Of a stretch of 64,000 bases of DNA, positions 1-64,000 are shown in pieces (within the stretch, counting starts at the first letter, position 1; each line of letters starts with the position of its first letter). The notes beneath the pieces were generated by a model, which was given only the letters and a program-made list of their open reading frames with translations, was not told where the DNA came from and did not search any database. Location: the NCBI RefSeq assembly GCF_029076445.1, contig NZ_JARESG010000001.1, positions 1 to 64,000 of the forward strand. The letters are read 5' to 3'. Source of the DNA: Pseudarthrobacter naphthalenicus. GTDB taxonomy: Bacteria; Actinomycetota; Actinomycetes; Actinomycetales; Micrococcaceae. The position numbers were made by a program, and so were the translations under genes.

Positions 1-46
1 CCTGAGCCCATTCCCGGATTTCTGCCACCCAAACATCATCGCTCAC
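1..46 (-). CDS. 5' end of an unidentified gene leaving the window on the left
   Basis: A reverse-strand frame opens with GTG at 46-44 and runs off the left edge. It encodes MSDDVWVAEIREWAQ, which has the composition of a genuine protein start. Only 15 codons are visible, so no family can be assigned. The start overlaps the stop of the small upstream frame at 36-143, as in a coupled gene pair. It would be transcribed away from menD, with the palindromic region at 170-285 between the two. Moderate to low confidence because so little is visible. Confidence 0.4.
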   Translation of the reverse strand, partial: MSDDVWVAEIREWAQ

Positions 47-143
47 CCGTCATGATTAACAGGATCCTGGGCCGAAGTCCGATTAAAACGCCGACAGCAC
101 TGAAAATAAACGCGACTGTAATACTAGCCCTCCCGCGACGCAC
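36..143 (-). CDS. Possible 35-residue membrane peptide
   Basis: A GTG-started frame on the reverse strand, bounded upstream by an in-frame TGA, encodes 35 residues. It has a basic N-terminus, one hydrophobic stretch (about residues 6-23, rich in A, V, I, F) and a short basic tail. Its TGA lies inside the start region of the next reverse-strand gene, so the two could be translationally coupled. A GAGGG run lies directly against the start, closer than normal for a ribosome binding site. It may be a small protein, a remnant or chance; no family is recognised. Confidence 0.25.
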   Translation of the reverse strand: MRRGRASITVAFIFSAVGVLIGLRPRILLIMTGER

Positions 144-169
144 CCCTCAGCGACGCACCCCTCCCGGTG

Positions 170-285
170 GGACGCTCTCTCACTTAATGCGGGTTTTTGA
201 CCAACGCTCTATCACTTCCCTCTGCTGCGGCGGCGGGCAGTGATGGAGCGTTTGGTTTAAAGCGACATTAAGTGAGAGAGCGTCC
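170..285. repeat. Long imperfect palindrome upstream of menD
   Basis: A 20-base arm at 170-189 is the exact reverse complement of 266-285. An inner, slightly mismatched pair (about 201-216 and 239-255) extends the fold, so the whole 116 bases could form one long hairpin or cruciform. It ends about 20 bases before the menD start, between divergent genes. It could be a dispersed intergenic repeat or a regulatory fold in the menD leader. No second copy of the arm sequence was noticed in this window. Confidence 0.7.
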
Positions 286-305
286 GGGGGTGGCAGACTG
301 GTTCG

Positions 306-2069
306 GTGACTTCGCTGAATGACCCCGCCCCGGACGCCTCCCATGTTGACGACGCAGATTCCGCGGAGGCCGCGCCTTCGCTGACGTCGCTCGAGGCGGC
401 CCGGATCGCCGTCGGGGCCCTGGTCGACGGCGGTGTGGAGTACGTGGTGGTCTCGCCGGGGTCGCGCTCGGCCCCCATGGCGTATGCGCTGGCCGAAGCG
501 TCCGCGGCGGGGCAGGTGGAGCTGCTGGTCAGGATCGACGAGCGGTCCGCCGGCTTCACAGCGCTCGGACTTGCCCTGTCCACCGGCTCCCCGGCTGCCG
601 TCCTCACGACGTCCGGGACCGCCGTCGGGAATCTCATGCCGGCCGTGATGGAGGCGAACCATGCGGCGGTCCCGCTGGTGGTGCTGTCCGCCGACCGGCC
701 CGAGGAACTGCTGGGTACCGGCGCCAACCAGACCACCATCCAGCTGGACCTGTTCGGCGAGCACGTCCGGTTCGCGGCTGACGTCCCTGCCGGCAGCAGC
801 CCGCTCCGGGCCGTGGAAACAGCCATTTCCGCCGCCACCGGCGCGTTCTCCGACCTCGCTCCCGGCCCGGTCCAGCTGAACCTGACCTTCCGCGACCCGC
901 TGGTGCCTCGGCCGGGGGAGCAGCTTCCGACGGCGGCCGGGCGGTCCAAATTCCGCGTCGCCACCGAGCCGCTCACCATGAACCTGCCGGCCGCCGCCTC
1001 CTCCCTCGAGGAGCGCCGTACCGTGGTGCTGGCGGGGCACGATGCCGGTCCGGTGGCCGAAGCGTTCGCCCGCGCCCACGGCCTGCCGCTGCTGGCCGAG
1101 CCGTCCTCCAACGCCCGTTTCGGGCCGAACGCCGTGGGCCCGTACCGGCTGCTGCTGTCCCACTTCGGACCGGACGCGGCGCAGCCCATCGAGCGCGTGG
1201 TGCTCTTCGGCCGGCCCACGCTGTCCCGGCCGGTTTCTGCGCTGCTGGCCCGGGCCGACGTGCCGTCCGCCCTGTACCAGCCGGTTCCGGTGGCCTGGTA
1301 TGAGCCCGGCCGGCGCACCGAACTGCCTCTGGAAAGCCTGGCCGACCTCGCAGATTTTGCGGGACGCGGCCCCTCCGACTGGCTGGACACCTGGCTGCTG
1401 GCGGGGTCGGCCGCGCAGCACGCCCTCGACGGGGTTCTGGCTGGTGAACACGCTGCGCTCGGCCCGGCCACGGGCGCGTTGGTCTGGGCCCAGTCCCGCG
1501 GGCAGTTGGTGCTGGGCTCCTCGAACGGCATCCGCGACGTCGATCTCGCCGGCCTGCCCGCCGCCGAACCCGCGGCCACGGTCTACGCCAACCGCGGCCT
1601 CGCCGGGATCGACGGCACCATCTCCACCGCCACCGGAATCGCACTCGGCGGCCGCCAGCGAACCACCCTTTTGCTCGGCGACGTGACCTTCCTGCACGAC
1701 GCCGGCGGCCTGCTTCTCGGCCCGGGTGAGGCGGTGCCCGACCTGCGGATCGTGGTGCTCAACGACGCCGGCGGGGCGATTTTTGACCTCCTCGAGCACG
1801 GCGCGGTGCGCGAAGCGGGCGGCTACCCGGACGCCGTCGAACGCCTCTTCAGCACCCCGCACACAGTGGACATTGCGGCACTCGCCGCAGCGTACGGCGT
1901 CGGGCACTGCTCGGTCAGTACGACGGCGGGCCTCGCCGAAGCGCTTGCCGCGCCCCTCAAAGGCCGCAGCATCGTGGAGGTCCGGACGGACAGGGTGGGC
2001 CTGCGGGACCTGCATGCCCGGATCCGGGCCGCCGTATCTGCCGCGGTGACGGGCGTTCTCGGCGGCTAG
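306..2069 (+). CDS. menD: 2-succinyl-5-enolpyruvyl-6-hydroxy-3-cyclohexene-1-carboxylate synthase
   Basis: Thiamine diphosphate enzyme that condenses isochorismate with 2-oxoglutarate, the first committed menaquinone step, in the cytosol. The 587 residues match the family length. SPGSRS (50-55) and IDER (77-80, with the conserved Glu of the PYR domain) are at the expected N-terminal places. The C-terminal PP domain shows GDVTFLHD (near 458) and NDAGG (near 486), the Mg-diphosphate binding region. The start chosen is GTG at 306. menF and menG in the same window support the pathway. The gene converges on the ABC ATPase gene with only 15 bases between them. Confidence 0.95.
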   Translation: MTSLNDPAPDASHVDDADSAEAAPSLTSLEAARIAVGALVDGGVEYVVVSPGSRSAPMAYALAEASAAGQVELLVRIDERSAGFTALGLALSTGSPAAVLTTSGTAVGNLMPAVMEANHAAVPLVVLSADRPEELLGTGANQTTIQLDLFGEHVRFAADVPAGSSPLRAVETAISAATGAFSDLAPGPVQLNLTFRDPLVPRPGEQLPTAAGRSKFRVATEPLTMNLPAAASSLEERRTVVLAGHDAGPVAEAFARAHGLPLLAEPSSNARFGPNAVGPYRLLLSHFGPDAAQPIERVVLFGRPTLSRPVSALLARADVPSALYQPVPVAWYEPGRRTELPLESLADLADFAGRGPSDWLDTWLLAGSAAQHALDGVLAGEHAALGPATGALVWAQSRGQLVLGSSNGIRDVDLAGLPAAEPAATVYANRGLAGIDGTISTATGIALGGRQRTTLLLGDVTFLHDAGGLLLGPGEAVPDLRIVVLNDAGGAIFDLLEHGAVREAGGYPDAVERLFSTPHTVDIAALAAAYGVGHCSVSTTAGLAEALAAPLKGRSIVEVRTDRVGLRDLHARIRAAVSAAVTGVLGG

Positions 2070-2084
2070 CTCGCGACTCCCGGC

Positions 2085-2888
2085 CTACTCTTCGATCTCG
2101 ATGTGGGTCGGATCCAGGACGCGGCGGAGGAATTCCTTGGTGCGGGCCTGGGTGGGAGCGGAAATGACCTGCTCGGCCACGCCTTCCTCAACCACCACGC
2201 CGCCATCCATGAATACCACACGGTCCGCCACTTCGCGGGCAAAGCCCATCTCGTGCGTGACCACCAGCATGGTCATGCCTTCCTTGGCCAGGTTCCGCAT
2301 GACCGAGAGGACATCGCCCACGGTCTCGGGGTCCAGCGCGGAGGTGGGCTCATCGAAGAGCATCAGCTCCGGGTCCATGCTCAGCGCGCGGGCAATCGCC
2401 ACACGCTGCTGCTGGCCGCCGGACAGCTGGTCCGGGAAACGGTCGGCCAGGTGGCCCAGGCCCACGCGCTCGAGGTTGTGCTTGGCCACTTTGGTGGCCT
2501 CTTCCTGGGAACGCTTCAGGACCTTGGTCTGGGCGATGGTGCAGTTCGCCGTGGCGTTCAGGTGCGGGAACAGGTTGAACTGCTGGAACACCATGCCCAC
2601 CTTGCGGCGCATCTTATCGATGTCCACGTCGGGGTCAGTGGCTTCGAAGCCGCCCACGTGAATGGCGCCCTCATTGGGCTGTTCCAGGAGGTTGACGCAG
2701 CGCAGGAGCGTGGACTTGCCGGAGCCGGAGGGCCCGATCAGGCACACCACCTCGCCCGGCGCCACGTTCAGGCTGATGCCTTTGAGGACCTCGTTGGACC
2801 CATAGGATTTGCGCAGGTCTTTGATGGAAACCCCGGCTGCATGGATGGTGCTGGTGCTGCCGGAGGAGGAATTTACGACGTCGTTCAT
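2085..2888 (-). CDS. Polar amino acid ABC transporter, ATP-binding protein (GlnQ-like)
   Basis: Cytoplasmic ATPase of a polar amino acid importer. It has a Walker A motif (GPSGSGKST, 52-60), the signature LSGGQQQR (155-162), Walker B with D-loop (DEPTSALD, 179-186) and the switch region THEMGFA. The 267-residue length and closest resemblance fit the GlnQ/HisP group. An N-terminal Ser/Thr-rich extension of about 20 residues precedes the ABC fold. It is the third gene of a reverse-strand set of binding protein, permease and ATPase, 11 bases after the permease. The exact substrate (Gln, Glu, Cys or other) cannot be read from the sequence. Confidence 0.93.
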
Positions 2889-2899
2889 GGCTTCCCTGC

Positions 2900-3691
2900 C
2901 TATCGCTTGGTCCGCGCGGAGCGGCTTTCGAACTTCCGGGCCAGGAGGCTCAGCGGGATGGTGATGACCAGGTAGAAGGCGCCCGCCACCAGGAGCGGCG
3001 TGAGGCCAGCACCGAGGCTGGAGATGCCGTCGCGGCCGAACTTGGTCAGTTCATACTGGGAGGCGGTCAGGCCCAGGACGTAGATCAGCGAGGAGTCCTT
3101 GGTCAGCAGGATGACCTCGTTGGTCAGCGGCGGGAGCACAATTTTGAACGCCTGCGGAATGACGATGGAAACCATCGCCCGCCACTGGGGCATGCCGAGC
3201 GACCGGGCAGCTTCCAGCTGGCCCTTCGGCACCGCCTGCAGGCCGGCGCGGAGGGTTTCAGCGATATATGCCGACGCAACCATACCCAGCGAGATCATGA
3301 CGATCAGGGTGACGTTCCACTGGACGCCGAACGCCAGCGGGACACCGTAGCCGAAGGCAATGAACACCAGCAGCGCCGGCACGCCGCGGAAGAACTCGAT
3401 GTAACCGGTGGCGATCCAGCGGTACAGCGGGAAGCTGGAGAGCTTCATCAGGGCCAGCAGCAGGCCGCCCGAGAGGCCCACCACGAAGCCCAGGAACGTG
3501 TAAATCAGGGTGTTTTTGAGGCCCACCAGGAAGATGTCCGGGAACATCGGGCCGATCTTGCCGAAGTTGAAGACGCTGGTGCCGATGGTCTTCCAGTCGG
3601 TAGCCAGGACCAGCGCGGCCACGGCCACAACAAAGATGCCAATCTGGACATACAGGCTCACTCTGGCCCGTTGACGTGCGGTCATTGCCAT
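2900..3691 (-). CDS. Polar amino acid ABC transporter, permease
   Basis: Inner-membrane permease of the HisMQ type, 263 residues. An N-terminal hydrophobic segment (about 14-29) is followed by several membrane spans. A cytoplasmic coupling loop of EAA type ([22 protein letters not shown] region, two thirds along) docks the ATPase. One permease gene with one ATPase suggests a homodimeric channel. It follows the binding-protein gene after 112 bases, which contain a GC-rich pairing (GGCCCC with GGGGCC). Such a hairpin could reduce expression of the permease relative to the binding protein; that is inference. Confidence 0.93.
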
Positions 3692-3803
3692 AGGGTGCTC
3701 ACATTCATTTGCGTGGCTGAGGCCCCGGACGGGCTGCGGTGCAGCTCATCAGGGGCCCCAGCGGCGTAGTTCTCAGGTCTGTGAAGGTCTCTGTCCGAGA
3801 ACT

Positions 3804-4604
3804 TTACTTGGCGGCTTCGCCGAACCAGGTGGTTTGGAACTTCTTCAGCGTGCCGTCATCCGTCAGGCGCTTCAGGGTTCCGTTGACCTTGTCCGCCATG
3901 GCAGTGTTGCCCTTCTTGATGGCGATGCCCAGCTTCTCGCCCGTGGCGTAGTTCTCGACGCGCTTGAACTTGGGATCGTCCTTGATGGCGTAGCCGAGGA
4001 CCGACTGGTTGCCCAGGGCGGCGTCAATGGTGCCGGCCTGGAGGGCCTGGACCAGGAGGCCGCTGTCCTCGAACTGCTGTGCGTCGATGCCCTTTTCGGA
4101 CGCGTACTTGGCGCCGGTGGTGGCCTGCTGGACGCCGACCTTCTTGCCCTTGGCGCTGTTGATGTCCGTGATTCCGGACGCCGTGGTGGCGGCCAGGGTG
4201 AGGTCGTCATCCATGTACGGGTTGGAGAAGTCCATCACGGACTTGCGGACGTCCGTGATGGAAACCGAAGAGATGGAGACGTCGCAGCCGGTCAGGGCGG
4301 TTCCGGTCTCGATGGCTTCGAAGGAGCTGTCCACGATGCTCAGTTCGGCGTTGAGGTCCTTGGCGACTTCCTTGGCGATGTCCACGTCGAAGCCGACGAT
4401 CTGGCCGTCCTTCTGGAATTCGAACGGTTCGTAGGGGACGTCGGAGCAGACAGTGAGCTTGCCGGCGTTGATGAGCTGGACGCCGCCCTCCGAGGCTGCC
4501 GGGGCGGAGGTGCCGCCGCAGGCAGTGAGGGTGAGGGCGCCGGCGGCGAGGATTGCTGCTGCCTTGGCGGCGATTTTGGCCTGGGCCAGGGACTTGAGCT
4601 GCAT
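3804..4604 (-). CDS. Amino acid ABC transporter, substrate-binding lipoprotein
   Basis: Extracytoplasmic binding protein of the SBP_bac_3 family (266 residues). The N-terminus has basic residues, an alanine-rich hydrophobic core and a lipobox (LTAC), so the mature protein should be lipid-anchored. The body carries the family pattern: PYEPFEF near the start, GFDVDIAKEVA, and a second lobe with GKKVGVQQ. The start is placed at ATG 4604 because AAAGG lies at proper distance in front of it. An ATG 48 bases further upstream would add a polar segment before the signal peptide and has no good ribosome site. First gene of the three-gene importer operon. Confidence 0.93.
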   Translation of the reverse strand: MQLKSLAQAKIAAKAAAILAAGALTLTACGGTSAPAASEGGVQLINAGKLTVCSDVPYEPFEFQKDGQIVGFDVDIAKEVAKDLNAELSIVDSSFEAIETGTALTGCDVSISSVSITDVRKSVMDFSNPYMDDDLTLAATTASGITDINSAKGKKVGVQQATTGAKYASEKGIDAQQFEDSGLLVQALQAGTIDAALGNQSVLGYAIKDDPKFKRVENYATGEKLGIAIKKGNTAMADKVNGTLKRLTDDGTLKKFQTTWFGEAAK

Positions 4605-4685
4605 GTTTATTAACCTTTTGTTGCAGGGGTATGCGGTACTAAATCGGTTCATAGTGTATCGCCGAATGAGAGATGTGCATCACAC

Positions 4686-4698
4686 GAAACTAAGTTTC
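4686..4698. promoter_or_regulatory. Inverted repeat upstream of amino acid importer
   Basis: GAAAC-TAA-GTTTC is a perfect 5-base palindrome with a 3-base spacer, about 85 bases before the binding-protein start. It is in an AT-rich patch that likely holds the promoter. It could be a repressor operator, but no regulator gene is adjacent and the arms are short. Confidence 0.3.
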
Positions 4699-4742
4699 AC
4701 TATTGGATAACTATTTCGGAGCCCAGTGCAAGCGTCCCAAGC

Positions 4743-4775
4743 GGGCGGGTGTCCGGAATCCCGGACCCCCCGCCC
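4743..4775 (-). terminator. GC-rich hairpin downstream of menF
   Basis: The arms GGGCGGG-T-GTCCGG and CCGGACCCCCCGCCC pair almost completely around a 4-base loop. The hairpin lies between the menF stop and the promoter of the amino acid importer, both on the reverse strand. There is no clear T-tract, so termination of menF is plausible but not certain. Confidence 0.35.
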
Positions 4776-4838
4776 AAGTAAGTAGCGCTAAGTGTCGTTT
4801 TGAGCCCCCAAAACGACACTTAGCGCTACCTAGTTGGC
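4773..4838. repeat. Palindromic repeat family B, copy 1 (overlaps menF 3' end)
   Basis: A near-perfect palindrome of about 66 bases. The central arms AAGTGTCGTTTTG and CAAAACGACACTT, the flanking GTAGCGCT and AGCGCTAC, and the outer partly matched CCAAGTAAG and CCTAGTTGG together form one long stem. The same element occurs at 28,639-28,704. Here the outer arm supplies the last codons and the stop codon of menF, so the element lies partly inside a coding frame. Typical of a dispersed intergenic repeat that can also fold in RNA. Confidence 0.8.
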
Positions 4839-6203
4839 GATGCCCAGCGACTCCAGCATGGGCCGGAATTTCGCCCACGTCTCGGCCAGTTCGGCCTCCG
4901 GCAGCGAGCCGTCAACAATTCCACAGCCGGCATATAACCTCAGGGTATGCGGGTCCTCGATGACCGCTCCGCGCAGCGCGATGCCCCATTCGCCGTTGCC
5001 GGCTGCGTCCAGCCAGCCCACCGGCCCCGCATACGGTCCGCGGTCCAGATGCTCCAGCTTCCGGATCAGCGCCCCGGCTACCTCCGTGGGAGTGCCGCAG
5101 ACGGCGGCCGTCGGATGCAGCGCGTTGATCAGCGCAAGGGAGGTGGGCACGTGCCCCTCCACCTCGGTGAGCTCGGCCTTCACGTCCGAGGCCAGATGCC
5201 AGACGTTGGGCAGTTCAAGGATGAAGGGTTCGTCGTGGGCGTTCATGGCCTCGGAGAACGGCGCCAGTTGGGAGGTCAGCGACTGGATTGCGATCTCGTG
5301 TTCGTGCCGCTGCTTCTCCGAGCCGGCCAGCACACGCTCGGCATACTCCATCGGAAGTCCGTCCTCGCCGTGCGCGTCGCGGCGGTCCAGCGTGCCGGCC
5401 AGAACACGCGCCTGGGCGGTGCGGCCCTCCACTTGGATCAGCATCTCCGGCGTTGCGCCCACCAGCCCGTCCACCCCGTACGTCCAGCATTCCCGGTAGC
5501 GGACGGCGAGTTCACGCAGCACCTTTGCCGCGTTCACGCCCGACGGAACGGTGGCCACAATGTCGCGCGCCAGCACCAGCTTCTCCAGCGCCCCGGTGCG
5601 GATTTCCGCCACTCCGGCCGTCACGGCGGCCATCCAGTCTTCCTCGCTCAGCGACCCTGTATGCATGGTGGCCCCGGCAGCCAGCGGCACAGGACGGACG
5701 ACGGCGCCACCCGCCGGTGCGGGGACCTCGCCGGGGGTGCCGCCCGCCGCAGCGGGGGCGGGGGCGGTGCTGCCACCACTGAGCCAGCGGTCCAGGGCGG
5801 CGAGGGCGCCCTCCCTGGTGAGTTCGCCGTCGTCGAGGGTTAACTGCGTGAGCCAGTACTGGCCGTCGCGGACGCCCACCACGATCTCCGGAACGATCAG
5901 GCGCGATTCGTGGGCGGACTTTTTGGAGAAGGCGAAGGAGCCGAAGGCGACCGGGCCGGTGCCCGGCAGGACAACCGAGTCGGTGATATCTGCCTCGAGG
6001 ACGAGGTGGCGCCACCAGATGTCGGCCTCGAGGAAGCGCTCCGGGCCGGTTGCGGTGAAACGGGTGATCTCGCCGAAGCCCACGAGGCCGGCTTCGCGGC
6101 GGGTCCAGCAGAGGACATCGTCCCGGACCAGGAACTGCGGAAGGCCGCCGGCAGACGCGTTGCCATCCAGGGGGACCGTGAGGGTGCGGAACGTGCTCGT
6201 CAT
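4830..6203 (-). CDS. menF: Isochorismate synthase
   Basis: Chorismate-utilising enzyme that isomerises chorismate to isochorismate, the substrate of MenD. The 457-residue protein has the C-terminal chorismate-binding domain. Recognisable are LVLARDI, the region EMLIQVEGR with GTLDR, the ALHPTAAVCGTP segment and the closing AGCGIVDGS with E near the end. An Ala/Pro/Gly-rich linker near residues 145-175 separates it from the N-terminal part. menD in the same window favours menaquinone over siderophore synthesis. The stop codon is provided by a palindromic repeat. ATG at 6203 is the start used. Confidence 0.92.
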   Translation of the reverse strand: MTSTFRTLTVPLDGNASAGGLPQFLVRDDVLCWTRREAGLVGFGEITRFTATGPERFLEADIWWRHLVLEADITDSVVLPGTGPVAFGSFAFSKKSAHESRLIVPEIVVGVRDGQYWLTQLTLDDGELTREGALAALDRWLSGGSTAPAPAAAGGTPGEVPAPAGGAVVRPVPLAAGATMHTGSLSEEDWMAAVTAGVAEIRTGALEKLVLARDIVATVPSGVNAAKVLRELAVRYRECWTYGVDGLVGATPEMLIQVEGRTAQARVLAGTLDRRDAHGEDGLPMEYAERVLAGSEKQRHEHEIAIQSLTSQLAPFSEAMNAHDEPFILELPNVWHLASDVKAELTEVEGHVPTSLALINALHPTAAVCGTPTEVAGALIRKLEHLDRGPYAGPVGWLDAAGNGEWGIALRGAVIEDPHTLRLYAGCGIVDGSLPEAELAETWAKFRPMLESLGIAN

Positions 6204-6313
6204 GATGAGACAACAGTACTCTGGCGGCCGATGCGGGCTGTGTCGGCCCTGCCGGAACGCCCTGGACCCGGTCCCAAGCCGGCCCTGGACCCGGCTCGGG
6301 GGAGCCTCGGCCC

Positions 6314-7027
6314 TCAGACCCGGGCCGGCCTGCCCGTCCGGCGTTCCGGCACGGCAGGGGCCGAGAACAGCTCCGGCCGCGACGCGCGCATGCTCCGGAC
6401 ATCATCCAGAATGAAGCGCAGGTGACTGCGCAGGCAATCCTGAGCGGCCGGCAGGTCCCCGGCCAGGAGCGCGTCAAGCACCTGACGGTGGTCTGCAGCG
6501 TATTCCGTGATGCCGCGGTAGCCGCTCAGTCCCAGGTAGCGGGCGCGGTCCAGATGGCCCTTGGCGTTGGAGACGGTGGCCCACGCTGTTTCATGGCCGG
6601 CAAGGGCAAGCAGGGTGCGGTGGAAGTCCTCGTCCAGCGGATAGAACTCCTCGCGGCTGGTGCACGCGTCCTGCCTGTCCAGCAGTTCGTAGAGCGCGGC
6701 GGCGGCATCGGGCGTGATTTTGTTGGCGCAGTCAGCCAGCGACGCTACCTCGATGGCTTCGCGGATGAACTGGGCCTGGGCCACCGTATCGGGGTCCAGA
6801 TAAGTCACGTACGTGCCGCTCTGCGGGCGGATCTCCACCAGCCCTTCCTGCGCGATCAGCATCAGCGCCTCGCGGATCGGCTGGCGGCTGGTGCCCAGGT
6901 GGTGGGCAAGCTCGTTCTCGGAGAGAAGGGTGCCGGGCGCATCCTCGCCGGAGATGATGCGCTCACGGATCTGCGCATACGCCATCATCCTGGCAGAGAT
7001 GCGCGGGGTGCTGTCGGTGGCGGCCAT
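6314..7027 (-). CDS. GntR-family (FCD type) transcriptional regulator
   Basis: DNA-binding regulator of 237 residues. The N-terminal winged helix-turn-helix shows ENELAHHLGTSRQPIREAL (about 37-55). The C-terminal all-helical FCD ligand domain contains DEDFHRTL and a later HLRFIL, positions that usually coordinate a metal for ligand binding. It is transcribed divergently from an MFS transporter gene and idnD, so it probably controls sugar-acid (L-idonate or a related compound) uptake and oxidation. Two palindromes in the shared promoter region are candidate operators. Confidence 0.9.
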   Translation of the reverse strand: MAATDSTPRISARMMAYAQIRERIISGEDAPGTLLSENELAHHLGTSRQPIREALMLIAQEGLVEIRPQSGTYVTYLDPDTVAQAQFIREAIEVASLADCANKITPDAAAALYELLDRQDACTSREEFYPLDEDFHRTLLALAGHETAWATVSNAKGHLDRARYLGLSGYRGITEYAADHRQVLDALLAGDLPAAQDCLRSHLRFILDDVRSMRASRPELFSAPAVPERRTGRPARV

Positions 7028-7099
7028 GCCTCAACATTAGCCGGGCTGACGGGCTACGGCGCCTTCAGTCCGGAGCCCCCGAAGGCTGCCAGACACCTC

Positions 7100-7156
7100 T
7101 TGACACACTGGTATGGCAGTGCTTGAATGGCAGTCGTTGTTCCAATGTGGGAACAA
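7100..7156 (+). promoter_or_regulatory. Promoter with two candidate GntR operators
   Basis: TTGACA at 7100-7105 and TTGAAT at 7123-7128 are spaced 17 bases, a good sigma-70 type promoter reading towards the transporter. The spacer holds the palindrome CACTG-GTATGG-CAGTG (7106-7121). A second palindrome, TTGTTCC-AATGTG-GGAACAA (7137-7156), sits just after the expected transcription start. Either placement would block RNA polymerase when bound, so the divergent GntR regulator probably acts as a repressor. The operator assignment is inference. Confidence 0.55.
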
Positions 7157-7225
7157 AAAAACGTCTCGCCCATGCCGCATCATTGAAGCTGTGCATCCGG
7201 CCAGACCCGTAGAACAGAGGGGTTC

Positions 7226-8608
7226 ATGACGGCAGCAATCCAGGTCGGCGCCACCCAGCGCTCATCCAAAGACCTCATCAGGACAGCAGTATCCGGCTGG
7301 CTCGGAACAGCCATGGAGTATATGGACTTCCAGCTCTACTCGCTGGCAGCAGCCATCATCTTCCCCAAAATCTTCTTCCCCAACTTCGACCCCGTCGTGG
7401 GACTGCTGGTCGCTTTCATCACCTATGGCGTCGGCTTCCTGGCCCGCCCGGTCGGCGCCTGGTTCTTCGGACGGATGGGCGACCGCGTGGGCCGCAAGAA
7501 GGTCCTGGTGATCACCATCATGATGATGGGGATATCCACGATGCTCATCGGGTTCCTGCCCGGCTACGCCCAGATCGGGCTCGCAGCGCCGATCCTGCTC
7601 GTGGTCCTGCGCCTGGCCCAGGGCTTCGGCGCCGGCGCCGAACTTTCCGGCGCGTCAGTCATGCTGGCTGAATACGCGCCGCCGAAGAAGCGCGGCCTGA
7701 TCGCTTCATTCGTCTGCCTCGGCACCAACTCCGGCACGCTGCTGGCCTCCGGCCTGTGGGTCCTGCTGACACTGCTGCCGGAGGAAGCGCTCATGAGCTG
7801 GGGCTGGCGCCTGCCGTTCATCGCCAGCATCGGCATCACCCTCTACGCGCTGTGGATGCGCCGCAACCTGAAGGAAAGCCCCGTTTTCGAGGCCACCCGG
7901 GAGTTGGACGCCGCCGACGCCGCTGCTGCCGCCGCCTTCGCGGCGAACTCCACCACCGTCGGACAGTCTGCAGTTGGCGCGCCCACCGCCGCCAAGTCCA
8001 AGCGCAAAGGCAAGGCCTTCTTCCTGGCGATGGCCCTGCGGATCGGCGAATCCGGCAACTCGGCCATGATCCAGACCTTCCTCATCGGCTACATCGTGAC
8101 CGGCCTGAGCATGGACAAGAGCGTGGGAACGTTCGCTCTGCTGATCGGCTCGTTCCTCGGTTTCGCCACGGTCCCGCTCGCCGGCTGGCTTTCCGACAAG
8201 GTGGGGCGCCGCGCCATGTACCGCGCACTGTCCGGCTTCCAGATGCTCTTCGCCATCCCGGCCCTGCTGATGATGCAGACCCGCGATCCGCTGCTGGTCT
8301 CACTGGCCCTGATCATCGGCCTCTCCATCTCCGTGCTCGGCATGTTCTCGGTCCAGTCTGCCTATGTGAACGAACTCTTCGGCTCCCGCAACCGCTACAC
8401 CCAGCTGGCTTTGGCCAAGGAAATCGGCGGCGTGCTCTCGGGCGGACTGGCCCCCATCATCGCTGCAGGCCTGCTGGCCCTGTTCACCAACTCCTGGTGG
8501 CCCGTCGCCGGAATGATGGTCCTCTACTCAGCCATCGCCTTCGTGGCCACATTCCTCGCCCCCGAAACCAAGGGACGGGACCTGACCCTCGTGGAGGACG
8601 CAGTATGA
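7226..8608 (+). CDS. MFS transporter, metabolite:H+ symporter type
   Basis: Twelve-helix secondary transporter of 460 residues. The MHS-subfamily loop after helix 2 is present (GRMGDRVGRKKVLV, near residues 87-100), and a second copy (GWLSDKVGRRAMYR) follows in the C-terminal half. A hydrophilic Ala- and Lys-rich loop of about 45 residues separates the two six-helix bundles. The gene overlaps idnD by four bases (ATGA) and is preceded by an operator-bearing promoter. Uptake of L-idonate or another sugar acid is a reasonable inference from context; the substrate is not encoded in a motif I can read. RBS AGAGGGG precedes the ATG. Confidence 0.9.
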   Translation: MTAAIQVGATQRSSKDLIRTAVSGWLGTAMEYMDFQLYSLAAAIIFPKIFFPNFDPVVGLLVAFITYGVGFLARPVGAWFFGRMGDRVGRKKVLVITIMMMGISTMLIGFLPGYAQIGLAAPILLVVLRLAQGFGAGAELSGASVMLAEYAPPKKRGLIASFVCLGTNSGTLLASGLWVLLTLLPEEALMSWGWRLPFIASIGITLYALWMRRNLKESPVFEATRELDAADAAAAAAFAANSTTVGQSAVGAPTAAKSKRKGKAFFLAMALRIGESGNSAMIQTFLIGYIVTGLSMDKSVGTFALLIGSFLGFATVPLAGWLSDKVGRRAMYRALSGFQMLFAIPALLMMQTRDPLLVSLALIIGLSISVLGMFSVQSAYVNELFGSRNRYTQLALAKEIGGVLSGGLAPIIAAGLLALFTNSWWPVAGMMVLYSAIAFVATFLAPETKGRDLTLVEDAV

Positions 8609-9621
8609 AAGCAGTAGTGGTCCATTCCGCCGGAGACCTGCGTCTTGAGGATCGTCCCGACCCGGAGTGCCCGGCCGGCTCGGTGATTATCGACGTCGAA
8701 TACGGCGGAATCTGCGGCTCGGACCTGCACTACGTCAGCCATGGCGCTTCCGGACTCAGCATCCTGGCAGACCCCATGGTGCTCGGACACGAGGTGGCCG
8801 GCCGGATCTCCAGGCTCGGCGAGGGGGTGGCGGACTTCGCAGTTGGCGATGCCGTGACGGTCCACCCCGCCGTGTTCTGCGGTGAATGCGCGGACTGCCT
8901 GGCCGGCCGCACCAACCTGTGCCCGCAGGTCACCTACTACGGCAGTGCCGCGCACCGGCCCCACACAGACGGTGCCTTCGCATCGCGGAAGGCCGTCCCG
9001 GCTAGGCAGCTTCGGCGGTTGCCTGCGGGCGTCAGCACACGCCATGCCGCCGTCGCGGAACCGCTCGCCGTGGCGATCCACGCGGTGGGCCGGGCAGGCA
9101 GCCTGGCCGGCAAGGACGTCCTGGTCAACGGTGCCGGGCCCATCGGTGCCTTGGTGGTGGCGGCAGCCTGCCGTGCCGGTGCTGCCTCCGTCGTGGCCAG
9201 CGACCTGTCCGAAACATCCTTGGCGATCGCGAAGCGCATGGGGGCCGACCGTGTGGTGCTGGTGGGTTCCGGTGCCCGGCTCCCTGACGTGGACGTGGCG
9301 TTCGAGGCCTCAGGCGCCCCCGGCGCCCTGGGCGGCGTCCTGGCGTCCGTACGCCGTGGCGGCACCGTGGTCCAGGTGGGCAACCTGCCCGCCGGGCCGG
9401 TGACCACCGAGCTTGCCGCGCTGGTCTTCCGTGAGATTGACTACCGCGGAACCTTCCGCTTTGCGGACGAACTGGACGATGCCCTTGCCTACCTGGCCGA
9501 CGGGCTGGACGTGGAACCTCTGCTGACCCACACATTCGACGCCGGCGACGTCTCCGAGGCGTTTGCGGTGGCGTCGGACCGGGGGACCGGCTCGTCGAAA
9601 GTCCTCCTGAGGTTTGTCTGA
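8605..9621 (+). CDS. idnD: L-idonate 5-dehydrogenase (zinc-dependent)
   Basis: Medium-chain zinc dehydrogenase of 338 residues that would oxidise L-idonate to 5-ketogluconate. The catalytic zinc site is CGSDLH with GHE (GHEVAG), the structural zinc site is CGECADCLAGRTNLC, and the nucleotide fold is GAGPIGALV. The motif with HADGAF-like spacing (HTDGAF) and overall alignment fit IdnD better than general alcohol dehydrogenases, though other polyol specificities remain possible. The ATG overlaps the stop of the transporter gene. Twelve bases separate it from menG, which may share the transcript. Confidence 0.82.
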   Translation: MKAVVVHSAGDLRLEDRPDPECPAGSVIIDVEYGGICGSDLHYVSHGASGLSILADPMVLGHEVAGRISRLGEGVADFAVGDAVTVHPAVFCGECADCLAGRTNLCPQVTYYGSAAHRPHTDGAFASRKAVPARQLRRLPAGVSTRHAAVAEPLAVAIHAVGRAGSLAGKDVLVNGAGPIGALVVAAACRAGAASVVASDLSETSLAIAKRMGADRVVLVGSGARLPDVDVAFEASGAPGALGGVLASVRRGGTVVQVGNLPAGPVTTELAALVFREIDYRGTFRFADELDDALAYLADGLDVEPLLTHTFDAGDVSEAFAVASDRGTGSSKVLLRFV

Positions 9622-9633
9622 GACAATGTCATA

Positions 9634-10410
9634 GTGAACCGAGCATCCTTGGAAAAGCGTCCGGACGAAGTAGCCACGATGTTTGACGACGTCGCGCCGA
9701 AGTACGACGTCGTCAACGACGTCCTGTCGATGGGCCAGACTCGTCGCTGGCGCAAGATCGTGGTCGACGCGGTGGACGCCAAAGCCGGCCAGCGGGTACT
9801 CGACCTGGCAGCCGGAACCGGGACCTCCAGCGAGCCGTATGCCGACGCGGGAATAGACGTCGTGGCCTGTGACTTCTCCCTCGGCATGCTGAAGGTCGGC
9901 AAACGCCGCCGCCCGGACATCAACTTCGTTGCCGGTGACGCCACCAACCTGCCCTTCGCTGACAACAGCTTCGACGCGAGCACCATCTCCTTCGGGCTGC
10001 GCAACGTCAACGAGCCCAAGAAGGCGCTGGCCGAAATGCTGCGCGTCACCAAGCCCGGCGGCAAGCTTGTCATCGCCGAGTTCTCGGCGCCCGTAGTCCC
10101 GCTGTGGCGCACGATGTATACCGAATACCTCATGCGTGCCCTTCCCGCCATCGCCGTGAAGGTTGCCTCCAACCCGGACGCGTATGTTTACCTCGCCGAG
10201 TCCATCCGAGCCTGGCCGGACCAGGACCATCTGGCCGCATGGCTGGAGGAATCGGGCTGGGAAAAGGTCACCTACCGCAACCTGACCGGCGGGATTGTGG
10301 CCGTTCACCGGGCAACCAAGCCGCTCGAATCAACTCCCGACGGCAGTGCTGCCGCCATCGCCGCGCACAAGGGCCCCGTGGCCAAGCTGCGCCGCAACAT
10401 CACCCGCTGA
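9634..10410 (+). CDS. menG: Demethylmenaquinone methyltransferase
   Basis: SAM-dependent methyltransferase (UbiE/MenG family, 258 residues) that performs the last menaquinone step. Seen are [18 protein letters not shown] near the N-terminus, the SAM loop [11 protein letters not shown], and the UbiE signature segment with SFGLRNV and [12 protein letters not shown]. The start is GTG at 9634. It leads a run with the geranylgeranyl reductase and polyprenyl synthase genes, which together make and modify the isoprenoid side chain of the quinone. The methyl group is added to the ring at the membrane. Confidence 0.95.
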
Positions 10411-10415
10411 TACCT

Positions 10416-11747
10416 GTGAACGTACTTATTGTCGGCGCCGGGCCGGCCGGCTCCACCGCTGCCTACTACCTTGCCAAGGCAGGCATCAGTGTGACCGTCC
10501 TGGAAAAGACCAGCTTCCCGCGCGAGAAGGTCTGCGGCGACGGCCTTACCCCGCGCGCCGTCCGCGAAATCCAGAAGCTCGGCCTGCCGCACCCCGAATC
10601 GGAAGGCTGGCGCCGCAACAAGGGCCTGCGGCTCATTGCCGGCGGACGGACCATCGAGCTGCCCTGGCCCGAGGTTTCCGACTTCCCGGAGTACGGCCTC
10701 ATCCGCACCCGGCTGGGCTTTGACGAGGAATTGGCCCGGCACGCCCAGGCCGCCGGCGCCGAAATCCTCGAGCGGCACAGCGTCACGGAAGCCCTGCGGT
10801 CTGAAGATGGCCGGGTGACCGGCGTCCGCGCAGCGCTCCTGGACGAGTCCGGACGCAAGACGGGGGAGACGCGCGACTTCAGTGCCGACGTCGTACTCGC
10901 AGCGGACGGCAACTCCACGCGAACCGCCGTGTCGCTGGGTATCCAGAAGCGCGACGACCGCCCCCTCGGCGTCGCGGTCCGCACCTACTTCACCTCGCCC
11001 CGGCACGACGACGACTGGATGGAAGGCTGGCTGGAGCTCCCCGGCCGCGACGGAAAACTGCTTCCCGGCTACGGCTGGGTGTTCGGCGTCGGCGACGGCA
11101 CCTCCAACGTCGGCCTGGGCATCCTGAACTCCTCCAAGGAATTCGGCAAGCTGGACTACAAGCAGGTCCTGCGCGAGTGGACCGCCGGCATGCCCGCCGA
11201 GTGGGGCTTCAGCCCGGAGAACCAGGTGGGCGAAATCCGCGGCGCGGCGCTGCCCATGGGCTTCAACCGCACCCCGCACTATTCGCCCGGCCTGCTGCTC
11301 CTGGGCGATGCCGGCGGCATGGTGTCCCCGTTCAACGGCGAGGGCATTTCCTACGCCATGGAGTCCGCGCGGTTCGCCGCCGAGTTCATCATTGACGCCT
11401 CCGCGCGCTCTGTTTCCGCGGGGCCAACGTACGACGCCGACGCGCACCTCGCCGGATACGCGGACTATGTGCGCAATCAGTGGGGATCGCACTTCACGCT
11501 GGGGCGGGCATTTGCCGCGCTGATCGGAAAGCCCGCTGTCATGAAGCTCGCCCTGCGGACCGGGATGCCGATTCCGGTGCTGATGCGCTTTGTGGTGCGG
11601 CTGCTCGCTAACCTGACAGACCCGGCGGCGAAGGGCTTTGAGGACCGGGTCATCCGCGTCCTGGAATCCCTTGTCCCGGCCACGTCCAACAGTCCATCGG
11701 CTACGAACCAGCGGTATCCGCAACAAAAAGTTAGGGTTAACCCGTGA
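10416..11747 (+). CDS. Geranylgeranyl reductase family FAD-dependent oxidoreductase (MenJ-like)
   Basis: Flavoprotein of 443 residues that reduces double bonds of polyprenyl chains; next to menG and a polyprenyl synthase it most likely saturates a menaquinone side-chain unit, as MenJ does in mycobacteria. Motifs: N-terminal dinucleotide fold GAGPAGSTAA directly after the start, the family segment VCGDGLTPRAV with Cys, and the second FAD region LLLGDAGGMVSPFNGEGI. The GTG start at 10,416 is chosen because it places the Rossmann fold at residue 7, five bases after the menG stop. It overlaps the next gene by four bases. Confidence 0.88.
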   Translation: MNVLIVGAGPAGSTAAYYLAKAGISVTVLEKTSFPREKVCGDGLTPRAVREIQKLGLPHPESEGWRRNKGLRLIAGGRTIELPWPEVSDFPEYGLIRTRLGFDEELARHAQAAGAEILERHSVTEALRSEDGRVTGVRAALLDESGRKTGETRDFSADVVLAADGNSTRTAVSLGIQKRDDRPLGVAVRTYFTSPRHDDDWMEGWLELPGRDGKLLPGYGWVFGVGDGTSNVGLGILNSSKEFGKLDYKQVLREWTAGMPAEWGFSPENQVGEIRGAALPMGFNRTPHYSPGLLLLGDAGGMVSPFNGEGISYAMESARFAAEFIIDASARSVSAGPTYDADAHLAGYADYVRNQWGSHFTLGRAFAALIGKPAVMKLALRTGMPIPVLMRFVVRLLANLTDPAAKGFEDRVIRVLESLVPATSNSPSATNQRYPQQKVRVNP

Positions 11748-12844
11748 CCAACTCTGCAGACCACAGCTGGACGCATGCCGGGCACGGCCTGCCGGACACC
11801 GAACCCAGCCTCAACACCACCGCGATTGCCACGGCACTTCAGCTGCCGGCAGGCTTCGCGGCGATCGCGGAGGATGCCGAGCTAGGCCCCGCCATCACCA
11901 CCAACCTGGCCAGGGTGGAGAAGAAGCTCCGCGAGGCCATTGCCAACTCCGATCCGTTGGCTGACGCAACATCGCGGCACCTCGTGGAGGCCGGCGGCAA
12001 GCGTGTCCGGCCGCTGCTGACGCTGCTGTGCGCCCACCTTGGCGACGCTTCCTTGCCTGCTGTGGTGCAGGCGGCGGTGGTGGTGGAACTGACCCACCTT
12101 GCCACGCTCTACCACGACGATGTTATGGACTCAGCACCGTTCCGCCGCGGCGCCCCCACGGCCCACGAAGTATGGGGCAACTCCGTCGCTGTCCTGACCG
12201 GCGACCTCATTTTTGCCCGCGCCTCCATCCTGGTGTCAGAGCTCGGGGGGCGTGCGCTGGGCATCCAGGCCCGCACCTTTGAACGCCTGTGCCTGGGCCA
12301 GCTGCACGAAACCGTGGGCCCCCGCCCGGACGAGGATCCCGTGGAGCACTACCTCTCGGTGATCGCGGACAAGACCGGCTCGCTGGTGGCGGCCTCCGGC
12401 CAGTTCGGCGCCATTTTCTCCGGCGCCGATGAGGCCTTCGAGGACATTCTGGTGGAGTACGGCGAAAAGGTGGGCGTGGCCTTCCAGCTCGCCGATGATG
12501 TCATCGATGTCACCGGCGTCAAGGTTAAGTCGGGCAAGTCCCCGGGCACCGACCTTCGCGAAGGTGTCCCCACCCTGCCAGTGCTGTTCCTGCGCCGCGA
12601 CGCAGCGGCCGGCGACCAGTCCGCCGTCGAGCTTTTGAAGCTCATTGACGGGGATCTGTCATCGGATACTGCCTTGGCCGCTGCCGTTGCCGGGCTGCGC
12701 GAGCACCCCGTAACTGCCGAGTCCTGGGTGATTGCCCGGCGCTGGGCCGACGAAGCCATTGCCGCGCTGGCGCCGTTGCCCGAGGGCGTAGTGAAGGACT
12801 CGCTGTCCAACTTCGCGCTTGCCGTAGTGGACCGCGCGAGCTGA
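11744..12844 (+). CDS. Polyprenyl diphosphate synthase (menaquinone side chain)
   Basis: Trans-isoprenyl diphosphate synthase of 366 residues, elongating isopentenyl units to a long all-trans chain for menaquinone. The first Asp-rich motif is LYHDDVMD and the second LADDVIDV, with GKRVRPLL upstream and the KT of DKTGSLV between them. The residues before the first Asp-rich motif are small or aliphatic apart from Leu-Tyr; I cannot predict chain length reliably. GTG at 11,744 overlaps the reductase stop (GTGA). A strong terminator follows. Confidence 0.93.
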   Translation: MTNSADHSWTHAGHGLPDTEPSLNTTAIATALQLPAGFAAIAEDAELGPAITTNLARVEKKLREAIANSDPLADATSRHLVEAGGKRVRPLLTLLCAHLGDASLPAVVQAAVVVELTHLATLYHDDVMDSAPFRRGAPTAHEVWGNSVAVLTGDLIFARASILVSELGGRALGIQARTFERLCLGQLHETVGPRPDEDPVEHYLSVIADKTGSLVAASGQFGAIFSGADEAFEDILVEYGEKVGVAFQLADDVIDVTGVKVKSGKSPGTDLREGVPTLPVLFLRRDAAAGDQSAVELLKLIDGDLSSDTALAAAVAGLREHPVTAESWVIARRWADEAIAALAPLPEGVVKDSLSNFALAVVDRAS

Positions 12845-12858
12845 TTCTGCTGTCGTTG

Positions 12859-12904
12859 AAGCGGGCCCTGCCGGGGGACACCTTGGCGGGGCCCGCTTTT
12901 TGTT
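12859..12904 (+). terminator. Rho-independent terminator after the polyprenyl synthase gene
   Basis: AAGCGGGCCC pairs with GGGGCCCGCTT around a GC-rich loop, followed by a T-run (GCTTTTTGTT). It starts about 15 bases after the synthase stop and should end the menG operon transcript. Confidence 0.85.
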
Positions 12905-12950
12905 GGCTTGGGACTATCCATCTGCCCGCGGGGCAGCCGGTTTAAATGCA

Positions 12951-13006
12951 ATAGCCCCGGTTCTCAGCAGCGTCACGAGTCATACGCTGCATCGAACCGG
13001 GGCTAT
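12951..13006. other. Strong nested hairpin of unknown role
   Basis: ATAGCCCCGGTTC (12,951-12,963) is perfectly complementary to GAACCGGGGCTAT (12,994-13,006). Inside it GCAGCGT pairs with ACGCTGC, leaving a 10-base loop. No T-run follows. It sits just behind a complete terminator, so it may be a second bidirectional barrier, a small structured RNA or a repeat. It does not match a tRNA. Confidence 0.6.
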
Positions 13007-13055
13007 ATCTCCGTTCGCATCAGACCCGCCGGAGGCGTTTAGCGGATCCGTGAAT

Positions 13056-13113
13056 AGTTTATGACAGGTCTGTCACAGAGTGCAAGCCTGCTGTTACGGG
13101 TGTGTCATAAACT
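13056..13113. promoter_or_regulatory. Interleaved palindromes before the DUF559 gene
   Basis: AGTTTATGACA (13,056-13,066) and TGTCATAAACT (13,103-13,113) are perfect 11-base inverted arms 36 bases apart. A second perfect palindrome, TGACA-GGTC-TGTCA, overlaps the left arm at 13,063-13,076. The AT-rich arms contrast with the surrounding GC-rich DNA. Two dimeric operator sites for one regulator, or a site-specific recombination-like arrangement, are possible; nothing adjacent identifies the protein. Confidence 0.4.
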
Positions 13114-13127
13114 TTCCGGATTCTTCG

Positions 13128-13199
13128 CGGGGCACATTGCTGCCCTGAGAGCGCCTTCCACGCCTCGGAGCCGGCGTGTCCGTGTCAAAGTGCCCCGGG
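13128..13199. repeat. Palindromic repeat family A, copy 1 (reverse orientation)
   Basis: Bounded by GCGGGGCACATT and AAAGTGCCCCGG, with the internal block GGCGTGTCCGTGTC. Its reverse complement matches the copies at 26,837 and 27,164 (GGGGCACTTTGACACGG, ACGCCG). Together with copy 2 it flanks the DUF559 gene. It is about 70 bases before that gene's start. Confidence 0.7.
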
Positions 13200-13267
13200 A
13201 GCGGGAGTTGTCCACATGGCCAGGCACGGACCTGCCATCACCTGCAGCCCGCTGGCACGGTCGAACC

Positions 13268-14107
13268 ATGAATATGGAGACCTTCCTTGGCCTGCGGGCC
13301 GGCGTAACCCGGACTTCGACGCTCCGTGGGGCTGGATTTTCGCGGGCGCACCTCAACAAAGCAGTCTCGGCCGGACGCATTGTGCGGATTCGGCGCGGCG
13401 TCTACGGCCTGCCGAGAGAGGGCGGGGCCCTGGGCCTGGCGCTGCAGCACAATGCCCTGCTGACCTGTTTGTCGGCCGCCCCCACGTACAGGCTTTGGAC
13501 GCTAAATGATACGACTTCCGTGCATCTGAGTCCGGGGCACAAGAGGGCGCCGGCGGGGACGGTGGCGCATGGACGATGCCCTCATCCGCGCCACCCCTGG
13601 CTGCCGGTGGCCGGCCTGGTTGATGTCCTGATCCACGCCCTACGCTGCCTGCCCGAGGCGGAGGCGTTGGTCATGCTTCAGTCCGCAACCCAGCGGGGAG
13701 ACGTCACCGTGGAGTTCCTGCGGCGCAAGTTACCCGGCAACCGCAATGCCCGGGCCAGGGCCGTCCTGGACAGCTTGATCCCGAGGGCGGATTCCATCCT
13801 TGAAGTGCTGGCTAATTACCACTTCCGGCGGGCGGGGCTGCATGTGCGCAGGCATGTAGAGCTTCCGGGGGTGGGCGAGGTGGACTTCCTCATTGAGGAG
13901 TGCCTCGTGGTGGAAACCGACGGAGAAACGCACTTGGAGCCACGGCAGGTGAAAAAGGACCGGAAGCGCAACAATGCCACCCTCATCGGCGGGCATCTCG
14001 GCCTCAGATTCGGCTATGACGACGTCGTCCATCACCCTGAGCGGATGGTGGCGGAGGTGCTCGCGGTGCTGGAGCAGTTCCGGAGCGGAGCTTTCCGCAG
14101 AAGGTGA
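13268..14107 (+). CDS. AbiEi-antitoxin-like N-terminus with DUF559 (Vsr-fold) endonuclease-like domain
   Basis: A 279-residue protein. The N-terminal third (about 1-55) has a winged-helix pattern with GRIVRIRRGVY, typical of the type IV antitoxin AbiEi N-terminal domain. The C-terminal third holds the DUF559 fold with LPGVGEVDFLIEE, LVVETDGETH and a final RFGYDDVV segment. The acidic ED residues and E/D-x-D pattern resemble PD-(D/E)XK and Vsr nucleases. Such proteins are abundant in actinobacteria and uncharacterised. There is no toxin gene adjacent. The start ATG at 13,268 puts the winged helix at the N-terminus. Repeats of family A lie on both sides, suggesting an accessory insertion. Confidence 0.75.
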   Translation: MNMETFLGLRAGVTRTSTLRGAGFSRAHLNKAVSAGRIVRIRRGVYGLPREGGALGLALQHNALLTCLSAAPTYRLWTLNDTTSVHLSPGHKRAPAGTVAHGRCPHPRHPWLPVAGLVDVLIHALRCLPEAEALVMLQSATQRGDVTVEFLRRKLPGNRNARARAVLDSLIPRADSILEVLANYHFRRAGLHVRRHVELPGVGEVDFLIEECLVVETDGETHLEPRQVKKDRKRNNATLIGGHLGLRFGYDDVVHHPERMVAEVLAVLEQFRSGAFRRR

Positions 14108-14129
14108 CTGCCGCCGTCGTGCTTCACTG

Positions 14130-14211
14130 CCGTCGCGGGGCACTTTGGTGGCCTCTGCCGCGGAACCAGACGAAAATGACGCCACAGCTGCGTCAAAGTG
14201 CCCCACGACGG
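14130..14211. repeat. Palindromic repeat family A, copy 2
   Basis: CCGTCGCGGGGCACTTT at the left pairs with AAAGTGCCCCACGACGG at the right, with the interior diverged from the other copies. It begins 22 bases after the DUF559 stop. A GC-rich CGACGGCGGCGG run follows. Confidence 0.75.
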
Positions 14212-14261
14212 CGGCGGCTCGCGCCGGCTCGCGCCAGCACCGCCGGCAGCCGGGACGCCGG

Positions 14262-14687
14262 CTAGTCCTCTTCGTCGTTGAAGGCCCACTCGAACATGTC
14301 GAACACGAACTCGGAGAAGGTGCCTTCCTCGCTCTTCCACTGGCCGCGGGCGTTGTTGCGGCGGTAGACGATGGGGTCCGGGACGCCGAGATCGCCCACC
14401 CGGAAGCCCCAGGTGAACTGTTCCTCTTCGTCTTCGAGGAACATCAGGAAGCCCTCGTCATCAACTTCCAGCTCTTCGGGGTCCCAGAAGTAGTGGTAGG
14501 CCTCCATGAGGTCTTCGCAGCCGCCGAGGGCCTGGTAGAACTCGCGCAGGACCAGCGGAACCTGGAACTGGTGTTCGGCGAGTGCCGCGTCCAGTTCCGC
14601 TTCGGACAGGCCGTCCTCTTCCTGCCATTCGTCCTCGAGGTACTTCGGAACAAGCGCACGGAACTTCTCGAGGAACATGTCAGTCAT
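14262..14687 (-). CDS. SMI1/KNR4 (SUKH)-like protein
   Basis: Predicted 141-residue, very acidic soluble protein starting at ATG 14,687 with AGGA ten bases upstream. It resembles the SUKH superfamily: an N-terminal helix, a hydrophobic strand pair FLMFLEDEEEQFTWGF, a VPDPIVYRR segment, and the closing region with SEFVFDMFEWAF. SUKH proteins include immunity proteins and regulatory adaptors, but no toxin is nearby, so the role is unknown. It is read in the same frame as the TRIC-like gene upstream with no stop codon between them, so it may instead be the tail of a fused protein. Confidence 0.7.
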   Translation of the reverse strand: MTDMFLEKFRALVPKYLEDEWQEEDGLSEAELDAALAEHQFQVPLVLREFYQALGGCEDLMEAYHYFWDPEELEVDDEGFLMFLEDEEEQFTWGFRVGDLGVPDPIVYRRNNARGQWKSEEGTFSEFVFDMFEWAFNDEED

Positions 14688-15434
14688 GGACCCAATCCTA
14701 GCTAATTGCCGGGGCCCGAAGTGCCGCCGCTGCCGGGCCGCGGTTCGTCCCCGGGCCCCCCCTGCGGCAGAAGGCCCGGAACCGGCCTCATCGTCACCCC
14801 GCCGGTGCCAGCCGTGGACGGCCAACGGGGCCCGCCAGGACCGGCGCCAGGCCAGGACCCGGAACGTGAACACCACGGCGGCCACCGCTGCGGCCGTGAA
14901 CACGTTGAAGGCACCCGCACTCCACAGCCCGGCCGTCAGCCCGGCCCCCAGGAAGGCCGGCAGGGCGTAGATGTCCCTGGGGTTGAAGAGCTCAGGAACC
15001 TCGTTGGCCGTGACATCGCGCAACAGGCCGCCGCCCACCGCTGTCATCACACCCAGCAGCGCCGCGGCCACCGGATTCATGCCGGCGTCGAGGGCCTTGA
15101 CGGTGCCGGTCATGCAGAACAGGGCCAGCCCGCCGGCGTCGAACAGGACCAGCAGCGAGGTGAAGCGCTCCACGCTGGTATAGAGGGAGTAGACGAGCAC
15201 CGTGGCCAGCAGCGGCGGGAACAGGTAGGCCGGGTTGCTGAAGGCAGCGGGCGGACCATTGCTCAGGATCAGGTCCCGGATGATGCCGCCGCCCAGGCCC
15301 ACGAGGGAGGCCAGGAGCAGGGACCCCACAATGTCGATGTTTTTCCGGGCCGCCAGCAGTGAGCCGGACACTGCGAAGAAGAACACGCCCACGAGGTCCA
15401 GCCACACTGGAGCCGAGTCAAAAGCGAATGTCAT
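14262..15434 (-). CDS. TRIC/UPF0126-family membrane protein, in frame with a SUKH-like tail
   Basis: The first about 205 residues form a two-repeat, multi-span membrane protein of the TRIC cation channel (UPF0126/YadS) family. The glycine motifs GLGGGIIRDL and AVGGGLLRDV are at equivalent places of the two repeats. The expected end is followed by about 45 residues of low-complexity Arg/Gly/Ala linker and then, without any stop, by the SUKH-like protein. Either the two are fused (390 residues from ATG 15,434) or a frameshift removed the TRIC stop: the next frame has a TAG immediately before the SUKH start. An alternative ATG lies at 15,467. Confidence 0.7.
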   Translation of the reverse strand: MTFAFDSAPVWLDLVGVFFFAVSGSLLAARKNIDIVGSLLLASLVGLGGGIIRDLILSNGPPAAFSNPAYLFPPLLATVLVYSLYTSVERFTSLLVLFDAGGLALFCMTGTVKALDAGMNPVAAALLGVMTAVGGGLLRDVTANEVPELFNPRDIYALPAFLGAGLTAGLWSAGAFNVFTAAAVAAVVFTFRVLAWRRSWRAPLAVHGWHRRGDDEAGSGPSAAGGARGRTAARQRRHFGPRQLARIGSMTDMFLEKFRALVPKYLEDEWQEEDGLSEAELDAALAEHQFQVPLVLREFYQALGGCEDLMEAYHYFWDPEELEVDDEGFLMFLEDEEEQFTWGFRVGDLGVPDPIVYRRNNARGQWKSEEGTFSEFVFDMFEWAFNDEED

Positions 15435-15494
15435 GGGCGTCCCCGCTGAGTCAAAGTGGGCGGACAAGGTGGTGCCAACGTTACGCTAGCCGCT

Positions 15495-16229
15495 ATGAAC
15501 AAACCCATCATGGTGGCCTGTGCCCACGGGACATCCAGCCAGCAGGGCGCCGCAGAGGTCAACGCCCTGCGCGCCGCCATCGCCGCCCTCCGCCCGGACC
15601 TTGACGTGCGCGAAGCCTACGTGGACGTCCAGCAGCCGGACCTCGTGGACGTGGTGGCCGGCCTGCCTGAGGGGGTGCCCGCCGTTGTGGTCCCCTTGCT
15701 GCTGAGTGTGGGCTACCACGTGAAGGTGGACATCGCGCGGGCGGTCAAGAGCCGCCCGGGCACGCTGGCGGCGGCGCCGCTGGGCCCCGACCCGCGGCTC
15801 GCCGCACTGCTGGACCGGCGCCTCCGCGAAGCCGGCGTCACGGACCGTGACCTCATTGTCCTCGCCGCGGCAGGGTCCTCCAACCCCAACGCCGCGGTCA
15901 GCGTGGAACAGCTCAGGGGCCAGCTGCGGGAACTGCGAAGCAACCGGATCGAGGCCGCTTATGGCGCCTCAGCCAAGCCGACAGTGCCCGACGCCGTTGC
16001 CATGCTGCGCGAGGAAGCCGAGGGTGGTGCCGGGGCGGGACCGTCCGCCGGGGGCGTCGACCTCGGCGGCCGCGTGGTGATTGCCTCCTACCTCCTCGCG
16101 CCGGGCTTCTTCCACGACCAGCTGACCAAGGCGGGCGCTGACCTCGTGACGGAACCGCTGCTGCCTTCGGAAGTGCTCGCCGAGATCGCGCTGGACAGGT
16201 TCGACGCCGCCGTCGCACGCGGTCAGTAA
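15495..16229 (+). CDS. Sirohydrochlorin chelatase (CbiX/SirB family)
   Basis: Predicted to insert ferrous iron into sirohydrochlorin to make siroheme, the cofactor of the sulfite/nitrite reductase encoded next. The 244 residues begin with ACAHGTSSQ, holding the conserved metal-binding His; a second half repeats the chelatase fold (ASYLLAPGFFHDQL). ATG at 15,495 is chosen because it puts the catalytic strand directly at the N-terminus. Its position 5' of the reductase and the separate siroheme synthase at 27,334 complete the siroheme route. Cobalt chelation in B12 synthesis is the family alternative but no cob genes are near. Confidence 0.85.
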   Translation: MNKPIMVACAHGTSSQQGAAEVNALRAAIAALRPDLDVREAYVDVQQPDLVDVVAGLPEGVPAVVVPLLLSVGYHVKVDIARAVKSRPGTLAAAPLGPDPRLAALLDRRLREAGVTDRDLIVLAAAGSSNPNAAVSVEQLRGQLRELRSNRIEAAYGASAKPTVPDAVAMLREEAEGGAGAGPSAGGVDLGGRVVIASYLLAPGFFHDQLTKAGADLVTEPLLPSEVLAEIALDRFDAAVARGQ

Positions 16230-16313
16230 CGGCACCTTCCCAACCCCGAAAGCCGCCGGGAAATAATGGCGCGGCCAAGCACAGGAACCGGCCGTCTTCA
16301 AGGCTCTTCGGCG

Positions 16314-16368
16314 ATTCGTGACGAATTGTTTCCCTAGGTGACTCAGGGTTTCCCGACCCTTTGTGACG
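16314..16368 (+). promoter_or_regulatory. Palindrome-rich promoter region of the sulfur assimilation operon
   Basis: ATTCGT-G-ACGAAT (16,314-16,326) is a perfect 6-base palindrome. GTGACGAATTG is partly repeated as GTGACGCAATTCG about 35 bases on, and CCCT-AGGTGACTC-AGGG lies between them. All are within 85 bases of the reductase start, as expected for an operator of a sulfur- or nitrogen-responsive regulator. No regulator is encoded beside it; the assignment is tentative. Confidence 0.35.
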
Positions 16369-16395
16369 CAATTCGGGGGCACCTACAGTCGATGC

Positions 16396-18141
16396 ATGAC
16401 TGATACAGCTCTAGCCGGAGCGTCCGCGGACCCCGCTGTCGCCACGCGCCCCGCGCGCACCAACCGCCCCGCCGCAAAGCCGCACGGGCAGTGGAAAGTG
16501 GACGGCAAAACCCCGCTGAACGCCAACGAAACCTGGAAGCAGGAAGACGACGGCCTCAACGTCCGCGAGCGTATCGAGACCATCTACGCCCGGGACGGCT
16601 TCGACGCGATCCCCAGCCAGGACCTGCACGGCCGCTTCCGCTGGTGGGGCCTGTACACCCAGCGCAAGCCCGGGATCGACGGCGGCAAGACCGCAACCCT
16701 CGAACCGCACGAGCTCGAAGACAAGTACTTTATGCTCCGGGTAAGGATCGACGGCGGCGCGCTCACCACCGAGCAGCTGCGGGTGATCGGCCAGATCTCC
16801 GTTGATTTCGCCCGGGATTCCGCCGACCTCACCGACCGCCAGAACATCCAGCTGCACTGGATCCGCGTGGAGGACATCCCCGAGATCTGGAACCGGCTCG
16901 AGGGTGTTGGCCTGTCCACCACCGAGGCCTGCGGCGACGTTCCCCGTGTCATCCTGGGCTCACCGGTGGCCGGCATCGCCAAGGACGAGATCATCGACCC
17001 CACCCCGCTGATCGCCGAGCTGGGGGAGCGGTTCATCGGGAACCCGCTGCTGTCCAACCTGCCGCGCAAGTACAAGACGGCCATCACCGGACACCCCAGC
17101 CAGGACGTGGTCCACGAGATCAACGACTTCGGCCTGGTGGGCATGATCCACCCCGAGCTGGGCGCCGGCTATGACCTGTGGGTGGGCGGCGCGCTGTCCA
17201 CCAACCCCATGCTGGCCAAGCGCCTCGGCGCCTTTGTCCGCCCCGAAGAGGCCGCCGACGTGTGGCTCGGCGTCACCAGCATTTTCCGTGACTACGGGTA
17301 CCGCCGCATGCGCACCAAGGCCCGCCTGAAGTTCCTGCTGGCCGACTGGGGCCCGGCGAAGTTCCGCCAGATCCTCGAGGACGAGTACCTGGGCTACAAG
17401 CTGGCTGACGGTCCCGCCGCGCCCAAGCCCACCACCCCGGGCGACCACATCGGCGTGCACGAACAGAAGGACGGCAAGTTCTTCATCGGCGCCACCCCGC
17501 TGGCCGGCCGGCTCTCCGGTTCGCAACTGGTCAAGCTCGCGGACACGCTCGAGGCCGCTGGCTCCTACCGCCTGCGCACCACCCCGCACCAGAAGCTCGT
17601 GGTGCTGGACGTTGCGAAGGACCAGGTTGAGCCGCTGGTGGCCGAGCTGGACGCCCTGGGCCTGTCCGCCCGCCCGTCCGTGTTCCGCCGCGGCACCATC
17701 GCCTGCACCGGCATCGAGTACTGCAAGCTGGCTATCGTCGAGACCAAGGTCACCGCCGCCACCGCCGTCGCCGACCTGGAACGCCGGCTGGCAGACCTCG
17801 CCAGGTCCGGCGAACTGCCGCACGCACTGTCCCTCCACATCAACGGCTGCCCCAACTCCTGCGCCCGCATCCAGACCGCGGACATCGGCCTCAAGGGCAT
17901 GATGCTGCCAACGCCCGACGGCGATCCCTCCCCGGGATTCCAGGTTCACCTCGGTGGCGGGCTGGCTTCCTCCGACCGCGAAGAGGCCGGGCTGGGACGC
18001 ACCGTCCGCGGCCTCAAGGTGTACGTCGAGGACCTGCCCGACTATGTGGAGCGCGTGGTCCGCACCTTCGTTGCCCAGCGCGCCGCAGGCCAGACCTTCG
18101 CCGAGTGGGCCCACGCAGCAGACGAGGAGGCCCTCCAGTGA
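16396..18141 (+). CDS. Ferredoxin-dependent sulfite reductase (nitrite/sulfite reductase family)
   Basis: Siroheme-[4Fe-4S] enzyme of 581 residues catalysing six-electron reduction, here most likely of sulfite to sulfide. The cluster cysteines are Cys437 and Cys443 in the motif CTGIEYC and Cys485 and Cys489 in NGCPNSC. Two ferredoxin-like half domains precede each. The N-terminus is long, polar and Ala/Pro-rich. ATG at 16,396 is the start. cysH follows with a GTGA overlap and cysDN after that, which argues for sulfite; the family also contains nitrite reductases (NirA). Electrons may come from FprA and ferredoxin. Confidence 0.9.
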   Translation: MTDTALAGASADPAVATRPARTNRPAAKPHGQWKVDGKTPLNANETWKQEDDGLNVRERIETIYARDGFDAIPSQDLHGRFRWWGLYTQRKPGIDGGKTATLEPHELEDKYFMLRVRIDGGALTTEQLRVIGQISVDFARDSADLTDRQNIQLHWIRVEDIPEIWNRLEGVGLSTTEACGDVPRVILGSPVAGIAKDEIIDPTPLIAELGERFIGNPLLSNLPRKYKTAITGHPSQDVVHEINDFGLVGMIHPELGAGYDLWVGGALSTNPMLAKRLGAFVRPEEAADVWLGVTSIFRDYGYRRMRTKARLKFLLADWGPAKFRQILEDEYLGYKLADGPAAPKPTTPGDHIGVHEQKDGKFFIGATPLAGRLSGSQLVKLADTLEAAGSYRLRTTPHQKLVVLDVAKDQVEPLVAELDALGLSARPSVFRRGTIACTGIEYCKLAIVETKVTAATAVADLERRLADLARSGELPHALSLHINGCPNSCARIQTADIGLKGMMLPTPDGDPSPGFQVHLGGGLASSDREEAGLGRTVRGLKVYVEDLPDYVERVVRTFVAQRAAGQTFAEWAHAADEEALQ

Positions 18142-18866
18142 GCAAGCACGCAGCACCCGCACCTGCCAAGCGTCCTGTGGAAGAACTCAAGGCCCTCGCC
18201 GAAGCCGGCGCCGCCGAGCTCGGCTGGGACGCCCCGGCCCGCGACGTGATCGCCTGGGTGGAGCGCAACTTTGACCTGCCCGCGGTGGCCGTCGCCTGCT
18301 CCATGGCAGACGCCGTCCTGCCGGCGCTGGTCGCGGACCAGATGCCCGGCGTCGACGTCCTGTTCCTGGAGACCGGCTACCACTTCCCGGAAACCTACGC
18401 CACGCGCGACGAGGTGGCGGCAAACCTCCGCGTCAACGTGGTGGACGTGCTGCCGGAGAACACGGTGGAGCAGCAGGACCGGCTCCTGGGCAAGGACCTC
18501 TTTGCCCGCGACGCCGCCCAGTGCTGCGCCCTCCGCAAGGTGGCCCCGCTCCAGCGCACCCTGGCCGGCTACGAACTGTGGTTCACCGGTGTCCGCCGCG
18601 ACGAAGCCCCCACCCGCACCAACACGCCGCTGGTGACCTGGGATGAAAAGAACGGGCTGGTCAAGGTCAACCCCGTGGCCGCGTGGACGTTCGACCAGCT
18701 GGTCCAGTACTCCGATGACAACCTCCTGCCCGTGAACCCGCTGCTTTCCCAGGGTTACCCTTCCATCGGCTGCCAGCCCTGCACCCGCAAGGTGGCGCCG
18801 GGCGACGACCCCCGCGCCGGCCGCTGGGCAGGTTCCGACAAGACAGAATGCGGACTACACGTATGA
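18138..18866 (+). CDS. cysH: Adenylyl-sulfate (APS) reductase
   Basis: Reduces APS to sulfite and AMP using thioredoxin. The 242-residue protein has a CC pair (Cys129-130) and a CxxC (Cys212, Cys215), the ligands of a [4Fe-4S] cluster that separate APS reductases from PAPS reductases. The catalytic Cys is in the terminal ECGLHV. FLETGYHFPET lies in the nucleotide-binding part. GTG at 18,138 overlaps the sulfite reductase stop. The absence of an APS kinase in the window agrees with direct use of APS. Confidence 0.92.
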   Translation: MSKHAAPAPAKRPVEELKALAEAGAAELGWDAPARDVIAWVERNFDLPAVAVACSMADAVLPALVADQMPGVDVLFLETGYHFPETYATRDEVAANLRVNVVDVLPENTVEQQDRLLGKDLFARDAAQCCALRKVAPLQRTLAGYELWFTGVRRDEAPTRTNTPLVTWDEKNGLVKVNPVAAWTFDQLVQYSDDNLLPVNPLLSQGYPSIGCQPCTRKVAPGDDPRAGRWAGSDKTECGLHV

Positions 18867-19810
18867 GTACTTTCCTAACTGAGGAGACCACGCAGGTGAC
18901 TGAAACCGCCGTCTCCACACGCCTCTCCAGCCTGGACGCCCTCGAATCCGAAGCGATCCACATCATCCGCGAGGTCGTGGCCGAGTTCGAGAAGCCTGCG
19001 CTGCTGTTCTCCGGCGGCAAGGACTCGGTGGTGATGCTGCACCTGGCCACCAAGGCATTCTGGCCCGGCAAGGTTCCGTTCCCCGTCCTGCACGTGGACA
19101 CCGGCCACAACTTCCCCGAGGTCATCCACTTCCGCGACCGGACGGTGGAGCGGCTGGGACTGAAGCTCGTCGTCGGAAGCGTCCAGGAGTTCATTGACCG
19201 CGGTGAGCTGGCCGAGCGCGCCGACGGCACCCGCAACCCGCTGCAGACCGTGCCGCTGCTGGACGCCATCACGCAGAACAAGTTCGACGCCGTCTTCGGC
19301 GGCGGCCGCCGTGACGAGGACAAGGCCCGCGCCAAGGAGCGCATCCTGAGCCTGCGCGACGAGTTCGGCCAGTGGGATCCGCGCAACCAGCGGCCCGAGC
19401 TGTGGAACCTTTACAACGGCCGCCACACCGTGGGCCAGCACGTCCGCGCGTTCCCCATCAGCAACTGGACCGAGCTGGACATCTGGCGCTACATCGAACG
19501 CGAGAACATCGAGCTGCCAGGCCTGTACTACGCCCACGACCGCGAGGTGTTCGCCCGCGACGGCATGTGGCGAGCGGTCGGCGAGGTGTCCCAGCCGCTG
19601 CCGCACGAGGAAGTCATCACCAAGAAGGTCCGCTACCGCACGGTGGGGGACATGTCCTGCACCGGCGCCGTGGAATCGGACGCCGCCACCGTGAGCGACG
19701 TCGTCATTGAAGTTGCCGCCTCCACCATCACCGAACGTGGCGCCACCCGGGCAGATGACCGTATCTCCGAGGCCGCCATGGAAGACCGCAAAAAGGATGG
19801 GTACTTCTAA
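18863..19810 (+). CDS. cysD: Sulfate adenylyltransferase subunit 2
   Basis: Small subunit of ATP sulfurylase, forming APS from sulfate and ATP with CysN. It has the PP-loop LFSGGKDSVVML, VDTGHNFPEVI and FGGGRRDEDKARAKER, all standard. ATG at 18,863 overlaps the cysH stop (ATGA), giving 315 residues. A GTG at 18,896 has a better ribosome site (GAGGAG nine bases upstream) and would give 304 residues, so the true start may be there. cysN follows without a gap. Confidence 0.93.
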   Translation: MSTFLTEETTQVTETAVSTRLSSLDALESEAIHIIREVVAEFEKPALLFSGGKDSVVMLHLATKAFWPGKVPFPVLHVDTGHNFPEVIHFRDRTVERLGLKLVVGSVQEFIDRGELAERADGTRNPLQTVPLLDAITQNKFDAVFGGGRRDEDKARAKERILSLRDEFGQWDPRNQRPELWNLYNGRHTVGQHVRAFPISNWTELDIWRYIERENIELPGLYYAHDREVFARDGMWRAVGEVSQPLPHEEVITKKVRYRTVGDMSCTGAVESDAATVSDVVIEVAASTITERGATRADDRISEAAMEDRKKDGYF

Positions 19811-21244
19811 ATGAGCACCGAAACTGTTTTGTCCGGCTCCGCCGGTGGCCTGGAAACAGCCCTGCCCACTACGCTTTTCCGCTTCGCCACCGCAGGATCG
19901 GTCGACGACGGGAAGTCCACTTTGGTGGGCCGCCTCCTGCATGACTCCAAAGCGATCCTCGCGGACACGCTCGACGCCGTGGCCCGCACCTCCTCCGACC
20001 GCGGCTTTGGCGGCGAGAAGGGCGGCATCGACCTCGCCCTCCTGACCGACGGCCTGCGCGCCGAGCGCGAGCAGGGCATCACCATCGACGTGGCCTACCG
20101 CTACTTCGCCACGGACCGCCGCAGCTTCATCCTGGCCGACTGCCCCGGGCACGTTCAGTACACCAAGAACACGGTGACCGGCGCGTCCACGGCGGATGCC
20201 GTCGTCGTACTTATTGACGCCCGCAAGGGTGTCCTCGAGCAGACCCGCCGGCACCTGTCCGTGCTGCAGCTGCTGCGCGTGGCGCACGTGATTGTGGCCG
20301 TGAACAAGATCGACCTGGTGGACTTCAGCGAGGCCGTTTTCCGCGAGATCCAGGCCGACGTGCAGAAGGTTGCGCGGGAACTGGGCATCGGCTCTGCCGA
20401 GTTGGGCACCGCTGACCACATCGATGACCTGCTGGTGATTCCGGTGTCCGCCCTCGACGGCGACAACGTGGTGGACCGGTCCGACCGCACCCCCTGGTAC
20501 GACGGTCCGGCGCTGCTGGAGGTCCTCGAAACCCTGCCCGCCGCTGACGAGATCGACACCCAGCTGGAGAGCTTCCGCTTCCCCGTGCAGCTGGTGATCC
20601 GGCCGCAGGGTGCGCTGGCTCCCGACGCCGTGGCCGCCGGCCTGGACGTTGAGGCCTTCCGCGACTACCGCGCCTACGCCGGGCAGATCACCGAGGGTTC
20701 CGTGAAGGTGGGGGATAAGGTTTCCGTGCTGACGCCGGGCCAGGATCCGCGCACGACGACGGTGGTTGGCATCGATTTCGCCGGGGAGTCCCTGCAGGAA
20801 GCGTTCGCCCCGCAGTCCGTGGCGCTCCGGCTGGCGGACGAGTTTGACGTCGCCCGCGGTGACACGATCGCCGCAGCCGGCACCGTCCGCGAGTCCTCCG
20901 CCGACCTGTACGCAGCGCTCTGCTGGCTCTCGCCCAAGCCGCTCCGGGAGGGCGCCAAGGTGCTGGTCAAGCACGGGACCCGCACCGTGCAGGCGCTGGT
21001 CCGCAATGTCAGCGGCAAGCTGGACCTGGCCACCTTCAAACTCGAGGGTGCGTCCAGCCTGGACCTCAACGACATCGGGCACGCGCAGCTCCGGCTCGCT
21101 GCGCCGCTGCCGCTCGAGAATTACCTGCATCACCGGCGGACCGGCGCGTTCCTGGTGATCGACCCGCAGGACGGCAACACGCTGGCCGCGGGCCTGGTCA
21201 AGGACCACCCGGGCGACCACGAGGACGACCGCTACTCCATCTGA
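19811..21244 (+). CDS. cysN: Sulfate adenylyltransferase subunit 1 (GTPase)
   Basis: GTPase subunit of ATP sulfurylase, coupling GTP hydrolysis to APS formation. G1 is GSVDDGKSTL, G3 is DCPGH and G4 is NKIDLVD, in an elongation-factor-like fold followed by two beta-barrel domains. At 477 residues it ends after those domains, so it lacks the C-terminal APS kinase (CysC) that is fused in some bacteria. It starts directly at the cysD stop and is followed by a strong hairpin that should end the operon. Confidence 0.93.
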   Translation: MSTETVLSGSAGGLETALPTTLFRFATAGSVDDGKSTLVGRLLHDSKAILADTLDAVARTSSDRGFGGEKGGIDLALLTDGLRAEREQGITIDVAYRYFATDRRSFILADCPGHVQYTKNTVTGASTADAVVVLIDARKGVLEQTRRHLSVLQLLRVAHVIVAVNKIDLVDFSEAVFREIQADVQKVARELGIGSAELGTADHIDDLLVIPVSALDGDNVVDRSDRTPWYDGPALLEVLETLPAADEIDTQLESFRFPVQLVIRPQGALAPDAVAAGLDVEAFRDYRAYAGQITEGSVKVGDKVSVLTPGQDPRTTTVVGIDFAGESLQEAFAPQSVALRLADEFDVARGDTIAAAGTVRESSADLYAALCWLSPKPLREGAKVLVKHGTRTVQALVRNVSGKLDLATFKLEGASSLDLNDIGHAQLRLAAPLPLENYLHHRRTGAFLVIDPQDGNTLAAGLVKDHPGDHEDDRYSI

Positions 21245-21278
21245 GTCCGTGCCTGAGCTGCTAGCAGCTTGAGCGGCG

Positions 21279-21324
21279 CTGCCCCGCATGACCGGTGTTG
21301 CCCGGCACCGGTCATGCGGGGCAG
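21279..21324 (+). terminator. Perfect 19-bp hairpin after cysN
   Basis: CTGCCCCGCATGACCGGTG (21,279-21,297) is exactly complementary to 21,306-21,324, with an 8-base loop. No T-run follows, so termination would be of the T-less actinobacterial type, or the element may be a repeat. It separates the sulfate operon from rtcB. Confidence 0.65.
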
Positions 21325-21403
21325 GGCCGTCTGCGGGCTTCCCCGGGCACCCTTGCCTCCCGCCTGCCCTCCGGCCCATCATCGGGAGTGGGAGGGCAGA
21401 CCG

Positions 21404-22570
21404 TTGGAATCCATCACACCCAAGCTCATCAACTGGGCCTCGATCCTGGATGAGAACACCCGGGCGCAGGCCATCGCCACGGCCACGCTGCCGTTCATCT
21501 ATCCCCACCTTGCCCTGATGCCGGACGCGCATCTGGGCAAGGGCGCCACGGTGGGCTCCGTCATTCCCACCCTGTGCGCCATCATCCCGGCCGCCGTGGG
21601 CGTGGACATCGGCTGCGGCATGATCGCCGTCCGGACCCAGTACTCGGTCCAGGACCTGCCCCGGGACCGGAAGCGGCTGCGCGAAGACATTGAACGCGTG
21701 ATCCCGCTGTCCGCCGGCCACAACAACCGGACCGTCAAAGCCACTGCCGAGCCGCGGATCGCCGAGCTCAGGAAGCTCGCAGCCAAGGCAGGCTTCAACC
21801 CTGCCCAGTACGTGGAAAAGTGGGAGCTGCAGCTGGGCTCCCTGGGCTCGGGCAACCACTTCATCGAGGTCTCCGCCGACGAATCCGACGCCGTCTGGCT
21901 GTTCCTGCACTCCGGGTCCCGCGGCGTAGGCAACAAGATCGCCCAGCACCATATCGGCGTCGCCCAACAGGTGAACCGGAAGCGTGGCACCACGCTGCCC
22001 GATCCGGACCTTGCGTATTTGGAGGAAGGCACGTCCGAATTCGACCGGTACATCGAGGAGCTCCGCTGGGCCCAGCATTTCGCGCTGCTGAACCGCGAGG
22101 AAATGATGGACCGCGTCATCACGCAGTTCAGCCACTGGGTGGGAGGCCCCGTCACCGAGCGGGAACGGATCAACTGCCACCACAACTTCACCCGGCAGGA
22201 GACGCACTACGGGAAGTCGGTGTGGGTCTCCCGCAAGGGGGCCATCAAAGCCGAGCACGGCGATCCCGGACTGATTCCCGGATCGATGGGGACGGCGTCG
22301 TACGTTGTGGAGGGCCTCGGCAACCCCGTTTCCCTCAATTCCTCCCCGCACGGCGCCGGCCGCGAGTATTCGCGGACCGCGGCGCGCAAGACCTTCTCGC
22401 TGGCGGAGCTGAAGACGGCCATGCAGGGGATTGAGTTCCGGGCCACCGAGGCGTTCATTGACGAGATTCCGGCGGCGTACAAGCCGATCGACCAGGTCAT
22501 GCAGGACGCCGCGGACCTGGTCACGGTGCGGCACAAGCTGCGCCAGCTGATCAACGTTAAGGGTGACTGA
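21404..22570 (+). CDS. rtcB: RNA-splicing ligase RtcB
   Basis: GTP- and Mn-dependent ligase joining 2',3'-cyclic phosphate (or 3'-phosphate) RNA ends to 5'-OH ends. All key parts are present: PDAHLGKGATVG, the metal-binding Cys71 in VDIGCGM, GSGNHFIE, HSGSRGVGN, NCHHNF, and the guanylylated His316 in SPHGAGR. At 388 residues it is of the shorter bacterial type. The TTG start at 21,404 is preferred because GGGAGG lies eight bases before it; upstream in-frame sequence is repeat-like and Pro/Arg-rich. No archease, RtcA or RtcR gene is adjacent. It may respond to tRNA or rRNA damage. Confidence 0.92.
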   Translation: MESITPKLINWASILDENTRAQAIATATLPFIYPHLALMPDAHLGKGATVGSVIPTLCAIIPAAVGVDIGCGMIAVRTQYSVQDLPRDRKRLREDIERVIPLSAGHNNRTVKATAEPRIAELRKLAAKAGFNPAQYVEKWELQLGSLGSGNHFIEVSADESDAVWLFLHSGSRGVGNKIAQHHIGVAQQVNRKRGTTLPDPDLAYLEEGTSEFDRYIEELRWAQHFALLNREEMMDRVITQFSHWVGGPVTERERINCHHNFTRQETHYGKSVWVSRKGAIKAEHGDPGLIPGSMGTASYVVEGLGNPVSLNSSPHGAGREYSRTAARKTFSLAELKTAMQGIEFRATEAFIDEIPAAYKPIDQVMQDAADLVTVRHKLRQLINVKGD

Positions 22571-22649
22571 CCAGGGCCACAGTGGCTGAATCCTGCTGCC
22601 TTGGATACTCTGCAGGGTACAGGCCACGCGGGAATCCGAGGGGGACCGG

Positions 22650-23660
22650 TTGGAAGATCATGAGTCACTCGTTGCCCGCTCCCTGGAGCAATACGAGGCA
22701 CGCCTGCCGCGCCTGAATAGGGCATCTGATGCGATCGGGCACGCCATCCGGGCCAGGCTCCGGGACGATGGCCTGAACCATCACACCGTGCAGTCGAGGG
22801 TGAAGGACCCGGTTTCCGTCAGGGGAAAGCTTGACCGGCTCACCGCGGACGGACGGTTCAAGTATGAACACGGCCTCGAACAGCTCGACGACCTCATCGG
22901 GGTCCGCGTGATCATGTTTCTCGAGCCGGACATCGCGGACGTGGCCACAGCACTCAAGGGCCAGTTCAACTGCCGCGAGGACGATGACAAGACCAGCTCC
23001 CAGCGGCGGAACGGCCAGATCGGCTACGCCGGGAGGCACCTCATCCTCGAAGTCCCGGCGGAAAACGTGCCGGTGGGCTGCCAGGCTTATATCGGTGAGC
23101 GTTTCGAGGTTCAGATCAGGACCGTGCTGCAGCATGCCTGGGCTGCCTTTGAGCATGACATCCGCTACAAGGGCCTCGCCGAGTCCAACGCTGAGGTGGA
23201 CCGCGCGTTCACCATGGCGTCAACGCTGATCGAACTGGCGGACGCGCAGTTCTCGGCCATCAACGACATCGTCAAGCGCCGCCAGGCTGAAAGCACGGCC
23301 GGGTTTGCGGTGGACCCCGCCGCCACCGAACTCACCGGGGACATCCTCCAGGACATGCTCGCGCGGCTGCTGCCCGAGCACCCCAGGAGCCAGGCCCGCC
23401 AATACACCTGGCTGGGGGACCTGCTGGCTGCCAACGGCGTGCGCACGGTGGCCGACGCCGAAGGGCTCTTTGGTGCCGCGGACTGGTCTGGCGTGGCCAA
23501 GCGGATGGACTACAAATTCCGCGCCGGGCACGTCCGCATCGCCGACGACTTCCTGCTGAAGACCTGGGGCCCGGACTACATTGCGCGCACCAAGTCGCTG
23601 GGGGATGACCCCAAGCGGGAAGCGAAGCTGACGCACCGGCTGGAGCGCATGCAGGACTAA
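22650..23660 (+). CDS. RelA/SpoT-type (p)ppGpp synthetase domain protein
   Basis: A 336-residue protein with an N-terminal alarmone synthetase domain: VKDPVSVRGKLDR, LDDLIGVRV, IGYAGRHLILEV and ERFEVQIRTVLQHAWAAFEHDIRYK are the standard ATP- and GTP-site blocks with their Lys, Asp and Glu residues. No HD hydrolase domain, TGS or ACT domain is present, so it is a small-alarmone-synthetase-like enzyme. Roughly the last 130 residues form an uncharacterised helical extension that small synthetases of about 210 residues lack. TTG at 22,650 has GAGGGGG just upstream. Located 79 bases after rtcB, possibly co-transcribed. Confidence 0.83.
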   Translation: MEDHESLVARSLEQYEARLPRLNRASDAIGHAIRARLRDDGLNHHTVQSRVKDPVSVRGKLDRLTADGRFKYEHGLEQLDDLIGVRVIMFLEPDIADVATALKGQFNCREDDDKTSSQRRNGQIGYAGRHLILEVPAENVPVGCQAYIGERFEVQIRTVLQHAWAAFEHDIRYKGLAESNAEVDRAFTMASTLIELADAQFSAINDIVKRRQAESTAGFAVDPAATELTGDILQDMLARLLPEHPRSQARQYTWLGDLLAANGVRTVADAEGLFGAADWSGVAKRMDYKFRAGHVRIADDFLLKTWGPDYIARTKSLGDDPKREAKLTHRLERMQD

Positions 23661-23776
23661 CCCCGGCGACGCCCCGCCGCCGGGTATGGGGCCTGGAATA
23701 TGACGCCGCGTGAACGTGCGTGACCCCCCGTTTCTGCTTCATTGAATGGGTTTAAGCCACTCCCTATGGTGAAACA

Positions 23777-24931
23777 ATGACAAGTTCCAAGCCCGGGATG
23801 ACCCGCATAGTGGCAGGCGAAAATGCTGTCCCACGGCGCAAGCGCGCCGTCGAAGCAGCCCTGGCCATCGGGCTCGTGCTGCTAATTGGCATCGGCGCCG
23901 TGGTGGCGTCCAGCATTTCGCGCGATGCGGCCGCAGAGGCTGCCCCGGCGCCCGCACCGGCCGAGGAACTGAAGCTGGGCTACTTCGGAAACCTGACCCA
24001 CGCCGCCGCGCTGGTGGGCGTGAAGCAGGGGATCCTGGCCCGGAACCTCGGCACCACCAAACTCAGCACCGAAACGTTCAACGCCGGGCCCGCAGCCATC
24101 GAAGCCCTGAATGCCGGCGCCATTGATGCGACCTACATCGGCCCCAACCCGGCCATCAACTCGTTCGTCAAAAGCCACGGGGAGTCCGTCAGCGTCATCG
24201 CGGGCGCCGCCGCGGGCGGGGCGCAGCTGGTGGTCAAGCCCGGCATCAGCTCCGCAGCTGACTTGCGTGGCAAGACCCTCGCCTCCCCCCAGCTGGGCGG
24301 TACCCAGGATGTGGCGCTCCGGGCGTGGCTGTCCTCGCAGGGTTACAAAACCAACGTGGACGGCAGCGGGGACGTCGCCATCAACCCCACGGATAACGCG
24401 CAGACGCTGAAGCTGTTCCAGGACGGAAAGCTCGACGGCGCGTGGTTGCCTGAGCCGTGGGCCTCCCGTCTGGTGCTGACCGCCGGGGCGAAGGTGCTGG
24501 TGGACGAAAAGGACCTGTGGGACGGCTCGCTGTCCGGCAAGGCCGGCGAGTTCCCCACCACCATCCTGATCGTGAACAGGACGTTCGCCGCCGAACACCC
24601 GGACACCGTCAAGGCCCTCCTCCGCGGCCACGCCGAATCCGTGGCCTGGCTGAACACCGCACCAGCCGCGGAGAAGGCGGATGTCATCAACTCCGCGCTC
24701 CAGGAATCGGCCGGTGCGGCGCTGCCTGCCGGCGTGCTGGAACGGTCCCTGCAGAGCATCATTTTCACCGTCGACCCGCTCGCCGGAACCTACCCCAAAC
24801 TGCTCAAAGACGGAGTGGCGGCCGGCACCACCAAACAGGCCGACATCGCCGGCCTGTTCGACCTCCGCGCCCTGAACGACGTGATCGGCGCCGGCCAGCA
24901 CATCTCCGCCGCCGGCCTTGGCCGGGACTGA
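23777..24931 (+). CDS. ssuA: Aliphatic sulfonate ABC transporter, substrate-binding protein (SsuA-like)
   Basis: Binding protein of the SsuA/NMT1 type, 384 residues. A Lys/Arg-rich N-terminus and one hydrophobic segment (about 27-46) with no lipobox suggest a membrane-anchored or cleaved signal. The mature part has KLGYFGNLTHAAALVG, then NAGPAAIEALNAGAIDATYIGPNPA, typical of sulfonate/alkanesulfonate binders. The sulfur assimilation genes on both sides support uptake of organosulfur compounds, but taurine or other ligands cannot be excluded and no SsuD monooxygenase is in view. First gene of ssuABC. Confidence 0.83.
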   Translation: MTSSKPGMTRIVAGENAVPRRKRAVEAALAIGLVLLIGIGAVVASSISRDAAAEAAPAPAPAEELKLGYFGNLTHAAALVGVKQGILARNLGTTKLSTETFNAGPAAIEALNAGAIDATYIGPNPAINSFVKSHGESVSVIAGAAAGGAQLVVKPGISSAADLRGKTLASPQLGGTQDVALRAWLSSQGYKTNVDGSGDVAINPTDNAQTLKLFQDGKLDGAWLPEPWASRLVLTAGAKVLVDEKDLWDGSLSGKAGEFPTTILIVNRTFAAEHPDTVKALLRGHAESVAWLNTAPAAEKADVINSALQESAGAALPAGVLERSLQSIIFTVDPLAGTYPKLLKDGVAAGTTKQADIAGLFDLRALNDVIGAGQHISAAGLGRD

Positions 24932-24988
24932 CCTGAGCCAGGACTGACCTCGCGGCCACCGCACCACCACCAACGTAAGGACGGGACC

Positions 24989-25714
24989 ATGCCAGTCGTA
25001 CTGGAACAGCTGGGCAAGCGCTTCGGCGACGGCGCCCCGGTGCTGGAGGATGTCAACGCCACCATCGGTTCGGGTGAGTTCGTCGCCCTCCTCGGGGCCT
25101 CGGGCTGCGGCAAGTCCACCCTGCTGAACATCATGGCGGGACTGGAGGCGCCGACGTCGGGCGCCCTCGAAGTACCCAGCGACGGCGCTGCCTTTATGTT
25201 CCAGGACGCCGCCCTTTTCCCCTGGCTGACCGCCCGGGAGAACATCGAACTTGCCCTCAAACTGCGCGGTGTGGGGAAGGCCGAACGGCGTGTCACGGCC
25301 GATGAACTGCTGGACCTGGTGCACCTCGGCGGGGCCGGGGACAAGCGGCCGCACGAACTCTCCGGCGGCATGCGCCAGCGCGTGGCACTGGCCCGGGCAC
25401 TCTCGCAGGACCGGCAGCTGCTGCTGATGGATGAGCCGTTCGCCGCCCTCGACGCCATCACCCGCGACCTCCTCCACGATGAGCTGGAACGCATCTGGAA
25501 GGAAACCGGGCGCACCATCGTCTTTGTCACGCACAACGTCCGCGAGGCCGTGCGGCTGGGCCAGCGCGTGCTGCTGCTGTCCTCCCGCCCCGGCCGGGTG
25601 GTCCAGGAATGGGCCGTCACCGAGGAACACCGAACCGACGCCGGCCTCGCCGGACAGCTGACCGGGGTCATCACCGCCCGGCTCCGTGAGGAGATCCGCC
25701 GCCATGCCAAGTAA
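24989..25714 (+). CDS. ssuB: Sulfonate ABC transporter, ATP-binding protein
   Basis: ATPase of the SsuB/TauB group, 241 residues. Walker A is GASGCGKST (about 35-43), the signature is LSGGMRQR, Walker B is LLLMDEPFAALD and the switch His lies in VTHNVREA. These, including FPWL after the Q-loop, are the typical pattern of nitrate/sulfonate/taurine importers. It overlaps ssuC by 11 bases. Start ATG 24,989 follows AAGGACGGGACC. Confidence 0.92.
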   Translation: MPVVLEQLGKRFGDGAPVLEDVNATIGSGEFVALLGASGCGKSTLLNIMAGLEAPTSGALEVPSDGAAFMFQDAALFPWLTARENIELALKLRGVGKAERRVTADELLDLVHLGGAGDKRPHELSGGMRQRVALARALSQDRQLLLMDEPFAALDAITRDLLHDELERIWKETGRTIVFVTHNVREAVRLGQRVLLLSSRPGRVVQEWAVTEEHRTDAGLAGQLTGVITARLREEIRRHAK

Positions 25715-26744
25715 GTTCCTGTCCGGCTCCGCGCCGGATGCCGCCCCCGCCCCTTCACGGGACGGCGATGCTGCAAGCAGCATCGCGTCCCGCTCAGGAA
25801 GGCCCGATGCCACTCCCTGGGCGGCATCCGGCGCTGCGCCCGCAGCCCGCGAGCACGTCCATGCCGCCCTGACCCGCACGTCCACCGGGACCGAGGACCT
25901 GCGGGAGCTCGAATCCGGGCTGGACTCGCTGCAGTCCGATACCTCGCGCAAGCACCGGATCGACTGGAGCCGGGTGCTCCTGCCCGTGGCCGCCCTGGTG
26001 GTCCTGGTCCTGGTCTGGCAGTTTTACGTCTCGCTGGGCGTCAAGCGCCGTGACCTCGTCCCGGGCCCGCTCGACGTCCTGGGACAGGTTGGAGTGCTCT
26101 GGGGCGAGGGCAAGCTGCAGGAAGCGGTCTGGACCTCGCTCCAGCGCGGAGTAGTGGGGTTCCTGATCTCGGTGGCCATCGCCACTCCTGTCGGACTCCT
26201 CCTGGCCCAGGTTGCTCCGCTCCGCCGTGCCTTCGGGCCCTTGATTTCAGGCCTGCAGGTGCTGCCCTCCGTGGCCTGGGTTCCGGCCGCGATCATCTGG
26301 TTCGGGCTGACCGATGCCACCGTGTACTTCGTCATCTTCATGGGAGCCATCCCCTCCATCATCAACGGGCTGATCTCCGGCGTGGACCAGATCCCGCCCC
26401 AATACCGCCGGGTGGGCACGGTCCTGGGCGCGAACCGTTTCCAGATGGCCCTGCAGATCATCCTTCCCGCCGCGCTGCCCGGATACCTCAGCGGTCTCAA
26501 GCAGGGCTGGGCCTTCTCCTGGCGGTCCCTCATGGCCGCTGAAATCATTGCCGTCGGCGGCACCATCGGCTTTGGCCTGGGTTCGCTGCTGGATCAGGGC
26601 CGGGTTCTTTCCGACATGACCATCGTGATGGCCGCCATCCTGCTGATCCTCGCCGTCGGCATCCTCATCGAGCTTTTGGTGTTCGGGCCCATCGAGAAGC
26701 GACTCCTCCGCAGCCGCGGCCTCCTCGCCGGCAGCACCCGCTAG
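25704..26744 (+). CDS. ssuC: Sulfonate ABC transporter, permease
   Basis: Permease of 346 residues with a long hydrophilic N-terminal region (about 85 residues, rich in Ala/Ser/Arg) that is unusual compared with the about 260-residue SsuC of enterics. Six membrane spans follow, with the EAA-type loop near YRRVGTVLGANRFQMALQIILPAALPGYLSG. ATG at 25,704 lies inside the ssuB end, implying coupled translation. The stop is followed by a clear terminator, so the operon is ssuABC. Confidence 0.9.
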   Translation: MPSKFLSGSAPDAAPAPSRDGDAASSIASRSGRPDATPWAASGAAPAAREHVHAALTRTSTGTEDLRELESGLDSLQSDTSRKHRIDWSRVLLPVAALVVLVLVWQFYVSLGVKRRDLVPGPLDVLGQVGVLWGEGKLQEAVWTSLQRGVVGFLISVAIATPVGLLLAQVAPLRRAFGPLISGLQVLPSVAWVPAAIIWFGLTDATVYFVIFMGAIPSIINGLISGVDQIPPQYRRVGTVLGANRFQMALQIILPAALPGYLSGLKQGWAFSWRSLMAAEIIAVGGTIGFGLGSLLDQGRVLSDMTIVMAAILLILAVGILIELLVFGPIEKRLLRSRGLLAGSTR

Positions 26745-26779
26745 GCCGCTCTACCTAAGAGGCACACAAGTTCCGCTCA

Positions 26780-26820
26780 ATGCCCGACGGCGAGTCCCGC
26801 CGTCGGGCATTGCTGTTTCC
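26780..26820 (+). terminator. Terminator after ssuABC
   Basis: ATGCCCGACGGCG (26,780-26,792) pairs perfectly with CGCCGTCGGGCAT (26,798-26,810), followed by TGCTGTTTCC. A classical stable hairpin 36 bases after the ssuC stop. Confidence 0.8.
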
Positions 26821-26836
26821 TCCGCCAGCGGCCAAA

Positions 26837-26909
26837 CCGGGGCGCTTCGACACGGACACGCCGCTGATTCGGCCGGTTCGGGGCCCGAGCCCCGTCAATG
26901 TGCCCCAGG
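26837..26909. repeat. Palindromic repeat family A, copy 3
   Basis: CCGGGGCGCTTCGACACGG, then ACGCCG, a GGGGCCCG core, and CGTCAATGTGCCCC. It aligns in direct orientation with copy 4 about 330 bases downstream; the two bracket a decayed SRPBCC gene. Confidence 0.75.
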
Positions 26910-26951
26910 ACGGCGGGCGGCTGGGCCTGAGGGCTCTGGCAGACTGGCGCC

Positions 26952-27178
26952 ATGACCGTCGGCTTTGTATGCCGCACCGAGTCCACCCATCCGCGGGAGC
27001 GACTGTTCGACCTCGCCCGAGCGGATGCATCATGACGGACCGGGTGGAGTTCACCGCGCTCTTCGGGATCCTGGGGCGCCTCGTCGAGAAGCTGGTCCTA
27101 CGCCGATACCTGGAGCGCCTCATCGCCCACCGTGGGAGGTTCCTGGCCGGCGCCACCAGCCGAACCGGGGCACATTGA
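26952..27178 (+). pseudogene. Remnant of an SRPBCC-family gene with internal deletion
   Basis: ATG at 26,952 opens a 27-codon frame whose first 22 residues (with HPRERLFDLAR) look like the start of a ligand-binding SRPBCC protein. After a frame change, 27,032-27,150 encodes VEFTALFGILGRLVEKLVLRRY and the helix that closes such proteins. About 90-100 residues of the middle of the fold are missing. The second part has an ATG of its own but cannot fold alone. The end runs into palindromic repeat copy 4. This is best read as a gene that lost its centre by deletion. Confidence 0.72.
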
Positions 27179-27237
27179 CACGGAAACGCCGCCCCCTGAG
27201 CCCGCCCGGGGCCCGGTCACCGGCAATATGCCCCCCG
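27164..27237. repeat. Palindromic repeat family A, copy 4
   Basis: ACCGGGGCACATTGACACGG, ACGCCG, GGGGCCCG and CAATATGCCCC reproduce copy 3 in the same orientation. It overlaps the last codons of the SRPBCC remnant. Between it and the siroheme synthase start (27,238-27,333) I see GTGACGC and TACGTGAAC, possible promoter elements only. Confidence 0.75.
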
Positions 27238-27333
27238 ACGGCGCCCCGGCCATATGTGACGCGGCGTTACCTTACGTGAACGGGTGTTTCCGCCGCCATT
27301 GGTGGTCATACGGCGCGGCCCTACCGTTGATCC

Positions 27334-28632
27334 ATGGCAATTCAGGATATTTACCCCACCGCGCTGCGGCTCCTCGGCCGCCCCGTGCTGGTGGTGGGCG
27401 GCGGCCCGGTGGCTGCCCGCCGCGCCAAAGGACTGCTCGACGCCGGTGCGCAGGTCACCGTCGTGGCTCCCGCTGCCTCCGCCGCTCTCCAGGAACTGGC
27501 CAACGCCGGGCTCCTCACCTGGGAGCCGCGGCCCTACCGCCGCGAAGACGTGGACGGCGTCTGGTTCGTCCAGACGGCAACCGGCGATCCCGCCGTGGAC
27601 ACCGAAGTTTCACAAGACGCCGAGGCACAGCGCATCTGGTGCGTCAACGCCTCCGACCACGAAGCCTCAGCGGCCTGGACCCCCGCCGTCGCCGTGGTGG
27701 ATGACGTGCACATTGCCGTCAACGCCGGGGGAGACCCGCGCCGCGCCATGGCCCTGCGCAACGCCGTCGCCACCGCACTCGAAACGGGCGACCTCCCGCT
27801 GCGCCGCCGCCGTGCCCACCGCGGCTCCGTTGCCCTCGTGGGCGGCGGACCGGGCGATACCGGCCTCATCACCGTCCGCGGCCGCCGCCTCCTGGGCCAG
27901 GCCGACGTCGTGGTGGCTGACCGCCTGGGCCCGCGCGAACTCCTGAACGAACTCGCCCCGGACGTCCGCGTCATCGAAGTGGGCAAGACCCCCGGCCACC
28001 ACCCTGTCCCGCAGGCCGACATCAACCGCATCCTCGTCGATGAGGCGCAGCAGGGCCACCGCGTGGTCCGGCTCAAGGGCGGCGACCCGTACGTGCTGGG
28101 CCGCGGCGGCGAGGAAGCCGAATACTGCCGGCAGCACGGCGTCGAGGTGGAAGTCGTCTCCGGCGTCACCTCCGCGATCTCCGTTCCGGCCGCCGCCGGC
28201 ATCCCCGTCACGCACCGCGGCCTGGCCAAGGGCTTCAGCGTGGTCACCGGCCACGAGGAACTGTCCGAGGTTCCTGCCCGGGCCGACCACACTGTGGTGC
28301 TGCTCATGGGAGTGGGCCAGCTCCGCGATTCGGCGTCCGCTCTGGGCAAAGCCGGTCTCCCTGCGGACACCCCCGTTGGTATTGTTGAAAACGGCTATTT
28401 GCCGAATCAGCGCGTGACCATCGGCACGCTAGGTTCCATCGCCGACCAGGCAGAGGCCATCGGCGTCGCAAATCCTGCGGTGATCGTGATCGGTGACGTT
28501 GTCCGCGTCAGCCCCTTCGCGCCGTCGCACTTCAAGACCGCCGATTACAGCACCACCACCCCGAACCGCCCCCGCACGAACCAGACCACACCAAGCAACA
28601 CCCCGAGAACCACCAGCGTCCTCACCCCCTAG
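27334..28632 (+). CDS. cysG: Siroheme synthase: precorrin-2 dehydrogenase plus uroporphyrinogen-III methyltransferase
   Basis: Bifunctional 432-residue protein making sirohydrochlorin. The N-terminal NAD-binding domain (VVGGGPVAARRAKGLL, about 20-35) would oxidise precorrin-2. The C-terminal SAM methyltransferase begins with VGGGPGDTGLITVRG (about 168-182), with KGGDPYVLGRGGEE as the family signature, and methylates uroporphyrinogen III twice. Chelation may be shared with the CbiX-like enzyme at 15,495. The last about 30 residues are a Thr/Pro/Asn-rich tail with no counterpart in the family. It serves the sulfite reductase. Confidence 0.9.
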   Translation: MAIQDIYPTALRLLGRPVLVVGGGPVAARRAKGLLDAGAQVTVVAPAASAALQELANAGLLTWEPRPYRREDVDGVWFVQTATGDPAVDTEVSQDAEAQRIWCVNASDHEASAAWTPAVAVVDDVHIAVNAGGDPRRAMALRNAVATALETGDLPLRRRRAHRGSVALVGGGPGDTGLITVRGRRLLGQADVVVADRLGPRELLNELAPDVRVIEVGKTPGHHPVPQADINRILVDEAQQGHRVVRLKGGDPYVLGRGGEEAEYCRQHGVEVEVVSGVTSAISVPAAAGIPVTHRGLAKGFSVVTGHEELSEVPARADHTVVLLMGVGQLRDSASALGKAGLPADTPVGIVENGYLPNQRVTIGTLGSIADQAEAIGVANPAVIVIGDVVRVSPFAPSHFKTADYSTTTPNRPRTNQTTPSNTPRTTSVLTP

Positions 28633-28638
28633 CCCCCA

Positions 28639-28704
28639 CCCAACTAGGTAGCAGCAAGTGTCGTTATGAGCCCTCAAAACGACAGATAGCGCTACCTAGT
28701 TGGG
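28639..28704. repeat. Palindromic repeat family B, copy 2
   Basis: CCCAACTAGGTAGC at the left is perfectly complementary to GCTACCTAGTTGGG at the right; the centre has AGTGTCGTT and AACGACA around GAGCCCTC. It is the same element as at 4,773-4,838. It lies in the short gap between siroheme synthase and the ferredoxin reductase gene, beginning seven bases after the stop. Confidence 0.85.
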
Positions 28705-28731
28705 ACGGACCGAAGAAGAAGGAACACAGCC

Positions 28732-30198
28732 GTGTCATCAAGCACCTCCGTAGGATCTGCCGAGCGTCCGCTGCGCGTTGCCGTCGTGGGCTCCGGCCCG
28801 GCCGGCGTTTACGCCGCGGACATCATCACCAAGAGCGAAGCCGTCAAGAGCGGCGAGCTGACCGTCAGCATCGACCTCTTTGACCGCTACCCGGCACCCT
28901 ACGGCCTGATCCGCTACGGCGTGGCACCGGACCACCCGCGCATCAAGGGCATCGTCAACGCACTGCACAAGGTCCTGGACCGTGGCGATATCCGCTTCTT
29001 CGGCAACGTGGAGTACGGCACGGACCTCACCATCGAGGACCTCCGGACCCACTACGACGCCGTCATCTTCGCCACCGGCGCCATCAAGGACGCGGACCTG
29101 AACATCCCGGGCATCGAACTGGAGGGTTCCTTTGGCGGCGCGGACTTCGTCTCCTGGTACGACGGCCACCCGGATGTCCCCCGTGAATGGCCCCTCGAGG
29201 CCAAGGAGATCGCCGTGATCGGCAACGGCAACGTGGCCCTGGACGTGGCCCGCGTCCTGTCCAAGCACGCCGACGACCTGCTGGTCTCCGAAATCCCGGA
29301 CAACGTCTACGCGGGGCTGAAGGCCTCGCCCGTCACGGACGTGCACGTCTTCGGCCGCCGCGGCCCCGCCCAGGTCAAGTTCACCCCGCTGGAGCTCCGC
29401 GAGCTGTCCCACTCCAAGGACGTGGACATCATCCTGTACGCCGAGGACTTCGAGTTCGACGAGGAATCGGACCGCCAGATCCAGAGCAACAACCAGACCA
29501 AAACCATGGTGGGCACCCTCACCAACTGGATCGCCGAACAGCCCGAGGACCTCTCCGAGCTCAAGGCCTCCCGCCGCCTGCACCTGCACTTCCTGCACAG
29601 CCCCGTGGAAATCTACGATTCCCCGGAGAACCCGGGCCAGGTTGCCGGCATGAAGTTCGAGCGCACCGAACTGGACGGCACCGGCAACGCCCGCGGCACC
29701 GGCGAGTTCGTGGACTACCCTGTCCAGGCCGTGTACCGCGCCATCGGCTACTTCGGTTCGGCGCTGCCGGACGTGGAGTTCGACCACAAAAAGGGCGTGG
29801 TCCCGAACGACGGCGGCCGCGTCCTGGATGCCTCCGGAACCCATGTGCCGGGCATCTACGCCACCGGCTGGATCAAGCGCGGCCCCGTCGGCCTGATCGG
29901 CCACACCAAGGGCGACGCCCTCGAGACCGTGACGTACCTGCTGGAAGACCGCCAGAACCTGCCCTTAGCCCAGGCACCCGAGGCGGACGCCGTCGTCGAA
30001 CTTCTCGACGCCCGCGGTGTGAAGTTCACCAGCTGGGAGGGCTGGCTTGCCCTGGACGCCCACGAACTCGCACTCGGCGCGGCGGCCACGGAGGCCGGCG
30101 GCTCCCACGGCGTGGAGGTCAAGCGTGAGCGCATCAAGGTGGTGCCGCGCGAGGACATGGTTGCCATCTCCCGCGACGGCGTCACCGCCACGGTCTAG
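28732..30198 (+). CDS. fprA: Ferredoxin-NADP+ reductase, FprA type (copy 1)
   Basis: FAD-dependent NADPH:ferredoxin oxidoreductase of the adrenodoxin-reductase type, 488 residues. The FAD fold VVGSGPAGVYAAD is near the N-terminus, with APYGLIRYGVAPDHPRIKG after it; the NADP fold is IGNGNVALDVARVL (about 165-178). ATGWIKRGPVGLIGHTKGDA closes the FAD site. GTG at 28,732 follows AGAAGGAA. Placed after siroheme synthase, it may feed electrons to ferredoxin for the sulfite reductase. A paralogue lies at 51,913. Confidence 0.92.
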   Translation: MSSSTSVGSAERPLRVAVVGSGPAGVYAADIITKSEAVKSGELTVSIDLFDRYPAPYGLIRYGVAPDHPRIKGIVNALHKVLDRGDIRFFGNVEYGTDLTIEDLRTHYDAVIFATGAIKDADLNIPGIELEGSFGGADFVSWYDGHPDVPREWPLEAKEIAVIGNGNVALDVARVLSKHADDLLVSEIPDNVYAGLKASPVTDVHVFGRRGPAQVKFTPLELRELSHSKDVDIILYAEDFEFDEESDRQIQSNNQTKTMVGTLTNWIAEQPEDLSELKASRRLHLHFLHSPVEIYDSPENPGQVAGMKFERTELDGTGNARGTGEFVDYPVQAVYRAIGYFGSALPDVEFDHKKGVVPNDGGRVLDASGTHVPGIYATGWIKRGPVGLIGHTKGDALETVTYLLEDRQNLPLAQAPEADAVVELLDARGVKFTSWEGWLALDAHELALGAAATEAGGSHGVEVKRERIKVVPREDMVAISRDGVTATV

Positions 30199-30209
30199 CA
30201 GCCAGGACA

Positions 30210-30276
30210 AGCAACGCGGGGTCACTTTACGCCCGATTTCACCGCGGAATTGAGCGGAAAGTGACCCCGCGTTGCT
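30210..30276. repeat. Palindromic repeat family C
   Basis: AGCAACGCGGGGTCACTTT and its reverse complement form 19-base perfect arms around a 29-base centre that includes ACGCCCGATTTC. It separates fprA from the convergent deacetylase gene and could act as a bidirectional terminator. A half copy is at 37,351-37,378. Confidence 0.8.
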
Positions 30277-30308
30277 GCGTTCCGGATTCCGCTTCTGAGC
30301 CGGCCGGG

Positions 30309-31058
30309 TCACGAACCGGCTGGCACCACGACTCCAAAGGAGCCCTCGTTGAGTGCGTCGGCCGTCGCGGAGGGAGCCACCACGCCAAAGTCGTAGCCCT
30401 GCGCCCGCAGCGCGTCGATGGTGCCGGCAAGGTAGGTCCACTGCGACGCCGGGCAGGACAGGACGTCGTTCCCGTCGTGGAGCAGAATGATCGCGCCGGG
30501 CGCCGCTTCGTCCAGGACGTACTTCTGGACGCCGGCCGCACCGGGGCATTCAAAATCGCCGGGTTGGCCTACGTGCCAGTGCCATTGGATCCCGCCGCTC
30601 ATGCCGAGGCCCCTAATGTACTCGAGGGAGTAGGGGGTGCTGTTTCCGAACGGGAAACGCACGAGCTTTGGCGCCGTGCCGGTGATGGTCTGGATCGCGG
30701 TGTTGGTGCGGTCAATTTCCTGCTTCTGGCTTGCCTGGTTGAGGTCCGGGAAGTTGGCGTGATCCCACGCGTGGTTGCCGATGACGTGCCCCTCGGCTTC
30801 GATTCGGCGGACGAGGTCGGGGTACTGCTGTGCGTGGGAGCCCTGGAGGAAGAACGTCGCCTTGACCCCCTTCTGTTTGAGGACGTCGAGGACGAATGCG
30901 GTGCGCTCGGCCGAGGGCCCGTCGTCGAAGGTCAGGCCGATCAGCGGCTTGTCGGCGGCTTGGGCCGCCACGGTTGGGGTGCCGCCCAGCAAAGCCAGGA
31001 CCAGGCTCGCGCCCGCCAGGGACGTGACGGCAATCTTGCTCTTTCTCATGGTGCTCAT
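30309..31058 (-). CDS. Secreted polysaccharide deacetylase (NodB domain)
   Basis: Exported carbohydrate esterase of family CE4, 249 residues. A signal peptide with AQAAD-type cleavage (about residue 35) precedes the NodB domain. The TFDDG motif carries the catalytic base and metal Asp; NHAWDH gives the two metal His; RFPFG is motif 3; ILLHDG near the end is motif 5. Peptidoglycan or chitooligosaccharide N-deacetylation is typical. It is a single gene. ATG at 31,058 is used; another ATG lies three codons in. Confidence 0.87.
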   Translation of the reverse strand: MSTMRKSKIAVTSLAGASLVLALLGGTPTVAAQAADKPLIGLTFDDGPSAERTAFVLDVLKQKGVKATFFLQGSHAQQYPDLVRRIEAEGHVIGNHAWDHANFPDLNQASQKQEIDRTNTAIQTITGTAPKLVRFPFGNSTPYSLEYIRGLGMSGGIQWHWHVGQPGDFECPGAAGVQKYVLDEAAPGAIILLHDGNDVLSCPASQWTYLAGTIDALRAQGYDFGVVAPSATADALNEGSFGVVVPAGS

Positions 31059-31272
31059 CTTCCCTTCCGTAGGGTGTCTGCAACCTTGCTAGAGGAGCAC
31101 CTTACGGCGGCACCCGGGCACTGTAAACACCTAATTTCCGGGCAGGCCGCCGCCGGGGACAACCATGGGGTACGGCATTGGGGTCACATAGGGGGGGCGG
31201 CCATCAGATAGGGGTTTGCTGTGCGGCCGGCACACCAGTTGGGGCCGGCCCCACCAGCAGCGGCCTTCCATA

Positions 31273-31713
31273 TCAACGCCCGGCGCCGCCCGCGGCCATC
31301 AGTTCGAGCCGCTTGAGGGTTTCCGTGTTGCGCACGTCGATCACGGGGTCGCGCACCAGCTTGGGGATCAGCTTTCCGGGGCCCTTGATGGCGTCCTCGG
31401 CGATGGTGACGCGGCACTGTGCGCCCATGTCCTCCAGGGTGATGGCCACCTTGGCTTCGCCGATGGGCCACCCGCGTGCCACCAGTTCCAGCGAGCGGCC
31501 GGGCTCGACGGCGGTCACGCGGCTGCTGTCGTCTATCAGCAGCGGCCAGGCGCCCACGGAATGGTGCAGCCGGGCCCCAAGTTCGGGCCAGTGGCCGTCA
31601 ACGGCCCGGATCCTCGAGGCGCCCACCACCCAGCCGGAGTACAGCCAGCCATCGGCGATGACCTTCCAGACGTCTTCGGCCGGGGAGTTGAATACGCGGG
31701 AAACGGTTGACAT
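31273..31713 (-). CDS. SRPBCC-family protein
   Basis: A 146-residue helix-grip protein of the polyketide cyclase/START-like superfamily. It opens with RVFNSPAEDVWKVIADGWLYSGWV, a first strand and helix typical of the family, and ends with a long C-terminal helix containing RNTETLKRLELMA. A hydrophobic ligand cavity is expected but the ligand is unknown. It is read towards the deacetylase gene with a 214-base gap (31,059-31,272) in which I see no gene. It belongs to a different subfamily from the remnant at 26,952. Confidence 0.78.
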   Translation of the reverse strand: MSTVSRVFNSPAEDVWKVIADGWLYSGWVVGASRIRAVDGHWPELGARLHHSVGAWPLLIDDSSRVTAVEPGRSLELVARGWPIGEAKVAITLEDMGAQCRVTIAEDAIKGPGKLIPKLVRDPVIDVRNTETLKRLELMAAGGAGR

Positions 31714-31764
31714 GGCTTGCCTTCCTTTTGGTGGTGCGAAAAGCCCTTACATGGTGGGAAAAGG

Positions 31765-32592
31765 CTACATGCGTCCGAAGCGGGCACGGACGAGGGCAAA
31801 GACGCCGTAGCAGATGAAACCGAACCCGACTGCGACGAGCAGGTAGGGGCCAAACGGGTGGTCGCGGAGCGCCTTCAGGCTTCCGTCCAAGCCGGTGGAC
31901 TCTTCGGGGCTGCGCTTCCCGGCGGCGATGACGAAGAGCAAACCCGCGAGGTTCAAGGCGATGCCTTTGGCCACGTGCCCGGTGACGCCCAGGGAGTCGA
32001 TCAGCCGGCCACGGCGGGTCCCGTCAAAGTGCAAGAGTTCCTCCTTGAACCCGCGCCGGAGTCCCTTGACTACGAAGTAGACTCCCACCCCCATGACGGT
32101 GAGGCCCAGCGCCACCAGCGCAGGCAGCCCAAGCGGGGTAGTGAGCAGGGCGGTGCTGAAGTCGCGGGTGGTTTCGCCGGAGTCCCCGCGCATTCCGACG
32201 GCGAACCCGGCGAAACTGAGCCCCACACTTCCGTAGGCGACGGCGAGGAAGCCGGAGGAGACCAGTTTGCCCAACCGCTCCTTGCGGGGCAGGTGCCTGG
32301 CGCGGAGGGTGGCTTCGCTCAGCTGCCAGAGGGCCAAGCCGGTGCAGGCGACCACGCAGACCCACAGGATGGCGGGTCCCCACGGGTTGGCGGCCAACTG
32401 CTCGATGGCCCCGGTGGGTTCCGCCTCACCAGGTTGCCCGAAGGCCAGCGCGATGGCGATGGCGCCGATGATGATGTGGAGCAGCGCCATCACGGCAAAT
32501 CCCGAGCGCGCCACGACGTCGAGCGCCTTGGTGTCGGACGCTTCCTCGACGGCGTCTGCCGCTTCACTGATGCCGGAATCCCCGTTTGTCAT
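31765..32592 (-). CDS. DUF1206 membrane protein
   Basis: A 275-residue integral membrane protein with six predicted spans arranged as three two-span repeats, each with a V-R/K-G-F/A type start (VVARSGFAVMALLHIIIGA, the segment after KLVSSGFLAVAYG, and GHVAKGIALNLAGLLF). This is the DUF1206 pattern of actinobacteria. Function unknown. It is three bases from the small gene upstream, so the two are probably co-transcribed and coupled. Confidence 0.85.
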   Translation of the reverse strand: MTNGDSGISEAADAVEEASDTKALDVVARSGFAVMALLHIIIGAIAIALAFGQPGEAEPTGAIEQLAANPWGPAILWVCVVACTGLALWQLSEATLRARHLPRKERLGKLVSSGFLAVAYGSVGLSFAGFAVGMRGDSGETTRDFSTALLTTPLGLPALVALGLTVMGVGVYFVVKGLRRGFKEELLHFDGTRRGRLIDSLGVTGHVAKGIALNLAGLLFVIAAGKRSPEESTGLDGSLKALRDHPFGPYLLVAVGFGFICYGVFALVRARFGRM

Positions 32593-32595
32593 GAC

Positions 32596-32910
32596 TTAGC
32601 CGTTCATGGGCCCCTCTGCGTGCAGTTTCCCGGCGCCGGGGCCCTCAACATGGACTGTGCAGCGGACCACCAGCTTGCCCGGGGCGTGGTCAAGCTCCAC
32701 CAGGCTGTCGTTGGCGCTCAACGACGTGAAGACCTCCGAGCCTTCCACCACCGTGACGCCGCGGGCCTTTGCCGTCTGGGTCGCGTTGTCCAGGGCTTCC
32801 TTCTCCAGGCCGGCCATATAGCCGCCGTCATTTTCCCTGGCAGGATCGCCGAAAGCCCAACCGAACAAAGTCCCTGTTTCCATGGCCACGATGTTACGCG
32901 TCCCCGTCAT
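32596..32910 (-). CDS. Small hypothetical protein
   Basis: A 104-residue soluble protein of unknown function. It has GTLFGWAFGDPARENDGG near the start and LVVRCTVHVEGP near the end, without recognisable catalytic residues. ATG at 32,910 has GGAAG upstream; ATG at 32,883 would start METGTLFGWAF and is an alternative. It ends just before the DUF1206 start, suggesting a two-gene operon. No family could be assigned. Confidence 0.65.
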   Translation of the reverse strand: MTGTRNIVAMETGTLFGWAFGDPARENDGGYMAGLEKEALDNATQTAKARGVTVVEGSEVFTSLSANDSLVELDHAPGKLVVRCTVHVEGPGAGKLHAEGPMNG

Positions 32911-33029
32911 GGACGGCGGACTTCCGTAACATTACTAAGTGTGCTTACCATGGCGTGTGCCTGACCTTCGGGAAATCGGCAACGACCGTACAAGCATTCG
33001 GAACCAGCTCAACGTGAGGAATACACATC

Positions 33030-33566
33030 ATGGCAGGAAATCTTGTTGCCCGCGCCGTTCACGACCTGACGGCCGCGGCGTGGTTCGGCGGTTCACTCAT
33101 GGGCGCAATCGGGCTGAACGGGGCGGCTGCGGAAGCCAAGGACCCGGCCGAACGTACCCGGCTCTCCAGCGCAGGCTGGATGAAGTGGGCGCCCGTGCAG
33201 ACGGCGGCGTTCGCCTCGCACCTGGTGGCGGACCTGGCCATTGCGTGGGAGAACAAGGGGCGCATTGCCAAGCAGGAGGGCGTGGCCCGGGACACGGTCA
33301 TCAAGACCGCGGTGACCGTGGCCGGCGCGGCCGTGACGCTTTATGCAGGCATCCTGGGCAAGAAGGTGGACCAGCTGGCGGACCAGGGCGGCGAGGGTGC
33401 CACCGAGCCCAGGGCCGGAGCTTCGGATGAGCTGAAGTCGGCGCAGCAGCAGCTCAAGATGCTGCAGTGGGCCATCCCGGGCTTCGCCGCAGCGGTGATC
33501 ATCCTCGGCGCCAAGCACGGTGAGATGCAGCGGCCCAAGAACGTGTTCGCCGGCCTCCGCTCCTAA
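33030..33566 (+). CDS. Hypothetical membrane-associated protein
   Basis: A 178-residue protein with an N-terminal region (GNLVARAVHDLTAAAWFGGSLMGAIGLNGAA) and two further hydrophobic segments (about 88-104, including VTVAGAAVTLYAGILG, and 149-163). A charged Glu/Gln/Lys stretch lies between. Three or four membrane spans are possible. I do not recognise the family. GAGG precedes the ATG. It is transcribed away from the DUF1206 pair and followed by a strong hairpin. Confidence 0.72.
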   Translation: MAGNLVARAVHDLTAAAWFGGSLMGAIGLNGAAAEAKDPAERTRLSSAGWMKWAPVQTAAFASHLVADLAIAWENKGRIAKQEGVARDTVIKTAVTVAGAAVTLYAGILGKKVDQLADQGGEGATEPRAGASDELKSAQQQLKMLQWAIPGFAAAVIILGAKHGEMQRPKNVFAGLRS

Positions 33567-33622
33567 CGGGAGCTCCTTACGGGAGCCGCTAACGGGAGCC
33601 GCGGCAGCAAAAGCAGGAAACG

Positions 33623-33664
33623 CACGACGGCGGTCCGGCACGTGGGTGCCGGACCGCCGTCGTG
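33623..33664. terminator. Bidirectional hairpin between convergent genes
   Basis: CACGACGGCGGTCCGGCAC (33,623-33,641) is perfectly complementary to 33,646-33,664 with a 4-base loop. It lies between the end of the hypothetical gene (33,566) and the convergent GntR gene, so it could stop transcription from both sides. Confidence 0.75.
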
Positions 33665-33717
33665 TGCGTCGATGTTAACTCACGCCCGGAGATGACGCCC
33701 CAGCAGCCCGGGCCGGG

Positions 33718-34377
33718 TCAGGAATTCAGGTTCCGGCTGACGCTGTCCACAGCGGCGTCGGGGTCGCCGGCCTCGATCGCATCAACCAGTTCGCCGTGGC
33801 CCGTACGCGTGAGGCCGTTAAGCCTGCCGCTGCGCTGCTGCTTCAACAGCTCCCGGTGGAACACGTCACCGAAACTGACGTACAGCTCGTGCAGCAGCGG
33901 GTTGCCGGAGGCCTGGGCCACGCGCGCATGGAATTGCCAGTCAGCCCGGGCCCACCCCTCGAAGTCCGCGGCCTGCCAGGCGAGTTCCCGGGTGGCGAGG
34001 ACGGCGCGGAGGGCGGAGACGTCGTCGGCCGTCGCGTTGCGGGCGGCGAGCCGGGCTGCCTGGGTGTCCAGGCCCAGCCTGACCTCCAGGATGTGTTCTT
34101 CCGTGTGGTCCTGGTACATGCGCCGGGCGGCGCCGGACATCTCGCTGGTTGCACGGACGTACGTGCCGTCACCGCGGCGGACCTCGAGCATGCCGCTGTG
34201 GGCCAGGGCTTTGATGGCTTCGCGGAGGGTGCCGCGGGATACCCCCAGCCCGGCCATGAGCTCCGTCTCGGACGGTATGCGCTGCTGCAGCTGCCATTCG
34301 CCGGAATGGATCATCTGGCGGAGTTTGGCCGTGACTTCGTCGGCGAGGGGTTGGCGGTGCGAGGTGCTGAGCGTCAT
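33718..34377 (-). CDS. FadR/GntR-family transcriptional regulator
   Basis: Regulator of 219 residues. The winged helix-turn-helix (SETELMAGLGVSRGTLREAIKAL, about 37-59) is followed by an FCD ligand domain with DWQFHARVA. It overlaps the preceding MFS gene by four bases, so the regulator is made from the same transcript as the transporter and likely controls it. The site at 35,621-35,639 upstream of the transporter is a candidate operator. Confidence 0.88.
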   Translation of the reverse strand: MTLSTSHRQPLADEVTAKLRQMIHSGEWQLQQRIPSETELMAGLGVSRGTLREAIKALAHSGMLEVRRGDGTYVRATSEMSGAARRMYQDHTEEHILEVRLGLDTQAARLAARNATADDVSALRAVLATRELAWQAADFEGWARADWQFHARVAQASGNPLLHELYVSFGDVFHRELLKQQRSGRLNGLTRTGHGELVDAIEAGDPDAAVDSVSRNLNS

Positions 34378-35603
34378 GGGGTCCTGCTCTTCCGGCCGGC
34401 AAGGGGAGCGCGCGAGATCAGGTGGGCCACCGCAACCTGGACCACCGCGAGGGACAGCAGCAACGCCACGGGCAGGGTCCAGCTACCGGTAATGCCGTAC
34501 AGCAGGCCGGTGCCGAACGGGCCCGCCGTGGCCAGCAGGTAGCCGATGGACTGTGCCAGCGTGGACAGGGCCGTGGTCTCCGCAGTGCTGGTTCCGCTCC
34601 GGCTGATCATCACCATGACCAGCGGGAAGATGCCCAGGCCGACCCCCAGCAGGACGGCAGGAATGACCGCAGGGCTGACCGGCAGCCACAGCAGCGACGC
34701 CAGGCCGGCCAGCATCACCGTGCTGGCCAGGTACAGGGCGGGCCGGAGCATGCGGGGACGCGAGCCGATGGCGATGACCAGCATGCCGGCCGGCACGGAA
34801 ACAAGCTGCATCAGCCCGTACAGCAGGCCGCTCTCCGCCGCCGCAACTCCCATGGTGATCAGCATGGACGGGAACCAGCTGATCAGCGAATAGGCCAGCA
34901 GCGCCTGCAGGGTGAAGATGGCAGTGAGCAGCAGGCCCTTTCGGGTGCGCAGCAGGGGCCACGGCGAAATGTGCGTGCTCGCCTTCCGGACGCTGTGCCG
35001 GTGAGTGTGCAGCACCACGGGCAGGAAACCCAGGAACGCCGCCACTGCCAGGAACCCGATGGCACCCACGGCGGACGACGGCGAACCCAGGGCCTGGGCC
35101 AGCGGGATGACTGCGACCGCCGAGGCCGTGGCGCCGATGGTCATGGTCACGGTGTACAGCATGGTCATTGTGGAGGTGCGGTGGGCGAAGTGCTCGCGAA
35201 TGAACGACGGCATGGCCACATTGCAGACCGCCAGTCCGGACATCCCGATCACCGTGCCGGCGAGCAGCATGCCGGTGGAAGGGATGCCCCGCAGCAGCAG
35301 GCCGCCGGCCAGGAACGCCAACGCCAGCAGGATGGCCTTCTCCACGCCCAGCCGGCCGGTGAGCCACGAAGTCGCCGCCCCGGCCAAGGCGAAGCAGAGC
35401 GTGGGCACGGAGGGGATGACGGCGGCCAGCAACGGCCCGTAGCCCAGGACCTGCTGAAGATCGTGCAGCAGTGCCGATGCGCCGGAGATTCCCGCCCGGA
35501 GGTTCAGGCCGATGAGCACCAGAGCCACAACCCCGAGTACGACGGCGGTACGCGTCTTGGGCGGGGCAGCGGACAAAGCGGGTGGCGCGGGCGGGGCAGT
35601 CAT
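34374..35603 (-). CDS. MFS transporter, CynX/NimT-like
   Basis: Twelve-span major facilitator protein of 409 residues. GLNLRAGISGASALLHDL in the first helix and the SGLAVCNVAMPSFIREHF segment match the CynX/NimT (cyanate / 2-nitroimidazole) group, whose true substrates are mostly unknown. Start ATG at 35,603 begins with an Ala/Pro-rich cytoplasmic tail. Co-transcribed with the following GntR regulator. Confidence 0.88.
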   Translation of the reverse strand: MTAPPAPPALSAAPPKTRTAVVLGVVALVLIGLNLRAGISGASALLHDLQQVLGYGPLLAAVIPSVPTLCFALAGAATSWLTGRLGVEKAILLALAFLAGGLLLRGIPSTGMLLAGTVIGMSGLAVCNVAMPSFIREHFAHRTSTMTMLYTVTMTIGATASAVAVIPLAQALGSPSSAVGAIGFLAVAAFLGFLPVVLHTHRHSVRKASTHISPWPLLRTRKGLLLTAIFTLQALLAYSLISWFPSMLITMGVAAAESGLLYGLMQLVSVPAGMLVIAIGSRPRMLRPALYLASTVMLAGLASLLWLPVSPAVIPAVLLGVGLGIFPLVMVMISRSGTSTAETTALSTLAQSIGYLLATAGPFGTGLLYGITGSWTLPVALLLSLAVVQVAVAHLISRAPLAGRKSRTP

Positions 35604-35620
35604 GCTTTTCAGGTTAGACG

Positions 35621-35639
35621 TTAGACGTTTGATGTCTGA
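35621..35639. promoter_or_regulatory. Candidate operator of the GntR/MFS unit
   Basis: TTAGACGTTTGATGTCTGA contains AGAC and GTCT arms as an imperfect palindrome, preceded by a direct repeat of TTAGACG (35,614-35,620). It lies 18 bases before the transporter start, in an AT-richer patch between divergent genes. Plausible FadR-type binding site; not proven. Confidence 0.4.
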
Positions 35640-35735
35640 GTTTCTGTGGGGAATCTCTCTGCAGTTAACCTCCCGGGCATAGACTCAGGCCAGCAGGTCG
35701 CACGGGGCCCGGCGAAGGCGGAAGGACGGCTGGTT

Positions 35736-37331
35736 ATGGCTTCCCAGCAAGTTGAGGTCGAGAAGAAGTACGACGTCGGCGCTGACGCCGAGGTGCCCGA
35801 CCTTCGGTTGGTCCCCGGGGTCGCCCGGGTGGGGGAGCCTCGCGTGGACCGTCTCGAGGCGGTGTACTTCGACACCGAAGGCTCGGCGCTCGCTGCCCGC
35901 GGGATCACCCTCCGCCGCAGGGTGGGCGGCCACGACGCCGGGTGGCACGCGAAGCTGCCGCCGGAAGCCTCCCAGCAGGACGCGGATTCCGCGTCAGGAC
36001 CCCGGCGCCGCCGCGAGCTTCACGCGCCGCTCGGCCAGCCCGGCGTCGTGCCTGACAGCCTGCTGGCGCACCTGCTGGTGTATTTGCGCGGCGACGATCC
36101 GCTGCCCGTTGTCCGGCTGGAGACCCAGCGCACCACCTATCCGCTTTATGGGGAGGACGGGGTGCATCTCGCGGACCTGGCGGACGATCAGGTCACCGCA
36201 CAAATCCTCAAGAGCAGCGGCGCGCAGGACGGTGACTCGGATACCCGGCAGTGGCGGGAATGGGAGCTCGAACTGGTTCATGGAAGCCCGGAGCTCTTTC
36301 CTGCCGCCGAGGACGTCCTCACGGCTGCGGGGGCCAGCCCTGCCGGGCACGGCTCCAAGCTGGCCAAGGCCCTGCAGGGGACCGAAGCCATGGTCCCGGC
36401 GGATGACGTCACCGGCGCCGTGCCGCCACACAATGCGGGTCCACGTAAAAAGGGCCCCGCCTCAGAGCTTCTGGCTGCCTACCTGGCTGCGCAGATCCGC
36501 GAAATCCTTGCCCATGATCCGGAGGTCCGGCTGGAGCAGCCCGAAGCGGTGCACCAGCTTCGCTCTGCCACCCGCAGGGCCCGGTCCGCGCTGGCGGCTT
36601 ACCGCCGGCTGTACAGTGCCGGGGCGGTGAGGCGCCTGCGGGATGAGCTGAAGTGGCTCGGGGGCGTGCTGGGAGCGCCGCGGGACGCCGATGTGATGCT
36701 GGACCGGCTGCGGGGGCATGCGGCCGAGCTCCCGGAGGGTGAGGCAGCGGCGGCGGTGGCGGCCCGGTTGGAGGAGGAGCTGGGCAACCGCCTGGACACG
36801 TCCTACCGGAAGCTCCAGAAGGCGCTGCTGTCCGAGCGGTACTTCCGGCTTCTTGACGACCTCGATGCTTTCAGCAGCCGGCCGCCGGTCCGGCCCCAGG
36901 CCGCGGCCGCGGCCCGGAAGACGGCCGGAAAAGTGGTGGCCAAGGCGGCCAGGCGGCTGCGGCGCACAGCCAAGGCGGTCAAGCGGTCCCGGCGGGGAGC
37001 TCAGCACGAGACGGCGCTGCACGATGTCAGGAAAGATGCCAAGCGGCTGCGCCACGTGACCGAGTCCGTGGTGCCGGTCCACGGCAAACGCGCCGCGAAA
37101 ATGGTCAAGGCCGCCCACCGGCAGCAGTCCATCCTCGGCGACTTCCACGACAGCGTGGTGGCCCGGGACCTGCTGGCCACGCTGGCGGCCGGCCCGGACC
37201 TGCCGGAAGCGGAAGCCTCGGCCTTCGTCACGCTGCATACCCGGCAGGTCCAGTTGGCAGCAGAGGCAGAGGCCAAGTACTGGAAAGCGCGCAGGAAGTC
37301 CCGCCGGCTACTCAAACGCGGGGTCGGATAA
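35736..37331 (+). CDS. CYTH and CHAD domain protein
   Basis: A 531-residue protein. The N-terminal CYTH domain starts with VEVEKKYDV, the ExExK motif of triphosphate tunnel enzymes (inorganic triphosphatase or adenylate cyclase fold). The C-terminal CHAD domain (about 250-525) has HQLRSATRRARSAL and HDVRKDAKRLRHVTE, paired His/Arg helices that bind polyphosphate. The pair is often linked to polyphosphate metabolism; polyphosphate-granule targeting and triphosphatase activity are inferred. ATG at 35,736 is preferred to an upstream frame start because GGAAGGA lies before it. It stands alone. Confidence 0.87.
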   Translation: MASQQVEVEKKYDVGADAEVPDLRLVPGVARVGEPRVDRLEAVYFDTEGSALAARGITLRRRVGGHDAGWHAKLPPEASQQDADSASGPRRRRELHAPLGQPGVVPDSLLAHLLVYLRGDDPLPVVRLETQRTTYPLYGEDGVHLADLADDQVTAQILKSSGAQDGDSDTRQWREWELELVHGSPELFPAAEDVLTAAGASPAGHGSKLAKALQGTEAMVPADDVTGAVPPHNAGPRKKGPASELLAAYLAAQIREILAHDPEVRLEQPEAVHQLRSATRRARSALAAYRRLYSAGAVRRLRDELKWLGGVLGAPRDADVMLDRLRGHAAELPEGEAAAAVAARLEEELGNRLDTSYRKLQKALLSERYFRLLDDLDAFSSRPPVRPQAAAAARKTAGKVVAKAARRLRRTAKAVKRSRRGAQHETALHDVRKDAKRLRHVTESVVPVHGKRAAKMVKAAHRQQSILGDFHDSVVARDLLATLAAGPDLPEAEASAFVTLHTRQVQLAAEAEAKYWKARRKSRRLLKRGVG

Positions 37332-37350
37332 CGTCCCTCCGCCGCGGTTT

Positions 37351-37378
37351 ATCGGGCGTTTAGTGACCCCCCGTTGCC
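37351..37378. repeat. Half copy of palindromic repeat family C
   Basis: ATCGGGCGTTTAGTGACCC and the following CCCGTTGCC match the reverse complement of one arm plus centre of the element at 30,210. The second arm is absent. It lies between two convergent genes. Confidence 0.5.
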
Positions 37379-37393
37379 TTGAGGCCGGGGACG

Positions 37394-38827
37394 TCAGACC
37401 TGCCGTGCGCCGAGCCGGGTGACGGCGAGGGCGAGCCAGAGCTGGACCCTGTCCGCGGTGAGCGAGGGATCGTAGCCGGTCAGTTCGGTGATCTGGGCCA
37501 GCCGGTAGCGCACCGTGTTGCGGTGCAGGGTCAGGGCCTCGGCGACGGCGGCCACGGAGCCGTTGTGGTTCAGATAGCTTTCCAGCGTTGCCATCAGCTC
37601 GGAGCCGTGCGTGGCGTCGAACGTGCGCAGCGGGCTGAGGGATTCGTTTGCCATGTCCGCGAGGGGGACGTCCTCGCTGGCCAGGAGCAGCGACGTCAGG
37701 CTGAGGCGTTCGGGCTCGTTGACGGGCAGGCCGTGGCTGGCCGCGTCCCTGGCCTCGAAGTAGCTCCAGCGCAGGCCGTTCGGCTTGGTGTACGCGCCCC
37801 CGATCCCGATCGTCGCGTGAATCCCGGCCTCGGCCAGGTGCGAGCTGAGTTGGCGCGCCAGCTCGGTTGCCCCGCTGCCGTCGTCGTGCACCACCACCAC
37901 CAGGTCCTGGCCGACGACGGCGGCAACCGCGTTCTCCAGCGACTGCGGCACCGAGGTGCTCACCAATGCCTTGTGATGGGCAGCGGATACGGCCAGCAGC
38001 ACCACGTTCCGGCGGGTGCTGTTCACGCCCACGCCGGCCAGCCGGCGCTGGGCCTCGCTCGTCTCAAGGGCCCCGTGGATGACGTCTTCCAGGACCTGGC
38101 CGCACAGGGCCCGCTGGGACTGGCGCTGCTTAACCATGTTGTTCAGCTCCACGCTGATCAGGTTCTGGGCGTAGCTGATGATGCCGGAATCCTCGAAAGG
38201 AAGGCGCACCCAGAGGGTGCAGGCATCGCGGCGTCCGGTGGGGATGGGGTAGGAGGCCCAGGTACGGGCCGAGGGATGCTCGGGGGAGCTGTTGTACAAG
38301 AGGGCCGTGAACTGCGTCAGGGCGATGTCCGTGCGGAGCATGCCACCGAGGTGTTTCAGGAGCTGGGTCAGGCCGCCGCCGGTCAGGAGTGCGCGCGCCA
38401 GGACCTGGTGGCCGGCGATCAGGCGTTCCAGCTTGGCCACATGGTCCGCGGACTGCGCGTCCGCCACCAGTTTTCCGATGGCGATGAAGGGCGTTTCGTA
38501 GGGGACCCGGACCACCGGAAGTCCCCAGCGGTTCGCCTCGGCAAGGAGCGCCGGCGGGACGTCATCGTGCGTGAGTCCGGTGCCGAATCCGATTCCTACG
38601 GCTCCCGCACGCTGGACCTGGCGGACAAACCGCCGCTGTTCGGGTGCGGAGCGCAGGCGCATTCCGGTGGTCAGGACCAGTTCCCCGCCGTTGAGGAAGC
38701 GTTGCGGGTCCTCCAGTTCCGTGACCGCCACCCAATTGATGTCGTGGTGCCAGGTGGTCTCCGCCAGCCCGGCCTTGGACAGGTGCAGCGACTGGACACC
38801 GAGCAGCATCGCGAGGGAAATGGTCAT
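37394..38827 (-). CDS. PucR-family transcriptional regulator
   Basis: A 477-residue regulator. The N-terminal PucR domain (about 1-125; GVQSLHLSKAGLAETTWHHDI and GGELVLTTG) senses an unknown ligand; a degenerate GGDEF-like middle follows, and the C-terminal PucR helix-turn-helix shows SVAAVAEALTLHRNTVRYRL (about 430-449). It is divergent from the aminobutyraldehyde dehydrogenase and gabT genes, so it very likely activates polyamine/GABA catabolism, as homologues near such genes do. The 145-base shared region holds both promoters; I could not define an operator. Confidence 0.88.
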   Translation of the reverse strand: MTISLAMLLGVQSLHLSKAGLAETTWHHDINWVAVTELEDPQRFLNGGELVLTTGMRLRSAPEQRRFVRQVQRAGAVGIGFGTGLTHDDVPPALLAEANRWGLPVVRVPYETPFIAIGKLVADAQSADHVAKLERLIAGHQVLARALLTGGGLTQLLKHLGGMLRTDIALTQFTALLYNSSPEHPSARTWASYPIPTGRRDACTLWVRLPFEDSGIISYAQNLISVELNNMVKQRQSQRALCGQVLEDVIHGALETSEAQRRLAGVGVNSTRRNVVLLAVSAAHHKALVSTSVPQSLENAVAAVVGQDLVVVVHDDGSGATELARQLSSHLAEAGIHATIGIGGAYTKPNGLRWSYFEARDAASHGLPVNEPERLSLTSLLLASEDVPLADMANESLSPLRTFDATHGSELMATLESYLNHNGSVAAVAEALTLHRNTVRYRLAQITELTGYDPSLTADRVQLWLALAVTRLGARQV

Positions 38828-38972
38828 ACGCCAAGAATAGACGTGCGCTGGGCGGCCGCACTAAACATGGCCCTGGACGGTGTGCAGGTGGCTATTCCCG
38901 TCCTTTCGGCGGGGGCATAGGCTCAGAGCAGCTGCAACACCCTACCGTTTCCCCTGAAAGAGGTTGTACACC

Positions 38973-40403
38973 GTGGTTCAGACCTTGCAGAACTTCATCA
39001 ACGGCGAGTTTGTCACCCCGGCCGGCACCACCCTGTTGGACATCGTCAACCCCACCAACGGTGAGCTGGTGGCGAAGGCGCCGGTTTCCGTGCAGGCGGA
39101 CGTGGACGCCGCCATGGCCGCGGCGAAGGATGCCTTCAAAAGCTGGAAACAGGTCACCCCCGGCCAACGCCAGCTGATGCTCCTCAAGCTCGCCGACGCC
39201 ATTGAGGCACACAGCGACGAACTGGTCGAGGCGCAGCACCGCAACACAGGCCAGGTGCGCTCGCTGATCGCAGCCGAGGAAGTGGCTACCGGAGCGGACC
39301 AGCTGCGTTTCTTCGCCGGCGCGGCGCGCATCCTGGAAGGCAAATCCGCGGGCGAGTATTTCGAGGGGCACACCTCGTTCGTCCGCCGCGAGCCCATCGG
39401 GGTGGTGGCGCAGGTGGCGCCGTGGAATTACCCCTTCCTGATGGCCATCTGGAAGATCGGCCCGGCCCTGGCTGCCGGTAACACCGTGGTGCTCAAGCCC
39501 TCGGACACCACGCCCGAGTCCACCCTGGTGCTGGCCCGGCTTGCCGGGGACATCCTGCCCGCCGGGGTCCTGAACGTGGTCCTGGGAACGGGCGAAACCG
39601 GTGCGCTGATGGTGGAGCACAAGGTTCCCGGCCTGGTATCCATCACCGGGTCCGTCCGGGCCGGCATTGCGGTGGCTTCCGGTGCTGCACGCGGCCTCAA
39701 GCGCGCCCACCTGGAGCTCGGCGGCAAGGCGCCGGCCATCGTCTTCAAGGACGCGGACATCAAGAAGAGCGCCGCCGCCATCGCCGAATTCGCGTTCTTC
39801 AACGCCGGCCAGGACTGCACGGCCATCACCCGTGTCCTGGTGGAGGATTCCGTGCATGACGACGTGGTGGCGGCCATGGTGGAGCACACCAAGACCCTGC
39901 ACACCGGCTCGCAGAACGATGAAGAGAACTACTTCGGCCCGCTGAACAACGTCAATCACTTCAACGCCGTCACCTCAGTGGTGGAGCACCTCCCGGAGAA
40001 CTGCAGGATCGTCACCGGCGGCCACCGGGCGGGGGAGAAGGGCTTTTTCTTCGAACCGACCATTATCACCGGGGCAAAGCAGACGGACGACATTGTGCAG
40101 AAGGAAACCTTCGGCCCGGTCATCACCGTGCAGAAATTCACCACGGAGGCCGAGGCGCTGGAGCTGGCAAACGACGTCGATTACGCCCTGGCTTCCAGCG
40201 TCTGGACCACCGATCACGGCACGGCCATGCGGATGAGCCGCGACCTGGACTTCGGGGCCGTCTGGATCAACACCCACATCCTGCTCACTGCCGAAATGCC
40301 CCACGGCGGTTTCAAGCAGTCCGGCTACGGCAAGGACCTGTCCATGTACGGCGTCGAGGACTACACGCGCATCAAGCACGTGATGAGTGCGCTTGACGCC
40401 TGA
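38973..40403 (+). CDS. Gamma-aminobutyraldehyde dehydrogenase
   Basis: NAD-dependent aldehyde dehydrogenase of 476 residues oxidising 4-aminobutanal to GABA in putrescine breakdown. Catalytic Cys282 (NAGQDCTAI) and the general base Glu248 (LELGGKAP) are present, as is the VAPWNYPFLMA cofactor-domain segment. GTG at 38,973 is chosen because AAGAGG is eight to nine bases upstream; a TTG at 38,964 would abut the ribosome site. The gabT gene that follows uses the product, which supports the substrate; other amino-aldehydes are possible. Confidence 0.88.
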   Translation: MVQTLQNFINGEFVTPAGTTLLDIVNPTNGELVAKAPVSVQADVDAAMAAAKDAFKSWKQVTPGQRQLMLLKLADAIEAHSDELVEAQHRNTGQVRSLIAAEEVATGADQLRFFAGAARILEGKSAGEYFEGHTSFVRREPIGVVAQVAPWNYPFLMAIWKIGPALAAGNTVVLKPSDTTPESTLVLARLAGDILPAGVLNVVLGTGETGALMVEHKVPGLVSITGSVRAGIAVASGAARGLKRAHLELGGKAPAIVFKDADIKKSAAAIAEFAFFNAGQDCTAITRVLVEDSVHDDVVAAMVEHTKTLHTGSQNDEENYFGPLNNVNHFNAVTSVVEHLPENCRIVTGGHRAGEKGFFFEPTIITGAKQTDDIVQKETFGPVITVQKFTTEAEALELANDVDYALASSVWTTDHGTAMRMSRDLDFGAVWINTHILLTAEMPHGGFKQSGYGKDLSMYGVEDYTRIKHVMSALDA

Positions 40404-40453
40404 CCCGGCCGCCTAACCAAACTTCCTCCGCAGGAACCACGAAAGAGATACCC

Positions 40454-41836
40454 ATGACTACCACCGCACATGACATCGTCTTCCGCCTGGAACAGAAGCG
40501 CCGTGTCCAGGCCGACTTTCCGGGCCCCAAATCCATCGCCCTGACCGAACGCCGCCGGGCCGTGGTTGCCGCCGGCGTCGCCTCGAGCGTCCCGGTCTAT
40601 GTGGCCGATGCCGACGGCGGAATCATCCACGACGTGGACGGGAACTCCTTCATCGACCTCGGCTCGGGCATCGCCGTGACCAGCGTTGGCGCGTCGGATC
40701 CCGCCGTGGTGGGGGCCGTGAAAGAAGCGGTGGAACACTTCACCCACACCTGTTTCATGATCACCCCGTACGAAAGCTATGTTGCCCTCGCCGAACAGCT
40801 GAACCGGCTGACCCCCGGCGAGCATGAGAAGCGCACCGTACTCTTCAACTCCGGCGCGGAGGCAGTGGAGAACGCCGTGAAGGTGGCCCGCATCGCCACG
40901 GGGCGTGACGCCGTCGTCGCCTTTGACCACGCCTACCACGGCCGCACCAACCTGACCATGGCGCTGACGGCCAAGGCCATGCCGTACAAGTCGGGGCCCG
41001 GCGGGAGCTTTGGCCCGTTCGCGCCCGAGATCTACCGCATGCCCATGAGTTACCCGTACCGCGAGGAAAACCCGGAGCTCACCGGCGCCGAGGCCGCCCA
41101 GCGCGCCATCACCATGATTGAAAAGCAGATCGGTGCGGACCTGGTGGCGGCGGTCATCATCGAACCGATCCAGGGCGAGGGCGGCTTCATTGTCCCGGCC
41201 GAGGGCTTCCTGCCGGCCCTGGCCGCCTGGGCCCGGGACAAGGGCATCGTCCTCATCGCCGACGAGGTCCAGTCCGGATTCTGCCGCACCGGTGAATGGT
41301 TCGCCGTCAACCACGAAGGCGTGGTCCCGGACATCATCACCATGGCCAAGGGCATCGCCGGCGGCATGCCGCTCTCCGCCATCACCGGCCGCGCCGACCT
41401 GCTCGACGCCGTCCACGCGGGGGGCCTGGGCGGAACGTACGGCGGAAACCCGGTGGCGTGCGCGGCGGCGCTGGCTGCGATCGGTTCCATGGAGGAGTAC
41501 AACCTGGCCGGGCGGGCCCGGCATATCGAGGAACTGGCTACCGGCCGGCTGCAGGCCCTGCAGGAAGAACTGGCCGGCGCCGGAAAGGCCGTCGTGGGTG
41601 ATGTCCGGGGCCGCGGTGCGATGCTGGCAATCGAACTGGTCCACGCCGGTTCGAAGGATCCCAACCCTGAGCTGACCAAAACCGTGGCAGCGGCCTGCCT
41701 GAAGGAGGGTGTCATCATCCTCACCTGCGGCACGTACGGGAACGTCATCCGCCTGCTGCCCCCGCTGGTGATCAGCGACGAGCTCCTGATCGACGGCTTG
41801 GATGTCCTGGCCGGTGCCATCAGGGCGAACGCCTAG
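40454..41836 (+). CDS. gabT: 4-aminobutyrate--2-oxoglutarate transaminase
   Basis: PLP-dependent class III aminotransferase of 460 residues converting GABA and 2-oxoglutarate to succinic semialdehyde and glutamate. The PLP Lys is K299 in MAKGIAGG; other motifs are FNSGAEAVENAVKVAR, the AFDHAYHGRTN loop and IADEVQSGFCRTG. Start ATG at 40,454 follows GAAAGAGATACCC. Co-transcribed with the aldehyde dehydrogenase; no gabD lies next to it, so succinic semialdehyde is oxidised by a gene elsewhere. A terminator follows. Confidence 0.94.
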   Translation: MTTTAHDIVFRLEQKRRVQADFPGPKSIALTERRRAVVAAGVASSVPVYVADADGGIIHDVDGNSFIDLGSGIAVTSVGASDPAVVGAVKEAVEHFTHTCFMITPYESYVALAEQLNRLTPGEHEKRTVLFNSGAEAVENAVKVARIATGRDAVVAFDHAYHGRTNLTMALTAKAMPYKSGPGGSFGPFAPEIYRMPMSYPYREENPELTGAEAAQRAITMIEKQIGADLVAAVIIEPIQGEGGFIVPAEGFLPALAAWARDKGIVLIADEVQSGFCRTGEWFAVNHEGVVPDIITMAKGIAGGMPLSAITGRADLLDAVHAGGLGGTYGGNPVACAAALAAIGSMEEYNLAGRARHIEELATGRLQALQEELAGAGKAVVGDVRGRGAMLAIELVHAGSKDPNPELTKTVAAACLKEGVIILTCGTYGNVIRLLPPLVISDELLIDGLDVLAGAIRANA

Positions 41837-41864
41837 CGCAGCAAGCCCGCACCTAAGAGTGCGG

Positions 41865-41905
41865 GAGAAGGCAGCACCTCCGGGCGTCCGGGGTGCTGCC
41901 TTCTC
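41865..41905 (+). terminator. Terminator after gabT
   Basis: GAGAAGGCAGCACC pairs with GGTGCTGCCTTCTC (stem closed around CTCCGGGCGTCCGG), followed by GTTGT. A shorter CCCGCAC...GTGCGGG hairpin lies directly before it. Confidence 0.82.
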
Positions 41906-42439
41906 GTTGTCCTGGCGGCTTCCTCTGGCGGCTTCCACTGGGGGCTACCTAACGTTCATTGCGGGGAGGTACCCAGTACCCCTGCCTTCTGGGCTGCCAC
42001 CTAATTCCCGACGTTAACCTGGCCCCTTCCGTAAGTACCCCCAAGAATCTTTTCGAGTACCGACTACTCGTGTTTGGCCTCCTCAGCGCTACGTAACTTG
42101 GATTTACCAATGGGCCGGGAATACTGCTCCTGGAAGGCCCCGCTTCAGAGACTCGTCATGAAACCCCTCAATAGGTATCGACACCCCGGAGCCTAGATGG
42201 GGAGCGTCGCGGCACTGCCCGCCCGATCCGTTGCCTGCCGGTTTCAGTAAGCGGAACCCCGTTCCCGCTCCTGCCGTCTCAGCCGCCGTCCACGGACAGC
42301 GCGGTCCGCCTGCGTCTGATGCGTGCAGTGGCACGTACCGAGGGTACTTCGAGCCCGGCTTGACTACGCCCAGGGGCGGAAGCAACCCCGCCCACGGCCA
42401 ATGACAACATCTTGATCCTGCTCGAGACAGGGAAATGCA
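41906..42439 (+). other. Gene-free leader region of the polysaccharide operon
   Basis: Some 530 bases between the gabT terminator and the first frame of the polysaccharide operon hold no convincing gene. Seen are an AT-rich patch near 42,035-42,115 that could hold the promoter, GTACCGACTACTCG and other short repeats of GTACC/GGTAC, and GC-rich blocks with many short inverted segments (GGAACCCCGTTCCC near 42,256; GTACCGAGGGTAC near 42,335). I could not fit it to a c-di-GMP, c-di-AMP or cobalamin riboswitch. A long structured 5' leader or distal promoter is likely. Confidence 0.4.
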
Positions 42440-42529
42440 ATGGCGCATGTCTTCACAGAAACCGAGGATCGGGCCGGCGGCAGGGCCGCTGGGGCCTGCA
42501 GGTTTGCAGCAGCGGAGAGCCTCCAATGA
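42440..42529 (+). CDS. Possible 29-residue leader peptide of the polysaccharide operon
   Basis: ATG at 42,440 has AGGGA nine bases upstream and opens a 29-codon frame (MAHVFTETEDRAGG...ESLQ). Its TGA overlaps the ATG of the next gene (ATGA at 42,526-42,529). Good ribosome-site spacing and the stop/start overlap suggest it is translated and couples ribosomes into the operon. The residues are not rich in one amino acid, so classical attenuation is unlikely. It may also be chance. Confidence 0.4.
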   Translation: MAHVFTETEDRAGGRAAGACRFAAAESLQ

Positions 42530-42876
42530 CGCCCCTCCAAAGCGTCTCACTGCCTGCCCAGGCGACCTTCGGCCGGGACGGCGCGTTGTTTGAGGGGCTG
42601 CTTGGCTTCGTGTCACAGCTGAGCGTGGTGCTATGGGGCCTGGTGCTGCTCACCGTGGTGGTGCGCTTCGTGGGCATCGGGCTCTATCGGCGTGGAGCCC
42701 GCCGACGTGCCGCCCGCATGGCTCTTGTCCAGGCCGTGCCGCCGAGCGACCCCGCTCCGGCTGCCGCGTCAACCACCACGGCCACTGCGGAGGTGGTCCA
42801 GCCGGTCACCGTCCAGGTGCCGCCCGCGCTCGCTTCCAATTCCACGGAGCCACCGGCATGGACATCCCCCTCGTGA
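42526..42876 (+). CDS. Small single-span membrane protein of the polysaccharide operon
   Basis: A 116-residue protein. Residues about 27-50 are one hydrophobic helix (FVSQLSVVLWGLVLLTVVVRF), followed by RRGARRRAAR, so the N-terminus is outside and the Ala/Pro/Thr-rich C-terminal tail inside. The position as first full gene before a processive glycosyltransferase recalls small accessory subunits such as PgaD, but there is no sequence proof. ATG 42,526 follows GGAGAGCC. It overlaps the glycosyltransferase gene by 19 bases. Confidence 0.7.
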   Translation: MTPLQSVSLPAQATFGRDGALFEGLLGFVSQLSVVLWGLVLLTVVVRFVGIGLYRRGARRRAARMALVQAVPPSDPAPAAASTTTATAEVVQPVTVQVPPALASNSTEPPAWTSPS

Positions 42877-44195
42877 TCTTTTGGTTGTTCGCCGGCGTCA
42901 GCATCCTCTACGTCGTGCACTTCGGCTTTTACCTGGTAGGCGCCAACTTCTATGACGTTTGGCAGCAGCGCAGGAGGGGGGTGAAAGCCGTCCGGCTCCC
43001 CGTGGAGTACGAGGCGGAGTGCGCAGCCACGGCAACATGGACCTGCCGAGCGCTTCCCGAAGTGCCCGGATTGGTCTCCATCATCATTGCCGCCCATAAC
43101 GAGGAGGCGGTGATCGTCCGGACTCTTGACTCGATCCGGCGCAGCACCTACCGCTCGATCGAAACCATCGTCGCCGATGACGCGTCCACCGACCTCACAG
43201 GCCGGCTGGTCCGCGACTACCAGGTGCGCCACCCCGAAATGAACCTGCGGATCGTGCGGATGCATAAGAACGTCGGCAAGGGCGGAGCGTTGAACGTGGT
43301 CCTTCGCCGCCTCGCGCGCGGCCAGTTCGTGATGACGCTGGACGCCGATTCGATCATCGAGCCCGACTCCATTTTCAATGCGCTGTCCTACTTCGATGAT
43401 CCATACGTGGCCGGTGTGGCCGCCAATGTGCAGATCCTGGAAGAGTCGACGGCGCTCGGCATCCTGCAGCGGTTCGAGCACATGATCGGCTACCGCTCGA
43501 AGAAGCTCTATTCGCTGCTGAACTGCGAGTTCGTGGTGGGAGGAGTGGCTTCCACTTATCGGATGCGCGTCCTGCGCAAGGTCGGCTTTTACGACACTGA
43601 CACCGTGACGGAGGACATCGGCCTGAGCGCCAAGGTCACCAGCCTGGGCAACCGGCGCTTCCGCATGGTCTACGGCGCTGACATCGTTGCGAAGACCGAG
43701 GGCGTACTCACGCTCCGTGCCCTGGCCAAGCAGCGTTACCGGTGGAAGTACGGCAGCATCCAGAACCTCATCAAGTATCGCGCCATGATCTTCAACCCGA
43801 GTCGACGCTACAGCGGCACTTTGGCGTACTACCGGATGCCGATGGCGGTGTTCAGCGAGTTCACGCTGCTCGTCTCGCCCCTGGCCTGGACGTATGCGGT
43901 GTACTGGTCGCTGGTCACTAAGACGCCCACCCTGCTACTCGGTGCCTACGCGACCATCACGGCCTACACACTGCTGACTGTCTGGTTGGACGAGAACCTG
44001 ACCACGCGGGAACGCATTCGGCTGTCCTGTTACGCGCCGACGGCCTACTTCCTTTTCTACATCATGGACTTGGTTCAGCTGACGGCCGCAGTGGGCTGCA
44101 TCGTGCGCTCGCGGGGCCTGTTCCGGCGTCCCGAGATCAACACCTGGCAGTCGCCGCCGCGGGCGGGCAGCGTGCTGGTGGTGGCTCGTGCGTAG
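42858..44195 (+). CDS. Processive family 2 glycosyltransferase (polysaccharide synthase)
   Basis: Membrane synthase of 445 residues of the PgaC/hyaluronan/cellulose synthase type. One N-terminal span (about 4-28) is followed by the GT-A domain: IIAAHNEE (76-83), ADDAST (106-111), LDADS (161-165, DxD metal site), TEDIGL (251-256, catalytic Asp) and QRYRW (282-286, the Q/RxxRW polymer-binding motif). Three or four spans follow (about 330-430) and form the export channel. No c-di-GMP PilZ domain is present. It polymerises a beta-linked sugar, possibly N-acetylglucosamine given the deacetylases that follow. The overlaps with both neighbours point to one transcript. Confidence 0.9.
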   Translation: MDIPLVIFWLFAGVSILYVVHFGFYLVGANFYDVWQQRRRGVKAVRLPVEYEAECAATATWTCRALPEVPGLVSIIIAAHNEEAVIVRTLDSIRRSTYRSIETIVADDASTDLTGRLVRDYQVRHPEMNLRIVRMHKNVGKGGALNVVLRRLARGQFVMTLDADSIIEPDSIFNALSYFDDPYVAGVAANVQILEESTALGILQRFEHMIGYRSKKLYSLLNCEFVVGGVASTYRMRVLRKVGFYDTDTVTEDIGLSAKVTSLGNRRFRMVYGADIVAKTEGVLTLRALAKQRYRWKYGSIQNLIKYRAMIFNPSRRYSGTLAYYRMPMAVFSEFTLLVSPLAWTYAVYWSLVTKTPTLLLGAYATITAYTLLTVWLDENLTTRERIRLSCYAPTAYFLFYIMDLVQLTAAVGCIVRSRGLFRRPEINTWQSPPRAGSVLVVARA

Positions 44196-46032
44196 GCGCC
44201 GGTGGTTTCTCCGCGTGCTGCTCAATCCCCTTGTAGTTATCTCGATTGTGGTCGTCCTGCTGGCGGCCGGGTGGCTGCTCTATACCGGCGGGAAGAGCAG
44301 CCTCTCCCAGGCCCGGCCCGGCGCGAACCTGTTTCCCACGCTCCTTGCGACCGCAGCCGGAACTCCGGCGGCGGCGGACCCCTCAGCGCCCGCCAGCCCG
44401 GCCAGCCCCGCGGGCGGCTGGAACGTCCGGCACAGCGGGAATGCCCGGACCTCGCTGGAGCTGGTCAAGGGACAGATGACCAGTCAGGCGCTGGAACTCG
44501 ATATTAGTGAGTACTCCTCCGGCGACGTTGCGCTGACGAGCCCACGGGTCAGTGTGGAACGCAGCAAGACCTACCTGTTCAAGGCGTTCATCAGCAGCGA
44601 CGAGGACTTCAGGCTACTGGCCCGCAGGTACCACGCCGACGGCAGCACCACCTTGGAGCAGCTGCGAAACCCTCTCGAACGGCCGGGCGATACCACGTTC
44701 ACGGTCAGCGACGCGTTCAACAGCGGGGATTCGATCACCGCGGTTGAGTACGTCTTGCGACTTTCAGCCAAGGGCAGCCTCCGGGTGGAGGGCGCCTACG
44801 TCGAGGCGGCGGACGACGTCCGGGTGGCCGGCCCTGCCGCGACGATGGCGGCCGCCCCTGCCGGAACGACGACGGCGGCGCCCAACCTCATCCCCAACCC
44901 CAAGCTGGCCATCCCCCCGCCGGGTACACCGGACCCATGGTCCCCGTACAGCTCAGGTGTATCCACTGTGAAGTCCGGACGGGGTGAGGACAAAAACGGC
45001 ACCTTCCTGTGGACAAGTGTCGCCAACTACCAGAACGGCGAGGCGAAGTGGCAGTACGATCCGATTCCTGTCACCGCCGACCGGTACTTCGAGTTCGGTG
45101 CCACCTACCAGTCCGAGCGCGACGTGGACGTGGTGGCGGAGTTCGAGCTCGCGGCAGGCGGGCGCGTGTTCAAGAACCTGGAGACGGTGCCTCCGGCGGG
45201 GGAGTGGACGACGATCAAGGAGTCATTCCAAGTCCCCGCCGGGGCAAATGCGGCAATGGTCACCCTCATTTCGCACGGGGAAGGCACCACCGGCGTCCGT
45301 GATTTTTCCCTGACCGACACCACCAAACCAGGACCTCTGCGTTGGGATCGGCCCATGGTCTCGATCACGTTTGACGACGGTTGGCAGTCCATCTATGACC
45401 GCGCCCTGCCTTTGTTGAACCAGCACGGCTTCCGGTCCACCCAATACGTCAATGCCAGCTCCATCGAGACGCCGAACTTCATGACTGCCGCCGAGGTGCA
45501 GCAGATGCACGACGCCGGGCATGAGTTCGCCGCGCACAGCTACGAACACGTCGATCTCACCTCGATCAGCGCTGACCGGTTGGATGAGCAGTTGCGAAAG
45601 AGTGAGGAGGCGCTGGCCGATGCCGGACTAAGCACTGACAATCTGGCAACCCCGTACGGGCGGTCCGATCCCCAGGTCGACTGGTATGCGAGCAAGTACT
45701 TCGACATCGTGCGCGGGACGGACGACGGAATCAACACCCGGCAAAACCTCAACCCACACGACCTGAAGGTGTTCTACGTCACCGACCAAACCACGCCGGA
45801 GGCCCTGACCGAAGCACTTGCGGAGACGTCCCGGTTGAACGGCTGGCTCATCCTCGTCTACCACCAGATCGCAACCCCTGAATCCACCGGCACTCAGGAA
45901 ACCGGAACCATCGCGGCGGACCGGAGCACCATCACCAGCGATGTCCTCGACACTCAGTTGCAGATCATCGACCAAAGCCGCATTCAAGTCCTGCCCGTGA
46001 CGCAGGCATTCAAGCAGTTGCAGGGTCAGTGA
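44188..46032 (+). CDS. Membrane-anchored polysaccharide deacetylase with N-terminal sugar-binding-like domains
   Basis: A 614-residue CE4 protein starting at GTG 44,188, eight bases inside the synthase gene. A basic start and one hydrophobic segment (about 13-32) anchor it. Two beta-rich domains resembling carbohydrate-binding modules (about 75-212 and 232-376) come before the NodB domain (about 388-600). TFDDG is at 394-398, the metal His pair AHSYEH at 449-454 and the PYG motif at 489-491. It likely removes acetyl groups from the nascent chain outside the membrane, as PgaB and IcaB do. Substrate inferred. Confidence 0.85.
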   Translation: MRRRRWFLRVLLNPLVVISIVVVLLAAGWLLYTGGKSSLSQARPGANLFPTLLATAAGTPAAADPSAPASPASPAGGWNVRHSGNARTSLELVKGQMTSQALELDISEYSSGDVALTSPRVSVERSKTYLFKAFISSDEDFRLLARRYHADGSTTLEQLRNPLERPGDTTFTVSDAFNSGDSITAVEYVLRLSAKGSLRVEGAYVEAADDVRVAGPAATMAAAPAGTTTAAPNLIPNPKLAIPPPGTPDPWSPYSSGVSTVKSGRGEDKNGTFLWTSVANYQNGEAKWQYDPIPVTADRYFEFGATYQSERDVDVVAEFELAAGGRVFKNLETVPPAGEWTTIKESFQVPAGANAAMVTLISHGEGTTGVRDFSLTDTTKPGPLRWDRPMVSITFDDGWQSIYDRALPLLNQHGFRSTQYVNASSIETPNFMTAAEVQQMHDAGHEFAAHSYEHVDLTSISADRLDEQLRKSEEALADAGLSTDNLATPYGRSDPQVDWYASKYFDIVRGTDDGINTRQNLNPHDLKVFYVTDQTTPEALTEALAETSRLNGWLILVYHQIATPESTGTQETGTIAADRSTITSDVLDTQLQIIDQSRIQVLPVTQAFKQLQGQ

Positions 46033-46091
46033 TCACCATTCGGCTGTGTCCACTTGGCGCCGTCGGACATCCGAAAAGAACGGAGAATCTC

Positions 46092-47876
46092 ATGAGCAGA
46101 GTCAGATCCGGCTGGGCACGCGGGCGTGCCCGGCTTGCGGCCATCGGGGCGGTGGGGGCCGTGGCCACCGCACTGCTGTCCCCCATGACCGCGAACGCCG
46201 CCATGGAAAACCCTGCCCCGACTCCTATGGTGTCCTTCACCTTCGATGACGGTATGGCCAGTGCGCTCACCCAGGCGGCACCCACGCTGCAGAAGTACGG
46301 GCTGACCGGCACCAACTATGTGATCACGGATTGCGTCGGCATGACAGAAGTGCCGAATACCTGCCGGGCCGGTGCGGAGGTTCCACATATGACGTGGGCT
46401 CAGATCGCGCAGTTGCAGAACGCCTACGGCTGGGAAATCGGATCGCACACCGTCGATCACCAGTGCCTGGTGAGTGTAGGTAACGATTGCCAAGCCACCA
46501 AGCTGACGGCCGCCGAGGTGGACGCCGAGTTGGCAGACAGCAGGGCCGCGCTCAAGGCCAATGGCTTCAACGCCACCGCGTTCGCCCCGCCGTACGGCGA
46601 CTACGACATGTCGGCCGTCGCCCAGGTGGCCAAATATTACAGCTCCATGCGCGGCTTCGCCGATACAGGCAACAACGTCTGGCCGCTCGGCGATTACCTG
46701 CTCCGGGACGTCCCCGTCCAGGAGATCACCACACCGGTGGCCGCTCTGAAGGCCCAGGTGGACGCGGCGATCGCGAATAAGCAATGGGTCGTCTTTACCT
46801 TCCATGACATCAGGCCGGGTCCGAGCCAAGTTCCGGATGATTACCAGTACGGCACGGCTGAGCTTGACGAACTGGCGGCGTACGTGAAGACCAAGGTGAC
46901 CGCCGGTCAGATCAAGAACGTCAACGTCAGCAAGGGCCTGGTGAACGGCACCCCTAACAAGATGCCGAACCCCACGTTCAACAACGGCCTCGGGGATGGC
47001 TGGCGGACCGACGCGCCGTCAACGATCACGGCCGACGCCGCCAACAACGGCAGCTTCCCCGACGCTGCCCGGTCCGTGAAGCTGGTCTCGGGTACTGCCA
47101 CGGGTCACTTGTTCTCGCCCATCGTTCCCCTGACACCGAGGACGAACTACATGTTCAAGGCCTTCCTCAATGTCGCTGCGATCACCACGGGTGAGGTGGG
47201 GTTCTACGTGGACGAATACAACGCGGCCGGACAGTGGATCTCCGGGCAGTTCCGCAAGCGGGAAAATTCACGGTGGGTGGAGTCGATGAACTTCACCTAC
47301 ACGCCGAGCTCGACCGATGTGGCTTCGGCAAGCCTCCAGATCTGGGTCATCGGCACCGGCATCACTGCTTATGTGGACAACGTGCAGATGCTGGCGATCG
47401 GCGCGGATGCCACCCCGCCGGCAGCGTCCAACCTCCTCGCCAACGGCACGTTTGACGCCGGCATCAGCTCGGGCTGGACAACAGACTCCGCAACCACCAT
47501 CGCGGCAGACGCGGCGAACCACGGTAGCCCGGCCAACCCGGTGAACTCGGTGAAGATGACAGCCACCACGGAGAACAAGCATCTGCTCTCCCCGCAGGTC
47601 GCGGTGACGGCCGGTAACTACAGCATCGCCGGCTACCTCAACGTCGCCGCACGAACCAGCGGGGAGGTGGGCTTCTACATTGACGAGTACAACGCGGCCG
47701 GGCAGTGGATCTCCGGGCAATACAAGCTCGGCGTGAATGCCGCCGGCGTGACCAATGTCGACCTGACGTACTCGCCTAGCACCACCGCCGTCGCGAAGGC
47801 GCGCCTGCAGGTTATCGTCCCAGGCAACTCGGGACTGCAGGGGTACTTCGACGACGTCCGCTGGACCAGGTCCTGA
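46092..47876 (+). CDS. Secreted polysaccharide deacetylase with two C-terminal repeat domains
   Basis: A 594-residue CE4 protein. A Sec signal peptide ends near residue 36 (TANA). The NodB domain comes first: TFDDG (50-54), SHTVDH (118-123) and APPYG. Then two beta-sandwich-like repeats follow (about 285-435 and 440-594), which share an almost identical block EVGFYxDEYNAAGQWISGQ at 157-residue spacing. They probably bind the polymer or the wall. The domain order is the reverse of the deacetylase before it. ATG at 46,092 follows a GGAGA ribosome site; 59 bases separate it from the previous gene. Confidence 0.85.
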   Translation: MSRVRSGWARGRARLAAIGAVGAVATALLSPMTANAAMENPAPTPMVSFTFDDGMASALTQAAPTLQKYGLTGTNYVITDCVGMTEVPNTCRAGAEVPHMTWAQIAQLQNAYGWEIGSHTVDHQCLVSVGNDCQATKLTAAEVDAELADSRAALKANGFNATAFAPPYGDYDMSAVAQVAKYYSSMRGFADTGNNVWPLGDYLLRDVPVQEITTPVAALKAQVDAAIANKQWVVFTFHDIRPGPSQVPDDYQYGTAELDELAAYVKTKVTAGQIKNVNVSKGLVNGTPNKMPNPTFNNGLGDGWRTDAPSTITADAANNGSFPDAARSVKLVSGTATGHLFSPIVPLTPRTNYMFKAFLNVAAITTGEVGFYVDEYNAAGQWISGQFRKRENSRWVESMNFTYTPSSTDVASASLQIWVIGTGITAYVDNVQMLAIGADATPPAASNLLANGTFDAGISSGWTTDSATTIAADAANHGSPANPVNSVKMTATTENKHLLSPQVAVTAGNYSIAGYLNVAARTSGEVGFYIDEYNAAGQWISGQYKLGVNAAGVTNVDLTYSPSTTAVAKARLQVIVPGNSGLQGYFDDVRWTRS

Positions 47877-47896
47877 CCGCGAGGGAAGAGGACAGG

Positions 47897-49579
47897 ATGG
47901 CCGGACGCGCGCGCACAGTGCTGGTGGTGCTGGCGTCCGGCCTTCTTGTCATCCTCGGCGGCTGCTCCTCACCCCAACCCGATGTGACAATTGACCTGCT
48001 GCGCGAGAACTGGAAGGACGTCACGGGGGTAACGGCCGGCGGCGACGGCCTGCAGGTCACCGCCTCCGCCCGGAGCATCGTCGGGCAGGACGGCAGGGGA
48101 GGCCAGCCGGACCCGCCCCTCAATCTGGCCGGCACGCATCTGATGGTCGGCGGGGACTTCACGCTGAGCGCGACGTTCGCCGATATGACAGCTGACGCGT
48201 CCTGGGCGCTGTACGACAAGCCGCCCGTGATCGCGGACGAGTTCCGCGTCGAACCGGCGGGCCTGCGGCTCACACTCCAGGGCAAGGAACTGGACATCGC
48301 CGTCTTCGACGGCACACAGAACAAAGACCTGGCCCGGCCGGTCCCCATGCACGACGAACGGGTGACGCTGAACAACCCGGAAGCGCCGCTCACCGTGCAC
48401 CGGTCCGGAGACACCCTGACCGTCGCCAGCGGCGGGGAGACCCTCACGTCGCTTGCCCTCGGAAAGGTGTTCTCCTCGGGGCGTCTTTGGCTCGGATTCT
48501 CGAGCGACTCCGGAGGCTTCGACGTCACCTCGCTGACGGCGGCTGCGCCCCGTAGCGCCGGCTTGCGCACATCAGGGGCCGCAGCCGCCGACGTCTGGCA
48601 ATCGGAGGACGGCCTGCAGGCACTGGCGGCCAAAACCAGGCCGGACTTGCGGATCGGCGCGGCCGTGGCACTGGGCCCCCTGAGCAGCGACGAGGACTAC
48701 GCGCGGGTGCTGGTGGGCAACTTTGGTTCCATCACGCCGGAGAACGCGATGAAACCCCAGTTCCTTTCCCCGAGGCAGGGCGTTTACACCTTCGAGGAGG
48801 CGGACGCGATCATCGCGATGGCGCAAAGCAAGGGCATGATCGTGCACGGACATACCATTGCGTTCACCGAGGCGATGCCGCGCTGGATGCGGGAACTGCC
48901 CAGCGGCACGGACGCAGAGCGCAAGTCCAGCGCCGCCGCCCTCCTCGACTACGTCACCACCGTGGTGACGCACTTCAAGGGACGGCTTGACTCGCTGGAC
49001 GTCGTCAACGAACCGTTCGATGTGGACCAAGGAACCAGCTTCCAGCAGAACATCTGGTACCGCGTCTTCGGATCCGGGTACCCTGCGGTGGTCTCCAAAG
49101 CCGTGTACGCCGCTGATCCGGCCGTCAAGCAGTTCATCAACGAGAACGGGGCCGACGTACCGGGTCGCCGCCAGGACGCCCTGCGCAAGCTGGCCTCGGA
49201 CACCAATGCCCAGGGCGGCCACCTCTACGGTGTCGGCCTCCAGGCACACGTCTATGACATCGGGACGGACGCCATCTCCGCGGGGGACCTCAGCAAGACG
49301 CTCGACGCCTTCGATGCCGCCGGCCTCCGCGTGCGCATCTCGGAGAACGACGTCACGGATGACCAAGGGACAGACACGCAGGCGCAGCAATACGCCACGG
49401 TACTGGCGGGCTGCCTGCGCTCGCGTGCCTGCGTCTCCTACACCACCTGGGGCGTGGACGACCGTTACGACTGGAGCATCGACCACGACGGCAACCTGCG
49501 GCAGGGCCACGACTTCCTGTTTCATGACGGGCAGCCCACGCCCGCGTACGACGCGATGAGGCAGGTTCTGGGCGGCTGA
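47897..49579 (+). CDS. GH10-family lipoprotein glycoside hydrolase
   Basis: A 560-residue predicted lipoprotein (LGGC lipobox, Cys23). Residues 30-220 form a beta-rich, LamG/DUF1080-like domain; 235-558 form a GH10 barrel. The acid/base is Glu372 (VVNEPF), the nucleophile Glu483 (RISENDV). The HGHT segment (317-320) lacks the following Trp and His of xylanases (usually HTLVWHSQ; here HTIAFTEA), so xylan may not be the substrate. In the operon it is the last gene, after synthase and deacetylases, and is likely to trim or release the polymer. Confidence 0.85.
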   Translation: MAGRARTVLVVLASGLLVILGGCSSPQPDVTIDLLRENWKDVTGVTAGGDGLQVTASARSIVGQDGRGGQPDPPLNLAGTHLMVGGDFTLSATFADMTADASWALYDKPPVIADEFRVEPAGLRLTLQGKELDIAVFDGTQNKDLARPVPMHDERVTLNNPEAPLTVHRSGDTLTVASGGETLTSLALGKVFSSGRLWLGFSSDSGGFDVTSLTAAAPRSAGLRTSGAAAADVWQSEDGLQALAAKTRPDLRIGAAVALGPLSSDEDYARVLVGNFGSITPENAMKPQFLSPRQGVYTFEEADAIIAMAQSKGMIVHGHTIAFTEAMPRWMRELPSGTDAERKSSAAALLDYVTTVVTHFKGRLDSLDVVNEPFDVDQGTSFQQNIWYRVFGSGYPAVVSKAVYAADPAVKQFINENGADVPGRRQDALRKLASDTNAQGGHLYGVGLQAHVYDIGTDAISAGDLSKTLDAFDAAGLRVRISENDVTDDQGTDTQAQQYATVLAGCLRSRACVSYTTWGVDDRYDWSIDHDGNLRQGHDFLFHDGQPTPAYDAMRQVLGG

Positions 49580-49633
49580 CCGCCGCACCGTCAGTTCACC
49601 GCGTTGGCCTTGCCTGGGCGCGGCCGGTCAACG

Positions 49634-50668
49634 TTATGAGGCTTCATTGAGTCTTGCCCGCTTCCTCGCCGTCGAGTTCTTCCCCGCTGTGCGAAGCATG
49701 TCCACGGTCAGGACCAGCAGGGCCAGCCAGACCACGCCGAAACCGATCCAGCGGTCGGTGGTCATGGCCTCCTGGAAGATCACCAGCGCCACCACGAACT
49801 GGAGCATGGGCGCCACGTACTGCAGCAGCCCGATGGTGGTCAGCGGAAGCCGGCGGGCCGAGGCGCCGAAGAACAGCAGCGGCACGGCGGTGAGCACGCC
49901 GGACGCCGCCAGGAGCCAGAAGTGACCGGGACCCTGGGTGGCCAGAGTGGCCGTGCCGGTCGCGCCGAGGACCACCATGGTGACTCCGGCCAGGGGTGCG
50001 AGCACCATGGTTTCGACGCTGAGGCTTGTCACCGCATCCACTTTGGGGCCAACCCGGTTCTTCACGAACCCGTACAGGCCGAAGCTGAAGGCAAGCGTCA
50101 GGGCGATCCACGGCAGTTTGCCGTAGCTCACCGTCAGCACCGCCACGGCAACAAAACCGATTCCGACGGCGGCCCACTGCAGGGGCCGCAGCTTCTCCTT
50201 GAGGACAATGACGCCCAGGAGGACCGAGACAAGGGGGTTGATGAAGTAGCCCAGCGAGGCTTCAACAGCCTGCCCGGTGGTCACGCCGTACGTGTACGTC
50301 AGCCAGTTCACGGCAATGAGGGCACCGGCAATGGCCAGGGGGCCGAAAACCGAGCGGTCACGGAAGGCGGTGGCCAGTGTGGGCCAGGACCGGGTGACGG
50401 TGATCAGCAGGGCGCAGAAAAGCAGCGACCACACCACCCGGTTGGCGACGATCTCCACCGGTCCGGCGGGCAGGAGCGCAATGAAGTACAGCGGAAGCAG
50501 CCCCCAGAGCCCGTAGGCGCCGAAGCCGAACAGGATTCCCGCCGTCGTCTCTTTGTCCACGGCCTTCGGCCCTGCACCCTGCGGCCCTGCACCCTGTTTC
50601 CCCGCAGGCTTGACGGCGGTGGCTTTGGCGGCTGGGGTGGGACCGTGGGGAGTAGGCACGTTTCCCAT
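49634..50668 (-). CDS. rarD: EamA/RarD-family transporter
   Basis: A 344-residue membrane protein with ten predicted spans in two EamA repeats. AYGLWGLLPLYFIALLP, NRVVWSLLF and SLGYFINPLVSVLLGV match RarD, a poorly characterised permease group. A 40-residue hydrophilic N-terminal tail (Pro/Lys/Ala/Gly) is unusual. The start is uncertain: ATG 50,668 is used; ATG 50,704 is an alternative that lies nearer AAGG. It is divergent from the topoisomerase gene. Its stop converges on the GH10 gene after 54 bases. Confidence 0.85.
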   Translation of the reverse strand: MGNVPTPHGPTPAAKATAVKPAGKQGAGPQGAGPKAVDKETTAGILFGFGAYGLWGLLPLYFIALLPAGPVEIVANRVVWSLLFCALLITVTRSWPTLATAFRDRSVFGPLAIAGALIAVNWLTYTYGVTTGQAVEASLGYFINPLVSVLLGVIVLKEKLRPLQWAAVGIGFVAVAVLTVSYGKLPWIALTLAFSFGLYGFVKNRVGPKVDAVTSLSVETMVLAPLAGVTMVVLGATGTATLATQGPGHFWLLAASGVLTAVPLLFFGASARRLPLTTIGLLQYVAPMLQFVVALVIFQEAMTTDRWIGFGVVWLALLVLTVDMLRTAGKNSTARKRARLNEAS

Positions 50669-50752
50669 AACATCACGGTCCCGGCGGGTATTCCGCCAAT
50701 TCATCAGTAGGCTTGCCTTTATGGAATGGACGAACCGGCAGGATGCCACCCC

Positions 50753-51751
50753 GTGAGGCTCCGCCGCAGCAACGCCAACGGCCGCGGCTACCGGCGGGTG
50801 GCCGCGGGGACGGGCTTCAGCTTCCGCGACCTGGACGGCTCCACGCTGCCGCCCGGGCCGGTCCGGGACCGGTTGGAAAGCATCGGGATCCCGCCGGCGT
50901 GGAAGGACGTCTGGATCGCGCCGTTCGAGAACGGGCACATCCAGGCGACGGGTGTGGACGCCGTGGGGCGGCGGCAGTACATCTATCATCCGGCGTGGCG
51001 GGAGCGGAAGGACCGGCTGAAGTTCGACCGCGCGCTGCAGCTGGCCGAATCCCTGCCCTCCGCCCGCCGGCTGGTCACCCTGGACCTGCGCAGCGACGGC
51101 GTCAGCCGGGAACGCGTCCTTGCGGCGGCGTTCAGGATGCTGGACAGCGGATCCCTCCGGGTGGGCTCCGAACGGTACACCAACGAGAACGGCAGCCGCG
51201 GCCTGGCCACCCTGCTGTGCGCGCACGTCCACGTCCGCAAGGACTGCCTGGAACTGAAGTTTCCCGCCAAGAGCGGGAAGGACTGGGAATCGGAAATCCA
51301 CGACGCCGACCTTGCCGCCCTGGTGCGGACGCTGAAGCGCCGCGGCGGCAACGCCCGTCTGCTGGCATATAAGGACGGGCGGAGCTGGCATCCGGTGACC
51401 AGCGCGGAGATCAACAGCTACGTCAAGGAGCGCACCGGCCAGGACTTCACCGCCAAGGACTTCAGGACACTGCGCGGCACCATCGCCGCCGCCCTCAGCC
51501 TGGCCCGCAGCGGGCCGCAGCAAAAGGTGGCGGCGCGGAAACGGGCCATCAGCCTGGCCATGGAGGAGGCGGCCGCGGTGTTGGGCAACACGCCGTCGAT
51601 TGCCCGCAAAAGCTATGTTGATCCCCGGCTGCTGGACCACTATGCCGCGGGTGAAACCATCGATCCGCACCGGCCGCAGTCAGCCGAGTCCGAGCTCCGT
51701 GCGCTGCTGTACCGCGAGGGTGAGGTTGTGCCGCTGCAACGGAGCGGCTAG
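50753..51751 (+). CDS. DNA topoisomerase IB
   Basis: Type IB topoisomerase of the poxvirus-like bacterial group, 332 residues, relaxing supercoils through a 3'-phosphotyrosine. The N-terminus (RLRRSNANGRGYRR, FRDLDG) is characteristic. The catalytic domain has the Arg/Lys/Arg pattern (YKDGRSWHPVT, DFRTLRGTIA) and the nucleophile Tyr288 in ARKSYVDPRLL. The GTG at 50,753 has AGGA nine bases ahead; an ATG at 50,726 would add nine residues not seen in the family. It is a monocistronic housekeeping/accessory gene. Confidence 0.92.
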   Translation: MRLRRSNANGRGYRRVAAGTGFSFRDLDGSTLPPGPVRDRLESIGIPPAWKDVWIAPFENGHIQATGVDAVGRRQYIYHPAWRERKDRLKFDRALQLAESLPSARRLVTLDLRSDGVSRERVLAAAFRMLDSGSLRVGSERYTNENGSRGLATLLCAHVHVRKDCLELKFPAKSGKDWESEIHDADLAALVRTLKRRGGNARLLAYKDGRSWHPVTSAEINSYVKERTGQDFTAKDFRTLRGTIAAALSLARSGPQQKVAARKRAISLAMEEAAAVLGNTPSIARKSYVDPRLLDHYAAGETIDPHRPQSAESELRALLYREGEVVPLQRSG

Positions 51752-51912
51752 GCGGCGGCCCGGAAGCGGCGGCCAACCTTGCACCATCCGGGCCCAGGCA
51801 CATTTAGAATAGGGGCACTGTGCGCAACCGTCGCTGTGCACAACCTGCTCGTGCGTAGGGTGCGCTGTACCGCGCGCCTTCGGCGCAACTCCTCCTTCCA
51901 GAAGGGCTCCCG

Positions 51913-53346
51913 GTGTCCCACCCAGGCGAAACCACCCCCAAGCGTCCACTGCGTGTTGCCATTGTGGGTGCGGGACCTGCCGGGGTGTATGCGGCGGACA
52001 TCCTGACCAAGTCCAACGGCGTCAAGGACGGGGACTTCGAGGTCAGCATCGACCTGTTCGAGGCCTATCCGGCGCCGTACGGCCTGATCCGCTACGGCGT
52101 GGCACCGGACCATCCCCGCATCAAGGGCATCGTGAACGCCCTGCACAAGGTCCTGGACCGCGGCGATATCCGCTTCCTCGGCAATGTCACCTATGGCCGT
52201 GACCTCACCCTGCATGACTTCCGGGCCTTCTATGACGCCGTGATCTTTTCCACCGGTGCCATCAAGGACGCGGACCTGCCCATCCCCGGCATCGACCTGG
52301 CCGGCTCCTTTGGCGGGGCGGACTTTGTCTCCTGGTACGACGGCCACCCCGATGTACCCCGCGAGTGGCCGCTGGATGCCAAGGAAATCGCCGTGATCGG
52401 CAACGGCAATGTGGCCCTGGACGTGGCCCGGATGCTGGTCAAGCACGCCGACGAACTGCTCACCACGGAGATCCCGGACAACGTGTACGCCGGCCTGAAA
52501 AACTCGCCCGTCACGGATGTCCATGTCTTCGGCCGCCGCGGCCCCGCCCAGGTTAAGTTCACCCCGCTGGAACTGCGCGAACTGAGCCACATGAAGGACG
52601 TGGACATCGTGCTGTACCCGGAGGACTTCGAGTTCGACGAAGCCTCCGATGACGCCATCCGCAGCAACAACCAGATCAAAACCATGGTCAACACCCTCAC
52701 CAACTGGCTGGTGGAGGAGCACGCCGAAGCGGAGGAACCATCCTCCCGCCGCCTGCACCTGCACTTCCTGCACAACCCGGTGGAGATATACGACGACGGC
52801 GGGTCCGGCCACGTGGCGGGCATCAAGTTCGAGCGGATGGAGCTGGACGGGACCGGCAACGTGAAGGGCACCGGCGAGTTCGTGGACTACCCGGTCCAGG
52901 CCGTGTACCGGGCCATCGGCTACCACGGCTCGCCGCTGGATGAACTGGAATACGACGCCAAACGCGGCGTGGTCCCCAACGAGGGCGGCCGCGTGCTGGA
53001 CGCTGACGGCAACCCGGTCCCGGGAATCTACGCCACCGGCTGGATCAAACGGGGCCCGGTGGGACTGATCGGCCACACCAAGGGCGACGCCCTCGAGACC
53101 ATCGGCTTCCTGCTGGAGGACCGGCTTTCGCTGCCCCCGGCCCGGAACCCGGATCCGCAGGCCATCATCGACCTCCTTCACGAGCGCGGCATCGAGTTCA
53201 CCACCTGGGAGGGCTGGATCAAACTGGATGCGCACGAAGCAGCCCTCGGCGCCGAATGGGTAGGCGGCGACGGAACTGCCGACGTCGTCCGTGAACGCAT
53301 CAAAGTGGTCCCGCGCGAGGACATGATCAACATCTCCCGCGCTTAG
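51913..53346 (+). CDS. Ferredoxin-NADP+ reductase, FprA type (copy 2)
   Basis: A 477-residue paralogue of the fprA product at 28,732. Both carry the same FAD (IVGAGPAGVYAAD), FAD-site (APYGLIRYGVAPDHPRIKG), NADP (IGNGNVALDVAR) and ATGWIKRGPVGLIGH blocks; differences lie mainly in the middle loops and termini. It is missing an 11-residue region near 270-280 relative to copy 1. GTG at 51,913 follows GAAGGG. It may provide electrons to a different ferredoxin or P450 system. A 161-base upstream region (51,752-51,912) has TTAGAATAGG as a possible promoter part. Confidence 0.9.
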   Translation: MSHPGETTPKRPLRVAIVGAGPAGVYAADILTKSNGVKDGDFEVSIDLFEAYPAPYGLIRYGVAPDHPRIKGIVNALHKVLDRGDIRFLGNVTYGRDLTLHDFRAFYDAVIFSTGAIKDADLPIPGIDLAGSFGGADFVSWYDGHPDVPREWPLDAKEIAVIGNGNVALDVARMLVKHADELLTTEIPDNVYAGLKNSPVTDVHVFGRRGPAQVKFTPLELRELSHMKDVDIVLYPEDFEFDEASDDAIRSNNQIKTMVNTLTNWLVEEHAEAEEPSSRRLHLHFLHNPVEIYDDGGSGHVAGIKFERMELDGTGNVKGTGEFVDYPVQAVYRAIGYHGSPLDELEYDAKRGVVPNEGGRVLDADGNPVPGIYATGWIKRGPVGLIGHTKGDALETIGFLLEDRLSLPPARNPDPQAIIDLLHERGIEFTTWEGWIKLDAHEAALGAEWVGGDGTADVVRERIKVVPREDMINISRA

Positions 53347-53504
53347 GCGCCCGGAGCGCTCCCGCGGCGAAGGCCGCACCGGGGGTCCCAAAGCGATCAT
53401 TGACACCGGCGTTTCCAAACAGCCGGTACCCCACTAGACTGGAGCACCTGCCGGCCCGGTGCCGGCAGCCCCTGGAAGCGGCCGTGCCCGGCAGGAGTTC
53501 AAAG

Positions 53505-54923
53505 ATGAATCCCCTTCACCCGTCAGCGTCTGGCGCGGAGACCATGGAGCAGGCCCAGAGGCATGCCCTGGCAGGCCATGAGTGGCTGACCGGTTCGGGC
53601 CCGCTGGACGCCGGCGTGGCCGAAAACCTGGTGGTCACCGGATTGCGGAGCCTGGTGGAGGAATCCTGGCAGCGATCCGCACAGTTGAAAGCCAACCCTG
53701 ACAACCCTGAAGCGCCCCTCGCCCTGGACACCGACGAGCTCGAGGATTACCGGCGTCAGCACCCGCTGGCCAGCATTATGCCCGTGATCCATAAGCTCCT
53801 CGTGCTGCCCAGCCACGACAGCGGACTGCTCGTGGCCGTCGGGGATGAGGTGGGGCGGCTGCTCTGGGTGGAAGGTGATCCGGCGCTGCAGCGGCGTGCC
53901 GAAGGCATGATGTTCGTTCCGGGGGCCGACTGGTCGGAGGCCACTGTGGGCACCAGCGCCCCCGGAACTGCCCTCGCACTGGGCCGCGGCATTCAGATTT
54001 CCGGCGCGGAGCACTACCAGCGGTCCGTGCACGAGTGGAGCTGTACCGCCGTCCCGTTCCATGATCCGGATTCCGGCGCGCTGCTGGGCGTTGTGGACAT
54101 CACGGGCAAGGCCAGCGCGGTGGCGCCCCATACGTTGTCGCTCGTGGAAGCCACGGTGGCCGCGGCACAGGCGCAGCTCCGGGTGGAGCGGCTGCAGCTG
54201 GCCGCAACCCTTGCCAGCCGGCCGGCCCGACGACGGAGCTCGGCGTCGGCGGCAGGGTCACGGGCGGCGGGCCCGGGTGCGGCGCGGGCCGGGGGAGCGG
54301 GCGCCGGTCTGAAGGAAGGCAGCCTTTACCGCAACAGCCTGCAGCTTCTGGGCCGTGACCAGGCGCTGCTCAGCATCGAAGGAAAAACGGTGGCGCTGTC
54401 AGCCCGGCATAGCGAAATCCTCACGCTCCTCAGCACCCACCCGGAAGGCCTGAACGCCGAGGAGCTGTGTGTCCTGCTCTATCCGGGCGACGGATCCACC
54501 ATGACGCTCCGTGCCGAAATGGTGCGGCTGCGTAAAATCCTGCAGCAGCTCAACCCCGCCGCCGTCCCCGAATCCCGGCCCTACAAGCTCAGTATGGACC
54601 TGGTCCCGGACAGCGGACAGGTGTTGAACTGCCTGCAGCGCGGGGCCCACCGGATCGCGCTGGAAATCTACCGCGGCGCCGTCCTGCCGCGCTCCGAAGC
54701 GCCCGGCATTGTTGACCTGCGCCACCGGGTATCCTCGCTCATGCGCGAAGCGGTGCTCACCGACGGCAGCGCCGAGACCCTGCTCAAGTACGCGGCGCTT
54801 CCGGAGGCAAGGGACGACGTCGACGTCCGGACGGCGGCGCTGAAGCTGCTGCCGGCGCGCTCACCCAAGCGGGCCGCCGTCGTCGCCGATCTTGAACGGC
54901 TGGAAGCAGAACTGAGCGCCTAA
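53505..54923 (+). CDS. GAF-domain transcriptional regulator of alcohol/aldehyde oxidation
   Basis: A 472-residue protein with a GAF-type sensor in the N-terminal half (about 75-230, similar to the sensor of AcoR regulators) and, after an Arg/Ser/Ala/Gly-rich linker, a C-terminal winged-helix-like region (LSARHSEILTLLSTHPEG and RAEMVRLRKILQQL, about 335-385). There is no sigma-54 AAA domain. ATG at 53,505 has CAGGAG upstream. It directly precedes the aldehyde and alcohol dehydrogenase genes, with repeated motifs in between, so it probably controls them. The GAF ligand is unknown. Confidence 0.8.
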   Translation: MNPLHPSASGAETMEQAQRHALAGHEWLTGSGPLDAGVAENLVVTGLRSLVEESWQRSAQLKANPDNPEAPLALDTDELEDYRRQHPLASIMPVIHKLLVLPSHDSGLLVAVGDEVGRLLWVEGDPALQRRAEGMMFVPGADWSEATVGTSAPGTALALGRGIQISGAEHYQRSVHEWSCTAVPFHDPDSGALLGVVDITGKASAVAPHTLSLVEATVAAAQAQLRVERLQLAATLASRPARRRSSASAAGSRAAGPGAARAGGAGAGLKEGSLYRNSLQLLGRDQALLSIEGKTVALSARHSEILTLLSTHPEGLNAEELCVLLYPGDGSTMTLRAEMVRLRKILQQLNPAAVPESRPYKLSMDLVPDSGQVLNCLQRGAHRIALEIYRGAVLPRSEAPGIVDLRHRVSSLMREAVLTDGSAETLLKYAALPEARDDVDVRTAALKLLPARSPKRAAVVADLERLEAELSA

Positions 54924-54930
54924 GGCGCCC

Positions 54931-54980
54931 TGCAACCTTCCCTGTGAGCTGACTCACACGGTTGCAACCTGACTGCAACC
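54931..54980 (+). promoter_or_regulatory. Repeated operator-like elements before the aldehyde dehydrogenase gene
   Basis: TGTGAG-CTGA-CTCACA (54,943-54,958) is a perfect palindrome. TGCAACC occurs three times in direct orientation at 54,931, 54,963 and 54,974, the second as GTTGCAACC. The cluster is 77-126 bases before the start codon, where an activator would bind. The GAF-domain protein upstream is the obvious candidate to bind it; this is inferred. Confidence 0.5.
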
Positions 54981-55056
54981 TGCACACTCCTACGCTGGGT
55001 CCAACGGCGGCCGCCGGCCTCAAGGCACCGCCTCATGCACAGCAAAGGAGCTAGCA

Positions 55057-56583
55057 ATGACTGTTTACGCACAGCCCGGTACCGAGGGTTCGAAGGTCAC
55101 GTTCAAGGACCGCTATGAGAACTGGATCGGCGGCGAGTGGGTTGCCCCCGTCAAGGGCCAGTACTTCGAGAACATCACTCCGGTCACCGGCAGGGTCTTC
55201 TGCGAAGTGGCCCGCGGAACCGCTGAGGACATCGAACTCGCGCTGGACGCGGCACACAAGGCGGCACCCTCCTGGGGCAAAACCTCCGTTGCCGAGCGGG
55301 CCGCGGTCCTGAACAAAATCGCGGACCGGATCGACGAGAACCTGGAAATGCTGGCCGTCGCCGAGTCCTGGGACAACGGCAAGCCGATTCGAGAAACCCT
55401 TAACGCAGACATCCCGCTCGCCGCCGACCACTTCCGCTACTTCGCCTCGGCCGTCCGTGCCCAGGAAGGCCGGCTGTCCCAGCTCGACGACGACACCACC
55501 GCCTACCACTACCACGAACCGCTCGGCGTCGTGGGCCAGATCATCCCGTGGAACTTCCCCATCCTAATGGCCGTCTGGAAGCTGGCCCCCGCCCTCGCGG
55601 CAGGCAACGCCGTGGTCCTCAAGCCGGCCGAGCAGACGCCATCCTCCATCCTCGTCCTGATGGAACTCATCGGTGACCTCCTGCCCGCCGGTGTGCTGAA
55701 CGTGGTCAACGGCTTCGGCGTCGAAGCGGGCAAGCCGCTGGCCTCCAGCCCCCGGATCCGCAAGATCGCCTTCACCGGCGAAACCACCACCGGCCGGCTG
55801 ATCAGCCAGTACGCCAGCCAGAACCTCATCCCGGTCACGCTGGAACTCGGCGGCAAGAGCCCCAACATCTTCTTCAACGATGTTGCCGCGGACACGGGCG
55901 ACGCGTTCTACGACAAGGCGCAGGAGGGCTTCGCGCTCTTCGCCTTCAACCAGGGCGAAGTCTGCACCTGCCCGTCCCGCGCCCTGATCCAGGAAGACAT
56001 CTACGACTCCTTTATGGAGGACGCCATTGCCCGGGTGGGAAAGATGATCCAGGGCAACCCGCTGGACACCGAAACCCAGGTGGGCGCCCAGGCCTCCAAC
56101 GACCAGCTCGAAAAGATCCTCTCCTACATCGACATCGGCAAGCAGGAAGGCGCCAAGGTGCTGATCGGCGGGGAGCGTGCCCAGCTCGAAGGCGACCTGG
56201 CCGGCGGCTACTACGTCCAGCCCACCGTCTTCGAGGGCCACAACAAGATGCGGATCTTCCAGGAGGAGATCTTCGGGCCCGTGGTTTCGGTGACGAAATT
56301 CAGTGACTACGACGACGCCATGGGCATCGCCAATGACACCCTCTACGGCCTCGGCGCCGGCGTCTGGTCCCGCAACGGCAACGTTGCCTACCGGGCAGGC
56401 CGCGAAATCCAGGCAGGCCGTGTGTGGGTCAACAACTACCACGCCTACCCGGCGGGTGCCGCGTTCGGCGGCTACAAGTCCTCAGGCATCGGGCGTGAAA
56501 ACCACTCCATGATGCTGGACCACTACCAGCAGACCAAGAACCTGCTGGTCAGCTACAACGAAAACAAGCTGGGCTTCTTCTAA
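55057..56583 (+). CDS. NAD-dependent aldehyde dehydrogenase (ExaC/acetaldehyde type)
   Basis: A 508-residue class of aldehyde dehydrogenase that oxidises short aldehydes such as acetaldehyde in alcohol metabolism. Catalytic Cys303 is in GEVCTCPSR, the base is in LELGGKSP, and [13 protein letters not shown] with FTGETTTG forms the NAD site. The CTCPSR motif and the C-terminal [15 protein letters not shown] are hallmarks of the ExaC/ThcA group. It is the first gene of a three-gene operon with an alcohol dehydrogenase and DUF779. GGAG precedes the ATG. Confidence 0.92.
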
Positions 56584-56658
56584 GCCCGTCCGGGCGGGTG
56601 GCCCCAGGGCCGCCCGCCCACCCTCATCACCTGCACTCAAACGCTAAGGATTTCGCCA

Positions 56659-57681
56659 ATGACGACGACAATGCAAGCTGCAGTAGTAACCGAATTCGGC
56701 AGGGACCTCCAGATCAAGGACGTCACGCTTCCCGCTCCGGGTCCGGGGGAAGCCCTGGTCAAGGTTCTCACCACCGGCGTCTGCCACACTGACCTCCACG
56801 CGGCGGAGGGCGACTGGCCGGTCAAGCCGACCCCGCCGTTCATTCCGGGCCACGAGGGCGTGGGTGAAGTGGTGGCCCTCGGCGAGGGGGTCACCGACCT
56901 CGCCGTCGGGGACCTGGTGGGAAACGCGTGGCTGTGGTCCGCCTGCGGGGACTGCCAGTACTGCCGTACCGGTTGGGAAACGCTGTGTGAGGCGCAGAAG
57001 AACGCCGGCTACAGCGTGGACGGCTCCTTCGGCGAGTACATGCTGGTGGACTCGCGCTTCGCGGCGCGCATACCGGCGGGATCCGACCCCGTCGAGGTGG
57101 CGCCGGTGCTCTGTGCCGGCGTCACCGTCTACAAGGGGCTCAAAATGACCGAGGCCAGGCCCGGGCAGTGGGTCACCATTTCCGGCATCGGCGGCCTGGG
57201 CCACATCGCCGTCCAGTATGCCGTGGCCATGGGGCTGCGGGTGGCCGCGGTGGACATCGCGGACGACAAACTCGCCCTCGCCAAGGCCCATGGTGCCGAA
57301 CTGACGGTCAACGCCCTGCACGAGGATCCTGTGGAAGTCATTCAGCGCGAAACCGGAGGTTGCCATGGAGTCCTTGTCACCGCAGTGCACCCGTCCGCTT
57401 TCGGACAGGCGATCGGCATGGCACGCCGGGGCGGGACGATTGTGTTCAACGGCCTGCCGCCGGGCGATTTCCCGGCGCCCATTTTCGAGATTGTGCTCAA
57501 GGGCCTGACCGTCCGCGGTTCGATCGTGGGCACGCGGCAGGACCTGGAGGAAGCGCTGGACTTCTACGCGCAGGGCAAAATTCACCCCACCGTGTCCGTG
57601 CGGGAGCTCGGGGAAATCAACGCAGTCCTTGACGAGATGAAGCACGCCAAGATCGATGGCCGCGTGGTGCTGAGGTTCTGA
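56659..57681 (+). CDS. adhP: Zinc-dependent alcohol dehydrogenase (AdhP-like)
   Basis: Medium-chain NAD alcohol dehydrogenase, 340 residues. The catalytic zinc residues are in TGVCHTDLHA and GHEGVGEV; the four structural cysteines are in ACGDCQYCRTGWETLC; the NAD fold is GIGGLGHIAVQYA. Length and motifs match AdhP/AdhA, oxidising ethanol and other primary alcohols to aldehydes for the preceding enzyme. Its stop overlaps the next start by one base. Reaction specificity is inferred from family and neighbours. Confidence 0.92.
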   Translation: MTTTMQAAVVTEFGRDLQIKDVTLPAPGPGEALVKVLTTGVCHTDLHAAEGDWPVKPTPPFIPGHEGVGEVVALGEGVTDLAVGDLVGNAWLWSACGDCQYCRTGWETLCEAQKNAGYSVDGSFGEYMLVDSRFAARIPAGSDPVEVAPVLCAGVTVYKGLKMTEARPGQWVTISGIGGLGHIAVQYAVAMGLRVAAVDIADDKLALAKAHGAELTVNALHEDPVEVIQRETGGCHGVLVTAVHPSAFGQAIGMARRGGTIVFNGLPPGDFPAPIFEIVLKGLTVRGSIVGTRQDLEEALDFYAQGKIHPTVSVRELGEINAVLDEMKHAKIDGRVVLRF

Positions 57682-58088
57682 TGCCCAACCAACGGCTCGA
57701 CGCCGCGGTGACGCTGCCCGGGGAAAATTTCTCCCGGGTGGCGCTCACCCCGGAGGCGGTGGAACTGCTGCAGAAGCTCTGGCGCCAGCACGGGCCGCTG
57801 ATGTTCCACCAGTCCGGCGGCTGCTGCGACGGCTCCTCGCCGATGTGCTTCCCCGCGGGTGAGTTCATCACGGGGGATTCGGACGTGCTGCTGGGACTGT
57901 TCGATATCTCGGACGGGCTCAAGCCGGAGCCGCTGGAGTTCTGGATGTCCCGGGAGCAGTTCGAATACTGGAGCCATACGCATCTGACGGTGGACGTGGT
58001 GGCAGGCCGGGGGAGCGGCTTCTCGGTCGAATCTCCCGAAGGCAAACGGTTCCTGATCCGGTCCACGCTGATGGACTGGCCCGTCTGA
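57681..58088 (+). CDS. DUF779 protein
   Basis: A 135-residue soluble protein of the DUF779 family, which is often encoded next to aldehyde dehydrogenases. Its hallmark is FHQSGGCCDGSSPMCF (about 41-56) with three Cys, then GEFITGDSDVLLG and EYWSHTHLTVDVV. The cysteines and His could bind a metal or act in redox chemistry, but the function is unknown. ATG 57,681 overlaps the adhP stop; a hairpin follows the stop. Confidence 0.88.
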   Translation: MPNQRLDAAVTLPGENFSRVALTPEAVELLQKLWRQHGPLMFHQSGGCCDGSSPMCFPAGEFITGDSDVLLGLFDISDGLKPEPLEFWMSREQFEYWSHTHLTVDVVAGRGSGFSVESPEGKRFLIRSTLMDWPV

Positions 58089-58099
58089 ACCGGTTCGAC

Positions 58100-58147
58100 A
58101 GGAAAGCCCTTGAGGGCCTCGAAAAGGAGGCTCTTGAGGGCTTTCCT
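58100..58147 (+). terminator. Imperfect hairpin after DUF779
   Basis: AGGAAAGCCCT...GCCTC pairs with GAGGC...AGGGCTTTCCT around GAAAAG with a few mismatches. It starts 12 bases after the DUF779 stop and could end the alcohol operon; no long T-run follows. Confidence 0.65.
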
Positions 58148-58264
58148 GCATTATCTTCGGCGTCTGAGCTGTCTCACGATGCGGAACAATTGTGACCGTC
58201 CAATGGGCGGACGGTAAAGTCAATAAGTCTGTTTCCTACACTATTCAAGATTGTGGAACCACTT

Positions 58265-59791
58265 ATGAACCTTCTCCGGACCAAATCCATCGAGCAGTCG
58301 ATCGCCGACGCCGACGAACCCGGACGCAAGCTCAAGCGGTCGCTCAGCACCTGGGACCTGATGATCATGGGCGTTGCCGTTGCCGTCGGCGCCGGCATTT
58401 TCTCAGTTGGCGCCAAGGCCGCTGCCAACTTCTCCGGCCCGGCCGTGACTGTCTCCTTCGCCATCGCCGCCGTGACCTGTGCCCTGGCCATCATGTGCTA
58501 CGCGGAGTTTGCTACCGCCATTCCCGTTGCCGGGTCCGCCTATGTGTTCACCTACGCCACCATGGGGGAAGTGCTGGCCTGGATCATCGGATGGAACCTG
58601 ATCCTGGAACTCTTCACCGCGGCAGCCGTCATCGCCAAATACTGGGGCATCTACCTCAGCAAGGTCTTCGCGCTCATGGGCGCCGACGTCCCGCCCGCCC
58701 TCTCGGTCGGCGGCGTGGACCTCTACTGGGGCGCCTTCCTGATCGTTGCCATCTTCACGGTCCTGCTGGTGCTGGGCACCAAACTCTCCGCCCGCGTAGG
58801 CAACGTTTTCACCCTGATCAAGATCGCCGTGGTGCTCTTTGTGATCGTTGTGGGCTTCACCTATGTGAAGGTCGAGAACTACAGCCCGTTCGTCCCGGCA
58901 GCTGAGCCCACGGCCGGCGGCAGCGCGGACGTCCTCAAGCAGTCCTTCTTCGGATTCCTCACCGGCGCCGCGCCGGCGCAGTACGGCACGCTGGGCATCT
59001 TCGCCGGCGCTGCCCTGGTGTTCTTCGCCTTCATCGGCTTTGACGTGGTGGCCACCTCCGCGGAGGAAGTCAAGAACCCCCAGAAGACGCTGCCCCGCGG
59101 CATCTTCGGCGGCCTCGCCGTCGTCACCCTGCTTTACATCCTGGTGTCCCTCGCGCTGACCGGCATGGTGTCCTACACGGAACTCGCCGCGGCCAAGAAC
59201 CCCACCCTCACCACCGCCTTCGAAGCTGTCGGCAACACCACCGCCGCCAAGGTCATCGCCTTCGGCTCCCTGATCGGCCTCACCACCGTCATCATGGTGC
59301 TCCTGATGGGGCTGTCCCGCGTGGTGCTGGCCATGAGCCGCGACGGACTGCTGCCCCGGAGCCTGTCCAAGACCAGTGACAAGCGTTCGACGCCGGTGCG
59401 CCTCCAGATCATCTGCGGTGCGGCAGTGGCACTTGTCGCGGGCCTGACCAACGTGGACCTGCTGGAAGAAATGATCAACATCGGTACGCTGTCCGCGTTC
59501 GTGATGGTCAGCCTTGGCATCCTGGTGCTGCGTAAAAAGCGCCCGGACCTGAAACCGTCCTTCCGCGTTCCGTTCGGCAAGGTCCTGCCCATTGTGTCCG
59601 CCCTGCTGTGCCTGTACCTGATGACGAACCTGGCCGTGGAAACCTGGATCTTCTTCGCCGGCTGGCTGGTAATCGGCCTCATCATCTACTTCGCGTACGG
59701 CCAGAAGCACTCGCGCCTGAACGAGAAGTTTGCCGAGGCTAAGTCCGCAGTCGACGGCGCCCCCGAAAAGGAACTTGCGTCCCGCGTGTAG
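58265..59791 (+). CDS. APC-family amino acid permease
   Basis: Twelve-span amino acid/proton symporter of 508 residues, near the cationic amino acid transporter (CAT/YfnA) group. GVAVAVGAGIFSVGAKAA in the first helix carries the GxG-I-F binding loop, AYVFTYATMGEVLAWIIGWNLILE lies in helix 3, and FIGFDVVATSAEEVKNP is the conserved helix-6/loop region. ATG at 58,265 follows GTGGA; a GTG at 58,253 would add four residues. It has its own promoter in the AT-rich 58,190-58,250 region. Exact amino acid unknown. Confidence 0.9.
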   Translation: MNLLRTKSIEQSIADADEPGRKLKRSLSTWDLMIMGVAVAVGAGIFSVGAKAAANFSGPAVTVSFAIAAVTCALAIMCYAEFATAIPVAGSAYVFTYATMGEVLAWIIGWNLILELFTAAAVIAKYWGIYLSKVFALMGADVPPALSVGGVDLYWGAFLIVAIFTVLLVLGTKLSARVGNVFTLIKIAVVLFVIVVGFTYVKVENYSPFVPAAEPTAGGSADVLKQSFFGFLTGAAPAQYGTLGIFAGAALVFFAFIGFDVVATSAEEVKNPQKTLPRGIFGGLAVVTLLYILVSLALTGMVSYTELAAAKNPTLTTAFEAVGNTTAAKVIAFGSLIGLTTVIMVLLMGLSRVVLAMSRDGLLPRSLSKTSDKRSTPVRLQIICGAAVALVAGLTNVDLLEEMINIGTLSAFVMVSLGILVLRKKRPDLKPSFRVPFGKVLPIVSALLCLYLMTNLAVETWIFFAGWLVIGLIIYFAYGQKHSRLNEKFAEAKSAVDGAPEKELASRV

Positions 59792-59852
59792 CCGCTTCGG
59801 CCGCCCGCACGAAGGCTGTTCCCGGCAGTTCCGCCGGAATCTCCCGGGATTA

Positions 59853-59887
59853 GAGGCACCCGGTCCCTCAGGGGATCGGGTGCCTCT
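59853..59887. terminator. Terminator between permease and DUF2461 genes
   Basis: GAGGCACCCG pairs with CGGGTGCCTC; TTCC follows on the forward strand. It lies between convergent genes and can serve both. Confidence 0.78.
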
Positions 59888-59948
59888 TCCGTCTGGGCCG
59901 GCACTGATTACGCTGCCGGTCTCTGGCCGACTGGTGCGCTTGCCCGGG

Positions 59949-60584
59949 TCACGGCGCAGCGTGCCTGCCCACCCAGTCAACGAGGGGCCGGAGCTGTTCC
60001 CAGAGGCTGGCGATCTCCTGAGCAGCCGCCGGCGACGAGACCCACTCCGGCTGGCCGAGGTCGGTGCCGGCCGAAAGCGATTTGTGCTTAAGCAGTTCTG
60101 CCCGGGGATGCGCCCGGTCATAACCGCGCGGCACGGTCTTCAGCTTCTCGCCTCCCACGGCAAAACCGGCCGCGGCGATGCCGTCCACGATGTGCCGCAG
60201 CGATTCACCGGTGCCCGAGGCGTCAACCGAATTCCGGAACCTTGCCAGCTGGGCCGGGGTGTGGGAATGATAGCCGCCTCCCACCAGCAGCCCGTCAGCG
60301 CTGACCTGAAGGTAATAACCCACACCTTCCTGGGCAGAGGCAAAGGCGCCCTGGGCGGTTTTGTAGGGCGACTTGTCCTGGGAGAACCTGACATCCCGGT
60401 TCGGCCGGAAGATCTTCGCCGGACCGAACCGTGGTTCCAGTTCAGCCAGCAGCGCCATGAGGGGTTCCCGGACCAGGCTCGCATAGCTGTCCTTATGCTC
60501 CAGCCACCACTCCCGATTGTTGTTGTCCTCAAGCTCGGCGTAGAACTCGAATGCCCCGGCGGGAATGCCTTCAAATGTGCTCAT
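59949..60584 (-). CDS. DUF2461 protein
   Basis: A 211-residue soluble protein of the DUF2461 family, widespread and uncharacterised. It starts with FEGIPAGAFEFYAELEDNNNREWW, the typical family opening, and includes FRPNRDVRFSQDKSPYKT and a YYLQVSADGLLVGGGYH segment. A phosphate- or nucleotide-binding role has been suggested by nothing visible here, so no function is proposed. Single gene, convergent with the permease. Confidence 0.87.
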   Translation of the reverse strand: MSTFEGIPAGAFEFYAELEDNNNREWWLEHKDSYASLVREPLMALLAELEPRFGPAKIFRPNRDVRFSQDKSPYKTAQGAFASAQEGVGYYLQVSADGLLVGGGYHSHTPAQLARFRNSVDASGTGESLRHIVDGIAAAGFAVGGEKLKTVPRGYDRAHPRAELLKHKSLSAGTDLGQPEWVSSPAAAQEIASLWEQLRPLVDWVGRHAAP

Positions 60585-60848
60585 GCAGTGATCCTAGGCA
60601 GGGGGACCGGCCGCCAGCCATAGGTTACACAGGCTATGTGGAAAGCCTCGATTTCCTTCATAAACCTGCGAAGGTCAGGGACCCTGTCCACCATACGGTC
60701 GCTTACGTATCATGAGGGTAACAATGGGCCGATCTGGTTGACCCTTCAACGTCCGGTAGCAGAGACTTTCCTTGAACGTCTGTTCGGACTGCGAACAGAG
60801 TTGGTTTGGGGCGTTTGAGCACCCAATGCCCCTCACAAAGGAGTGAAC

Positions 60849-61835
60849 ATGAAACGTCGTAGCGTCATCGCTGTACTCGCCGCAGCATCCGTCCTGGGCC
60901 TGTCCGCCTGCGGGTCGGGCTCACCGAGTTCCACAGGCGGTGGAGCATCCTCCGCCGGAGCCGGGAATGCGAGTTTGACCAAGGTCAGCGTCGGAGTCAT
61001 CCCCATTGTGGACTGCGCACCGATCTTCCTCGGCGACAAACAGGGGTTCTTTAAGGACGAGGGCATCCAGCTGGATATCCAGACGGCCTCCGGCGGAGCG
61101 GCAATCGTCCCCGGCGTGGTCAGCGGGAGCTTCGACTTTGCGTTTTCGAACCTGATCTCCGTCCTGGTGGCCAAGGACAAGGGCCTTGACCTGAAGTTCG
61201 TGGCCAACGGCGCGTCCACTACCGGTGAAAAGGGCAAGGACATTGGTGGTGTGGTGGTTCCCGCCGGGTCCCCCATCACGGCCGCCAAGGACCTGGCCGG
61301 CAAAACCGTTTCGGTGAACAACCTCTCCAACATCGGCGATACCACCATCAAATCGGTTATCGAAAAGGGCGGCGGTGACCCGAACAGCGTGAAGTTTGTT
61401 GAGGTGGCCTTCCCGGACGCCCCGGCCGCCTTGACCAACAAGCAGGTGGACGCAGCCTGGATCCTGGAACCGTTCCTCTCCAAGGCGGTGGCCGAGGGGG
61501 GCACCATCGTCTCCTCGAACTTTGTCGAGATGAGCCCGGAACTGGATATCGCCGGCTACTTCACGAAGGCTGACACCGTCAAGGGCAAGGCCGACCTCAC
61601 GGGAAAGTTCACCCGTGCCATGAACAAGTCACTAGAGTACGCCCAGGGCCATCCCCAGGAAGTCCGGGACATCGTGGGAACATACACCAAGATCGATGAA
61701 GCCACCCGCGCCAAGATGATCCTGCCGCGCTATCGCGTGGAATTCAACAAGGACGCCTTCAAGACCCTCGGCGACGCCGCCGCCAAGTACGGCACGCTGA
61801 GCAAGGCTCCGAACGCAGGCGACCTTCTCCCGTGA
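60849..61835 (+). CDS. ABC transporter substrate-binding lipoprotein (NMT1/SsuA-like)
   Basis: A 328-residue binding protein. MKRR and a hydrophobic core end in LSAC (lipobox, Cys22), then a Gly/Ser linker and an NMT1-type fold: IFLGDKQGFFKDEGIQLD, VSGSFDFAFSN, LAGKTVSVNNL and NKQVDAAWILEPF. Such proteins bind nitrate, sulfonates, taurine or pyrimidine precursors; I cannot tell which. AAAGGAG five bases before the ATG at 60,849 favours that start. It heads a four-gene importer. The upstream 264 bases (60,585-60,848) hold no convincing gene. Confidence 0.88.
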   Translation: MKRRSVIAVLAAASVLGLSACGSGSPSSTGGGASSAGAGNASLTKVSVGVIPIVDCAPIFLGDKQGFFKDEGIQLDIQTASGGAAIVPGVVSGSFDFAFSNLISVLVAKDKGLDLKFVANGASTTGEKGKDIGGVVVPAGSPITAAKDLAGKTVSVNNLSNIGDTTIKSVIEKGGGDPNSVKFVEVAFPDAPAALTNKQVDAAWILEPFLSKAVAEGGTIVSSNFVEMSPELDIAGYFTKADTVKGKADLTGKFTRAMNKSLEYAQGHPQEVRDIVGTYTKIDEATRAKMILPRYRVEFNKDAFKTLGDAAAKYGTLSKAPNAGDLLP

Positions 61836-62674
61836 GTGCAGACGCTGTCACCTCCGGCGGTCCCGTCTCCACTGCGGGACGGGACCGCCGGCCGGGCCGC
61901 AAGATGCCGGTAAAACAGCTGCTTGGCCTGGCGGGGATCATCGGATTCCTTGGCACGTGGGAGCTCATTCCGCGGCTGGGCATCATCAATGAACGCTTCC
62001 TCCCGCCCGCCAGCGAAGTTATCCTCGCCCTGGTGCGCGACTTCGGCCTGACAGCCTTCTGGATCTCGGTTGGTGAGACCATGATGGCCTGGTTCCTGGG
62101 CCTGGTCATCGCCGTCACCCTGGCCGTGCTGCTGGGCTTCGTCATCGGCTCCAGCGACTTCCTCCGGAAAGCCACGAACTCCACCGTGGAATTCCTGCGG
62201 CCCATCCCATCGGTGGCCCTGATTCCGCTGGCGGTGCTGCTCTTCGGCGTGAAGATCGAATCATCCCTGATGCTGATTACCTATGCCGCCTTCTGGCAGG
62301 TCCTGATCCAGGTCCTTTACGGCGTGGCAGACATCGACATGGTGGCCAACAACACCGCAAAGACCTATGGGCTGGGCCGGATGGCGAGGATCCGCTACGT
62401 CGTTTTCCCCACAGCCCTGCCCTACCTGATGACAGGCGTCCGTCTGGCCGCCACGGTGGCACTCGTCCTGGCCATCACCGCAGAACTGGTGATCGGCTCT
62501 CCCGGTCTCGGCCGGGAAATCGCGCTCGCCCAGTCCGGCGGCGCCATCTCGGGCATGTACGCCTTGGTACTGGCCACCGGCCTGATTGGCGTGCTGATCA
62601 ACGCGGTGATGCGGTTCATCGAGAAGAAAACCCTGTCCTGGCACTCCTCCGTCCGCTCCGAGGTGATCGTGTGA
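61832..62674 (+). CDS. ABC transporter permease 1 (SsuC/TauC type)
   Basis: Six-span permease of 280 residues. LRPIPSVALIPLAVLLFG is the second-span signature of the nitrate/taurine permease group, and TAKTYGLGRMARIRYVVFPTALPYLMTG is the EAA loop that contacts the ATPase. GTG at 61,832 overlaps the binding-protein stop. A second permease gene follows, so the channel is probably a heterodimer. Confidence 0.9.
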   Translation: MSADAVTSGGPVSTAGRDRRPGRKMPVKQLLGLAGIIGFLGTWELIPRLGIINERFLPPASEVILALVRDFGLTAFWISVGETMMAWFLGLVIAVTLAVLLGFVIGSSDFLRKATNSTVEFLRPIPSVALIPLAVLLFGVKIESSLMLITYAAFWQVLIQVLYGVADIDMVANNTAKTYGLGRMARIRYVVFPTALPYLMTGVRLAATVALVLAITAELVIGSPGLGREIALAQSGGAISGMYALVLATGLIGVLINAVMRFIEKKTLSWHSSVRSEVIV

Positions 62675-63444
62675 AAAGTCTGAAAACCCTCGGCTACGTC
62701 CTGGCGCTGCCGGTCCTGCTGGTCCTGCTCTGGTGGGCCTCCACCCTCGGCACGGTGAACTTCTTCGTCCCCACTCCTGCAACCCTGGTCGCCAAGTTCG
62801 GCGAGGTCTGGTTCGGCCCCCGCTTCTTTAGCGACGTGCTGCCCAGCGTTGGGCGGCTCCTGGTGGGGGTTGTGGCGGCGATCATCATCGGCGTCGTCGG
62901 CGGCGTCCTGATCGGTTCCGTCAGATGGCTCCGGGCGCTGCTGGAACCCGCCCTGGAGTTCTTCCGCGCGATCCCGCCACCTGTCCTGGTTCCGGTTCTG
63001 ATCCTGCTGATGGGCATCACGGACTCCATGAAGGTGGCGGTGATCATTTCCGGCTGTGTGTGGCCTGTCCTGTTGAACACCATCGAAGGTGTCCGGGCCG
63101 TGGACGGGGTCCTCTCGGATTCGGCCCACACCTACGGGATCGACGGCTGGGCCCGCGTCCGGTACCTGGTGCTGCCTTCAGCCAGCCCGCAGATCATGGC
63201 CGGCGTGCGCCAGTCCCTGTCCCTGGGGCTGATCCTGATGGTCATCTCCGAAATGTTCGCCTCGTCCTCGGGGCTTGGCTTCACCATCGTCCAGTTCCAG
63301 CGGTCCTTTGCCATTCCGGAAATGTGGTCCGGCATTGTGGTGCTTGGTCTGCTGGGTGTAGCCATGTCGTTCATCTTCCAGTGGGCCGAGCGGAACATCC
63401 TGCGCTGGTACCACGGCCAGAAAGAGGTAGAAAATGCAGCCTGA
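62671..63444 (+). CDS. ABC transporter permease 2 (SsuC/TauC type)
   Basis: A 257-residue paralogue of the permease before it, with FFRAIPPPVLVPVLILLMG and the EAA loop SAHTYGIDGWARVRYLVLPSASPQIMAG. The two permeases share layout but have clearly diverged, as expected for the two halves of a heterodimeric importer. GTG at 62,671 overlaps the preceding stop by four bases, and its own end overlaps the ATPase gene by 11. Confidence 0.9.
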   Translation: MKSLKTLGYVLALPVLLVLLWWASTLGTVNFFVPTPATLVAKFGEVWFGPRFFSDVLPSVGRLLVGVVAAIIIGVVGGVLIGSVRWLRALLEPALEFFRAIPPPVLVPVLILLMGITDSMKVAVIISGCVWPVLLNTIEGVRAVDGVLSDSAHTYGIDGWARVRYLVLPSASPQIMAGVRQSLSLGLILMVISEMFASSSGLGFTIVQFQRSFAIPEMWSGIVVLGLLGVAMSFIFQWAERNILRWYHGQKEVENAA

Positions 63445-64000
63445 GGCAACCCCGGCACCAGCCGGGAAGACACAGCCAGCCGGGAAGACTCTGCCGGACG
63501 CGATGCTCTCCGTGCGCGGCCTGAAGAAGGTGTACCAGACCGACGGCGGCGACATTGAGGCGGTGCGCAACCTGACCTTTGACCTGCGCGCCGGCGAACT
63601 GGCCTGCCTCGTGGGTCCTTCCGGCTCCGGCAAGACCACCCTCCTGAAGTGCATTTCCGGGCTGATGGCGCCCACCGAGGGCGAGGTGCTTTTGGACGGC
63701 AAACGCGTCTCGGGTCCGCCGAAGAAGATGGCCGTTGTCTTCCAGGAATACGGCCGCTCCCTTTTCCCATGGATGCGCGTCCGTGAAAACGTGGAACTGC
63801 CGCTGAAGAACCAGGGTGTGCCCAAGGCCGAACGGGACAAGCTGGTGGACGAGGCCCTTGAGGCGGTGGGCCTGGCCCACGTTCCGCGCTCCTACCCGTG
63901 GCAGCTTTCCGGCGGCATGCAGCAGCGCGTGGCCATCGCCCGGGCCATCGCGTATCAGCCGGAGGTGCTGCTGATGGACGAGCCCTTCGCCGCCGTGGAC
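63434..64000 (+). CDS. ABC transporter ATP-binding protein (truncated by window end)
   Basis: ATG at 63,434 with GAGG just upstream opens a frame still open at the window edge (189 codons visible). After an Ala/Pro/Lys tail come Walker A (GPSGSGKTT), a Q-loop (VVFQEYGRSLFPWM), the signature LSGGMQQR and Walker B (LLMDEPFAAVD). It is the ATPase of the importer encoded by the three preceding genes. The FPWM segment fits the SsuB/TauB group. Confidence 0.92.
   Translation, partial: MQPEATPAPAGKTQPAGKTLPDAMLSVRGLKKVYQTDGGDIEAVRNLTFDLRAGELACLVGPSGSGKTTLLKCISGLMAPTEGEVLLDGKRVSGPPKKMAVVFQEYGRSLFPWMRVRENVELPLKNQGVPKAERDKLVDEALEAVGLAHVPRSYPWQLSGGMQQRVAIARAIAYQPEVLLMDEPFAAVD

Follow-up and report, generated by a model that had tools for sequence, protein, structure and literature searches.

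A putative synthase-dependent polysaccharide operon of Actinobacteria that includes a GH10 lipoprotein with an altered proximal pocket

The window analyzed, a stretch of 64,000 nucleotides from Pseudarthrobacter naphthalenicus, includes five tightly packed genes between nucleotides 42526 and 49579 that can be read, with a probability of about 0.75, as a synthase-dependent system for an exopolysaccharide or a wall-bound polysaccharide, with a GH10 enzyme suited to a polymer of hexoses or amino sugars and not to plant xylan. The gene content and order, their conservation, the retained catalytic residues and a change in the GH10 pocket are direct observations. The composition is that of synthase-dependent systems, a membrane GT2 with a QxxRW motif accompanied by extracytoplasmic modifiers and a hydrolase (locations predicted) in a conserved cluster. 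All five genes and the features described below are on the forward strand; the order is a small membrane protein with one helix, the GT2, two CE4 deacetylases (CE4a and CE4b) and the GH10 lipoprotein, with spacings of −19, −8, −4 (from the GTG of CE4b) and +20 bases, in agreement with the overlapping or tightly spaced genes of the initial annotation. Five of the "five to six" genes proposed there were counted and a sixth was not, and the left edge at 42440 had to be abandoned because no gene starts there and the conserved small ORF begins at 42526. The dN/dS values for GT2, CE4a, CE4b and GH10, obtained against two relatives, were 0.12-0.23. A known regulatory RNA at the operon was set aside, as an Rfam search of nucleotides 41500-50000 up to E 0.1 gave no match; the region 41800-49900 showed no sigma-70-like promoters and five terminator-like sites, compared to 4.9 in shuffles. 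Also set aside were a plasmid-borne element, with no GT2 matches among 72,556 plasmid records (E<=1e-60), and a link to anti-phage functions, as a PADLOC search limited to the small protein and the GH10 gave no families.

The first gene (42526..42876), an ORF preceded by GGAG, codes for a 116-amino acid protein with a conserved core and a single hydrophobic segment (residues 34-52). It was found by tblastn at all 22 actinobacterial GT2 loci, and it had no Pfam or NCBIfam matches at E<=0.01 and no PADLOC matches at E<=0.1. This protein is a possible partner of the synthase; such a role was suggested for MatA of the Streptomyces MatAB system from its analogy with IcaD (PMC5972031). The second gene (42858..44195) codes for a 445-amino acid membrane glycosyltransferase of the processive type (PF00535, 99.1 bits). 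The QRYRW motif, already pointed out in the initial annotation, corresponds to residues 292-296 (43731..43745), and Q292, R293, R295 and W296 are invariant across 25 sequences, three from Saccharibacteria included. The top NCBIfam equivalog was PgaC/IcaA, at 133.8 bits against a cut-off of 422.3. An identity as cellulose synthase (Bcs/Ccs) was set aside, since the CelA/BcsA equivalog reached 21.8 bits against 699.1 and PilZ is absent from the Pfam matches of the operon proteins at E<=0.01. The GT2 structure model is of low confidence (pLDDT 64.7), and a Foldseek search with this weak model returned an archaeal mannosyltransferase as the best match, with hyaluronan, cellulose and chitin synthases ranking next.

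The two deacetylases score above the PF01522 gathering value of 23.1 and have the opposite domain orders noted previously. CE4a (44188..46032), predicted to be membrane-anchored, consists of a transmembrane anchor (hydrophobic residues 10-28), a CBM_4_9-like region (28.2 bits when the N-terminal part was searched alone) and a C-terminal CE4 domain (84.0 bits, residues 388-503). CE4b, predicted to be secreted, has a signal peptide, an N-terminal CE4 domain (71.2 bits, residues 62-202) and CBM_4_9-like repeats, its C-terminal half alone matching CBM_4_9 in two stretches with 33.0 bits. Its frame is open from the GTG at 46029, and the ATG at 46092 is the more likely start (46092..47876). The metal-binding D/H/H motifs are intact in both window proteins. 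Among the aligned rows, CE4a shows FDDG in 22/22 and HxxxH in 21/22, the Blastococcus row having HxxxD; CE4b shows HxxxH in 22/22 and FDD in 21/22, the remaining row being gapped. The IcaB and PgaB equivalogs, with cut-offs of 248.35 and 321.9, gave 34.6 and 27.3 bits for CE4b and 21.4 and 22.4 bits for CE4a. The top equivalog of both proteins was HfsH, with scores far under its cut-off of 400.

The last gene (47897..49579) codes for a protein with a lipobox, an N-terminal beta domain (residues ~30-230) and a GH10 barrel (~237-560). Its description as a GH10-fold lipoprotein holds: the lipobox Cys23 is nearly invariant, PF00331 is matched with 198.6 bits (cut-off 22.1), and both catalytic glutamates, with roles assigned by homology, are present, the acid/base E372 (49010..49012), invariant in 23 operon, 6 standalone and 34 control rows, and the nucleophile E483 (49343..49345), invariant in the 23 operon and 6 standalone rows. 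This is the only PF00331 match in the window genome. In the AlphaFold model (pLDDT 82.3) the barrel (~235-560) superimposes on the 50 GH10-fold structures listed with Z values of 36.5-39.9, and the nearest solved structures among these matches are mostly xylanases. The N-terminal beta domain searched alone had no Pfam matches at E<=1.

The proximal pocket differs from that of ordinary GH10 enzymes. Where these mostly have W-H-x-Q, the window protein has F323-T324-E325-A326 (48863..48874), and the Trp and Gln lining this sugar pocket, expected of a GH10 xylanase (W84 and Q87 in Cex numbering), are missing in 23/23 operon rows: position 323 is F in all of them and 326 is A in 22 and S in one. 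Both the window and the A. liuii copy are among these rows, from which the truncated L074 was left out. In the 32 controls, 30 have the Trp, 28 the Gln and 27 both; this denominator is what is left of 34 rows once L103 (the window's own copy) and L102 (a copy from f37) are dropped, retains five weak or odd controls lacking Trp or Gln (L104, L105, L117, L118 and L121), and includes several nearly identical rows. PDB titles include a Q88A/R275A mutant of a Streptomyces xylanase. The departure from the ordinary pocket argues against a role on plant xylan. The cleft residues W518 and W526 found in xylanases are kept, so that the enzyme may still have xylanase activity; furthermore, since some ordinary GH10 xylanases also attack cellulosic substrates (PMC6408826), a hexose substrate needs no pocket change.

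The initial annotation treated synthase, deacetylases and GH10 as one unit and named a gene order restricted to close strains as evidence against it. Such a restriction was not observed, and the unit is supported, as GT2, small protein and GH10 are found together at 22/22 actinobacterial loci (at one of which the contig ends within the GH10) belonging to four families, Micrococcaceae, Microbacteriaceae, Propionibacteriaceae and Geodermatophilaceae. CE4a and CE4b are each present at 21/22; at E<=1e-30 the Arachnia genome gave no CE4a and the Geodermatophilus genome no CE4b. These two absences, together with the changed metal-site His of Blastococcus CE4a, indicate that neither deacetylase is strictly required. 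Presence was defined by a best tblastn segment of >40% identity; at L069 both CE4 genes have frame breaks and in Kocuria L073 the main CE4b segment reaches only residue 478. A contig scan with two short peptide patterns gave at least 27 loci, from which the actinobacterial loci with intact GT2 (L058-L079) form the denominator of 22; the A. liuii remnant (L083), three Saccharibacteria loci (L080-L082) and a Prevotella MAG (L084) were counted apart, the last being set aside as an unrelated GT2 (32% over 94 residues). Manual reading of the flanks, with ORFs called at 16/27 loci, the remainder being covered by tblastn with the window genes, and the short contig L074 outside the assignment, defined at least seven chromosomal settings: Arthrobacter/Pseudarthrobacter, Cryobacterium, A. 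echini/SX1312, Kocuria, Arachnia, Geodermatophilus and Blastococcus. The recurrence of the gene order in different settings exceeds chance. Gene distances correlate (Spearman 0.48-0.76 over 19 loci), which plain co-inheritance also predicts.

The operon is rare. GT2 was detected in 2/394 genomes of a class sample (the window genome and one more), and GH10 in 3/396 of a phylum sample at E<=1e-50 (the same genome and two f37 members). Ten of 99 genomes, the window genome plus 98 relatives, have the GT2, and all ten, that genome included, have a full-length GH10; L058, L065, L066, L070 and L083 apparently are records that also occur among the genomes of these surveys, so these counts overlap with those of the loci and are not additive. 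The one same-genus genome that has the GH10 at the locus lacks a full GT2, a GT2/CE4 deletion remnant being left, and the empty-site check covered 20 of 51 same-genus genomes with no GT2 match.

In a midpoint-rooted tree of 9/23 operon and 26/34 control rows (L017, L102, L103, L104, L105, L117, L118 and L121 left out), flagged for long branches including that of Saccharibacteria, the operon, Saccharibacteria and f37 GH10 copies are separated from 26 ordinary GH10 with support of 100/98. Three close standalone GH10 nest within the operon clade. A GT2 profile search at E<=1e-15 gave nothing in the genomes of the close standalone copies G084, G173 and G207, which implies that the enzyme can serve without the synthase. 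One of three Saccharibacteria MAGs, of 0.8 Mb, includes GT2, pieces of CE4b and a sister GH10 with the same F and A in the pocket; this GH10 is not on the GT2 contig, but on one of similar GC that also carries, by manual reading, pyrE-, thrS- and miaA-like genes. In two of the three Saccharibacteria loci a sortase-like gene directly precedes GT2 (a Pfam match at L082 and a similar ORF at L081).

The following sequence of events can be proposed, in which the steps of the deacetylases are based on domains and motifs. The GT2, probably with the small membrane protein, would build a chain from a UDP-activated N-acetylated sugar, with or without a second sugar, and would thread it through the membrane helices of the enzyme itself. 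CE4a would deacetylate the emerging chain at the membrane, and secreted CE4b, bound to the polymer through its binding modules, would carry on the deacetylation. The lipid-anchored GH10 could then cleave at deacetylated or hexose positions and thereby control chain length, remove misplaced chains or free the matrix. The replacement of Trp and Gln by Phe and Ala should make room in the proximal pocket for a sugar with the C6 hydroxymethyl group retained, which would make a beta-linked hexose or glucosamine polymer a likelier substrate than xylan.

A reading of the GH10 as an ordinary secreted xylanase, which would let the cell feed on plant xylan and would owe its place beside an exopolysaccharide operon to history, is quite improbable. 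The fold, the catalytic glutamates, the two cleft Trp, the predominance of xylanases among the nearest structures listed and the existence of standalone copies are consistent with such a role, but it leaves unaccounted for the co-location at every one of the 22 loci in about seven settings, the altered pocket of all operon rows, the sister copy in Saccharibacteria and the position of the close standalone copies inside the operon clade. An unlikely alternative is that the genes form an Ica/MatAB-type PNAG system where a GH10 has taken the place of the usual hydrolase. The PgaC/IcaA, IcaB and PgaB matches and the small membrane protein accompanying the synthase point in that direction; however, the scores are far under the curated NCBIfam cut-offs, for which the assignment was set aside, both CE4 proteins match HfsH best, and two separate MatB-like CE4-GT2 proteins in the same genome may already fill this role. 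Ordinary GH10 enzymes cut beta-1,4 bonds and are not known to cut beta-1,6 bonds, which also counts against PNAG. A similarly low probability is assigned to the genes building a wall-linked secondary polymer or capsule instead of a released matrix, with GH10 acting as the transglycosidase that attaches the polymer. Retaining glycosidases are capable of transglycosylation, and the predicted lipid anchor and the sortase-like genes of Saccharibacteria would fit, but the five window genes include no sortase or anchoring gene.

A GH10 is not known in IcaADBC/PgaABCD systems, which have in common with the window operon a GT2, a partner and a CE4 and differ from it by the equivalog cut-offs. With Cex and XynAS9, both GH10 xylanases, the operon GH10 shares fold, catalytic glutamates and most cleft residues, and it differs by F/T/A in place of W/H/Q, the N-terminal beta domain and the lipid anchor. 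Gram-positive sets of synthase, deacetylase and hydrolase are already known (Pel, Ccs and, in part, MatAB). The hydrolases listed in the initial annotation for known systems (GH153, GH166 and GH8) were incomplete, because the clostridial cellulose synthase operon ccsZABHI includes a GH5; as described in the available part of that report, its synthase bears PilZ and it has proposed O-acetylation genes, without a CE4 pair or GH10 (PMC7710045). The Pel cluster of Bacillus cereus likewise pairs a synthase with a deacetylase and a separate hydrolase, in the sections consulted PelD/E/F/G with a PelA-type hydrolase in contrast to GT2 and GH10 (PMC7112168). Given these two cases, a Gram-positive counterpart lacking outer-membrane parts is not new in kind. 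The actinobacterial MatAB system, which makes PNAG in Streptomyces, also combines GT2, CE4 and a partner without known domains, but MatB unites GT2 and CE4 in one protein and the accessible text names no hydrolase gene in the cluster (PMC5972031). Listeria pssA-E, as far as the excerpt describes it, has a GT2 of the PgaC/BcsA kind that produces an exopolysaccharide in this Gram-positive, is linked to c-di-GMP and has a BcsB-like partner, a putative glycosidase lying elsewhere in the genome and neither CE4 nor GH10 being mentioned (PMC4125290). No published description of the operon itself was found in the open-licence literature.

A broader proposal, which we consider tentative and to have less than even odds, is that this GH10 lineage left plant xylan to become the dedicated hydrolase of an as yet undescribed polymer, beta-linked, made of amino sugars or of mixed composition, and deacetylated in part. 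The module, GT2, CE4b and GH10 with variably CE4a and the partner protein, would be common to soil actinobacteria and to certain candidate Saccharibacteria, and non-producers with a stray GH10 copy would use it to strip or eat the polymer of their neighbors. The system is easy to test, since the operon is naturally present or absent at one chromosomal junction, a strain with a deleted synthase occurs in nature and orphan hydrolases exist. Members of GH10 are commonly annotated as xylanases, and a clade that trims a self-made polymer would, if true, correct such annotations, provide an enzyme probe for an uncharacterized surface polysaccharide of soil actinobacteria and be a test case for substrate change in a family of plant-biomass hydrolases.

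The operon includes five genes on the + strand (42526-49579), flanked by genes that by reading are a gabT-like aminotransferase gene (40454-41836) and, on the − strand, a rarD-like gene. The spacings between the five genes are -19, -8, -4 and +20 bases. The first gene encodes a 116-residue protein with a single strong hydrophobic segment and the second a GT2 of 445 residues with hydrophobic segments close to both ends and the motif QRYRW. They are followed by CE4a, a membrane-anchored protein whose CBM_4_9-like region is followed by a C-terminal CE4 domain, and CE4b, a predicted secreted protein in which the CE4 domain is N-terminal and precedes two CBM_4_9-like repeats. The start of CE4b is probably ATG 46092, from which a normal signal peptide results; the nearest CE4b start found in 3 relatives is also an ATG, with a product of 597 residues. 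The last gene encodes a lipoprotein composed of an N-terminal beta domain, for which there was no Pfam match, and a GH10 domain (198.6 bits). As dN/dS values of GT2, CE4a, CE4b and GH10 were 0.12-0.23 when compared with two relatives, these four genes are under purifying selection.

The initial annotation described this region as a putative new type of exopolysaccharide operon. Gram-positive sets that combine a synthase with a deacetylase, a hydrolase or both have been described for MatAB (deacetylase; PMC5972031), Gram-positive Pel (deacetylase and hydrolase; PMC7112168), clostridial Ccs (GH5 hydrolase; PMC7710045) and Listeria pss (putative glycosidase located elsewhere; PMC4125290), and the general type of the operon is therefore already known. 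The Ccs authors additionally mention a neighborhood in which a GH113 occurs together with genes for an epimerase and a CE4-like protein (PMC7710045). The main text of a synthase-operon survey (PMC7112194) does not mention GH10 or Arthrobacter. Distinctive to the operon are the altered pocket of its GH10, the mirrored architecture of the CE4 pair and, likely, its reach into Saccharibacteria. The window's own genome also includes two proteins similar to MatB, the GT2 and CE4 protein of Streptomyces MatAB, with CE4 N-terminal and GT2 C-terminal (L089, G000 C8; L091, G000 C78). A lipoprotein-like ORF after the L091 gene showed a weak GH18 match (23.1 bits, below the cut-off of 29.6), perhaps defining another synthase/hydrolase pairing.

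The GT2 was found in 10 of 99 genomes (the window's own, which is among the 10, and 98 relatives), all of a single genus, and each of the 10 harbors a full-length GH10. A class sample of 394 genomes added one genome with both. A pattern scan of an 84,980-species collection yielded 27 loci, 22 of which are actinobacterial with an intact GT2 and belong to Micrococcaceae (Arthrobacter, Pseudarthrobacter, Kocuria and one further member), Microbacteriaceae (Cryobacterium), Propionibacteriaceae (Arachnia) and Geodermatophilaceae (Geodermatophilus, Blastococcus). The small protein and GH10 are present in 22/22 of these loci (in one, L074, GH10 ends at the contig edge), and CE4a and CE4b in 21/22 each.

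In most Arthrobacter and Pseudarthrobacter the operon has a gabT-like gene upstream and usually a rarD-like gene downstream, and in Cryobacterium its flanks have proS-like and ispG-like genes (flanks named by reading). A. echini and SX1312 share another site, and the operons of Kocuria, Arachnia, Geodermatophilus and Blastococcus occupy separate sites. Among 20 same-genus genomes lacking the operon, of 51 such in the sample, rarD directly follows gabT at <200 bases in nine, is more distant in five, and was not found within 1.5 kb of gabT in six. The operon is thus present or absent as a whole block.

The predicted GH10 structure (pLDDT 82.3) matched GH10-fold enzymes over residues ~235-560 (Z 36.5-39.9 among the 50 matches listed), and Glu372 and Glu483 are invariant across the operon GH10 sequences. 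All 23 operon-type sequences have F-T/S/G-x-A/S at positions that are mostly W-H-x-Q in ordinary GH10; W and Q are both present in 27 of 32 control GH10, whose source genomes share the genus, order or class. In the numbering of the xylanase Cex, these pocket positions are W84, H85 and Q87. Residue 87 of a related xylanase reportedly contributes to discrimination between glucose and xylose (the work of Andrews in 2000), and Cex is reported to have been mutated for the study of cellulose/xylan specificity (that of Notenboom in 1998). The matches of the model included structures of a Streptomyces xylanase engineered to carry Q88A/R275A, and the operon GH10 clade seems to bear naturally the change engineered in that enzyme. 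This natural counterpart suggests that the sugars bound at the proximal subsites bear a C6 group and that the substrate is of the hexose type, although two cleft Trp are retained and, according to PMC6408826, some ordinary GH10 xylanases also use cellulosic substrates.

Six sample genomes include GH10 relatives spanning the N-terminal domain and the barrel without this GT2. A GT2 profile search gave no match at E<=1e-15 in G084, G173, G207 and G135; in G215 and G290 it matched only at 1e-33 to 1e-38, within longer proteins that by reading have a CE4-like part and resemble the two MatB-like proteins. Three standalone copies (L037, L039, L040) have the same F and A and are nested in the operon clade, which argues that they probably descend from operon copies; their role may be to cleave polymer made by others. 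The remaining three (L041, L042, L043; one genus, f37) are distant and lie outside that clade; they keep W, but A replaces the Gln and S replaces one cleft Trp, and a synthase of the operon GT2 type was not found in their genomes. Their N-terminal domain is the same as that of the operon GH10, and the genomes are 7.6-7.9 Mb. A genome of another family has a GH10 relative in pieces only (L044; G074 C237, ~8205-9440; 32-42% identity), including an N-terminal domain match.

Three MAGs assigned to candidate Saccharibacteria (L080, L081, L082) encode a GT2 with 47-51% identity in the aligned part, in which the QRxRW residues are retained. CE4b relatives occur in all three, full-length in two (55-57%) and in pieces in the third, and CE4a was not found at E<=1e-30. 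The third MAG (0.8 Mb; L145/L155) has a full-length GH10 (35% identity) with F and A, which has a long branch and groups as sister of the operon clade (97/90); the other two gave no GH10 match at E<=0.001. In this third MAG one CE4b fragment is on the GT2 contig, the remaining pieces and GH10 are on further contigs, the stretches read have a GC of 45.8-47.5%, and the GH10 contig bears, by reading, ordinary housekeeping genes. The occurrence may stem from binning errors, but GT2 with CE4b agrees in three MAGs. A sortase-like gene directly precedes GT2 in two of these loci, as detected by a Pfam match (L082) and by similarity (L081).

The gene content and conservation of the operon are observed; its chemistry is inferred, and the operon most likely works as follows. 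The GT2 would synthesize and extrude a chain, the CE4 enzymes would take acetyl groups off it outside the cell, and the lipid-anchored GH10 would trim it. CE4 action would imply that the chain includes a sugar that is N-acetylated or, less likely, O-acetylated. Because GH10 enzymes make close contact with the 2-hydroxyl of the sugar at -1, cutting should require that this unit be deacetylated or a hexose, and the CE4 and GH10 activities would thereby be coupled. A. liuii (L083 10001-12222; also L032) carries an internal deletion between GT2 and CE4b that leaves just the beginning of the former and the end of the latter, with GH10 intact, and is a natural synthase-minus strain.
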